Virus record (IMG/VR): IMGVR_UViG_3300046703_000126
Coordinates: 1 to 35,840 of that record
DNA from: a virus
DNA: 35,840 nucleotides
Reading direction: 5' to 3' (one strand)
The notes beneath the pieces were generated by a model that was given only the letters and a program-made list of their open reading frames with translations, was not told the DNA's origin and did no database searches. Within the stretch, counting starts at the first letter, position 1. The number at the start of each line of letters is the position of its first letter. This document shows, piece after piece, positions 1 to 35,840 of the stretch. The position numbers and the translations under genes were made by a program.

Positions 1-277
1 TCGTCTGCTGTATGGCAATCTTGATTAGTTCCTTTTTGTTTTTTTGCCGCTGCCGGATAACATCAAGCATTTTTGTCTCTACATCGACGGTCATTTCAAT
101 TTCTTTGATGTCCTGGCCGGGCGCAACTACAAGCGCTACTTCTGCCGCTGATGCCGCTACTGTCTGCGGCGGTATTACTTCCGGCTGCTTTGCCGGCTCT
201 GCCGGCGGTGCGGGTGGTGCTGTTTTGCCCGGCTCCGGTTTTTTACCGAATAAATCGTCCTGTTTTTTAACTGTCAT
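1..277 (-). CDS. chimeric N-terminal duplicate of the annealing protein, cut by window edge
   Basis: This minus-strand reading frame begins with MTVKKQDDLFGKKPEPGK, identical to the start of the full annealing protein at 34657-35622, and runs off the left end. Its remaining part is seen at the other end of the window (35840 to 35655), which supports a circular map. It has its own ribosome binding site (GGGAGGA, 7 bases before the ATG). It lacks everything after about residue 96 of the parent and ends in the C-terminus of the upstream 35-residue protein. If real, it would make a proline-rich peptide without the main domain. It may be an assembly artefact. Confidence 0.5.
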   Translation of the reverse strand, partial: MTVKKQDDLFGKKPEPGKTAPPAPPAEPAKQPEVIPPQTVAASAAEVALVVAPGQDIKEIEMTVDVETKMLDVIRQRQKNKKELIKIAIQQT

Positions 278-309
278 GTCGTATTCCTCCCTTACATTTT
301 TTGATTTTC

Positions 310-645
310 TTAAATCTTAATGCTGAAAAACGCCAGTAATTTTAAAATCCACATCTTTTCCGCGCCGGTCGTCTGCTGTATGGCAATCTTGATTAGTTCC
401 TTTTTGTTTTTTTGCCGCTGCCGGATAACATCAAGCATTTTTGTCTCTACATCGACGGTCATTTCAATTTCTTTGATGTCCTGGCCGGGCGCAACTACAA
501 GCGCTACTTCTGCCGCTGATGCCGCTACTGTCTGCGGCGGTATTACTTCCGGCTGCTTTGCCGGCTCTGCCGGCGGTGCGGGTGGTGCTGTTTTGCCCGG
601 CTCCGGTTTTTTACCGAATAAATCGTCCTGTTTTTTAACTGTCAT
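310..645 (-). CDS. chimeric ORF: annealing-protein N-terminus fused to small-protein C-terminus
   Basis: 111 residues. Residues 1 to about 93 equal the N-terminus of the annealing protein encoded at 34657-35622, including the Pro/Ala-rich stretch and the charged segment ending in KIAIQQT. The parent's next 17 or so residues are missing, the frame picks up TGAEK from later in the parent, and then continues into MWILKLLAFFSIKI, which is exactly the C-terminus of the 35-residue protein at 678-785. Both junctions keep the frame open. A good Shine-Dalgarno site (GGGAGGA) precedes the ATG. The fused tail is hydrophobic and could form a membrane helix. It is a duplication product; function unknown. 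Confidence 0.55.
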   Translation of the reverse strand: MTVKKQDDLFGKKPEPGKTAPPAPPAEPAKQPEVIPPQTVAASAAEVALVVAPGQDIKEIEMTVDVETKMLDVIRQRQKNKKELIKIAIQQTTGAEKMWILKLLAFFSIKI

Positions 646-677
646 GTCGTATTCCTCCCTTACATTTTTTGATTTTC

Positions 678-785
678 TTAAATCTTAATGCTGAAAAACG
701 CCAGTAATTTTAAAATCCACATTCTACGCTTGTGCTCCCTCCCCCTGTCTCTGCCCGTCATCACGTCTATACCGATCTCGTACAT
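678..785 (-). CDS. small basic protein with hydrophobic C-terminus (35 aa)
   Basis: Starts MYEIGIDVMTGRDRGREHK and ends in the hydrophobic tail MWILKLLAFFSIKI, so it looks like a basic soluble head with a C-terminal membrane anchor. A strong AGGAGG lies about 10 bases before the ATG. It sits between the 65-residue gene (stop at 808) and the annealing-protein start region, in the first part of the early transcript. Its last 14 codons are the piece captured in the tandem repeat and fused to the annealing-protein copies. No family recognised. Confidence 0.6.
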   Translation of the reverse strand: MYEIGIDVMTGRDRGREHKRRMWILKLLAFFSIKI

Positions 786-807
786 ATTGCAGTCGCCTCC
801 TTCTGGA

Positions 808-1005
808 TTATTCTTGGATATATTTATTCAAAAAAATCATAGCGTGTAAAATATTGCCTTTAAAAAGCCAGTCGGTTTCTTTTTTCTTTTCCCTGTAAAT
901 TACATAAATTTCATACTCGGCCCCTGCGGTAACGTACATTTTCAGACCTTTAAGCGCCGCGCATTCGATCACTTCTTTTATGTCTTCTTTTGTAAGCGTG
1001 GTCAT
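808..1005 (-). CDS. hypothetical early protein (65 aa)
   Basis: Starts MTTLTKEDIKEVIECAALKG. The ATG at 1005 is preferred over an upstream in-frame codon because GGAGGT stands 7 bases before it and because it overlaps the stop of the upstream gene as ATGA, a pattern repeated throughout this genome. It is a small alpha/beta protein with a beta-rich centre (MYVTAGAEYEIYVIYREKK). No family recognised. It lies in the first few genes downstream of the tandem early promoters. Confidence 0.7.
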   Translation of the reverse strand: MTTLTKEDIKEVIECAALKGLKMYVTAGAEYEIYVIYREKKKETDWLFKGNILHAMIFLNKYIQE

Positions 1006-1214
1006 TTTGCACCTCCAAAAATAATCCAATACAGACGGTTATAGTCATCGAGTTGTGTTTTTAATTGAGAAATGGTTTGAGGGATAAAAATAGAGCAGCC
1101 CGGGGTGTGAGTAGAACGGTTGGCATGGCTTCCCCCGGGCTGCTGGCTTATATGATTTATTACAGGTGTGTTGTCGTTCGAGCTTTGGTTTTCTTTTCCG
1201 TTTTTTGTGTCCAT
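1002..1214 (-). CDS. hypothetical leader-proximal protein (70 aa)
   Basis: First reading frame downstream of the strong promoter at 1323-1351, beginning MDTKNGKENQSS, polar and probably disordered in its first half, ending LYWIIFGGAK. The ATG at 1214 has a modest AAGG about 10 bases upstream; a TTG at 1253 would add 13 residues but lacks a convincing ribosome site. A perfect 11-bp inverted repeat followed by a T-rich stretch lies inside the frame, so the region may be a regulatory leader rather than, or as well as, a gene. No family recognised. Confidence 0.45.
   Translation of the reverse strand: MDTKNGKENQSSNDNTPVINHISQQPGGSHANRSTHTPGCSIFIPQTISQLKTQLDDYNRLYWIIFGGAK
1091..1143 (-). promoter_or_regulatory. 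attenuator-like hairpin in the early leader
   Basis: On the minus strand GCAGCCCGGGG pairs perfectly with CCCCGGGCTGC (1133-1143 with 1095-1105) around a 27-base loop and is followed by TCTATTTTTAT. It lies about 175 bases downstream of the predicted transcription start, inside a small reading frame. The stem is strong, but the loop is long and the T tract is imperfect, so it could be an attenuator, a processing site or simply a stable hairpin. Confidence 0.4.
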
Positions 1215-1322
1215 TTCAGCCACGCCTTCTGGCCGCTTTTCAGTTCCCCCCAACTATCCTGTGGATAATTGTTGACGGTTGGTGGACAACTTTTGCGACC
1301 TTGATTTTCTACTCACAAACAG

Positions 1323-1351
1323 AGTATACTCAATTTTTCAATTTTTGTCAA
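1323..1351 (-). promoter_or_regulatory. near-consensus sigma70 early promoter (proximal)
   Basis: Read on the minus strand, TTGACA (1346-1351) is followed by exactly 17 bases and TATACT (1323-1328). The -35 is perfect and the -10 has five of six consensus bases. It points into the early genes at 1214 and beyond. A second promoter of the same make lies about 100 bases upstream. Confidence 0.8.
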
Positions 1352-1424
1352 GCGAAATTTTTGATTAACTGTGCCTGATTATATTTGCGCTGTATCGTGT
1401 CCACGTAAACGCGGGTATGACGCA

Positions 1425-1453
1425 AGTATACAAAACATTGTGTCAAATGTCAA
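1425..1453 (-). promoter_or_regulatory. near-consensus sigma70 early promoter (distal)
   Basis: On the minus strand TTGACA (1448-1453), a 17-base spacer and TATACT (1425-1430). It has the same hexamers and spacing as the proximal promoter, so the two form a tandem pair driving the early operon. A second TTGACA-like hexamer occurs 7 bases inside the spacer (1441-1446), giving the spacer a repeated look that might be part of an operator. Confidence 0.75.
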
Positions 1454-1566
1454 GAATTATTTATTCTTAATAATTCCCTTGAATACGGGTGTTTTTTTAA
1501 CATGGGTTTTTAAATACGGTTTAAATTGATTTTTTGGTTGAGATGCACGTATGTTTAAGTACTACA

Positions 1567-1605
1567 CCTTCTTAGTACTTCTTAGTACTTCTTACTACTT
1601 CTTAG
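1567..1605. repeat. 10-bp direct repeats (four copies)
   Basis: Four consecutive units of the type acttcttagt occur in perfect 10-base register (first unit ccttcttagt, third acttcttact, fourth incomplete). They lie directly beside the 11-bp array at 1614-1706 and upstream of the tandem early promoters. Tandem units spaced at about one helical turn are typical of initiator or regulator binding arrays. Confidence 0.8.
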
Positions 1606-1613
1606 CGCAGTTG

Positions 1614-1706
1614 TCCGGAAGTAGTCCGGAAGTGTTCCGCCGTGAGCCGGACAACTTCCGGAAGTAGTCCGGAACATGTCCGGAAGTGTTCCGGAAGTAG
1701 TCCGGA
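1614..1706. repeat. 11-bp TCCGGAA iteron array; candidate origin or operator cluster
   Basis: About nine units built on TCCGGAA plus four variable bases (TCCGGAAGTAG, TCCGGAAGTGT, TCCGGAACATG and so on) follow one another nearly every 11 bases; one unit in the middle is degenerate and one is inverted. TCCGGA is itself palindromic, so each unit could bind a dimer. The array sits in the only large non-coding region, between the late terminator and the early promoters. This is a reasonable place for a replication origin or an operator cluster; which of the two is not decided by the sequence. Confidence 0.75.
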
Positions 1707-1879
1707 TTTGAAAGTCATTTTTTAAAAAGTGGATTATCGGAGTCGAACAAAACAATTTTTGACAGTATTTTTCTTAAGCTTATGGGGCAAGGCTCGGACA
1801 TCTGACCTGCGTGGCACCTCTTTTACTTCTTAAAAATAATCGCCAAACGTGGGGCATCCTGAGCGGTTTTTTGATTTTA
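1707..1879. other. non-coding stretch with no recognised element
   Basis: No credible reading frame or RNA gene is seen here. A plus-strand TTGACA at 1759-1764 has only a poor TATGGG after 16 bases. A T-arm-like string (gttcgactccg on the minus strand, near 1740) does not fold into a tRNA. Confidence 0.5.
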
Positions 1880-1920
1880 GAAAAAAGAACCCGGAGACGG
1901 ATGCTGATGCCGTCCCCGGG
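1880..1920 (-). terminator. intrinsic terminator of the late operon
   Basis: On the minus strand CCCGGGGACGG (1910-1920) pairs with CCGTCTCCGGG (1890-1900) through an 11-bp stem with one G-U pair around a 9-base loop, followed directly by TTCTTTTTTC. It lies 11 bases after the stop of the patatin-like gene, the last late gene, and before the control region, so it insulates the early promoters from late transcription. Confidence 0.88.
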
Positions 1921-1930
1921 CAGTGGTGTT

Positions 1931-2905
1931 TTAAATTGCCTTTCTTTTTAAAAAATCAATCAAAGATATTTCCGCGGACGTGCGGTAGTCCCAGACCATG
2001 CCCTTAACCCCGACATCATAGCCCACCTGGAGCCGGGACGGATCCGCGGTAAAAGAGTCTCCGAGTCCACCCGGTTTGTAAATAGCGCAGACGTCCATGA
2101 CTCCGGCCGAGGTAATCATTTCAGCAAACTTTTCGGAAACTTGCTCCTGGATGTCGAGCATAGTTTGTATCTGATTTATTCCGGCGTCGCGGGCCAGCTT
2201 ATACTCTTTGTTATCCTGAGCCGGGTTATCCGCACCGCAAAAAATCAATATCAGCTTTTTTATTTTATCAGGGAAAACCTTGTTGTAATCGTGGACGGCT
2301 ATCAGCGGATTGTTTGCGCCCGCGCCGCCGTCAGACATCCAGTGCGGCCTCAGGTCGGCCATTTCTACCTTTACGGATTTTAACCCCACGGGAATCGCGG
2401 CCGAGGATTTTATAACGTCCGCGACTTTGATATTTTTTAAATCGCCGAAACTTGAAAAACACTGTAATTGGTGTGTGTTGTTATCCACGGCCGGGAATAT
2501 TAATTCTATGTCATTTATTTTAGCCAGGTCGGCCATGGTCATATTACCGAATATTTTATCCACTATCCCATAAAACGGCGCGGGATCAAGGATTGAATCG
2601 CAGAACAACGCCCCCCACACGTCCGTAAACTTATTTTTTAAATCGCCCTTCCAGACTTTCCCGGAATCCGTTATGCCCTCCCAGAGTGCCTGCAATAATT
2701 TATAATCTTTGGCAGCCACGGCTCCGACTGCCGCCCCGACTGACGTGCCCATGATCAGATTGCACTTTTGCAATAGCCCTGCCTGCCCGTGAGCGATAAG
2801 CACGCCCGAAGGAAACGGGCCCAGCAACGCGCCGCCAGCTATGCCGTAGGCCACATCCGACACGTCAAAATCAATCGGTTTAAAATCGTCTCTTATAATT
2901 AACAT
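1931..2905 (-). CDS. patatin-like phospholipase
   Basis: 324 residues. Patatin-fold lipid acyl hydrolases use a Ser-Asp dyad. The nucleophile motif GTSVG is seen at residues 53-57 (Ser55), a glycine-rich oxyanion-hole segment GIAGGALLG at 21-29, the S-A-x-P-like block SSAAIPVG at 167-174, and the Asp motif DGG at 192-194. All four family landmarks are in the right order. There is no signal peptide. The gene overlaps a 39-residue gene by 7 bases and uses a GGAGGT site inside it. It ends the lysis end of the late operon, next to the GH108 endolysin, so an attack on membrane phospholipids at lysis is a sensible inference; an effector role is also possible. Confidence 0.85.
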   Translation of the reverse strand: MLIIRDDFKPIDFDVSDVAYGIAGGALLGPFPSGVLIAHGQAGLLQKCNLIMGTSVGAAVGAVAAKDYKLLQALWEGITDSGKVWKGDLKNKFTDVWGALFCDSILDPAPFYGIVDKIFGNMTMADLAKINDIELIFPAVDNNTHQLQCFSSFGDLKNIKVADVIKSSAAIPVGLKSVKVEMADLRPHWMSDGGAGANNPLIAVHDYNKVFPDKIKKLILIFCGADNPAQDNKEYKLARDAGINQIQTMLDIQEQVSEKFAEMITSAGVMDVCAIYKPGGLGDSFTADPSRLQVGYDVGVKGMVWDYRTSAEISLIDFLKRKAI

Positions 2906-3018
2906 TTTTCACCTCCATAGTTTTGATTCATGCCCATTTTAGCAACATACAAAACGCCCACCTTGTGATCGTCCGGGCACGTGTCCACTTTCTCGACGAT
3001 GAATTTATCTGTTTTCAT
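2899..3018 (-). CDS. small hypothetical protein (39 aa)
   Basis: Starts MKTDKFIVEKVDTCPDDHKV with a perfect AGGAGG 6 bases before the ATG, and its stop overlaps the start of the phospholipase gene. Three cysteine or histidine positions (Cys14, His18, Cys39) are present, but no clear metal site. It lies between the endolysin and phospholipase genes. Function unknown. Confidence 0.6.
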   Translation of the reverse strand: MKTDKFIVEKVDTCPDDHKVGVLYVAKMGMNQNYGGEKC

Positions 3019-3027
3019 GTACGCCTC

Positions 3028-3576
3028 CTATGCGTCTTTTGTTGTGATTAAAAAGTCGGCGGCCCTGTTGTGCCAGCCCTTCCGAAACTTTTCAAGCTTT
3101 GGATTTTTTGCGATAATGTCGGTGTACCTGTTTTCTTGCAGTTCATATATTTTTTCAGAAAGTTTTTTATCATCCCCGCAAAGCGCAATCATGTTTACGA
3201 CTGATATTGTCTGTGTCCCAATATTGCCGTCAATTTTTACAATATCCGCCTTGTTGACGACCTGGTTGACGGCATACTGCAAATGCTTCTGCCACAGGCC
3301 CACGCCCTGATTGACGCCGGCTTGAAATAGCTGTTCCGCGATAGGCTGAGACTCAAAAAAATCAAGGCTTAACGGCTCCCAGTAATTGCGTTTATAAATA
3401 TTCATGGCAAAATCTAAAGGCATGTCGCACATGGGCCCGCGCCAGTCGTTACGGCGGGCCACTGCCATGGTGATCCCGTGAACGGTCCCGCCGCCTGGAT
3501 CGTCAGGGTCATTGGTATAAACGCCGAAGCCCTCCCACTTCCCGAGCCGTACTGCCGCGCGTTTGAAGTCAGCCAT
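3028..3576 (-). CDS. endolysin, glycoside hydrolase family 108 type
   Basis: 182 residues, the usual length for phage GH108 N-acetylmuramidases. The N-terminus carries the family motif: catalytic Glu15 in KWEGFGVYTNDPDDPGG followed by TVHGIT. The second half (GVNQGVGLWQKHLQ to DGNIGTQTI) matches the peptidoglycan-binding domain that follows in this family. No signal peptide is visible, so release through a holin is expected, and hydrophobic small proteins lie just upstream in the operon. It would cut the glycan strands of the host wall at lysis. Confidence 0.88.
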   Translation of the reverse strand: MADFKRAAVRLGKWEGFGVYTNDPDDPGGGTVHGITMAVARRNDWRGPMCDMPLDFAMNIYKRNYWEPLSLDFFESQPIAEQLFQAGVNQGVGLWQKHLQYAVNQVVNKADIVKIDGNIGTQTISVVNMIALCGDDKKLSEKIYELQENRYTDIIAKNPKLEKFRKGWHNRAADFLITTKDA

Positions 3577-3585
3577 AAATCACCT

Positions 3586-3744
3586 TTATTTTAAATTAGT
3601 AAACATTTTTTCAATCGCGACGCATAACCCGTCAAAGTCTTCCTGAAGCTGTTTATTGCCTTTTGCCTTGATTGCGCTTGAAATCAAAAAGTAAAGCACG
3701 TTGTACACGATCTGGATCAAAAACCCTGCTGTGAGCTGTGGCAT
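3586..3744 (-). CDS. small membrane-associated protein (52 aa), lysis cassette
   Basis: Starts MPQLTAGFLIQIVYNVLYFL with one hydrophobic helix (about residues 6-24) and a charged C-terminal half containing EDFDGLCVAIEKMF. A strong AGGAGG stands 9 bases upstream, overlapping the end of the holin-like gene. Placed between a holin-like gene and the endolysin, it is probably a lysis accessory protein such as a second holin or an antiholin, but no family is recognised. Confidence 0.6.
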   Translation of the reverse strand: MPQLTAGFLIQIVYNVLYFLISSAIKAKGNKQLQEDFDGLCVAIEKMFTNLK

Positions 3745-3745
3745 G

Positions 3746-3985
3746 TTATACACCTCCTAATATTTTTATGACTATCGGAACTACTATCCCGAGCACACAT
3801 GCGCCCAGCAGCCAGGTAGCCAGCCTGATCTGTGCCTGTAGAGTAATCATATCGGCCTTTAGCCCTGGCGTGCCGTTTCCGAAAACACATTTAGATAAAT
3901 CTTCAAGCGTTTTTGCAACCTGTTCAATTCGGTTAATTAAGACCAACGTTGTTGCGGCGTCAATACTGCGTTCTTTTTTTTTCAC
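3746..3985 (-). CDS. holin-like protein, XhlA-type architecture
   Basis: 79 residues: a predicted coiled-coil N-terminal half (RSIDAATTLVLINRIEQVAK) and a C-terminal hydrophobic helix (about residues 57-76). This is the layout of haemolysin XhlA-type phage lysis proteins. The start is a GTG at 3985 with a weak GGTG upstream. It lies directly upstream of the 52-residue membrane protein and the GH108 endolysin. The role is inferred from topology and position; similarity to a named family is not certain. Confidence 0.6.
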   Translation of the reverse strand: MKKKERSIDAATTLVLINRIEQVAKTLEDLSKCVFGNGTPGLKADMITLQAQIRLATWLLGACVLGIVVPIVIKILGGV

Positions 3986-4031
3986 TTTTTGTCACCATTA
4001 ATTTAGTATTTATAGAGCCGGAGTCTTTGCC

Positions 4032-4457
4032 TTACTGGTACTGCACCAACAGCCCGAATGTTTGCGTTGCGGCCGTAGGGGATATTACTATCCCGTTTGA
4101 AAAAGTAACCCCGTCAAAAACAGGGTAACCCCATTTGTTGTAAGTTATTCCCGAAAACTGCAACCCTTTAAAATACACGCCTGCTGGGGCCGTTATTGAC
4201 ATCACAAAGTTCTGTCCCGGGCTATCCGATACCATAACAGAGACGTTGTTGTAAAAATGTAACGCCCTGACTGCCAGCGTATTTGCCGCCGAGTCTCCAC
4301 CCAAGCCGGTAATCGTAAACAACTCCTTGGCCGTTGCTACAACTAAACAGGCTCCTGTACTCGTTATGGCTTTTTCGGTGAGATCTCCCGCGCGTGCGGG
4401 CACAGAAACAAACAAAGCGAGAAGCAAGATCATTAATACCGCAAATATTTTTTTCAT
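4032..4457 (-). CDS. secreted hypothetical protein with Sec signal peptide (141 aa)
   Basis: Begins with a textbook Sec signal: MKK, a hydrophobic core (IFAVLMILLLALFVSV) and a likely cleavage site after ARA at residue 23. The mature part is about 118 residues, rich in Thr, Gly and beta-type patterns. It is one of three signal-peptide proteins inside the tail/lysis region, which is unusual because phage tail proteins are assembled in the cytoplasm. It may act on the host surface or in the periplasm late in infection. No family recognised. Confidence 0.7.
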   Translation of the reverse strand: MKKIFAVLMILLLALFVSVPARAGDLTEKAITSTGACLVVATAKELFTITGLGGDSAANTLAVRALHFYNNVSVMVSDSPGQNFVMSITAPAGVYFKGLQFSGITYNKWGYPVFDGVTFSNGIVISPTAATQTFGLLVQYQ

Positions 4458-4544
4458 TTATCAATCACACCCTTTCCGAATTTGACATACTTTCTTATTT
4501 CAACAGCAAGCAAAGATTCCGCGGATGTCTCCGGCTCATTTTTA

Positions 4545-5714
4545 TCATTTCAAAACACCGATTCCCGTCAGTTTATATTCGGTCTTGCTCGATTTTTCGA
4601 TTCCCGTGGTCACAAAAATATAATCGTCATACTCGAAATAATCGGCCAGTTTTATGATTGCGTCTTTTATTATGGGAGCCTCAAAGGTGTAGTAATACCG
4701 GTTAGCGATCGAAAGCTTTCTTGCGGCTATAAACGCGGCCACTGCCGCCGTGCAGAAAGTATTTGACAGGGAGTATTCCAGCACCAGATCCCCGGTCCCG
4801 GCTGTGGCGGTTGCCTCAGCGGCGCCGGATGCGGTTTTATAAGTCAGCAGCACCTTGTCGTAGTACTTGTCTGTTTTTTCCAATATAGTCGGCTGGGTTA
4901 TTAAATAATTCTTTTCTGCGATATCCAGGGCCTGCTTGGGCCAGTACGCGGGTACCGCGAAGGCGTTAATTGTGAGGCCGTCGTTGTAGATCCCGATATC
5001 GTAACTCTCACACAGCTCGTCTATTAATGCCTTGACGTTTGCTGTGTCCACGTCTGTGTCCAGGGAGACATTAATGCCCGCGAGGACGTTACTCTGGGAT
5101 ATTATGTTCCCGACCAGGTACTCCTCGGGCAGGTACGTCTCAAAAAAATACTTAATGTGTTGCGCGGGATTATTCAGCGCCAGGTCAAACGCGGCCACAT
5201 ATTTATTTAAAAAATCTGTCATCGGCAGGCTCTTGACCTCAAGGCGCTTACGCTTAAAATCAAACGTGCGCTCGGATAGGTATCCTTTATATACTTTTGT
5301 ATCGTTCCGAAATATTTCCAGTGTGGCGCGGCTCTGAATGTTCTCCCGGAATTCAAGCGGCATTTCAGCGTCCACGCCGTCGAACGCGAAATCATAACCG
5401 TCAATTATATTCAGCTCGTTATTTTCCGTATACTTATTTGCGCCGAAATCGGTTATATCAAGATTATTTACTTTTATTTCATATTCTTTTTCCGGTTTAA
5501 AGATAGTAAAAGACTGATATGTAAACCCGGTTTTTGTGTATGTACCGCCGTCGGGGTTAGTGATAACAATATCTACGGTCCCGGCCGCGTGCGCGGGAGG
5601 CGTGCAGGTTATTATTGTGTCTGACACTACGGTTATATTTTTAGCGGCAGTCCCGCCAAAAGTAACTGTCGCGCCCGGCTTAAAGTCCTGCCCAATTATC
5701 GTTATTGTTCTCAT
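4545..5714 (-). CDS. tail hub-like protein with N-terminal IPT/TIG domain
   Basis: 389 residues. Residues 1 to about 68 match the IPT/TIG immunoglobulin-like fold: ITIIGQDFKPGATVTFGG, then VSDTIITCTPPAHAAGTVDI and NPDGGTYTKTGFTY. The rest looks like a baseplate/hub protein of the Mu gp44 or gpD type: a beta-rich start (KPEKEYEIKVNNLDI), a KVYKGYLSERTF segment and LIDELCESYDIGIYND in the middle. It starts in an ATGA overlap with the malectin-like gene. The IPT domain may bind carbohydrate or act as a spacer. The hub assignment is inference from fold-like patterns and tail position. Confidence 0.6.
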   Translation of the reverse strand: MRTITIIGQDFKPGATVTFGGTAAKNITVVSDTIITCTPPAHAAGTVDIVITNPDGGTYTKTGFTYQSFTIFKPEKEYEIKVNNLDITDFGANKYTENNELNIIDGYDFAFDGVDAEMPLEFRENIQSRATLEIFRNDTKVYKGYLSERTFDFKRKRLEVKSLPMTDFLNKYVAAFDLALNNPAQHIKYFFETYLPEEYLVGNIISQSNVLAGINVSLDTDVDTANVKALIDELCESYDIGIYNDGLTINAFAVPAYWPKQALDIAEKNYLITQPTILEKTDKYYDKVLLTYKTASGAAEATATAGTGDLVLEYSLSNTFCTAAVAAFIAARKLSIANRYYYTFEAPIIKDAIIKLADYFEYDDYIFVTTGIEKSSKTEYKLTGIGVLK

Positions 5715-6655
5715 GTTTTTTTAATCCAGTTCCAGCCAGACCACCACCACCATGGCGTAATATTCGGGGTTACGGTTAAGATTATGGGGGAGGAATGAGT
5801 CTGCGTTATTGTCGGAGTAACCGTAACTGTCGCTGTTATGGTTTTTGTAGCTGTCGGAGTTACTGTTTGCGTTATTGTTTTTGTAACTGTTTTTGTTACT
5901 GTCTTTGTTATTGTCTGCGTGACTGTTTGCGTTACCGTTTGCGTTACGGTCTGCGTTACCGTTTTAGTTACGGTCTTAGTCACCGTTTTAGTTACGGTAG
6001 GCGTTACTGTCGGGGTATAGGTAACAGTCGGGATAAACGTCGGCGTTATCGTAGGAGTATTCGGATAATTTTCGATATATAAATTGTTTAAAATTGGAAC
6101 CTGTTTTATTGCTGTAAAATCAAACTGCATAACTCCATTTGTTACGTCCACGATATACGGCTGTCCTGAGGCGTTATCTGCCCTAAGCCCGCTTATCGCT
6201 GTGTAAGACGTCCGACTGCCATACGCTGCAAGGCATTCATCGGATACATCGTATATAGCTACGTATTCCGTTACACTTCCCTGACTTCCAAAACTCATTT
6301 TAAATCGCCGCTGATTTGTTAAAACAAATTCGTAAGTCGTAAAACCCGGGTATACCTTATATCTCCCGTTCGGTACTTCTACAAAATATTGTAAATTAGT
6401 CGCGTGGTACGCGCAGGATTGATATATAGTGTCCTCCACCGTATGCGCCTGTGCGTTCGCGGCGGAATAGGTAGTAGTACCGCTCCCGACGCCAAAACCG
6501 TTTGACCCGTTCCAGACCTGATCCGTTTTCCAGGTCAAGCCCTGCGAATCCACAAACTGATTGCCACCGACATTTACGGCAAACGGTAAGGCAACGTTGC
6601 CCGCGTAAGCGGCTGTTGTAAAAAGCAAGAATAAAACAACAAATATTTTTTTCAT
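5711..6655 (-). CDS. secreted malectin-like protein with Thr-rich TVTK/TVTQ repeat tail
   Basis: 314 residues. Signal peptide at 1-18 (MKKIFVVLFLLFTTAAYA). Residues about 20-195 fit a malectin-like carbohydrate-binding domain: VNVGG, DSQGLTWKTDQ, DTIYQS, then VEVPNGRYKVYPGF and a later RRFKMSF. Residues about 203-290 are a low-complexity rod of T-V-T-K and T-V-T-Q units that could be heavily O-glycosylated. The C-terminus has four consecutive tryptophans (302-305) and ends WNWIKKT, perhaps a membrane or wall contact. ATGA overlaps link it to genes on both sides. It may coat or mark the infected cell, or attach to virions after lysis; neither is shown. Confidence 0.7.
   Translation of the reverse strand: MKKIFVVLFLLFTTAAYAGNVALPFAVNVGGNQFVDSQGLTWKTDQVWNGSNGFGVGSGTTTYSAANAQAHTVEDTIYQSCAYHATNLQYFVEVPNGRYKVYPGFTTYEFVLTNQRRFKMSFGSQGSVTEYVAIYDVSDECLAAYGSRTSYTAISGLRADNASGQPYIVDVTNGVMQFDFTAIKQVPILNNLYIENYPNTPTITPTFIPTVTYTPTVTPTVTKTVTKTVTKTVTQTVTQTVTQTVTQTITKTVTKTVTKTITQTVTPTATKTITATVTVTPTITQTHSSPIILTVTPNITPWWWWSGWNWIKKT
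5795..6045 (-). repeat. 12-base coding repeats for T-V-T-K/Q units
   Basis: About eleven clean 12-base units encode Thr-(Val/Ile)-Thr-(Lys/Gln), with degenerate TPT units on both flanks. Third codon positions vary between units, so the protein pattern is kept more strictly than the DNA. The order of the fourth residue is grouped (three Lys, four Gln, three Lys, then Gln). Repeats of this kind can change number by recombination. Confidence 0.8.
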
Positions 6656-6954
6656 TTTTTAACCGCCTTAAGTGTAAGTGCCATAAAGTGCACGTTATAA
6701 TTATTTGTAGATTTTGCTTTTTTTAATTCGTAAAATCCGTACGAACCAAACCCCATTACAAGCTCAAGTTTTGTAATCCAATCGTTAATCTCAACCTGAC
6801 TAGTGTCCGTTAAAACTATCGTTGTTATTCCTGTAGCTGTTACGCGGCTTATTTCGGTTAAATCTTTTAATTTAAGTTTGTATTTATCTTTTGCCGCATA
6901 TAGTCCGGCCACACAAAAACACATTACCACCACGGTTAAGAGTATTTTTTTCAT
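6652..6954 (-). CDS. small secreted protein with Sec signal peptide (100 aa)
   Basis: Starts MKKILLTVVVMCFCVAGLYA, a clear signal peptide with probable cleavage after residue 20 (GLYA-AKD). The mature protein is about 80 residues and basic, with beta-type segments (ATGITTIVLTDTSQVEIN). Cys12 and Cys14 lie inside the signal core, not in a lipobox. It is coupled by ATGA to the malectin-like secreted gene and lies just after the long fibre gene. Function unknown; the pair may work together outside the cytoplasm. Confidence 0.65.
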   Translation of the reverse strand: MKKILLTVVVMCFCVAGLYAAKDKYKLKLKDLTEISRVTATGITTIVLTDTSQVEINDWITKLELVMGFGSYGFYELKKAKSTNNYNVHFMALTLKAVKK

Positions 6955-6956
6955 GT

Positions 6957-9900
6957 TTAGTCTTCCATGGTGTTAACTGTGTAGTCTGCAATCAAAAAAT
7001 CCGCCGGCATTTTATGAAATTCCATGCTCCACTCACCCCACGGCAATTCGTTATAATAAAACCCTATCTGTTTTGTTTGCGGATTTACTTCTTTATTAAT
7101 TTTGTAATAAACCCACGAGGCGCCGTCGTCTGTTGATATCCCGACTATCCAGTAGGTCTGGTATATGTATTCCATGGCCGTCTTTTGCTGAGACATTATT
7201 TTGGACAGCCTGCCCGGCTCTGTCCACTCAAACGCGATCGTTACCGCGTACGCGTCCACTACCGCGGTGTAATTACCTGAGGTATCAGTTACGCTTTCCA
7301 TATTTACCGGCTCCATTCTCACGCCGTACCCCTGCGGATTCGCGTCGAACGTATAACTCGAGTACGCGGTCGCGGCGTTTATACGGTTTAAATACCGGGC
7401 TCCGATGTTCTGGGTGGCGGTGCTGGCCGCGTTGTACGCCGGGCTGTTTGTCTTGTAACCGAGTATTTTAAGCCCAGGGAAATAAGTGTCCGTTAGTGTC
7501 GGGTTGTCCGTGATGTCGTGCTCTCCGGTCGTGTCTTTGTAATTAATGTCATCCACCGGCAGCAGGTCGTAATACCGTCTGCCGATAATGCAATAATCAG
7601 TTGGCAGGTTGTACTGATAATCAATGACGTTGTTATCAAAAATAATATTGTTAGTAATCGTTAAGTAGTCGCTGATATATTCGGTCAGCGCGTAGTACCC
7701 GGAGAACACGCCTGCAATACCATAATCGCCGTTGACTATCGTGCAGTGGTCTATGGCCGCGCCTGAGCGCAAGAGGATCCCTGTATTGTTTCCGTCCATG
7801 ATATTATATTTGCAGTTCGGCACTGTGTTTATCGTTGCGTTATTGTAACGCATGGCGATTCCGTTGTTTTCAAAAAGGCAGTACTGGGGGCTTATCTGCG
7901 CGGATACGGAATTTAATGCCACGGTAAAATCATGAATATTACAGTACTGCGGTTTTATGTGTGCAGCTGCGGTAGATATTGACTGCCCCGTAAAACCTTG
8001 CAGATCTAAAAACTGTAAAGTCAGGTCAAACGCGCCGGCGGGATTGATAAATTTTGAAAGCCATGCACCGTACTTAGTAAAATCAGATTCTATAACGGAA
8101 TCAAAAGACCAACCAAAATTTAAATTATCAGGGTCCACAAAATTCGGATTTTCTACAGAATTACCACCAAAGCCCGTGGGGAATTGTATTGTATTAGGGC
8201 TGTTGAACTGCACAGTGTTCATAATATTAATATACCCAGCCCAACCCACCTCTCCTATCCCGGTTGTATTATTTACAAAAATACAACCGACAACATCGGA
8301 GGGTTCTTGTCTTTCCGAGGAAGCTCCAATCCTACACCCATAAAATACATTTTGGAAGTTGTAAAAATCGTAGTCTCCGCCGTAGTGCCCGAGACCTATA
8401 TCACAGTTAAGAAAAATATTATTCCAACCATTAAAATGGATTGACGTCGCGAAAGGCGAGCTAAAATACAAGCAGTAGACTGACACGGTGCCTACCCGGA
8501 TGATATTATTGAAGATGTTTTTTTGAACGTTTATTATCGGGTCAGAACCACTATTAATATTGACCACGGATATTATTTTACTCGCAACAGCCAAAGAAAA
8601 ATCATGAAAATAATTATTCTCTATATTTTCAGTATCGAACAATACTGCATTTGCTTTATTGATTAATATGCCCGCGCCACTGATATCGTTAAGAAAAAAA
8701 TACAGGCGTGTTTGTTGCGCGGCAGCAGCCGAGTCGGAAAAAGAAACAACCAACGGTAAGGCGGTCATCGCCGTTGTGGATGACGCGATAAATTTGTTTC
8801 CATGAATTGTAATGACCAGCGGATAAGCAGCAGTTGCTTTCCCTGCTTTTACAAAATAATTGTTTGCCGTTGCGCCCATGTACCCGACACAGTTCTTAAT
8901 ATATAAATACCCCGCCGCCCCGGACATATTTTCAATCGCAATAAAATTTTCACCGTTATCTATAAACAAACAATTATTAATATAGTGCTGCTCTTCAGTG
9001 GTACTTATATTTTTAATTGCCGTTGCCGTGCCTGTCGCCGCGCCTATATTTTTAAATGTGCAGTCCTCTATGTATTCCCGTTTTGCCCCATGCGTTTTTA
9101 CTATTACACGTATCTCAGACGCCGCTCCGTTTCCCACAAAAATTATTCCGCGTAATCCCACACAGTAACTAGTCGCGTTTACTGTTGTGGCTCCTGACGT
9201 GTACGTCCATATTGGTTTTTGTCCAGGCGCGGCTTGTATGTCAATATGCTTATCGGCTACAAGCGTCTCGTTGTAAGTCCCGCTGTCCATTATCTCTATG
9301 CAGTCCTCAGCCGTGGCGTCAGCGTTTGCTCCGGCAATAGTCAGGTAAGGCAGAGTCGGGTCGCCTTTTGTGCCCGTGGCGTCTACGCCTGTCTTTGCCA
9401 CATATAATTTATTTGCGTCCGCGCTGCGATAATAAAGAGTCCTGTTATTATCCCGCGCGCCCACCCTGTCGGCGTTAAATAAGCCCGGTTCACAACTTAT
9501 ATTTGGCGTTTCCAAGTAATCGGCTCTTATAGCAGTGTGTCGGTCAAGTGTCTGTTGTAGCCCGGTATATCCGTCCGCTGTTACGGCTGAGATTGGTTTA
9601 TAAGTTTCGCTGTCCATAATAACGACATTCACAAAACCAGCGGCTGCCGCGTCTATTAAATACAGCGCGTACTCTATAGTTCTGACCGGCGCGGCTCTTG
9701 TGCCGGCGTTTGAATTCGTTCCGAATAAACTGCAAACAAATATGCTGTTTGTGTCTGTTGTTTCCGGGTAGTAACTGTCCTCGCAGTGTGTTGTCTCAAA
9801 CTTCGGAAGGGCTACGTTTGCGTTGTGTAAATATATGTTTATAGCTTCATTACCTTCTATTATTACAATATCAAATTTTGTAATAGCCTCCCAGTCAGCG

Positions 9901-10478
9901 GCAGTAAACCCGCCAGCGTAATCAAAGTGAGTGTCATCCATGGCAAACTGATATGTGTTTCTGACGTATACCGTCGAGTCGGCAAGTGCTTTTTGTTCGG
10001 CGCTTTTTAGCGTGGCTGTTTTAGTGCCATTATAAAACACAAGCGATATTTTCGCAGGTGTTGCCGCGCTGCTTTCATAATAATGCCCGATATTCAAAAC
10101 AAAATGAAATGTATCTTTGTAAGAAGTTCCGCCGGACAGATACTTCCCGGACTGTTTTACAACGGCATAGTTTTTTGTTACAGTTGAAATTGAAAACATA
10201 TCTATAGACGTTGGTGGGGTGTAAGTACACGTAGCACCATATCCCGCTCCGCCAATAGGCACTTTAGTACAGGCAGTGGATTTATATGCTTTTGTTTTAT
10301 CAAGTATCACATAATCAATAAGCCCGCCTCCAGCAACTGTGAAAAGTACCGCCTCGTCAAAGTTCGCAATTAATTTATTCGGAATTTCATTTTCGATTAT
10401 CGGCAGAAAGTCCTTTACTTCCACATCCTCGTAGCTGTTGTATCGAAATTGTAAGTTGCCGTATTTAGTTAGAGCCAT
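6957..10478 (-). CDS. giant tail fibre/spike with right-handed beta-helix
   Basis: About 1173 residues, by far the longest gene. From about residue 240 on it has the repeating short strands and Asn/Ile ladders of right-handed parallel beta-helix proteins (NNCLFIDN, YIKNCVG, ENNYFHDF, YCLFENNG, NIIFDNN). Two similar entry segments (NSIFVCSLFGTNSNAGTRAAP and KLYVAKTGVDATGTKGDPTL) suggest two helix units. The N-terminal 200 residues should attach to the tail. ATG at 10478 is preferred to GTG 10487 because AAAGGG then stands 10 bases away. Such spikes bind or degrade surface polysaccharide; catalytic residues cannot be named here. Confidence 0.78.
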   Translation of the reverse strand: MALTKYGNLQFRYNSYEDVEVKDFLPIIENEIPNKLIANFDEAVLFTVAGGGLIDYVILDKTKAYKSTACTKVPIGGAGYGATCTYTPPTSIDMFSISTVTKNYAVVKQSGKYLSGGTSYKDTFHFVLNIGHYYESSAATPAKISLVFYNGTKTATLKSAEQKALADSTVYVRNTYQFAMDDTHFDYAGGFTAADWEAITKFDIVIIEGNEAINIYLHNANVALPKFETTHCEDSYYPETTDTNSIFVCSLFGTNSNAGTRAAPVRTIEYALYLIDAAAAGFVNVVIMDSETYKPISAVTADGYTGLQQTLDRHTAIRADYLETPNISCEPGLFNADRVGARDNNRTLYYRSADANKLYVAKTGVDATGTKGDPTLPYLTIAGANADATAEDCIEIMDSGTYNETLVADKHIDIQAAPGQKPIWTYTSGATTVNATSYCVGLRGIIFVGNGAASEIRVIVKTHGAKREYIEDCTFKNIGAATGTATAIKNISTTEEQHYINNCLFIDNGENFIAIENMSGAAGYLYIKNCVGYMGATANNYFVKAGKATAAYPLVITIHGNKFIASSTTAMTALPLVVSFSDSAAAAQQTRLYFFLNDISGAGILINKANAVLFDTENIENNYFHDFSLAVASKIISVVNINSGSDPIINVQKNIFNNIIRVGTVSVYCLYFSSPFATSIHFNGWNNIFLNCDIGLGHYGGDYDFYNFQNVFYGCRIGASSERQEPSDVVGCIFVNNTTGIGEVGWAGYINIMNTVQFNSPNTIQFPTGFGGNSVENPNFVDPDNLNFGWSFDSVIESDFTKYGAWLSKFINPAGAFDLTLQFLDLQGFTGQSISTAAAHIKPQYCNIHDFTVALNSVSAQISPQYCLFENNGIAMRYNNATINTVPNCKYNIMDGNNTGILLRSGAAIDHCTIVNGDYGIAGVFSGYYALTEYISDYLTITNNIIFDNNVIDYQYNLPTDYCIIGRRYYDLLPVDDINYKDTTGEHDITDNPTLTDTYFPGLKILGYKTNSPAYNAASTATQNIGARYLNRINAATAYSSYTFDANPQGYGVRMEPVNMESVTDTSGNYTAVVDAYAVTIAFEWTEPGRLSKIMSQQKTAMEYIYQTYWIVGISTDDGASWVYYKINKEVNPQTKQIGFYYNELPWGEWSMEFHKMPADFLIADYTVNTMED

Positions 10479-11850
10479 TGAATACACGCCCTTTTCTGCG
10501 GAAGTAAAGTTCGAGTTGCGGGATAATTTCTTTGCGTACCATGTCCCCAGACGCCCCGCCGTTTATTATTATTTGAAATTTATTGTTCATGCTGTTATTG
10601 ACGGCCTTTGTGATCATAGGCTGGAGTTTATGTAACGGAGCCACTACTTCCGGGCTTGACGAATCGCCGACTATCGCGCGCGTAGGCTGTGAGACAATAC
10701 CGCCTTGAGCCAGGGAGATCGTACCTACAGCGGCCTTTAATCCCTCTAAAACAACCAGCTGAGCGGCTACACCGACAACGGCGGGGGAAGTAATGCCGAC
10801 CGTGCCGATTGCTTTTCCGATTTCAAGCGCGAGCAATGCCCTTGCCTGGATAATATAAAAATCCAATATACCGGATAATCCTGCTCTTAAAATCCCCGCC
10901 ATTTTTTCGTTGACCGTTGCCGAAGAATCAAGCATAGTTTCTACCAGCGTTGACATCACGCCCGCGGTAATATCAGCCGTTGTTTGCGCTTCTGTTCTCA
11001 GACGTTCTTGTAACTCTATTTCCTTTTCCAATTTTGCGGCTGCGGCTGCTTCATCTCCAGGACCTCTCTGGACAGCAGCAGCCTTCATCTCATCCCATTT
11101 CGCTATAGCTTGCGTGCCTTTTTTGTGCAAAGTATCAAAACGTGCGTTGACCTCTTCGGCGCTTTTACTGCTAAAAACATCCTTTAAAGACGCGCCCATT
11201 TTAAAAAGGAAACCGCCTATCCCTTCCTTGGCTTCGTCGATGTCATTTTTAAGTTGTTTTACTTGTCCCGAGGCCGACAGTGTCCGGGATTTTGATGTGC
11301 CCGCGTACATGGCTTGTAATTTTTCCAAAATAACTTCTTTTGATGTATTTTCGTCAAGAATTAAACCGTACTGCCTGAGACCCCTGGTATTCCCCAAAAA
11401 AGCCATACCGAGCGTCTGAGCCGCTCCCTCAAAGTCACCATTTTTTGCCGTTGCCATGTCCATTAACAACCCCATGTGGCTGAGAGTAAAGTTATAATCT
11501 CCGGTTATTTTTGTTAATTGCGTCATGCCGTCGAGTATTTCTTCATCGCCGTATATTGACAATGTTCTTTGTTTTTGCGACATATTCAAAAAACTTTGAT
11601 ACGTGGTTTCCGTTGTTCCTATCAAAGTTTTTAAAACCGCAATTAACCTCCACTGTGCGTCCTCTGCTTTGCTCGCCTCTTTTATAGACGACACGGCCCC
11701 GGCAAGGACAGCAGCCCCGACAGCAACCGCGGCGGTTTTTAATCCCGCATGAAAATTCTTTGTTTGTTTTTGCGCTTTGCTCATGCCGGAAACAAACTTG
11801 GACGAATCCAGCCCCAAAAATACCAGCAGGTCGGCTATTTTATTTCCCAT
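10465..11850 (-). CDS. tail tape measure protein
   Basis: 461 residues, short for the family. The N-terminus (IADLLVFLGLDSSKFVSGMS) and the following Ala-rich hydrophobic helix (TAAVAVGAAVLAGAV) are typical of siphovirus tape measures; then comes a long helical region and a C-terminal block with QGGIVSQPTRAIVGDS and VVAPLHKLQPMI that many phage tape measures share. It follows the chaperone genes and precedes the fibre gene, the standard order. At roughly 0.15 nm per residue the tail would be around 70 nm, which is an estimate only. Confidence 0.85.
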   Translation of the reverse strand: MGNKIADLLVFLGLDSSKFVSGMSKAQKQTKNFHAGLKTAAVAVGAAVLAGAVSSIKEASKAEDAQWRLIAVLKTLIGTTETTYQSFLNMSQKQRTLSIYGDEEILDGMTQLTKITGDYNFTLSHMGLLMDMATAKNGDFEGAAQTLGMAFLGNTRGLRQYGLILDENTSKEVILEKLQAMYAGTSKSRTLSASGQVKQLKNDIDEAKEGIGGFLFKMGASLKDVFSSKSAEEVNARFDTLHKKGTQAIAKWDEMKAAAVQRGPGDEAAAAAKLEKEIELQERLRTEAQTTADITAGVMSTLVETMLDSSATVNEKMAGILRAGLSGILDFYIIQARALLALEIGKAIGTVGITSPAVVGVAAQLVVLEGLKAAVGTISLAQGGIVSQPTRAIVGDSSSPEVVAPLHKLQPMITKAVNNSMNNKFQIIINGGASGDMVRKEIIPQLELYFRRKGRVFNGSN

Positions 11851-12633
11851 TTTTTAACCTCTGAAATTTTTCCCTGACTTTCGCGTGTTCTTTCATTTCC
11901 ACAGCCCTTTCTTTGAGCCTGATTTTTAAGTACATCTTTACCGCCGGGTGTGTTTCAGGCAGTTTTTTTAAAGCTTCCTCCCCGCCTGTCGAAAGGATAT
12001 TGTTCATTGTTTCCACAACCCGGTCGTCGTATATCTCGCGCAAGAACATCATCACTACATTTTCCGGCAGGTCTAGTATCTCGTCCAGTGTCCAGCCGTA
12101 AGCTTTCGCTAATGCGTGGAAGGCGTCTCGCCAGTCGAAGGGACCGGCGTCATTGTCTTTTTTTTTTCGATATCGGCCAGTATTTCTTTGAGTTCTTTTC
12201 TTGACAACAGCGCCGCCGCGGATACGCCACGGGCTATGATCGCCGCGGCAAGGCAGTCTACTTCGGCCTTATACCCGAGGATATATTTCTGGAAGTCGTC
12301 GAAGTCCTTAAATTCTTTTATCCCGAACAACCCTATTTTCGGCTCAAGCAGCTCATAGAGTATTCGGAAATGCAGGATTTCAAATTCGATATTATTCGCG
12401 TCGCTGATTATTTTATTAAATCTTTCCGCGCCGTATTCCCTGAGCATTACCACTTTATCCCGGAAAGAAAACGGTCTGATACGGTAGATTTTCATGCGTT
12501 TAATTCCGAATAATTTGCGTGGGAGTCTTATGCTTGATTCCCGCGGCACTATATCAGCCAGCCTTACCTGGTCTATATCCTCGGGCTTTATCTGTTCCGC
12601 TGCTGTTTCTGTCTGCTTCTTTTCGTCTTCCAT
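11840..12633 (-). CDS. tail assembly chaperone, frameshifted long form (GT-like)
   Basis: A -1 slip on the A10 run at 12158-12167 joins the upstream 174-residue frame to a frame that stays open from 12160 to 11840. The product is about 264 residues: 158 from the first frame and 106 from the second. The second part opens with PFDWRDAFHALAKAYGWTLD, strongly like the T part of lambda-type GT proteins (W, LA, GWT), and continues into FLREIYDDRVVETMNN. No usable start is needed for the second frame. It lies directly upstream of the tape measure gene, as expected for a chaperone that binds it. No experimental proof of slippage exists in the sequence itself. Confidence 0.8.
12109..12633 (-). CDS. 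tail assembly chaperone, short form (G-like)
   Basis: 174 residues, starting MEDEKKQTETAAEQIKPEDI. Contains a basic-aromatic segment (RLPRKLFGIKRMKIYRIRPF) and a helical C-terminal half. It is placed between the tail tube gene and the tape measure gene, like lambda gene G. The last 15 codons follow the A10 slippery run; most ribosomes would finish here and a minority would shift to make the long form. The assignment rests mainly on gene order and the frameshift arrangement. Confidence 0.8.
   Translation of the reverse strand: MEDEKKQTETAAEQIKPEDIDQVRLADIVPRESSIRLPRKLFGIKRMKIYRIRPFSFRDKVVMLREYGAERFNKIISDANNIEFEILHFRILYELLEPKIGLFGIKEFKDFDDFQKYILGYKAEVDCLAAAIIARGVSAAALLSRKELKEILADIEKKKTMTPVPSTGETPSTH
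12157..12168 (-). promoter_or_regulatory. A10 slippery site for -1 frameshift
   Basis: On the minus strand the sequence GAAAAAAAAAAG spans codons 156-159 of the short chaperone. Every two-codon window satisfies the X XXY YYZ rule for -1 slippage. The -1 frame entered here has no stop until 11840 while the zero frame stops at 12109. RNA polymerase slippage on the same run would give the same products. Confidence 0.82.
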
Positions 12634-12685
12634 TTTGTCTCCTTGGTTTATGATTGCGGCGGGGCTGTTAACCCCGCTGAAAACT

Positions 12686-13576
12686 TTAAACGGTGGTGCC
12701 TTTTATGTGTGTAAACTTCATCGAGTAATTCAGTGTCTCGTGAGTAAACACTTTCAGATCGACCTTGCCACCGGACCATCCTTTTTCAGGCATTCCGAAC
12801 GGGATCCCCAGCGCAAGCGCGTTCGGGCAGTGTATATACCCTATTTCGCCTGTCGTCTGTTTACGCGCGGTCAGCATGAGCGCCACGCTCTTGAATTCCG
12901 CGCCTGCAGCCCCGAGCGTTATTGTTTCAACACCCGCGTGCGGCGGATAAATTTCGAAATACGCCGTATCGCCGACTGTCATCCCGATCGTTCCCGACCC
13001 GCCCGTAAATTCCACGCCAAGCGAAGGAACTGCAACAGCCGCACCGGTTGTGACAGAGAGTGCGGTCGCCGTGATTTTCATGGCGTCATCCTGTAGTGCC
13101 AGGTCAGTGCCCTTTTTAAGGTCTACGCTCGAACACGCGAAAACATCAACCGTGGATGCCGACATAACCTTAACCATATACATGCCGGCCTTAAGGTTTG
13201 CATTTTCCCCGGTCTTTATTCCCACGCTCGCAATTCCTACGGTAGCGGACATACATCCCGTCCCGAAATAATTCGCAAGAGCAGTGACCGAGCCTGTTGC
13301 TGCAGCTACTGTCGCGGCGCCTACGCCGGCAGCCAGATACTCTGCTATGTCCTCCGGGAATTCCCGAAGTTCGAGTTCTCCCTCGGCGCTTATGGTTATG
13401 GGTTGCCCTGCTACGGGCCAGACGTGATTTCCGCCGTAAATTGATTCAACTTCGGCAGTCACCGGAATTGACAGGTCCCCTATTACGTCGAGTTCGGCAA
13501 TAGGAAGTCCTGTAAAATAATCCATAATCGTTACGCCGTGAATTCCAAACACCAGTTTCTTTGCGTCTTTTGACAT
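12686..13576 (-). CDS. major tail tube protein
   Basis: 296 residues, cytoplasmic, Ala/Gly/Thr/Val-rich and beta-strand-rich. It begins MSKDAKKLVFGIHGVTIMDY and includes PITISAEGELELREF, which resembles the early strand region of tail tube proteins, and a long middle section with many small residues that could be an inserted surface domain. It lies between the tail terminator-like gene and the chaperone genes, the usual slot for the tube protein in siphoviruses. The call is based on position, size and composition. Confidence 0.7.
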   Translation of the reverse strand: MSKDAKKLVFGIHGVTIMDYFTGLPIAELDVIGDLSIPVTAEVESIYGGNHVWPVAGQPITISAEGELELREFPEDIAEYLAAGVGAATVAAATGSVTALANYFGTGCMSATVGIASVGIKTGENANLKAGMYMVKVMSASTVDVFACSSVDLKKGTDLALQDDAMKITATALSVTTGAAVAVPSLGVEFTGGSGTIGMTVGDTAYFEIYPPHAGVETITLGAAGAEFKSVALMLTARKQTTGEIGYIHCPNALALGIPFGMPEKGWSGGKVDLKVFTHETLNYSMKFTHIKGTTV

Positions 13577-13591
13577 GTGATTCTCCTTTCT

Positions 13592-14134
13592 TCAAGCAAA
13601 GTCGATTTCGATAGCCACGCCAGCGGAGTAATACGAGCGTGTTTCGTTCTCGACTAAAACCTGTTGAAAATTAGGCTCCACGTTCAACAGTTTTGAGGCT
13701 GTGAACATGGTAGCGTCATTGAGATAGTCGGCAAGTACGGACCGGAGCACCGTCACATAGCGGAGTAACTTACGTTTCGGGTCGGTCCCGTCTGCGTTAT
13801 CCTCAATTATTATTTCAAAATTAAGCGTGGTATTGCTCGCTCCTTCTTCTTCACCCCAGACCGGGATGCGCACAACAAGGCACGGGTCACAGTTTGTTAT
13901 TTCCTCCACCATGAAAAAAAACAGGTTTTGTCCTTCGGTAAGCGTTTCAACCTGCGGCGTATTTGCGTTCGTGAACTTTGTCAGCGTCATTACGGTCCTG
14001 CCAGCTGCTGTATCTTTTGCGCTTTTCGCGGAATTAATTGCCGTTATAGCGGCATTGATCCCTTTTGTCGCGTCCTTAAGGTAAGTAACTACCTCATCCA
14101 TGATGTCTTCCATGTCCCACAGTCTGGCCGGCAT
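13592..14134 (-). CDS. tail terminator or minor tail protein-like
   Basis: 180 residues starting MPARLWDMEDIMDEVVTYLK, overlapping the upstream stop as TAATG. It has an N-terminal helix and a mixed alpha/beta body (LNFEIIIEDNADG, RKLLRYVTVLRSVL, ending AGVAIEIDFA), a pattern and length seen in tail-terminator proteins that cap the tube at the neck. Placed immediately upstream of the tube gene. No diagnostic motif is visible, so the role is inferred from order. Confidence 0.55.
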   Translation of the reverse strand: MPARLWDMEDIMDEVVTYLKDATKGINAAITAINSAKSAKDTAAGRTVMTLTKFTNANTPQVETLTEGQNLFFFMVEEITNCDPCLVVRIPVWGEEEGASNTTLNFEIIIEDNADGTDPKRKLLRYVTVLRSVLADYLNDATMFTASKLLNVEPNFQQVLVENETRSYYSAGVAIEIDFA

Positions 14135-14673
14135 TAGTTACTCCTTTTTGTCATTCTGCGTTTTAGTGTTTCAACAAAAATATTTGTCCAGCGTTTCATC
14201 TGGATGTCTGTCTGTGATTCTGCGGATCCAAACGGGCCGCTGCCGGTTACCGTTGAATTAAATATAAACGGATGTTTATGGCTGCCAGCCTGTTGAAAAG
14301 GGAAATAATTTTTGCCTTGAATTCCGAGCGTCAATGTCTTTCTGGTCATTTCCCGCACCGTATACGGGGATCCTTTGTCAGTCAGTCCCGCCTCTATACT
14401 GCCCGTCTTGGCTCGGAGTATTGGATACGGTGTTTGCGTTCCCATAAACCGCATTTTTGCTTTCTTGTATCCAGCCGATAGATCTGCATACTGTCCGGGA
14501 CCCTTCAGCGTAAAAATCATTTTGTTTGTTTTATACCAGTCGGATTCTATAGATCTAAAACACGGCCGGGCGTCTCCGGATTCCGCTAAAAGCGCGCGGA
14601 ACGCCCGCTGTACCTGGGCATCCTCCATTTTTACGGTGTAACCGCTACCGCCCGCGCCCGGAGTCGCTACCAT
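14134..14673 (-). CDS. phage virion morphogenesis protein, Mu gpG/tail-completion-like
   Basis: 179 residues. The central block YADLSAGYKKAKMRFMG followed by PYPILRAKTGSIEAGLTDKG is the signature pattern of the phage virion morphogenesis family (P2 gpS and Mu gpG relatives): tyrosines, a basic stretch, then ILxxTGxL-like. A conserved Lys-His-rich segment (AGSHKHPF) follows. These proteins act in tail completion or head-tail joining. It overlaps the upstream connector gene by 7 bases. Confidence 0.72.
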   Translation of the reverse strand: MVATPGAGGSGYTVKMEDAQVQRAFRALLAESGDARPCFRSIESDWYKTNKMIFTLKGPGQYADLSAGYKKAKMRFMGTQTPYPILRAKTGSIEAGLTDKGSPYTVREMTRKTLTLGIQGKNYFPFQQAGSHKHPFIFNSTVTGSGPFGSAESQTDIQMKRWTNIFVETLKRRMTKRSN

Positions 14674-15149
14674 TGGTCTGTGTCCTTTTTAAACTTTGGC
14701 GTGCTTATATCGCTTGCCACGCCGCCGGCTGCCGACGTTGTAGTCAGTGCACGGGCAGTACCGTCAGGCAGTTTTAGCGCGCCTTCTACGTTGCCTTGGG
14801 TAACGTAGAGTCCTATCCCCTTTAGCATTTTTTCCGCGCGCGCGTACTCGTTTAGTATCTTTTGTTTTTCTTCGGTATTTTGATTTTCAACCCCGTTCTT
14901 ACGCAAAATCTCGTTGATTTTTGCGACGGTAATGTACAGGCAAATTTCCTTTACAATTGAAAAAGCCTTCGGGGTAGATACTTTTATATCCGAAAAGGCA
15001 TAAAAAGGATCTATCTTTCCCTCAACGTATGCTTCCGTGCGCGCTATTTCGTCCTCTGCCTCGGCGTCGGATATTAACCCGGTACCGAAAACAAGCTTTT
15101 TAAACTTAGAGAGGACGTTTGCCTTAGTGTGATACGTACCGTCTGCCAT
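14667..15149 (-). CDS. head-tail connector, Mu gp36-like (DUF1320 type)
   Basis: 160 residues of mainly helical protein: KANVLSKFKKLVFGTGLISD, then an acid-rich AEAEDEIARTEAYVEGKIDP and KEICLYITVAKINEILRKNG. This order (start of a helix that contains the dimer interface, then YVEGKI/Y) fits the Mu gp36/DUF1320 adaptor family. It sits after the capsid genes and before tail completion genes, as in Mu-like phages. It would dock below the portal. Confidence 0.68.
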   Translation of the reverse strand: MADGTYHTKANVLSKFKKLVFGTGLISDAEAEDEIARTEAYVEGKIDPFYAFSDIKVSTPKAFSIVKEICLYITVAKINEILRKNGVENQNTEEKQKILNEYARAEKMLKGIGLYVTQGNVEGALKLPDGTARALTTTSAAGGVASDISTPKFKKDTDQW

Positions 15150-15153
15150 TTAT

Positions 15154-15357
15154 CTACTCGACTATGTAATCAGCAAAATTTTTCTTTGCTTTCTTGAGCC
15201 ATTCCATAAGCCCTTCAGGAACAGCAGCGCCGGCTTTGAGTTCTTTGCCTGCCCAGACGATGTTTGTTTTTAAGGACCCTTTTGCCGGGTCCGCCTTAGG
15301 TTCGGTCGTTGTGTTTTCCGGTGCTTTGCCTGCTTTGTTTTCTGTGTCTTTTGCCAT
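15154..15357 (-). CDS. small hypothetical protein (67 aa), Mu gp35-like position
   Basis: The start at 15357 (MAKDTENKAGKAPENTTTEP) has AGGAG 7 bases upstream. A longer in-frame extension to 15582 would overlap the capsid gene deeply and is rejected. The N-terminal half is disordered; the C-terminal half (IVWAGKELKAGAAVPEGLM) resembles the short W-x-G-x-x-x-x-G-x-x-V pattern found in small proteins after the capsid gene of Mu-like phages. Function unknown. Bases 15273-15295 in it are nearly repeated at 15390-15412 in the upstream gap. Confidence 0.65.
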   Translation of the reverse strand: MAKDTENKAGKAPENTTTEPKADPAKGSLKTNIVWAGKELKAGAAVPEGLMEWLKKAKKNFADYIVE

Positions 15358-15377
15358 GTTCTTCTCCTTTGTTTTAC

Positions 15378-15423
15378 GTGGCTGCCGGGAGGACCCTTTT
15401 GCCGGGCCCGCCCGGGTTGCCAC
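15378..15423. other. GC-rich hairpin after the capsid gene
   Basis: GTGGC (15378-15382) and GCCAC (15419-15423) close an imperfect inverted repeat that continues with CCGGG/CCCGG inside. It lies in the 71-base gap between the capsid gene stop and the next gene. No T-run follows on the minus strand, so it is not a normal terminator; it may protect the 3' end of capsid mRNA or reduce read-through. Confidence 0.5.
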
Positions 15424-15428
15424 AAGTT

Positions 15429-16379
15429 TTAGGCGTTTGTATCGTAAATCAAATATCCTGCGCCTATCGTGATTAGCTTGTCTTCCCAGTTCGCGCCCGC
15501 GACTAAAACCTGTACCTGCTCGGGCCGTTTGCCTTCCGGCACGTAAGAATGTGCGTACTGTTTTGGTGCTTGGCTTGGGCAAGAAACTGACGCCCCGAAC
15601 GTCTTGGAAAATAACGCAAGAGCTGACGGAGCTATATACGCTATTATGATGTTATCGCCCCATATAAACGTATTGGTAGCCGTCTGTCCCTCTTTTGCGC
15701 TGTTGTAAATCGCTTTTCCGATTAAAATCTTGTCAACACCGAGAGCCTGCGCCATCATTTCCGGCGTGTACTGTCCGGGTGTTGCTTTTCCCGGAGAAAG
15801 GACTGAAATTATCTGCGGGTGTATCTGCAAGGCTCTGAAAGTCGGAGCCCCCATAATAATCACGTTCGCAGTTTTGCCAGTCGCAGCTTCAATCGACGCT
15901 TTGCCTGTATTTATGCGTCCAAGTACCTCGGATGTCGGTGTCGTCCACTGGTCGCCCGCTGTAAGCGTAACAGTGTACCCGGCCATAATCGTAGTCGAGG
16001 TCATTGCCGCCGCTAGCGCGTGTTCTCTGCTGCGGAGTATATTATCCGCGAGTAACGCGCCGATTATTTTCTTGGCGGGTTCCCAGCCTCCGAATCTTTC
16101 AGCGTCTGCCCTGCTGATCACATTTTCAAGTTCGTGATCGCCGACCTCAAAAGTCGCATTTTTATCGAACTTGTAACTGACCACGTTTTTCGCGAGGCCC
16201 ATGACCGCGGTTGATACGATCCTTAATGCGCCCTCATCGAGCCTGCCGAAATATCCGGTCAGGGTTTCGGAAATTACCTCGGGTAAAATCTGGCCCGCGA
16301 TATATTCCGACGGATCTGTAAAAGTCCCCTCAATGAGATACGCGACTGTAGGTTCCGGTTGTAGCGTAATGTTATTCAT
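15429..16379 (-). CDS. major capsid protein
   Basis: 316 residues starting MNNITLQPEPTVAYLIEGTF. The pattern of a short N-arm, a long helix region with ADNILRSREHALAAAMTSTT, then SEVLGRINTGKASIEAATGK and TANVIIMGAPTFRALQIHPQ matches the HK97-fold capsid proteins of Mu-like and thermophile siphoviruses. It lies right after the decoration gene and protease/scaffold gene, exactly as in those phages. Hundreds of copies would form the icosahedral shell. Confidence 0.85.
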   Translation of the reverse strand: MNNITLQPEPTVAYLIEGTFTDPSEYIAGQILPEVISETLTGYFGRLDEGALRIVSTAVMGLAKNVVSYKFDKNATFEVGDHELENVISRADAERFGGWEPAKKIIGALLADNILRSREHALAAAMTSTTIMAGYTVTLTAGDQWTTPTSEVLGRINTGKASIEAATGKTANVIIMGAPTFRALQIHPQIISVLSPGKATPGQYTPEMMAQALGVDKILIGKAIYNSAKEGQTATNTFIWGDNIIIAYIAPSALALFSKTFGASVSCPSQAPKQYAHSYVPEGKRPEQVQVLVAGANWEDKLITIGAGYLIYDTNA

Positions 16380-16391
16380 TTTTACGCCCCC

Positions 16392-16784
16392 TTATGCCGC
16401 GTAAAATGCGTTACAAGTGTAACCGCATATTACGTTGCCATCAGCAGTCGCTGCTTCTGTTGCCACAAAATAGTAATTTGTGTTGTTCGCGGTGGTTGAG
16501 ACACCTTTTCCGCCGGTGGTCATAATCACTTTCGCGTCAACCGCAATAACCGCCGACGCTGTGATTTTCGCGGGCTGATTGTTCAGCGGGATGATTTCCA
16601 TATCCCTGCCGGCAATCGCACCCTGAACGAGTATTCCGCACACGGTGGCTGACGTTGCTATTTCGACTACTTTATTCGCGTCAGTTGACGTGCTGGAAAA
16701 CTTTACAAAAACCCACGAAAATGCCGACAGATCTGTGGTGGCTGTCGCTACGAATGGTATTGGTTTTTCTAGCATTGCTCCCAT
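16392..16784 (-). CDS. capsid decoration/head fibre protein (DUF2190-like)
   Basis: 130 residues, small-residue rich, beta-type: PIPFVATATTDLSAFSWVFV, CGILVQGAIAGRDMEIIPL and ITASAVIAVDAKVIMTTGGK. The internal pattern A-I-A-G-x-x-M-x-x-x-x-x-G/N, followed by I-x-A-x-x-x-V-x-x-D, is typical of DUF2190 head decoration proteins, which sit on the outside of the shell. It lies between the protease/scaffold and the capsid gene, in the slot used by such proteins in Mu-like heads. Confidence 0.72.
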   Translation of the reverse strand: MGAMLEKPIPFVATATTDLSAFSWVFVKFSSTSTDANKVVEIATSATVCGILVQGAIAGRDMEIIPLNNQPAKITASAVIAVDAKVIMTTGGKGVSTTANNTNYYFVATEAATADGNVICGYTCNAFYAA

Positions 16785-16786
16785 GT

Positions 16787-17353
16787 TTATTTGCCTCCTT
16801 TGGCCGCTATCGCTTTAGCTTTTTCATAGGCTTCTGCGTGCGAGAGTTTCTTTCCGACTTTTTCAGCCTCTATCTGCAATCCCTTCGCGGAAGCAATGAT
16901 CGCTTCCTCTCCGGACAACTGCGTCCCGTCTGTTGCCTTGCCCGTAGGCGCTACCTTTTTGGACATGAGCGCCAAGGTTCCTTCCGCAAAAGACAGGTCC
17001 TCGAGTGACAGCTGTTTTACAAACACATGCTGTTTCGCCGGGTCCGTCTCTTCTATTTCAGCCTTCGACAGCTTTATGTCCGTCACTGCCAGTACTTTCA
17101 GCGCTGTTATCTTTTCCTCGCGCGCCTTTGCGAGTACGGCCGCCTGAGCGTCCTTTATGGTCTTTAGCTCCGTTTCCTTTGTGGACAGCGTGCCTTTGAC
17201 CGTTATCAACTCGGCTTTTACCGTGGAGAGTTCGCCTACTGCTTCATCCCTGCCCTTAGAGAGCGTTGTTATAGCTTCAACAATCGCTTCCTCGGAGGCT
17301 TCGGCTGATAGCTTTATCCCCTTGGTTCCAAGAATTGCTATTATCTGTTTCAT
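16787..17353 (-). CDS. capsid scaffold, internal-start product
   Basis: An in-frame internal ATG at 17353 begins MKQIIAILGTKGIKLSAEAS and is preceded by GGAGGA about 11 bases upstream. The product of 188 residues is highly helical with long heptad-like stretches (TVKAELITVKGTLSTKETEL), the hallmark of capsid scaffolds. Lambda Nu3 and Mu Z arise the same way from within a protease gene. The protein should guide shell assembly and then be removed by the protease. Confidence 0.65.
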   Translation of the reverse strand: MKQIIAILGTKGIKLSAEASEEAIVEAITTLSKGRDEAVGELSTVKAELITVKGTLSTKETELKTIKDAQAAVLAKAREEKITALKVLAVTDIKLSKAEIEETDPAKQHVFVKQLSLEDLSFAEGTLALMSKKVAPTGKATDGTQLSGEEAIIASAKGLQIEAEKVGKKLSHAEAYEKAKAIAAKGGK

Positions 17354-17977
17354 CTTGGATTGTTCCTCCTTCTTTTGATTTTTTAAATCGTTTTCAATCC
17401 GCAGCTGCTCTGCCCGCTGTGCTTCCCGTTCTTCGTGTTTCTGTGTCAATGTCGATAATGCCATGGGCATAAGTTCCATGCAAAACGGATCACTTGTCAG
17501 CGCTCCGCCCACCAACACGTTCGCCGTTGCCTGCCCTGTTTGGTCATCGACATATACCGGGTCTGATCCGTAGTACTCTATGGATGTGTACTCTTTGCCC
17601 TCCACTTTGTTCGCCTTTATGGCGTCTGGAGTGACTTGAGCTTTCATCCAAAGCGATTTTACTCTCTGCCCGGTGCTTAATGTTTTATCTTCTGCCTTTA
17701 CATCAACAATCCAGCCCGCAAATTCAGAAGCCCAATGTTCAAAATTAAGTTTGAGCCGGAATCTTCCGTTCGCGTCTGGCCAGCGTCTAACAGTTCCATT
17801 TTTAAAGTTCCTGACAAAATCTAAAATCATTGCGTCCGTGATCGCGAACGTACCTTTGTAGGTACCTGTTGAATCGAAAGAGTGTGTGGCCTCAAACCAA
17901 TCGCCCTCTTTTAAAGCAAGCCTGTTTTCGGCTGTCAGTTTTATCGCGATGATACTTTGATTTTTTAAATCATTCAT
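16787..17977 (-). CDS. prohead protease-scaffold, Mu gpI-like
   Basis: 396 residues from ATG 17977, which overlaps the portal stop as ATGA and has a perfect AGGAGG 8 bases upstream; an upstream ATG at 18010 is less likely. The N-terminal about 190 residues fit Mu gpI-type maturation proteases: LKLNFEHWASEFAGWIVDVK, then KEYTSIEYYGSDPVYVDDQTG and VGGALTSDPF, with His and Ser positions expected for this fold (catalytic triad not proven here). The C-terminal half is a helical scaffold with its own internal start. The fusion allows scaffold and protease to share the interior of the prohead. Confidence 0.75.
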   Translation of the reverse strand: MNDLKNQSIIAIKLTAENRLALKEGDWFEATHSFDSTGTYKGTFAITDAMILDFVRNFKNGTVRRWPDANGRFRLKLNFEHWASEFAGWIVDVKAEDKTLSTGQRVKSLWMKAQVTPDAIKANKVEGKEYTSIEYYGSDPVYVDDQTGQATANVLVGGALTSDPFCMELMPMALSTLTQKHEEREAQRAEQLRIENDLKNQKKEEQSKMKQIIAILGTKGIKLSAEASEEAIVEAITTLSKGRDEAVGELSTVKAELITVKGTLSTKETELKTIKDAQAAVLAKAREEKITALKVLAVTDIKLSKAEIEETDPAKQHVFVKQLSLEDLSFAEGTLALMSKKVAPTGKATDGTQLSGEEAIIASAKGLQIEAEKVGKKLSHAEAYEKAKAIAAKGGK

Positions 17978-20412
17978 GCCGCTATCCTCCTGCTGATTAT
18001 TCCCTTCCACATGGCAGGGATATCGTGATTGTGTTTATGACTTAAGGTAGACTGCGCGGCGACTACAGACGCGGGCACATCCCAGCCGTCCCACGTCTCA
18101 GGCTGTTCTTCGTCGGACATGATCGGGATCTTGTAAGATTCGCATGACCAGTGATTCGGTGGCGAACGCAACTCAATGTCCGGATCTCCCTCGCGCGCGG
18201 TACGCCCGGCTAGCCATGTGCAGATATCCGTTACGGGTGAGTCGTTCATGTATATCCAGCCGGTTATTGTTATGCCCGCGTTTTCGTATGTTTCATCACG
18301 ACCCACATCGAGCGCAGACGGGATAATTGCGCCGGCGCCGAGGTTATTGGCCGAGCCTTTCCAGTCGTCCATGGCCTGCCGCGTTTGAAATAATATCTCT
18401 GCGTCAGTTAAGTTCTGATCTGCTGCTTTCTTCACGGCCAGCAAAGCTTCCTTGCCAAAAGTATCGGTCATGACCTTAAGCGTTACCGCGGCTGTTGATT
18501 TAACCCACTTTTTATTTTTAGGCAGGAAGTCATCTACCCCCGCCAGCTGTGATAAGGACAGGCCCGCTTTCTTTGCGGCCACTATCTGTTTGCCCTGGGC
18601 TTTTCCTACCTTCACGGCGCCGACAATGCCGTCAGTCAGCACGCCTCTTAGATTGGCGGTAAATCCGAGTTCAATATTTGCTACTGCTCCGACTTTATTG
18701 TCCTGGTTAAATTTGAGCTTATTCTCAACATCGTTTAAATATTTATCCTGAATCACCTGCAGGGCGGAATGAACATCCTTGTTCCACGAATCAGTTACGT
18801 TTGTGAGCTCTTCGGTCATGTCCTTAAACTTTATTTTGCCTGTGATTGATTTGATATACGCGGCGTCCTGTCTGGACAGGGTTGACATTTTGCTTTTATC
18901 TTTTGCGGGCATGTCCTCGGCGGGTTTGCCCTTTGCGTCTTTGCCGTCTGTCGGAGCGGCTTCGGGTGTGCTGTCCTCATCAGCAGGCTGGTCTTCAGGT
19001 GTATTCGGGTCGGGAATAACCGGTTCAGGCACTTTTTGATCAGGATCAGACGCGGCCATGATTTTAAGCTCAGGCAGTTTGTGCCGTTTGCGCAAATATG
19101 CCTCGTCTTCAGGCTGCGGCGTATACACGCCCATGTTGTAATAATAATTCAACATCCTTGCACGTTCCTCCCCTGCCTTTTCGTCCAGCTCGCCTTTAAG
19201 TACGGGATACTCAGCCTGTTCGCCGAAGTTGTAAATTATCAGGTCGTTCCACATACGCTGTGTTTTCTCGCAGATGTATTTTAGTTTTCCGGCAATCATG
19301 GAAAAGAAGAAATCAATATCAGCAACACCGAGGTTGTACGCCCCGCCATTCCCGCCCTGTCCGAGTTCCGAGAACGCGGCCGCGCCGCACTTGGCTATGT
19401 TTGTGTCCTCGAGTTTTATGGAGTTTATGACTGCGTCAGCTTTAAAATCAATGTTTATAATCTCAATGTCGAACCCCTCAAATTTATCGTTGTTCATGGT
19501 CCCCGTCTTTTTTAAATAAGCGTTTTCATGCACGACATAGTTGCTGACTGCCTCCAAAAAGGCTTCTTCTTCTGCCGTGCCGACTTTATTCGGTGGCACA
19601 GTGATCACAGGCAGACCCATAGACGCTTTTTCGAGTCCTATGCCGAGTAACTTGTAATAAATATTCTTTCTCCACCAGGGACCGTAAGCAGTACGCAGGA
19701 CCGAGCGACCCTCGACATTGCCGCCTTTTCTTTTTTCGCTGAGGACAATCAGGTCTTCGCCCGGAATCCATGCGTCGGAAAATGGGGTTGAATAATTTGT
19801 TTGCTGATGTACTTCGATGATATCGCCGCGGGTGTCCATTTTCCAGCCGACAAGGCTGGTCTGGTCTCGGAAACCCATGGTGTGCAAACGCCAGATAAGC
19901 CCGAACTTGGGATGTTTATATGCTTCATAATCCAGCGGTTCAAATACAGCGTTACCAAAAAAGATATGACTGCCGAGGTCGTTTAAATTCTCGTCTGATG
20001 TCTTATTGAATCCATGCGCCCACTGCCACTCACACAACTCAGCATGTTTGTCCCCGCCGGCTACATCTGGAATCGAAAAGTTGAATGTCGCGGCTTTTAT
20101 GATGCCCATAATTGATGTCTCGAGCAGGCCTACCTGATAATCCGAACGAAGCATTTTCTCAAACGTAATTGCGGCCTGATATCCCCTTAAGTCGCTTATA
20201 TATTCCTCGTTGAATACATCACCCCACATGCGCGTGGCCACAACACCGGCAGACTTCTTTTTCTTTGCGTTCTCTGCCTTGTCAGCTGCGACAAGCTGTT
20301 CGGCTGTATATACTCTCTGATTTGGCGTGAGGTTTTGCAGTCTGTTTGCCAGTGCTTCGGGCGAGCTTATGGATGTGTGTCTGACGTTGAGTTTCATGGT
20401 ATTTTTTTTCAT
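17974..20412 (-). CDS. portal protein (DUF935-like) fused to a MuF-like head protein
   Basis: 812 residues. Residues 1 to about 460 match Mu gp29-type portals (DUF935): EYISDLRGYQAAITFEKMLR, AWIPGEDLIVL, GRSVLRTAYGPWWRKNIYYK and FSELGQGGNGG. A Pro/Asp/Ala-rich linker (about 465-520) follows. The last 280 residues resemble MuF/SPP1 gp7-type minor head proteins, ending in DICTWLAGRTAREGDPD and SPPNHWSCESY, the usual Cys and PP-N-H-x-x-C block. In Mu the two are separate genes. A GAGG stands 8 bases before ATG 20412. The portal part forms the DNA channel. Confidence 0.82.
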   Translation of the reverse strand: MKKNTMKLNVRHTSISSPEALANRLQNLTPNQRVYTAEQLVAADKAENAKKKKSAGVVATRMWGDVFNEEYISDLRGYQAAITFEKMLRSDYQVGLLETSIMGIIKAATFNFSIPDVAGGDKHAELCEWQWAHGFNKTSDENLNDLGSHIFFGNAVFEPLDYEAYKHPKFGLIWRLHTMGFRDQTSLVGWKMDTRGDIIEVHQQTNYSTPFSDAWIPGEDLIVLSEKRKGGNVEGRSVLRTAYGPWWRKNIYYKLLGIGLEKASMGLPVITVPPNKVGTAEEEAFLEAVSNYVVHENAYLKKTGTMNNDKFEGFDIEIINIDFKADAVINSIKLEDTNIAKCGAAAFSELGQGGNGGAYNLGVADIDFFFSMIAGKLKYICEKTQRMWNDLIIYNFGEQAEYPVLKGELDEKAGEERARMLNYYYNMGVYTPQPEDEAYLRKRHKLPELKIMAASDPDQKVPEPVIPDPNTPEDQPADEDSTPEAAPTDGKDAKGKPAEDMPAKDKSKMSTLSRQDAAYIKSITGKIKFKDMTEELTNVTDSWNKDVHSALQVIQDKYLNDVENKLKFNQDNKVGAVANIELGFTANLRGVLTDGIVGAVKVGKAQGKQIVAAKKAGLSLSQLAGVDDFLPKNKKWVKSTAAVTLKVMTDTFGKEALLAVKKAADQNLTDAEILFQTRQAMDDWKGSANNLGAGAIIPSALDVGRDETYENAGITITGWIYMNDSPVTDICTWLAGRTAREGDPDIELRSPPNHWSCESYKIPIMSDEEQPETWDGWDVPASVVAAQSTLSHKHNHDIPAMWKGIISRRIAA

Positions 20413-21855
20413 TTACCACGCCTCGTTTTTATAAGATGTGGTATTTTGTTTTTTATCGTGTTTGTATACAGCTTCGGGCCGCACAGGCGCGAACGTCAGA
20501 GCCAGTGAATCAGCTTCGTCCGGACTTTCGCCGTCTACAAGCAACATGTCTTCCTTGGGCTGTATTTGTATATTGCCACTGCTGTCAATGCGGTACTTAA
20601 TAAGCTTAAGCTGGGCAAAGAGTTCGTCGTTATGTTCAATTGCTCCCGGATCCCCGTCAAATTCACCCTCGCCTTTTGCCCACTGTCTGAGCCGCCAGTA
20701 ACACTGTGCCCGGACATTCTTGTACTGTATTTTGCTGTTCGGTATCTGGTCCGCTTTGCCACCCAATATAACAGCATTCACAAAGTAGTTTTGTTCCCTA
20801 AGTCTGTCGGTAACACCGCCGCCTAAGCCAGCATCGTCCAGGGCGACAGAATGCGGCTTCATGTCCCATTCCTGCATGGCTTCGATACACAAGCCCACGG
20901 GCTGCATTACGTTCGGCGTTTGCGAGGATTTAATAACCTTTGCCTTATTGCCATTGCGCAGGGTCAAGGACGTACGATTGCCGCCCCTGCCTATGTCAAC
21001 ACCGAGGATGTTTTCTCTGCTCTTTTCCATTACCACAGGAGCCGCGAGCGATTCGACTTCTTCGTCTGTTAAAAGCTGTTGATATCCTTCTTCATCTACA
21101 GCATTTGCCGCAGGGAATTTGCATTCATAAAAAACCGAAAAGAACATCTGTTTCCGCATTTCGGCTATGAATTCAGGAGTGAAGCGCCCTTCTTCCAGAG
21201 CGACTTTATAATCAATCCAAATTTTATGCGTTGTTTTATCTGTCATGGTTCTGTAAAAGTGATTGCGCCTTAAGGGATTTGCAAATTCATATAGGCGGCT
21301 GTTTTTACTGCCGCCCAACATGCGCATTATAAAAGCGTAAAGGTCGTCATTCATCAGGACAGAGTCATCGATGTATATATCATCCGCGCCTTCGCCCAGG
21401 AGCTTCTCGCCTAGCCTTTTGCTGTTCCTGTTTTCGGCTGAAAGTATCTTTATCTGCCCGCCGCGCTTGAATGTGAGATGATCACGCCGGCGTTCCCTGC
21501 GTAACCGCTCAAGGGCGCCGCCGTCAATGGCGAGCTGTGATGAAAATACTTCATGGTCAAAGATATGCTGATTGACCTGGTGCATTATGATTTCGGCCTT
21601 TGCTTTTGTGCCGCCGATTATGATTTGCTTGCGCGGCAGGAGTATGCCTTTAATTATTATTCCGCAACCTGCCGAAGTTGACTTGCCATACTGGGTAGGG
21701 GCGATCACGCCCACGCGCGGGTGAGGCATTAAGACTATCTCGTCAATAACATCGCGCTGGGTTTTTGTGAATTCAAGCGGCTTATTGCTTTCATCATGAA
21801 AAAGACCGACAAACTCATTTAACATTGCGACTTTATCGGGAGTGGCACAGATCAT
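20413..21855 (-). CDS. terL: terminase large subunit
   Basis: 480 residues. The ATPase part has a Walker A-like APTQYGKST at 52-60 (Lys58) and a Walker B-like DDIYIDDS at 158-165. The nuclease part begins with GVDIGRGGNRTSL at about residue 285, the first acidic strand of the RNase H-like fold, and has further Asp positions (ALDDAGLGG; DSLALTF). It is coupled by ATGA to the small subunit. It packages DNA into the prohead and cuts it; whether by headful or at a cos site cannot be told from this sequence. Confidence 0.92.
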   Translation of the reverse strand: MICATPDKVAMLNEFVGLFHDESNKPLEFTKTQRDVIDEIVLMPHPRVGVIAPTQYGKSTSAGCGIIIKGILLPRKQIIIGGTKAKAEIIMHQVNQHIFDHEVFSSQLAIDGGALERLRRERRRDHLTFKRGGQIKILSAENRNSKRLGEKLLGEGADDIYIDDSVLMNDDLYAFIMRMLGGSKNSRLYEFANPLRRNHFYRTMTDKTTHKIWIDYKVALEEGRFTPEFIAEMRKQMFFSVFYECKFPAANAVDEEGYQQLLTDEEVESLAAPVVMEKSRENILGVDIGRGGNRTSLTLRNGNKAKVIKSSQTPNVMQPVGLCIEAMQEWDMKPHSVALDDAGLGGGVTDRLREQNYFVNAVILGGKADQIPNSKIQYKNVRAQCYWRLRQWAKGEGEFDGDPGAIEHNDELFAQLKLIKYRIDSSGNIQIQPKEDMLLVDGESPDEADSLALTFAPVRPEAVYKHDKKQNTTSYKNEAW

Positions 21856-22298
21856 TTACTGGCCCCGATTATTTTGGCGGCCTTTTCGAGCATCTGATCC
21901 ATTTTGCTCATTGAGCTTTCGTCTGCCTTATGCTCAATCTTCTGGATGTTTTCCCAGCGGCCCTTACTGCGGTTAACCAGGTAAAAGATTGTCAGCGTTG
22001 TATTGCCTGTCTTTATCTGCTTGACCATTTCAGACTCAACCAATCCACAACACGCCTGCTCTGCTTCAACAAACAACTGGTTAAAGGCTTTATCCTCTTT
22101 GCGCCACGTCTGAACCTGTCTCTCAGATATGCCAGACGCTTTTGCAGCCACATAAATTATGCCTACACTGTCAATAAATTGTTTTAAGAAGAGTGCTTTT
22201 TTGTGGGTTGTACGTTCCTGTTCCCTTTTATGTATAGAAGTTTTGGAAGTTTTAGTTTTGGGTTTATCTGTTGACTTCGTTATTTTCTTTGCGCCCAT
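21852..22298 (-). CDS. terS: terminase small subunit
   Basis: 148 residues. A lysine-rich N-terminal tail is followed by a helix-turn-helix-like segment (GIIYVAAKASGISERQVQTW) and a helical oligomerisation region with VESEMVKQIKTGNTTLTIFY, a pattern of small terminase subunits of the helix-turn-helix type. It is the first late gene, 45-73 bases downstream of a candidate promoter, and is followed with an ATGA overlap by terL. It should recognise packaging DNA and stimulate the large subunit. Confidence 0.85.
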   Translation of the reverse strand: MGAKKITKSTDKPKTKTSKTSIHKREQERTTHKKALFLKQFIDSVGIIYVAAKASGISERQVQTWRKEDKAFNQLFVEAEQACCGLVESEMVKQIKTGNTTLTIFYLVNRSKGRWENIQKIEHKADESSMSKMDQMLEKAAKIIGASK

Positions 22299-22342
22299 TA
22301 AGCGTTTTCTCCCGTGTTTGTGAGATTATCTTGCTTGCCGGG

Positions 22343-22371
22343 AGTATTACAGATAGACAAGGGATTGTCAA
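22343..22371 (-). promoter_or_regulatory. candidate late promoter upstream of the terminase genes
   Basis: On the minus strand TTGACA (22366-22371) is followed after 17 bases by AATACT (22343-22348, four of six consensus positions). It is the only sigma70-like site between the end of the early genes and terS, with a 45-base distance to the terS start. The weaker -10 compared with the early pair suggests that an activator or delayed timing may be needed. Confidence 0.55.
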
Positions 22372-22380
22372 AAAGTAGTG

Positions 22381-22397
22381 TGTGTAAAAATTACACA
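22381..22397. promoter_or_regulatory. palindrome upstream of the late promoter
   Basis: TGTGTAA and TTACACA form a perfect 7-bp inverted repeat around AAA, centred about 20 bases upstream of the -35 box of the late promoter. It could be an activator or repressor site. On the minus strand it can also form a small hairpin followed by CACTACTTTTT, so a weak terminator for the lipoprotein gene is an alternative. Confidence 0.4.
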
Positions 22398-22447
22398 ATT
22401 ATGATTTTAAAATTGGCAGGATTGTAGCTGTGTTTATTATGCTATAT

Positions 22448-23032
22448 TCATTTTCTATATTCTTCATAATCCTTTTTCATTACTTCATTAAAAAACTCTC
22501 TCATCAACACAAAATTCTCGGGCAAAAATTCCCCGGTTATAGTCTGTTCTCTTCCCTTAACGGTCATCACTACATTGCTGGCATTTATTATTTCAAGAAG
22601 TTCTTTTTCGTAAATCCGATATTCCGCTCTCTCTTTAGTCAAAGACAAATCATATCCAAAATATTCTTTTTCCCTATCTTCCCAGCTCCCCTTTTCGGAA
22701 GATAAAGTTATTCTCTTTCCATCTACTTTAAGAGTGAGACTTTCGCCTTCTTTTATTCCTATTTCTGTTCGTCCCGCATAAGACAAAACTATGAAATAAT
22801 AGGCCACATCATACTTCTGCATCTTCTTTTTTATCTGAACTGGTAAAAACCCAATATAATCACTGGCATTTGATAATATTATTGGATTATAGACCAATGA
22901 TGTTTGTATGGTATTTTCATAATCGTTAAAACTTTTTGACAACTTATACGGAGTAGATTTTATTGTTTCCCTTAAACTACACGCACCCATTAAAAACGAC
23001 AGCAACAGAATCACAAGCAATTTAATTTTCAT
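22448..23032 (-). CDS. lipoprotein, AT-rich (moron-like)
   Basis: 194 residues. Signal MKIKLLVILLLSFLMGACS with lipobox-like M-G-A-C at 15-18; Cys18 would be acylated. The mature protein is charged and alpha/beta with no family recognised. The DNA is visibly more AT-rich than neighbouring genes and favours A/T-ending codons, and the gene stands between the early and late blocks with short non-coding gaps on both sides. This is the profile of a moron. A role in excluding other phages or altering the envelope is possible but unproven. Confidence 0.7.
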   Translation of the reverse strand: MKIKLLVILLLSFLMGACSLRETIKSTPYKLSKSFNDYENTIQTSLVYNPIILSNASDYIGFLPVQIKKKMQKYDVAYYFIVLSYAGRTEIGIKEGESLTLKVDGKRITLSSEKGSWEDREKEYFGYDLSLTKERAEYRIYEKELLEIINASNVVMTVKGREQTITGEFLPENFVLMREFFNEVMKKDYEEYRK

Positions 23033-23074
23033 TCTATTCCCCCTTTTTTATTTTATTAATATATATTCGCATAT

Positions 23075-23398
23075 CTATCCGCACTTTTCAAGCTTTTTCC
23101 TTCTCTTTTTGTATATCTGTCTTTTTATAGTATCTCTTGATAATCCGCTAAATTTCCCCATTTCCGCAATAATACCTTGCCAGCCATATCCAGCCAGCAT
23201 TCCTTTTCTGCCTGTCTCTTTTCGTAGTACCGAATAACACTTCCTGAGTTTTTGTCTTCTCCGCTTTTTGTCCATATTTTCAAGGATAGTAATAACGTTA
23301 TGCCTTGTTATCTTTACCGTTCCTGTTATTTTTCCGCCCGAATTACTTACGTCTTTCAGGCTCTTCGGTAGTTTAAAACGCTTCCCTTTCACGGTCAT
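23075..23398 (-). CDS. helix-turn-helix protein, candidate late regulator
   Basis: 107 residues, very basic. ATG 23398 overlaps the previous stop as TAATG, so this start is preferred over GTG 23413. The C-terminal part YGWQGIIAEMGKFSGLSRDT followed by IKRQIYKKRRKK looks like a helix-turn-helix with a basic recognition helix. It lies at the end of the early block close to the late promoter, the position where many phages keep their late activator. It is AT-rich like the lipoprotein gene beside it. The regulator role is inference. Confidence 0.55.
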   Translation of the reverse strand: MTVKGKRFKLPKSLKDVSNSGGKITGTVKITRHNVITILENMDKKRRRQKLRKCYSVLRKETGRKGMLAGYGWQGIIAEMGKFSGLSRDTIKRQIYKKRRKKLEKCG

Positions 23399-23496
23399 TA
23401 CGGCCACATGCACAGAATAATAATCACACTGACAATAATACCGGTCACAAACCCATAAGCAAAATTCACATCAAAATATGGCTTTATCTTTTTCAT
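23398..23496 (-). CDS. one-helix membrane protein (32 aa)
   Basis: Starts MKKIKPYFDVNFAYGFVTGI with a single membrane helix (about residues 13-30) and ends in MWP. A strong GAGGAGG lies 7 bases before the ATG and both ends overlap the neighbouring genes, so translation is well supported despite the small size. Function unknown. It is one of several tiny membrane proteins in the early region. Confidence 0.65.
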   Translation of the reverse strand: MKKIKPYFDVNFAYGFVTGIIVSVIIILCMWP

Positions 23497-23678
23497 AATT
23501 CGACCTCCTCTTGTATTTCATATTCTTCGCAGAATAAATTTAGATAAGGCGAACAGCTGACTCTTTCCGGTTCTTTATTACGTTTTTTGCAGTAATCTTC
23601 GGCTTTTTTTTCATCCATGAATATTGCTTTTATGAAACTTTCATGGGGTTCGTGACATACGTATACTTTTCTTTTCAC
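23493..23678 (-). CDS. hypothetical protein (61 aa)
   Basis: Starts at a GTG that overlaps the upstream stop (GTGA) and ends in an ATGA overlap. It begins with KRKVYVCHEPHESFIKAIFM and has a charged helix (DEKKAEDYCKKRNKEP) and four cysteines. No family recognised. Its coupling on both sides supports that it is a real gene. Confidence 0.6.
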   Translation of the reverse strand: MKRKVYVCHEPHESFIKAIFMDEKKAEDYCKKRNKEPERVSCSPYLNLFCEEYEIQEEVEL

Positions 23679-23983
23679 GCTTCAACCTCCTCAATAAATT
23701 CTTTCGGCACTTTCTCTTTCTTGTAAGCCGATATCCGGTTTCCGTTTTTATCCGGGATGCCCATTACCACAAATTCAACTTCGACATATCCTTTTCCGCA
23801 GTCCCGGATTATCCGGCGGCCCTGCCCTTTCGCCGCCACCTGGATGACATAGTGCTCTTTCTTTTTCAGATCCCAGTACTTCACAGGCCTGCCGAATTCA
23901 TCCGCCCGGCAGAGGGATTCTTTGAAACGAGTCTTTGTTTTTCCGCCGTGCTTTTTGTGCTCATCGATATTTTCAGTGCTCAT
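23675..23983 (-). CDS. hypothetical protein (102 aa)
   Basis: Starts MSTENIDEHKKHGGKTKTRF with GGGGG 8 bases upstream. Basic N-terminal tail, then a beta-rich part (YWDLKKKEHYVIQVAAKGQG, YVEVEFVVMG) and an acidic end. Overlaps the previous gene by 11 bases. No family recognised. Confidence 0.65.
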   Translation of the reverse strand: MSTENIDEHKKHGGKTKTRFKESLCRADEFGRPVKYWDLKKKEHYVIQVAAKGQGRRIIRDCGKGYVEVEFVVMGIPDKNGNRISAYKKEKVPKEFIEEVEA

Positions 23984-24269
23984 TCAACAATCCCCCTTCC
24001 TTTTCGTTTTGTTTTATATTACAAAAAGACTGCGTGTCGGTGACAAATACCCTGTCGCATGGCAGGGACGGGCATATCACCACGGGCACGCCGCATACTA
24101 CCTCGATGTTCACGCCGTCTTTTAACTCGCTGATCAGCGGCACGGGTACCACAATCACATCCGGCCATGAGCCCGTCCTGCAGGCGTACTCGTCTATCGC
24201 GTCGATAATAGCGGCCTCACTGCGTTCAAAGACTATACCGCGCCGGGTGCCGGCGCCGATTGCGTTCAT
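23973..24269 (-). CDS. hypothetical protein (98 aa)
   Basis: Starts MNAIGAGTRRGIVFERSEAA in a TAATG overlap with the zinc-ribbon gene. A compact alpha/beta pattern: helix (AAIIDAIDEYACR), strand (DVIVVPVPLI), strand (IEVVCGVPVVICP). Cys-x-x-P near the end (CPSLPC). No family recognised. Confidence 0.6.
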   Translation of the reverse strand: MNAIGAGTRRGIVFERSEAAIIDAIDEYACRTGSWPDVIVVPVPLISELKDGVNIEVVCGVPVVICPSLPCDRVFVTDTQSFCNIKQNEKEGGLLNEH

Positions 24270-24634
24270 TACTCACAGTCCTGTACGGCGTTCTTTACTG
24301 CTTCCATGCCGGCCTTCATGCTCGCGGCTTTTTCCCTGAGTTCGTCTGCCCTGGCTGTGAGCTTCTCGGCCTTCGCTTCGAGCTTTTCCGCTTTCTTACC
24401 GGACTTTAAAAGATTTTTGATAAAGCGCTTAGTGTCCTTGTCGAGCCTGCGCGTGTACTTTCTTTTGTGTTTCACGGGTTCTCCTTTTTCACGGCCTAAG
24501 CCGAATTTGTTTTTGCAGTCTTTGCATAGTGACGAAACAACAACCGGTATCTTCCTTCCGTTAAGCTGTTCTTCCGCCTCATGGTCGAGGCGGCACTTCG
24601 GGCAAAGGCATTCAACGTCAATATCAATTCCCAT
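24269..24634 (-). CDS. zinc-ribbon and coiled-coil protein (121 aa)
   Basis: N-terminal metal site: C-P-K-C at about residues 11-14 and C-K-D-C at about 37-40, two CxxC knuckles 23 residues apart, typical of a small zinc ribbon. The C-terminal half is a basic then heptad-like helix (KSGKKAEKLEAKAEKLTARA) likely to dimerise. AAGGGGG lies 6 bases before the ATG. It overlaps the ParB-like gene end. Function unknown; nucleic acid binding is likely. Confidence 0.6.
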   Translation of the reverse strand: MGIDIDVECLCPKCRLDHEAEEQLNGRKIPVVVSSLCKDCKNKFGLGREKGEPVKHKRKYTRRLDKDTKRFIKNLLKSGKKAEKLEAKAEKLTARADELREKAASMKAGMEAVKNAVQDCE

Positions 24635-25922
24635 TTTTAACCCCCTTCGCTTTTCCCTTTTTACCGGAAACTTCCTTCTCCTTGCCTACACATACCTTTT
24701 CAGCGTCCTCCGCTTTAAGATCTAAGACAACCTGTTTTTTGATCTCATTCCAGTCAATACCCAGCCGCGTCAAGAACAGATAGTAGCTCCCGCCATCCTC
24801 AAACGGATCCCCGTTCTCCCATGAATCCCAGTCATTGCCGTATTCGTTATCCGGCGGCTCGGCTCCCTGCAGTAGTATCTCGCAGAGCAAGTCTGCTTTC
24901 TTCAGCATGGGCCCTTTCACGCGCAGTTTGTCAAACGTTAATCCGGGATCACCCGCTTCTTTCTCTGAATACCCGCAGTTCAGCAGGGCAAGTTCAAGAT
25001 CATGGCTGTTGATATTCGATATCACCGCGTCAAACACGAAATCAAAACTGTCCTTGTTTATAAGTTTTGACTTCAAGAACTTTTCTTTTGCGGTCCTGCC
25101 GGCGCGGATGTTCGTTTCCAGTATTACCCTGCGGTTGAACTGCTTCTCCCTGATCTTAGCCCAGCGTTCTTTCTTTCCGCTCTCACTGTGTCCTTCCACA
25201 AGCTTGGCCTTGGGGACGAACTTTATCGCGTCCGGAACGCTGACCAGCTGCTGAATCTGACCGTCCCCGTCGATTGCCAGAACCGGCTGGTATTTTGTGT
25301 CTTTAAGGGCCGACCTCCACGTCGAGGATCCGTATCCTTTTAAGTGATTGTAATCCGTGTTTGCGCTTTCCGCTTCGGCGCCCTGCAGGATCGTCCGCCC
25401 TTCAGCCTTGTACTTTTTTACCAGCCTGTCGCCCTGGGCGGCTTTCTTCTTCTCCCAGCATTTTTTGTCCGTGCACCGGTCTTTGTTGCCTTCGTCCCCG
25501 AACAAATCCCGCTGCGCCGCGGTGTTTTTGAGGCACGTGCTGCAGTCACCGGCTTCCGCCTGCAGGTTCTCAATCACCTGTATTTCGATCACCTGCTGAT
25601 CAGTGAGGTCCATGACTATGACCGGCACTTCCTTCAGGCCGGCCAGCTGCGCCGCGCGATACCTGCGCTCGCCGCACACTATTTCGTATTCGCTGGGTTC
25701 GTCGGTCTGGTCATAACCGCGTCTTACAATCAACGGCTGCAGTATTCCCTTGTCCTTGATACTGGCTGCCAGGTCCTTCAATCCCTGATCATCAAATACT
25801 TTTCGCGGGTTCGTGCTGCTCGGACAAAGATTCTCGAGCTTGTGCATTTCAAACGCGCCCTGCTTCAGCATAGCGGGCGGTACTGCCTTTCCTGTTTCCT
25901 TTTCCACCACGTTCTTTTTCAT
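24624..25922 (-). CDS. ParB-like protein, internal-start product
   Basis: Same frame as the fusion protein at 24624-26384 but starting at ATG 25922 (MKKNVVEKETGKAVPPAM), 7 bases after a perfect AGGAGG. The product of 432 residues holds the complete ParB/Spo0J-type N-terminal domain and DNA-binding region. The strength of the internal ribosome site makes separate synthesis likely, or shows that two genes became fused by loss of a stop. Confidence 0.55.
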   Translation of the reverse strand: MKKNVVEKETGKAVPPAMLKQGAFEMHKLENLCPSSTNPRKVFDDQGLKDLAASIKDKGILQPLIVRRGYDQTDEPSEYEIVCGERRYRAAQLAGLKEVPVIVMDLTDQQVIEIQVIENLQAEAGDCSTCLKNTAAQRDLFGDEGNKDRCTDKKCWEKKKAAQGDRLVKKYKAEGRTILQGAEAESANTDYNHLKGYGSSTWRSALKDTKYQPVLAIDGDGQIQQLVSVPDAIKFVPKAKLVEGHSESGKKERWAKIREKQFNRRVILETNIRAGRTAKEKFLKSKLINKDSFDFVFDAVISNINSHDLELALLNCGYSEKEAGDPGLTFDKLRVKGPMLKKADLLCEILLQGAEPPDNEYGNDWDSWENGDPFEDGGSYYLFLTRLGIDWNEIKKQVVLDLKAEDAEKVCVGKEKEVSGKKGKAKGVKNGN

Positions 25923-26384
25923 TTCAAAGCCTCCTGTTTTATTATTAAAAATCCGAGTTAAGTCTTCCAAATCGCCCCTTCCGTCCGCCATGAGCCGCAT
26001 TACATCGTAGTCGCCCGGGTTCTGCGTGCCGGTGATATAAAGCAACTTTCCCGCGCCTTTTGCGTACCCGGCTTCCATGTGCGCCGAGTTGCCGCACGGC
26101 AAAAGCATTACCACGCAGTCAGACCACTCCACCGCGGCTATATCGTTTTCATACGCTTTCACCGCGAGCGGCATGTCCTCAAGCATTGCTTGAGTTATAT
26201 CGGACGGTTTTTTATCGTGCCATGCCAGCGTTTCCCTTTTTAAAAACTCATCCATACTAAAAACATGCGCGTTGCTTTTCGGGTCTGTGAAGTCATAGAC
26301 CTCGTGCCCATGCGTCCTCAACAGTTCTGCCAGCGTTCGGCATGCGAAGGCGTTCTTCCAGCTTGTGGCGATATATATTTTCAT
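24624..26384 (-). CDS. deoxyribosyltransferase-like domain fused to ParB-like protein
   Basis: 586 residues from ATG 26384, which has AGGGGG upstream and an ATGA overlap; an ATG 39 bases further up is rejected. Residues 1-154 resemble nucleoside 2-deoxyribosyltransferases: start KIYIATSW, a GHEVYDF strand, and the catalytic-region pattern LPCGNSAHMEAGYAKGAGK. From 155 the ParB domain follows: LCPSSTNPRKVFDDQGLKDL, GILQPLIVRR, CGERRYRAAQLAGLKEVP and VIENLQ, then a cysteine-rich block (CSTC, C, C) and a long helical tail. ParB-like proteins bind specific DNA and may use CTP. The domain combination is uncommon. Function in this phage is unknown. Confidence 0.75.
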   Translation of the reverse strand: MKIYIATSWKNAFACRTLAELLRTHGHEVYDFTDPKSNAHVFSMDEFLKRETLAWHDKKPSDITQAMLEDMPLAVKAYENDIAAVEWSDCVVMLLPCGNSAHMEAGYAKGAGKLLYITGTQNPGDYDVMRLMADGRGDLEDLTRIFNNKTGGFEMKKNVVEKETGKAVPPAMLKQGAFEMHKLENLCPSSTNPRKVFDDQGLKDLAASIKDKGILQPLIVRRGYDQTDEPSEYEIVCGERRYRAAQLAGLKEVPVIVMDLTDQQVIEIQVIENLQAEAGDCSTCLKNTAAQRDLFGDEGNKDRCTDKKCWEKKKAAQGDRLVKKYKAEGRTILQGAEAESANTDYNHLKGYGSSTWRSALKDTKYQPVLAIDGDGQIQQLVSVPDAIKFVPKAKLVEGHSESGKKERWAKIREKQFNRRVILETNIRAGRTAKEKFLKSKLINKDSFDFVFDAVISNINSHDLELALLNCGYSEKEAGDPGLTFDKLRVKGPMLKKADLLCEILLQGAEPPDNEYGNDWDSWENGDPFEDGGSYYLFLTRLGIDWNEIKKQVVLDLKAEDAEKVCVGKEKEVSGKKGKAKGVKNGN

Positions 26385-26467
26385 TTCATCCCCCTTCCCG
26401 CGTAAAAACCAATCATAAGACATGCTGCGATTAAAGCCCCTACTTTAAAAAATGTTAGTTCGATCAT
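26381..26467 (-). CDS. one-helix membrane protein (28 aa)
   Basis: MIELTFFKVGALIAACLMIG followed by FYAGRGMK: nearly the whole protein is one membrane helix with a basic end. Both stop and start overlap neighbours as ATGA. Its last codons carry the ribosome binding site of the ParB-fusion gene, so part of its role may be translational coupling. Confidence 0.55.
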   Translation of the reverse strand: MIELTFFKVGALIAACLMIGFYAGRGMK

Positions 26468-26682
26468 TTCTTTTCACACTCCTTATCCGCAGGGGACAGT
26501 TCAAATTCCCTGAACGCTGCTTCTATCTTTCCCTTCAATAAATCGAACGCGCCTTCTCCATAGGCCAGTGATTTTCCTGACATTTGTCTCATTGCATTTT
26601 CGGCATTCATTCCTTGCATGTCTATTTCAATTACTAAAAACTCCTTCAAAAACTTGGCATAAGCGTAATTTCTTTGCCTCAT
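26464..26682 (-). CDS. hypothetical protein (72 aa)
   Basis: Starts MRQRNYAYAKFLKEFLVIEI in an ATGA overlap with the upstream gene and ends in another. Mainly helical with a mid-part NAENAMRQMSGKSLAYGEGA. No family recognised. AT-richer DNA than the ParB-fusion gene. Confidence 0.6.
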   Translation of the reverse strand: MRQRNYAYAKFLKEFLVIEIDMQGMNAENAMRQMSGKSLAYGEGAFDLLKGKIEAAFREFELSPADKECEKK

Positions 26683-26906
26683 TTTTTCTCCTTTGTATAT
26701 CCTATTTTTTTTACCTTATATGGTTCAAGTCTACTCTCGGTCAACCATTGCGCGACTACGGGAATGCCAGAAATCAAACATTCAGGCTCTACCTGACACT
26801 TGGTTTCTTCGTAAAGATAAAAACAACGGCCCGTTACTATTCCAGCAAAACCGCTGACTTTATCCATGACGCGCTGCCGAGTCCTCCGGTTATCGAAATA
26901 TGGCAA
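26679..26906 (-). CDS. hypothetical protein (up to 75 aa; start uncertain)
   Basis: The frame opens at a TTG (26906); the first ATG is at 26867 (MDKVSGFAGIVTGRCFYLYE). Neither has a well-placed ribosome site, and both overlap the upstream zinc-ribbon gene. Contains three cysteines (two as CQVEPEC) and a hydrophobic-beta part. It ends with an ATGA overlap to the next gene, which favours it being real. Function unknown. Confidence 0.5.
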   Translation of the reverse strand: MPYFDNRRTRQRVMDKVSGFAGIVTGRCFYLYEETKCQVEPECLISGIPVVAQWLTESRLEPYKVKKIGYTKEKK

Positions 26907-27034
26907 AGGTCGCAGTAAAGACCTTCCTGTAAATGCGTGCAGTCTTCACAATGTTTTTCTTCCGGCTCCAGCAGCGCGTCCGCCTTGCGCTCGAGCTCGG
27001 CGTCCTTTCCGTGGTTGTCAAAACAGCCGCTCAT
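26837..27034 (-). CDS. small CxxC zinc-binding protein (65 aa)
   Basis: Starts MSGCFDNHGKDAELERKADA in an ATGA overlap. Two CxxC pairs (CEDC and CDLC, 10 residues between) make a compact zinc knuckle. Probably a small nucleic acid or protein adaptor. No named family. Confidence 0.6.
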   Translation of the reverse strand: MSGCFDNHGKDAELERKADALLEPEEKHCEDCTHLQEGLYCDLCHISITGGLGSASWIKSAVLLE

Positions 27035-27354
27035 ACTTTCGCCAACTTTTCTTTTGGTATCTCGTTCCAGCCGTTGCCGTCTTCCGTCCAGTTGTCTATG
27101 CCGGTTATTCTCCGGGGTTGTTCCGGCAGGTTCTTCGGGTTATGCTTATCTTTTATCAGCACGCACTCCTTCGCGTAGTGAAAATCCTTTTCACATTCGT
27201 AACACCAAATATGGTCATTGAATTCACTAAATTCAAGGTTCGCGTGTCCTTCCGGGCAACGGTAGCCGAGTTCCTGCGGCGCAAACAGCGGCGTTGCTCC
27301 CGCGTTCTTGCGTTTGCCGTATTTTTTAAATATTACTTCTTCGCGTTCGGTCAT
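27031..27354 (-). CDS. zinc-ribbon protein (107 aa)
   Basis: Starts at ATG 27354 (MTEREEVIFKKYGKRKNAGA); a TTG seven codons up is less likely. A metal site is visible as YRCPEGH followed by WCYEC about 18 residues on. The C-terminal part is charged with Asn/Pro-rich turns (KHNPKNLPEQPRRITGIDNW). Lies in the cluster of small zinc proteins. Function unknown. Confidence 0.6.
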   Translation of the reverse strand: MTEREEVIFKKYGKRKNAGATPLFAPQELGYRCPEGHANLEFSEFNDHIWCYECEKDFHYAKECVLIKDKHNPKNLPEQPRRITGIDNWTEDGNGWNEIPKEKLAKV

Positions 27355-27358
27355 GGCT

Positions 27359-27529
27359 TCACCGCTTCCTGTCAATCGCCGCCTTCGCCTCGGCTAGTTC
27401 GGCCTCCAGTTTCGCAATGTCCTTTAGCTTTATTTCGTTTGACAGTTTTTTATCTGCCACGTCTTCCTCCAAACATTTGATTTTTATTTCCTTTCTTAAA
27501 TCTTCATCAATCTTTATTATTTTGTTCAC
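27359..27529 (-). CDS. small coiled-coil protein (56 aa)
   Basis: The favoured start is a GTG at 27529 that overlaps the upstream stop (GTGA) with AGG 6 bases before it. The protein (MNKIIKIDEDLRKEIKIKCL onwards) is almost all charged helix, ending AELAEAKAAIDRKR, and is likely a coiled coil. Longer alternatives from TTG or ATG further upstream would cover another better gene. Confidence 0.5.
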   Translation of the reverse strand: MNKIIKIDEDLRKEIKIKCLEEDVADKKLSNEIKLKDIAKLEAELAEAKAAIDRKR

Positions 27530-27672
27530 TTCACACCTTCTTTCTGCTTTTCGCAAAGCGTCTCTACCGACTCGCTCCATGACCGCCGGTTCCAAAAGCA
27601 GTACCGCGCCCCCAGCCGCTTTACATACTCGGCCCTCAGCGCAGGGTCATTCCTGCCACTCTCTGGGGTCAT
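27526..27672 (-). CDS. small hypothetical protein (48 aa)
   Basis: Starts MTPESGRNDPALRAEYVKRL and continues GARYCFWNRRSWSESVETLC. It overlaps the end of the membrane protein gene by 26 bases in another frame and the next gene by GTGA. The R-Y-C and W-x-x-x-V spacing resembles the end of some phage transglycosylase-like domains, so it may be the displaced C-terminus of the upstream gene. Ribosome site weak. Confidence 0.45.
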   Translation of the reverse strand: MTPESGRNDPALRAEYVKRLGARYCFWNRRSWSESVETLCEKQKEGVK

Positions 27673-28003
27673 GGTCTTTAATGCCCGTTCCGAGGTTCTC
27701 GTGTATCTGCACCGCGTTTAAAAGCTCAACCGGCACACCCAGTTCCTTGCTTACAAATTCGTACTCATGGTTTATTGCCCTTAGCTTGCCGACATTCTTT
27801 CCGTTCGCGACTGTGTACTTTGAGAACGCGCCTTTTAAATATTCGTTTTCCTGTAACGCTTTTGAGTACGCGAACGCGCACCCCCTGATAATTAAAATAA
27901 TAGCGGTCACTACCAGCAGGACAATCACAAATAACTTAACTCGAGCCGCTTCCTTGGCCTCTTCCTCTTTTTGAAACATCCCGTGGTAATGACTGTGTTT
28001 CAT
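27647..28003 (-). CDS. single-pass membrane protein, possibly lysozyme-like remnant (118 aa)
   Basis: AAGGAGC lies 7 bases before ATG. A charged N-tail (HSHYHGMFQKEEEAKEAAR) is followed by one membrane helix (about 23-41) and an outside or periplasmic part ending with KELGVPVELLNAVQIHENLG. That last part looks like the start of a soluble transglycosylase fold (GVPxxLLxAIxxHE), with Glu as possible catalytic residue, but the domain stops early. The next gene may hold its C-terminal part in another frame. Function uncertain. Confidence 0.55.
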   Translation of the reverse strand: MKHSHYHGMFQKEEEAKEAARVKLFVIVLLVVTAIILIIRGCAFAYSKALQENEYLKGAFSKYTVANGKNVGKLRAINHEYEFVSKELGVPVELLNAVQIHENLGTGIKDHDPREWQE

Positions 28004-28021
28004 TTATGCTGCTCCTTTTTT

Positions 28022-28249
28022 TTATTCTAATTTCCAGTTTTTCTTAAACGCTTTTATCGCGTCTTCCATGTTCTCGCCTGTGCCCATGGCGTCAGAATTC
28101 ATTATCCGCAGATTGCCGTCTTCAAGCTCGCGTATTTCGACATCATGGATTACTTCCGGCACTGATACAACAACATCGGTGTGCCCTATCACTTTCCCGT
28201 TCGGGTCCGGCAGTCCTGGTAAAACTTCCTGCTTGTTTTTTTTTGTCAT
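28022..28249 (-). CDS. hypothetical protein (75 aa)
   Basis: Starts MTKKNKQEVLPGLPDPNGKV; contains a repeated-strand pattern (HTDVVVSVPEVIHDVEIREL) and an acidic helix near the end (GENMEDAIKAFKKNWKLE). No family recognised. One base separates its ATG from the RusA gene stop. Confidence 0.6.
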   Translation of the reverse strand: MTKKNKQEVLPGLPDPNGKVIGHTDVVVSVPEVIHDVEIRELEDGNLRIMNSDAMGTGENMEDAIKAFKKNWKLE

Positions 28250-28250
28250 G

Positions 28251-28685
28251 TTATTTTTCTCCTTTCTCTTCGTACGTCATTGATATTTCTATTCTCGGTG
28301 TGTCGCTGTATCTCTTTTTCATGGTCAACGACACTATCTGTGCATCGTCCTGCCAGAACAGCCCATTCATGGAATCGCAGACGAGCTTGACGTTGTTATC
28401 GATGTCCGGCCGCGTTGTAGGATTCAGCCGGCCGTCGAGCGCGTCTATCTTTGCCCGCTTCGACATGCTCTTTTTTAGCCCACGGTAAAAACCGACATCG
28501 AGCGATATCTCTCCGGTTATGAGCGTCTTCGGGCTGAATTTTATGGCCTGTGATTTAAAATCTTCCTCAGCTGCTGCGGTCTTCTTTGGCGTGTACGTGC
28601 CGACATATCCGGCCTTTGCCCTGAAAAACTTTGGACGCCCTTTCGCGACCGGCTCGCCGTAATAAACAAACTTAATTTCCTTCAT
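28251..28685 (-). CDS. rusA: RusA-type Holliday junction resolvase
   Basis: 144 residues, normal for the family. GEPVAKGRPK near the N-terminus and the catalytic block RPDIDNNVKLVCDSMNGLFW then QDDAQIV are family signatures; Asp94, Asp96 and Asp113/114 are the metal-binding acids and Lys100 is at the place of the conserved lysine. It cuts four-way junctions during recombination-dependent replication, removing branches before packaging. Coupled by ATGA to the zinc-ribbon gene. Confidence 0.9.
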   Translation of the reverse strand: MKEIKFVYYGEPVAKGRPKFFRAKAGYVGTYTPKKTAAAEEDFKSQAIKFSPKTLITGEISLDVGFYRGLKKSMSKRAKIDALDGRLNPTTRPDIDNNVKLVCDSMNGLFWQDDAQIVSLTMKKRYSDTPRIEISMTYEEKGEK

Positions 28686-28846
28686 GTTTTCCTCCTGCTA
28701 TTTTCTTGTTCTGCGGCTTTTTGTAAAAATTCATTTGAAAAAGTATTTCCCTCTCCTGCGAAACGCTCTATTATTACCGCTTCCTCTTGGCAGTTAGGAC
28801 ACAAACCATTGCTTAATTTTGTGCCACAGTCTTCGCAATAACTCAT
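28682..28846 (-). CDS. small zinc-ribbon protein (54 aa)
   Basis: ATG 28846 (MSYCEDCGTKLSNGLCPNCQ) has GGAGG 7 bases before it and overlaps the helicase loader stop (ATGA), so it is preferred over a start at 28897. CEDC and CPNC, 9 residues apart, give a rubredoxin-like knuckle. The rest is polar helix. Function unknown. Confidence 0.65.
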   Translation of the reverse strand: MSYCEDCGTKLSNGLCPNCQEEAVIIERFAGEGNTFSNEFLQKAAEQENSRRKT

Positions 28847-29721
28847 TTTTTGCCCTCCACAGGAAACAAACTCGGCGCCGTTCCACGCGGAACCCACGCG
28901 GCCCAGTCGAACTCAAAAATATACGAGCGTTGCAGTCTGCGCTGTATTGATGTGTCATCTTTACCTGACGCGTACTTCGGAGTGAATAACTGTAACAGCT
29001 CGTCTATCGTCAGGTTCGTCATGAGGATTGTCTGCTTGTTGTTCTCGTGTCTCTCATCGAGCAAGTCAAATATAGTGTCCTGAAAAAACTTCTTTTCCGA
29101 TGTCCTACCCAGCTCATTCAGTATGAGCAGGTCCACTGCTTCGAGATCCCGGAGTTTCTGTACTTTTTCAACCGCAGACATGGATATCTGTTCATCCATG
29201 AGCCGTTTTGTTTTCCAAAGCACGGCTGACTGACCGGCGGCGAGCCGCTCCCGGATCACAGCGGCCGCCAGGTGGTTCTTGCCCGTGCCGGTCTTACCAC
29301 AAAATATAAACCAGTTTTTTTTATCCGTTTTCAACTGTTCGACATACCTCCGTTGTTTCTCGTCTGTTATCTCATAGCTGTCGAAAGTGCACCCTCTGTG
29401 CATCTCGGCCACGTTCGCCGCCATGAGCTTCCGTGCCCACTCCAAGGCCTCGTACTTCTCTTTTTCATCGGCCCTGGCTTTATTAACCGCCGACAGCTGC
29501 GCGTCAGCTTTTGTTATCTGTGCGGGGGTCATGTGCTTATTGACATCTGCTCCGAATTTTTCAAGATATATCCGGTATTTGTATTCCTCTTCAAACGGGT
29601 CAAGCTGCCCGAACGCCCGCGGGATCTCGTCCGCTTCCCTTGCCTGGAATTCCTTGACAGCCTTTTTAAATTCATTCGTTCCCGGCAGGGCGTCTATCTC
29701 TTTGTCTTCAAGCATATTCAT
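28843..29721 (-). CDS. DnaC/IstB-like helicase loader
   Basis: 292 residues. AAA+ ATPase core: Walker A GKTGTGKNH near residue 141, Walker B LLILNELGRT near 195 (Asn-Glu in place of the more usual Asp-Asp), and a sensor-like TILMTNLTIDEL. The N-terminal 100 residues are charged helices that could bind the host helicase. It follows the initiator gene with an ATGA overlap, the standard pair (O/P-like) for loading the host replicative helicase at the phage origin. Confidence 0.85.
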   Translation of the reverse strand: MNMLEDKEIDALPGTNEFKKAVKEFQAREADEIPRAFGQLDPFEEEYKYRIYLEKFGADVNKHMTPAQITKADAQLSAVNKARADEKEKYEALEWARKLMAANVAEMHRGCTFDSYEITDEKQRRYVEQLKTDKKNWFIFCGKTGTGKNHLAAAVIRERLAAGQSAVLWKTKRLMDEQISMSAVEKVQKLRDLEAVDLLILNELGRTSEKKFFQDTIFDLLDERHENNKQTILMTNLTIDELLQLFTPKYASGKDDTSIQRRLQRSYIFEFDWAAWVPRGTAPSLFPVEGKK

Positions 29722-30464
29722 TCCACCACCTTCCCCATAAATTCAGGCTTTGTTTTTTCTCCTGTTGGATTTTCATTATCCCTGTAATTGCCTTCAAGCA
29801 GTTTTCGCCAGTTCGTATCGTTCTTGATTATCCAGTCGAACGTAAACCACTTCCCAGTCTTAAGAAAATGCCCAGAGGCATCCGCTGCGGCCATAAGCGC
29901 CGGCATATTAAAATCCGGGTCAACTCCGTGTCTGACTTTTAACTTACTCCTGCGATCGTCGCTAAGTTTTTTTATAGCTGTACGCCACGTGATGTTTTTT
30001 CCTTTTTCATCAAATTTTATTTCATTCCATACGTTCATATCCGCCTCGGGATCATAGCCTGGGACGGGTTTACGCGGCTCATGGATCCTATCGGATGCTA
30101 CTTTCTGATCGCGCAAAATATCAGCATTTTTACGTGCGAATTCGCGATTCAGTTCTTCTAATTTTGGAATCAGGATACTTATTTGCCCGCTTTCAGTATC
30201 TTCCGTTAAAATCAATTTAGGAGTGCCGTCAGCTGATTTCTGCGTGACAAGCCAGCGATAGACTTCAATTACTCTTTCCTGAGAAACAGAAACAAGTTCA
30301 TGTGCGAGAAATGCTAGATTTATGGTCAGCGGCTTAAAAAAATAATTACCCTCAGCCAGCATCCGGACCGTCTCGTAATAAACTACATACCCGTCACTCC
30401 CGAACTTGGACAACAACAGAAAGATCATTCCGTCCTTTTTTGTGAACATTTTAAAGTGCTCCAT
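29718..30464 (-). CDS. replication initiator, DnaD/replisome-organiser-like
   Basis: 248 residues. The first half fits the winged-helix N-terminal domain of phage replisome organisers: KKDGMIFLLLSKFGSDGYVV, YYETVRMLAEGNYFF and VIEVYRWLV. The C-terminal part KTGKWFTFDWIIKNDTNWRK followed by LLEGNY is the short element often ending such proteins. It is followed by the helicase loader gene. GAGG stands 7 bases before the ATG. A long inverted repeat lies just upstream (30503-30579). Expected to bind the origin. Confidence 0.78.
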   Translation of the reverse strand: MEHFKMFTKKDGMIFLLLSKFGSDGYVVYYETVRMLAEGNYFFKPLTINLAFLAHELVSVSQERVIEVYRWLVTQKSADGTPKLILTEDTESGQISILIPKLEELNREFARKNADILRDQKVASDRIHEPRKPVPGYDPEADMNVWNEIKFDEKGKNITWRTAIKKLSDDRRSKLKVRHGVDPDFNMPALMAAADASGHFLKTGKWFTFDWIIKNDTNWRKLLEGNYRDNENPTGEKTKPEFMGKVVE

Positions 30465-30502
30465 TTTCGCCTCGTTTTTTGTTATTCAAATGTTTTTCAC
30501 TT

Positions 30503-30579
30503 GGGCCACATACCCGGAGCGGGAATAAGGGGGTTGCCCGCAGGACGCAGGCATTTGTGGCCCCGCTCCGGAGTATGTG
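30503..30579. other. 17-bp inverted repeat with alternative pairing upstream of the initiator gene
   Basis: CACATACCCGGAGCGGG (30507-30523) pairs with CCCGCTCCGG (30562-30571) and GTATGTG (30573-30579), one base bulged, around a 38-base loop. GGGCCAC (30503-30509) and GTGGCCC (30557-30563) can pair instead, excluding part of the first stem. No T-run follows on the minus strand. Between two early genes, it could be a regulatory mRNA structure, or an origin or initiator site. Confidence 0.65.
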
Positions 30580-30582
30580 ATT

Positions 30583-31026
30583 TTATTCATGCAAGTATTT
30601 CAGTATAGACTGGCCGATAATGGCCCTGGATTCTATGGTCAAGAGCATGGATTCCAATCGTTCGACAACACGCTTTTCCTGAAAATCGAACTTCACAACG
30701 AAGTCAAAAACAGTTTTTTTCGATGTGGTCCATTTCAAAGCGAATTCTGTGGCCGTGAGTGACGCAAGCTTAATCTGATAATATTCACGCGCCCGGATAG
30801 TATGCTCACAAACCTCAAGCTTGTTTGACGATAGGACATTGAGCAACTCGACCACGTGCTCGGCCGCGTTTCTCGGCATTGCCGGCTGTCCTTGAATTTT
30901 TTCAAGTTCAGCGGCTTTATTGACAATAGCCGCCAGTTCTTTCAGCCGGCCGCGTGTGCCCATAAACCACACGTCAAACGGGTCTCTGTTCTCGACTTCA
31001 AAATCCATTTTCACTGCCTCAGCCAT
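30583..31026 (-). CDS. hypothetical protein (147 aa)
   Basis: The start at 31026 (MAEAVKMDFEVENRDPFDVW) has AAAGGAG 4 bases upstream; a further upstream in-frame start is rejected. Mostly helical, with an ATEFALKWTTSKKTVFDFVV middle. No family recognised. Situated between the initiator gene and a structured non-coding stretch. Confidence 0.7.
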   Translation of the reverse strand: MAEAVKMDFEVENRDPFDVWFMGTRGRLKELAAIVNKAAELEKIQGQPAMPRNAAEHVVELLNVLSSNKLEVCEHTIRAREYYQIKLASLTATEFALKWTTSKKTVFDFVVKFDFQEKRVVERLESMLLTIESRAIIGQSILKYLHE

Positions 31027-31053
31027 AACGCTCCTTTCCTGCGGCTTACGCAA

Positions 31054-31182
31054 CCCGGCGAAGCCGCCCGCTCCTGCCGCGTACCTGAGCCTTTATTGTC
31101 CAGCGGGCTTTAGGACGCGAGGCCAGCCGGGCCGCGCTACGTTACGTTCGCCATTGCCGGCTGACGCTTCGCGTCGTTTTTG
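31054..31182. other. GC-rich structured non-coding segment
   Basis: No convincing gene. Several short hairpins are visible on the minus strand: GACGC-GAA-GCGTC near 31165-31177, AGCCGG with CCGGCT around 31125-31162, and GGCGGCTTCGCC around 31067-31078. The base composition is richer in GC than the flanking genes. Confidence 0.5.
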
Positions 31183-31353
31183 AGTGAGGTTAAAGCGAGG
31201 CCCTCAGAGCGCTGAGCGAGCTCTGTTCATCCAAGGACCTCTGCGGCATTCTTTGACACGATGTCGGGCGTGACATAGCCGCTGTTCGTGCCCTGCGTCT
31301 TACGGTTGTATTGCTCATGTACACACGCAGTAGCGCCCCGCCTTAACCTCACT
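31183..31353 (-). ncRNA. candidate structured RNA closed by an 18-bp helix
   Basis: The ends AGTGAGGTTAAGGCGGGG (minus strand, 31353-31336) and CCTCGCTTTAACCTCACT (31200-31183) pair over 18 positions. On the minus strand all 18 are pairs, two of them G-U; on the plus strand these two become A-C mismatches, which favours a minus-strand RNA. Inside, CAGAGC pairs with GCTCTG and GAGGTCC with GGGCCTC. A 41-residue frame (31227-31352) lies within it, so it may be coding, RNA or both. No known RNA family recognised. Confidence 0.4.
31227..31352 (-). CDS. possible small protein (41 aa), overlaps structured RNA
   Basis: Starts with GTG 4 bases after the previous stop: MRLRRGATACVHEQYNRKTQ, then GTNSGYVTPDIVSKNAAEVL. 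The composition looks protein-like and there is no other long frame, but the ribosome site is poor and the sequence shares its ends with a strong RNA helix. Low certainty. Confidence 0.3.
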   Translation of the reverse strand: MRLRRGATACVHEQYNRKTQGTNSGYVTPDIVSKNAAEVLG

Positions 31354-31355
31354 GT

Positions 31356-31526
31356 TTATCTTTTTAAGAACTGCTTAGCAACAATACGTTTTATATCGAT
31401 AATGTCGCAATCACACCTTGTTTTTGTATATTTTTCTATCTCGTCAAAAAGCAGCTTTAACTCATCGCCTCTGACAATACACACGATCCGCTTATTCTTA
31501 GCATCAACCGCAGCCAGGACAATCAC
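31356..31526 (-). CDS. small hypothetical protein (56 aa)
   Basis: Starts with a GTG in a GTGA overlap with the exonuclease stop: MIVLAAVDAKNKRIVCIVRG, then an acidic helix and ending DIKRIVAKQFLKR. Contains CDC near the middle. No family recognised. The coupling supports it as a gene. Confidence 0.6.
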   Translation of the reverse strand: MIVLAAVDAKNKRIVCIVRGDELKLLFDEIEKYTKTRCDCDIIDIKRIVAKQFLKR

Positions 31527-32095
31527 TTAAAAAACTCCCGCCAGACGACGTCGCAAACATCCATTGTCATTTTTAAATCAGCCTCTGAATCATGCAGTTG
31601 CTCTTTGTTTATCACCCCAAAATACTCAGCCACATCACAGAGCCGCTGCCGGGCGGGATAGTCCGGAAACATCCCTTTATATCTCAGGAAGGGGATCAGT
31701 GCTGAGGGGTCAATGTACGAAAAGAAAAAGAAGCTTCCGAAGTACTTGTCCCCGTTGTCCAGGAAAAACTGTCTGAGGAAGTTCACATCAAAACCCACAT
31801 TGTAACCGCCCGCATAAAACTTATCGGACGTGTCGTATTTGTCTACAAACTGATTCAGTACCCCGGATATTACCGCGTAGTTCGCGGCCGGTAACTGGAA
31901 TCCGGCTATCTGCTCGCGCTTCAATCCGTTCACCTGCAGGGCGCCGTCCTCTATCAGCTTGCCGACCGGGTTGTTCAGGATCTTGCCCTTGGCTTTGATC
32001 TCGCCGTCTATCTCAACCTTGTAGTCCAGCGTGAGGATCCCGTTCTTTACCGGGTCCACGCCCGACGTCTCCATGTCAAGCCAGAATACTTTCAC
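31523..32095 (-). CDS. DnaQ/RNase T-like 3'-5' exonuclease
   Basis: 190 residues with a GTG start in a GTGA overlap. DEDDh motifs are all visible: Exo I D7-M-E9 (FWLDMETSG), Exo II NVGFDVNFL near residue 100, Exo III LHDSEADLKMT near 166 with His and Asp five apart. Proteins of this type trim or proofread 3' ends. Grouped with annealing, Cas4-like and SbcC-like genes, it probably serves the phage recombination and repair module. Confidence 0.85.
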   Translation of the reverse strand: MKVFWLDMETSGVDPVKNGILTLDYKVEIDGEIKAKGKILNNPVGKLIEDGALQVNGLKREQIAGFQLPAANYAVISGVLNQFVDKYDTSDKFYAGGYNVGFDVNFLRQFFLDNGDKYFGSFFFFSYIDPSALIPFLRYKGMFPDYPARQRLCDVAEYFGVINKEQLHDSEADLKMTMDVCDVVWREFFK

Positions 32096-33498
32096 TTTAT
32101 GACCTCCCCGTCCTCGATGAATATCGCATTTCCGCTTGGGGTGTTGGCTACACGCTCAATCCACACCTGAAAATCGTTTGCGACCGCGAAGTCAATGACC
32201 TGTTTCAGCGTGTTTTCGTCGAACAGGCTACCCTCGGCCACTTTGATAATCCGGAGAGTAGGCTGCTGCGCGATTGCCAGCGCCATGGACACGCTTATCT
32301 TCTGGGCCTGTGAGATGTTGTCAAATGCAATCCCCGAAAACATAATGTCCCTCTCCCCGACTTCGAGGCCTTCCACCGGCAGTTTAAAGGCCGCGAGCTT
32401 TGCCCTTTTGTTTTCCTTGATCTCGGTCATTACGGTTTCAATGTCCAGGACGTCCTCTTCGTAATTTTTGATAGACGCCTCCAGCTTCGACTTGCGAGCC
32501 ATCTTTTCATTTGTGCCAGTTACTTCCGCAGCGGCTACGAGTTCCTCTTTCAGCTTCGCGGCGCTCAGTTCAGGCACACGCATGGACAGCTCAATTTCTT
32601 TTTTCGCTGTCTTCGCCTGGTTAATTATCTTCTCCGCTCTTTTTTCAAGATCCGCATAGTCCTTCTTGTTGGCCTCTATGTCGGTATGGAACTGTTCGAT
32701 TCTGCCCTTCTGCTTTTTTATTGTTTCCTCGGCTTCTTTGATAACACCTTCGGCTTCCTCGATATCCTCAAGCGCGGATTCCCACGCCTGCCTTTTTTCG
32801 GCTTTCTTTTCCTCGGCGCGTTCATGTTCGGCTTTCAGTTTTTCAAACTCTGCCATTTTGTCGTCGATGACCTTGTTAGCCTCGCGAATTCCTTTGTTCT
32901 TTTCCTCGATCTTGTCTATCTCTGCTTGTATCTGCGCGACGGTCCGGAGTTCCTTCGGCGCGACAAGCCCGTCGTATTCCGTGAGAGACTTCTTTGCCGT
33001 GTCCAAGTCGCGGTTGACCAGGGTACGCTTATCGTACTCGACCATGTAGGCCGCGTCTTCTTTCGTGCAATCAAGTCCGGGTATCTTTTTCAGTTCTTCC
33101 ACGCGCTCGACCGGACGCAGCCTGATAAACACGGACGGGTCCAGCGTAGCCTCCTTGAGGCGTTCATTTAGCCACTCCTGGGGAGATCGTACCTTTTCCC
33201 CGTCTTTTGTCTTGATTTCCAGCGCGGAACTGCCGTCTTTTTTAAAGGTGCGTCTTACTATTACGCCCTCTGTGCCTTCAGCCAGTTCCGCTTTAATAAT
33301 CCCTTTTTCCTCGCCGTGTCGCACGGGATCCTCAGGTATCCACCTTTGCCCACCGATCAACATGCCGATACTGTCCATGATCGAGGACTTGCCCTGTGCA
33401 TTCTTTCCCTCGATAATCACCACGCCGTCCTTGCCGGGCGTGATGTCAACGACCTTGATCTTCTTGATGTTCTCGATGTTGATATTTACGATTTTCAT
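32092..33498 (-). CDS. SbcC/Rad50-like ATPase
   Basis: 468 residues. Walker A GKNAQGKSS at 31-39, long charged coiled-coil between about 160 and 320 (EERAEEKKAEKRQAW type), then a C-terminal ATPase half containing NISQAQKISVSMALAIAQQP (signature-like) and a late strand-turn VAEGSLFDENTLKQ. A short Rad50-type protein without a separate Mre11/SbcD nuclease seen nearby. Probably holds DNA ends for the phage recombination enzymes. ATGA overlap with the preceding gene. Confidence 0.8.
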   Translation of the reverse strand: MKIVNINIENIKKIKVVDITPGKDGVVIIEGKNAQGKSSIMDSIGMLIGGQRWIPEDPVRHGEEKGIIKAELAEGTEGVIVRRTFKKDGSSALEIKTKDGEKVRSPQEWLNERLKEATLDPSVFIRLRPVERVEELKKIPGLDCTKEDAAYMVEYDKRTLVNRDLDTAKKSLTEYDGLVAPKELRTVAQIQAEIDKIEEKNKGIREANKVIDDKMAEFEKLKAEHERAEEKKAEKRQAWESALEDIEEAEGVIKEAEETIKKQKGRIEQFHTDIEANKKDYADLEKRAEKIINQAKTAKKEIELSMRVPELSAAKLKEELVAAAEVTGTNEKMARKSKLEASIKNYEEDVLDIETVMTEIKENKRAKLAAFKLPVEGLEVGERDIMFSGIAFDNISQAQKISVSMALAIAQQPTLRIIKVAEGSLFDENTLKQVIDFAVANDFQVWIERVANTPSGNAIFIEDGEVIK

Positions 33499-33713
33499 TG
33501 TCCTTCTCCCTTTGGCTTAAAAAATAGACACGTGCCGTCATCTTTAATCATCTGGTCAGGGCCTCCAACCATTGCGTACATATCCAAGGGCATACAGCCC
33601 TTTGTAAAAATACCGCGTTTTAAATCGAACTGATTGGCACAATTCACGCAGACCTTTTCCTGGTATGTTTTATATTCCTTGTCGGTGGTAGGCTTCTTAA
33701 TATTTTCAGACAT
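33495..33713 (-). CDS. small four-cysteine protein (72 aa)
   Basis: Starts MSENIKKPTTDKEYKTYQEK. Cys22 and Cys25 form CVNC, Cys40 and Cys62 follow (GCMP; GTCLFF), consistent with a metal site. Coupled by TAATG and ATGA between the Cas4-like nuclease and the SbcC-like ATPase, so a role in the same complex is possible. No family recognised. Confidence 0.6.
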   Translation of the reverse strand: MSENIKKPTTDKEYKTYQEKVCVNCANQFDLKRGIFTKGCMPLDMYAMVGGPDQMIKDDGTCLFFKPKGEGQ

Positions 33714-34660
33714 TACTTGCCACCCCCTGCGTCCATTTTGATTGTCCAGTATGCTGTGCCCTTAACTTCGTAAGGTTTTTTTACGGTCCAGGCAAAGTTA
33801 ACTTCCACGGGGCCGATAAACATGGTTTTCTTTTCTCCGACCGTGCCGGGCGCGAGCCGCGGCTTTATGCGCTCGTCTTTTATTTCGGCCTCAAGCGCCT
33901 CGCATTCTTTCGCGGCCGGCTTCAGTACCTGCCAGCGTGTGATCATGGCCGTCAATTCCGCATCCACGACAAACTCCGGAGACTTGAATTCCACGTCCGG
34001 CAGGCAGAGCATTTGAAACGGGCAGTACTCCGAGCACTCGTCGCAGTAGCCTATGCGGTCCGGCAGTGTCTTAGCCTTCACGTGCGCGTTGATTCTGTCG
34101 GCTTTTTCAAATATCTCTGCGATAAGCGCCGGATCATAATCTATCCAGACAACCCTTTCCTCGCCGCTCGATTTGTTAACCATGATAAACACGCCTTTCG
34201 CTTTTTGCGAGGCGTGCATGTAAATCATCAGCTGGGCGATGTACTTCTTTGTCCAAGAGAACTTCACAAAATCCTCCGGCTCGTTGATTTTCACAAACAC
34301 GAACGGAGACATTGACTTAATGTCGTAAGGAAACTGTTCGCCGGTCTCGTCGTCCATGACGAACCCGTCCGGATGCCCGGTCAGCTGGTGCTCGGGGATG
34401 TTCAGTGGTTCCTGTGTCCTTGAAATCCGCACGCCAGCCTGCATGAGGCGTATCGTCTCTATTTTTTCGATTTCATTTCCGAGGTTGAATATGCGCTGAA
34501 GTCCTACAGACGGTTTCCGCTGCTGCTCCCAGGCTGTGCGGTAGTACACGAGCATACGCTCACACGCCGCGCCGATAGAACTGGCTCTGTTCGTATGGCA
34601 GGGAAAGACGGTGATCTGCGTTTCCGTGTATGCGTCGAGCTTGCCGATTATGTCGATCAT
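33713..34660 (-). CDS. Cas4/RecB-like exonuclease with an Fe-S cluster motif
   Basis: 315 residues. PD-(D/E)xK core: HPDG at 96-99 (Asp98), DIK at 113-115, QLMIY at 143-147. A distal cysteine Cys33 together with C206, C209, C213 and C219 gives a Cas4/AddB-type 4Fe-4S arrangement (four of the five would bind). There are no CRISPR genes around, so this is a phage recombination exonuclease that resects ends for the annealing protein next to it, in the way lambda Exo works with Beta. A further C-terminal about 90 residues has no clear match. Confidence 0.82.
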   Translation of the reverse strand: MIDIIGKLDAYTETQITVFPCHTNRASSIGAACERMLVYYRTAWEQQRKPSVGLQRIFNLGNEIEKIETIRLMQAGVRISRTQEPLNIPEHQLTGHPDGFVMDDETGEQFPYDIKSMSPFVFVKINEPEDFVKFSWTKKYIAQLMIYMHASQKAKGVFIMVNKSSGEERVVWIDYDPALIAEIFEKADRINAHVKAKTLPDRIGYCDECSEYCPFQMLCLPDVEFKSPEFVVDAELTAMITRWQVLKPAAKECEALEAEIKDERIKPRLAPGTVGEKKTMFIGPVEVNFAWTVKKPYEVKGTAYWTIKMDAGGGK

Positions 34661-35622
34661 CTGCCACCGCCCCCTTCACGGTCCGTATTTGCCGCTTCCG
34701 CCTTTGCCTTGTTCAGCGTATTCTCGAGCCACTTGCCGGTGAGCTGTGTGGCGTTTTCTTTAAAAATTTCCCTGCCGTCTTTTGTAAAACCAGAAAAATT
34801 TTTAACCGCTGCCTTGACCTTCGCGTCATCAGTGCCTACAAGGCCCTTGACTACTTTCAAGAGTTCTTCCTGCTTTGCCGCGTCTTCTGCTGACACAGTG
34901 GCGCCGCGTTGTACGTCTTTGATTTTTTCAATATTCAAACCGGCAATTGTGAGTTCTTCGACCGTTACGGACCTTAATCCCACGAGCCTGACAACCGCCA
35001 CACGCATGAGGTCTGAATATGATTTATATTCAAGGTCGCGCATGTCAATGTCTGCCATTGGTTTAAATGTTTCCTTAGTCTTTCCAAAAAAATCATCCTT
35101 TGTCCAGGATGAACCGAACAATGCCTGCAGTTCATACACAACTCTGTTTCCGACTGCTATCTGTCCCGTTCCCTCGTGGCGAAATCTTTTCCATTTCATT
35201 CCGACGTGCTCGCCGTCAACGTCCACGCCGTCCTCTACTGTCCTAACAATGTCTGTTATCCTGACCCCAAATATCGGCGCTATCTTTTCCGCGCCGGTGA
35301 TTTCCAAATAAGGCTTACCGCCCTGGAGAACCCAGTCCTCTTCGTTCGTCTGCTGTATGGCAATCTTGATTAGTTCCTTTTTGTTTTTTTGCCGCTGCCG
35401 GATAACATCAAGCATTTTTGTCTCTACATCGACGGTCATTTCAATTTCTTTGATGTCCTGGCCGGGCGCAACTACAAGCGCTACTTCTGCCGCTGATGCC
35501 GCTACTGTCTGCGGCGGTATTACTTCCGGCTGCTTTGCCGGCTCTGCCGGCGGTGCGGGTGGTGCTGTTTTGCCCGGCTCCGGTTTTTTACCGAATAAAT
35601 CGTCCTGTTTTTTAACTGTCAT
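34657..35622 (-). CDS. putative single-strand DNA annealing recombinase
   Basis: 321 residues. Pro/Ala-rich N-terminal 45 residues, then a domain that includes DWVLQGGKPYLEITGAEKIA, GNRVVYELQALFGSSWTKDD and YSDLMRVAVVRLVGLRSVTV. This does not match classic RecT, Beta or Sak motifs by eye. The gene order (exonuclease, SbcC-like, DnaQ-like beside it) and the repeated G-G-K-x-Y-L-x-x-x-G-A-E-K-I pattern suggest a phage annealing protein. A good GGGAGGA precedes ATG 35622. Its N-terminal part is present twice more upstream as chimeric copies. Confidence 0.55.
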   Translation of the reverse strand: MTVKKQDDLFGKKPEPGKTAPPAPPAEPAKQPEVIPPQTVAASAAEVALVVAPGQDIKEIEMTVDVETKMLDVIRQRQKNKKELIKIAIQQTNEEDWVLQGGKPYLEITGAEKIAPIFGVRITDIVRTVEDGVDVDGEHVGMKWKRFRHEGTGQIAVGNRVVYELQALFGSSWTKDDFFGKTKETFKPMADIDMRDLEYKSYSDLMRVAVVRLVGLRSVTVEELTIAGLNIEKIKDVQRGATVSAEDAAKQEELLKVVKGLVGTDDAKVKAAVKNFSGFTKDGREIFKENATQLTGKWLENTLNKAKAEAANTDREGGGGR

Positions 35623-35840
35623 GTCGTATTCCTCCCTTACATTTTTTGATTTTCTTAAATCTTAATGCTGAAAAACGCCAGTAATTTTAAAATCCACATC
35701 TTTTCCGCGCCGGTCGTCTGCTGTATGGCAATCTTGATTAGTTCCTTTTTGTTTTTTTGCCGCTGCCGGATAACATCAAGCATTTTTGTCTCTACATCGA
35801 CGGTCATTTCAATTTCTTTGATGTCCTGGCCGGGCGCAAC
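35346..35840. repeat. 368-bp repeat at the right end; terminal redundancy of 495 bases
   Basis: Bases 35346-35840 equal bases 1-495. The first 368 bases are one unit of the tandem repeat and the last 127 start the next unit. The overlap of exactly 127 bases between contig ends is a typical assembly k-mer length, so the ends probably mark a closed loop, not a natural virion end. Confidence 0.9.
35655..35840 (-). CDS. C-terminal part of a chimeric annealing-protein copy (window edge)
   Basis: The frame enters from the right end and finishes with TGAEKMWILKLLAFFSIKI, as in the complete chimeric frame at 310-645. It is the continuation of the copy whose start is at base 277 once the contig is closed. 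Only 32 bases separate its stop from the start of the full annealing-protein gene. Confidence 0.5.
   Translation of the reverse strand, partial: VAPGQDIKEIEMTVDVETKMLDVIRQRQKNKKELIKIAIQQTTGAEKMWILKLLAFFSIKI

Follow-up and report, generated by a model that had tools for sequence, protein, structure and literature searches.

How did an enzyme domain and a ParB-type protein come to share one reading frame in a viral genome? In the window, the whole 35,840-nucleotide stretch of DNA analysed here, a minus-strand frame opens at ATG 26384 and closes with the stop codon at 24624-24626 (Table 1). A preliminary description had read it as an enzyme domain joined in frame to a ParB-type DNA clamp. The in-frame joining is there, as 586 open codons, and an alternative earlier ATG at 26423 adds 13 codons, giving 599 aa. 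However, the joining does not look like a designed enzyme-DNA clamp but like something that arose by chance or in recent evolution, and we consider it probable that two ordinary neighbouring phage genes were turned into one reading frame by the loss of a stop codon.

Table 1. Features of the joined reading frame, in window positions.
Feature	Position	Strand	Basis
Run-on ORF, NDT-fold enzyme plus ParB_N protein, 586 aa	24624..26384	-	Open frame; also in second contig
NDT-fold enzyme, complete domain, aa 1-145, motif PCGNSAHMEAG	25948..26384	-	PHROG 12607, model, conserved residues
T5 run (25951-25947), then TAATAATAA (25947-25939) one frame off, remnant-like stop cluster	25939..25951	-	
AGGAGG, RBS of the ParB part, 7-nt spacer to ATG 25922	25930..25935	-	Sequence
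ParB-fold protein as a possible separate product, 432 aa from ATG 25922	24624..25922	-	ParB_N; separate gene in L091 and L027
ParB_N (NTP-binding) domain, motifs NPRK, GERRYRA and ENLQ kept	25560..25847	-	Pfam, Foldseek
Deletion point, about 120 aa including HTH_ParB (PF17762) missing	25551..25562	-	ENLQ-to-Cys spacing, Pfam
Four-Cys motif (CxxC...CxxxxC) after ParB_N, probably metal binding	25458..25544	-	Alignment

The frame is also found in a sister contig, IMG/VR 3300046710_000143, which is 99.92% identical to the window over 7.9 kb. The two differ there by three mismatches and one 3-nt indel, all outside the run-on ORF; the copies are identical over the whole ORF, junction letters included. 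As the junction recurs in a contig that is not identical to the window, an assembly error confined to one contig is unlikely, and so is the masked stop codon that had been named as a way to overturn the preliminary description. No further members of the same phage appeared among the matches listed in the IMG/VR scans. With the frame kept in two non-identical contigs and no unfused sister found, the fusion is at least stable.

By its modelled fold and catalytic residues, the N-terminal half is a member of the NDT superfamily. Its match to PHROG 12607, 'nucleoside deoxyribosyltransferase', has E 8e-27 when the whole protein is searched (aa 2-134) and 5e-28 for the domain taken alone. The Pfam family Nuc_deoxyrib_tr (PF05014) gave 15.7 bits (E 0.017), against a gathering score of 28.8; stand-alone relatives also fall under this cut-off, so the miss reflects a limit of the Pfam model. 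Direct phmmer comparison of the NDT part with the PDB gave no match, and a profile gave weak matches to MilB and one NDT. Joint alignment of the whole fused protein placed ParB_N onto the NDT part, and the halves were therefore modelled separately. For the NDT half, an AlphaFold model built on an alignment of 82 sequences reached a mean pLDDT of 89.7 and has the flavodoxin-like NDT fold. Among solved structures the best match is a 2'-deoxyribosyltransferase, 7o62 (Z 17.6 and rmsd 1.9 over 122 aligned residues); further NDTs and DNPH1 come next. The deoxyribosyltransferase-like fold proposed earlier is thus confirmed by both profile and model. Residues assigned to the catalytic positions by sequence, rather than by a superposed pocket, are kept in nearly all relatives: Tyr4 in 82/82, Asp81 in 80/82 and Glu104 in 82/82. 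In the profile alignment, Glu104 falls on the nucleophile of MilB, Glu103.

Nucleoside-type NDTs have an Asp or Asn six residues before the nucleophile, which binds the 5'-OH. In the window this position is Gly98, and 81 of the 82 relatives have Gly there. The same Asp is absent from the nucleotide-acting phage enzyme DmtZ (PMC12884076), and MilB, also nucleotide-acting, likewise has neither Asp nor Asn (PMC4081090). The active-site motif thus resembles that of the nucleotide-cleaving MilB/DmtZ branch, which makes a (deoxy)nucleoside 5'-monophosphate a more likely substrate than a free nucleoside. Judging from these residues, the most likely activity is removal or exchange of the base on (deoxy)nucleoside 5'-monophosphates. 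MilB is the best-aligned PDB family for the catalytic stretch of the NDT profile (...GTHVEIGWA versus ...SAHMEAGYA in the window). It is a CMP/hydroxymethyl-CMP N-glycosidase that prefers ribonucleotides, and its F17Y mutation was reported to shift the enzyme to dCMP (PMC4081090). At the position that we infer to be equivalent to Phe17 of MilB, the window has Tyr.

The C-terminal half contains the ParB_N domain that had been proposed for it, with a Pfam match at E 4e-29 in the whole protein (aa 180-275) and 2.8e-29 in the ParB part. Foldseek matched its predicted fold to the CTP-bound ParB structure 7bm8 (E 1.8e-9), and its motifs also match in an alignment to Spo0J. The cysteines C127, C130, C150 and C155 are invariant in an alignment of 42 sequences (A8). 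What separates this protein from its relatives is the stretch between the two regions. Only 2 aa lie between ENLQ and the Cys motif in the window, versus 117-140 aa in 47/47 comparable relatives, meaning those that carry both an ENxQ box and the Cys motif. The ParB proteins of Acidovorax phage Aval and Variovorax phage VarioGold share ParB_N and the CxxC..C..C region with the window, but have HTH_ParB between them, whereas the window does not; Pfam finds HTH_ParB in these two and in L027, and not in the window protein. Relocation of the HTH was considered and rejected, as no other ORF in the window is HTH_ParB-like.

By the usual definition of a canonical ParB, then, the ParB_N domain is present and the HTH is absent. 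A parS-reading DNA clamp is unsupported because the central HTH, which reads parS and is kept in all 47 comparable relatives, is missing. The proposed coupling of an enzyme to DNA binding is likewise left without a visible basis, since the HTH is missing and relatives have the two parts as separate adjacent genes. Rather, the ParB-fold part probably binds nucleotide and does not read parS.

A ribosome-site sequence does lie at the domain border, as had been noticed, with AGGAGG at 25935-25930. Within the window, 10 of the 11 minus-strand AGGAGG sites have a start codon at most 12 nt away, and the plus strand has no such sites; among 176 in-frame internal ATGs in the window's long minus-strand ORFs, two have an AGGAGG. 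The pairing of AGGAGG and start codon at the border is thus more than chance. Six other AGGAGG sites of the window fall within the final 3-5 codons of the preceding ORF, so this junction is unusual only in its missing stop. The border AGGAGG is best read as the ordinary RBS of the ParB gene and not as a device evolved for a short form. The junction reads AATAATAAAACAGGAGGCTTTGAAATG. Shifted by one frame, TAATAATAA stands immediately upstream of AGGAGG, and translation of the -1 frame gives three consecutive stops at the domain border. From these letters, the border looks as if it retains an old intergenic leader.

A second ORF of the window, 16787-18010 (-), also has an in-frame internal AGGAGG (17370) and ATG (17353). 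It comes after a Mu-type portal gene and resembles the Mu-type gene for protease and scaffold, in which the scaffold would be expected to have a nested start of its own. The ORF itself had no Pfam match. Elsewhere, a 300-nt sequence occurs three times, at 1-300 and 369-668 (in tandem, left end) and at 35346-35645 (near the right end), so the genome on record is probably circular or terminally redundant, with an overlap left by assembly. A patatin-like phospholipase gene (1931-2905, -) adjoins an endolysin gene (3028-3576) encoding a glycosyl hydrolase 108 and a peptidoglycan-binding domain. The product of the gene at 5711-6655 (-) is predicted to be secreted and, towards its C-terminus, has long Thr-rich repeats (TPT/TKTVTKTVTQ).

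The closest view of an unfused arrangement comes from L091 (IMG/VR contig 3300045973_000218), the highest-scoring ParB relative among the matches listed (62% in the best segment, 36% overall). Like the window, it has both genes in the same order and on the same strand. Unlike the window, its 146-aa NDT gene ends in TAA, 16 nt before the ParB ATG, and its ParB retains the HTH. The gap reads TAAACGGGAGCATAAAACAATG. A DUF6378 gene lies immediately upstream of the separate NDT gene (L091 1410-1898, +). In L027, NDT is again followed by ParB, with an in-frame stop and 12 nt between them, and in L278 and L290 the order is reversed, ParB then NDT, also unfused. These four unfused cases are too few, against chance, to give the adjacency a functional meaning. 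In annotated phages, relatives of the enzyme stand as single proteins, 144-179 aa long, and their genes do not adjoin ParB. Stand-alone PHROG 12607 enzymes such as Mycobacterium phage Nilo gp81 and that of Rhizobium phage RR1-B have the same domain, fold and catalytic positions at about 35% identity, and end at this length, whereas the window frame continues into ParB.

Among 136 distinct NDT sequences gathered, the only ones running into ParB were those of the window and its sister contig. The NDT relatives sampled were the best 80 of 426 and the best 80 of 324, each scan covering at most the 80 best loci. No other NDT-ParB fusion was among the matches listed in IMG/VR (single-protein and alignment scans), in GTDB contigs (alignment scan with the ParB part) or in about 1,190 genomes of three phyla (NDT alignment). 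The domain search that had been suggested for the same architecture therefore returned the sister contig only, among the matches listed.

Four other NDT genes run past an in-frame RBS-like site into unrelated genes. The L347 frame passes a GGAGG-ATG into an FGE-sulfatase-type protein, and that of L052 enters an Lcl_C-type protein after an AGGA-type site; the sites in L083 and L337 are weaker. Such run-ons into other genes suggest that the partner is incidental. The NDT frames of L032, L052 and L347 lead into Mtd-, Lcl_C- and FGE-sulfatase-type proteins, respectively, kinds that are often diversified by retroelements. A link of NDT to diversity-generating retroelements was rejected, reverse transcriptase being present in 1/50 NDT contigs versus 10/50 ParB contigs. 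A recurring and metabolically sensible fusion was seen in L285, L289, L293 and L307, where NDT continues without a break into a second domain weakly resembling dATP/dGTP pyrophosphohydrolase; the likeness is a sub-threshold Pfam match in L289 and L307 and was judged by eye in L285 and L293.

Phage NDT-superfamily enzymes with a nucleotide-type pocket are known both fused and unfused: Arthrobacter phage Wayne has an NDT-Dut enzyme fusion, and Gordonia phage Ghobes has separate genes, with DmtZ (PMC12884076). The window resembles this pair, but the partner in Wayne is metabolic, a Dut-like dNTP diphosphatase, and the partner in the window is ParB. According to a survey (PMC12704722, PNAS 2025), phages commonly fuse the ParB fold to enzymes; 'deoxyribosyl' is absent from its main text, and a Pfam-based survey would miss the domain. 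The searchable literature, supplements excluded, gave no description of the NDT-ParB pair, in line with the earlier remark that the pair has no obvious published description.

We picture the locus as follows. The upstream gene would be a small NDT-superfamily enzyme adjusting the phage nucleotide pool, and the downstream gene an orphan of the ParB fold, preceded by a Shine-Dalgarno of its own. Loss of the enzyme stop in this lineage would have come about through a point change or a short indel in the T5 run. Ribosomes starting at 26384 would then make the 586-aa fused protein, at a level set by the upstream start, and those loading at AGGAGG would make the 432-aa ParB-fold protein, which probably predominates. 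The ParB-fold part would have lost its HTH independently of the stop loss; it would bind nucleotide and act without sequence-specific DNA reading, and the fusion would have gained no new function. Two points speak against a simple run-on: the stability of the frame noted above, and the loss of the HTH together with the fusion, which could mean that the parts have adapted to each other.

An alternative is a selected two-domain enzyme, which lost the HTH and gained the NDT domain. In it, a ParB NTP switch, closing as a dimer when CTP or another NTP binds, would control or position the nucleotide-cleaving activity. The frame kept in two contigs, the intact nucleotide motifs of ParB_N and the intact catalytic residues of NDT fit such an enzyme, as do the frequent ParB-fold-enzyme fusions of phages (PMC12704722) and the precedent of Wayne and Ghobes (PMC12884076). 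However, it was seen in a single phage lineage, among the matches listed, intergenic remnants and a good RBS persist inside the ORF, and NDT frames elsewhere run on into unrelated genes in a similar way. Because of the single lineage and the leader remnants, we regard it as unlikely. More doubtful is its fuller version, in which the switch traded its HTH for the NDT domain, CTP or NTP binding gates nucleotide destruction or base exchange, and a ParB-only subunit tunes assembly.

Decay of the ParB gene is also rather unlikely. The HTH deletion in an otherwise uniform family, the stop lost at the border and the divergence of the ParB part from L091 would suit a gene on its way out, whose function went with the HTH and in which loss of the upstream stop was tolerated. 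Yet 432 codons are still open, the ParB_N motifs and all four Cys are intact, the RBS is strong and codon-position G+C is like that of the enzyme part; decaying phage genes are usually removed quickly. An assembly or strain-level frameshift artefact, with one T more or fewer in the true sequence and a stop between the genes, is improbable. By reading of the sequence, a 1-nt indel in the T5 run does end the enzyme, either at TAATAATAA or where an ATGA overlaps the start of ParB, but two contigs that differ elsewhere agree at the junction, and a five-T run is not known to be a weak spot of short-read assembly, if that is how the contigs were made. A programmed frameshift seems very improbable: the frame ATT TTT AAT would allow a -1 slip on TTT that puts TAA next, yielding enzyme alone, fusion and ParB alone from one mRNA, but no classical slippery heptamer lies in this frame.

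On either outcome, the window offers a ParB-fold protein without its DNA-reading domain yet with its nucleotide and Cys parts. If the fusion is functional, a nucleotide-cleaving enzyme would be tied to an NTP-binding switch, adding a catalytic partner to those of the ParB-fold fusions. If it is not, as the stop-loss reading has it, the locus would be a clear case of how apparent domain fusions arise in phages: where genes are closely packed and the next RBS lies inside the previous frame, stop loss alone suffices to make one.
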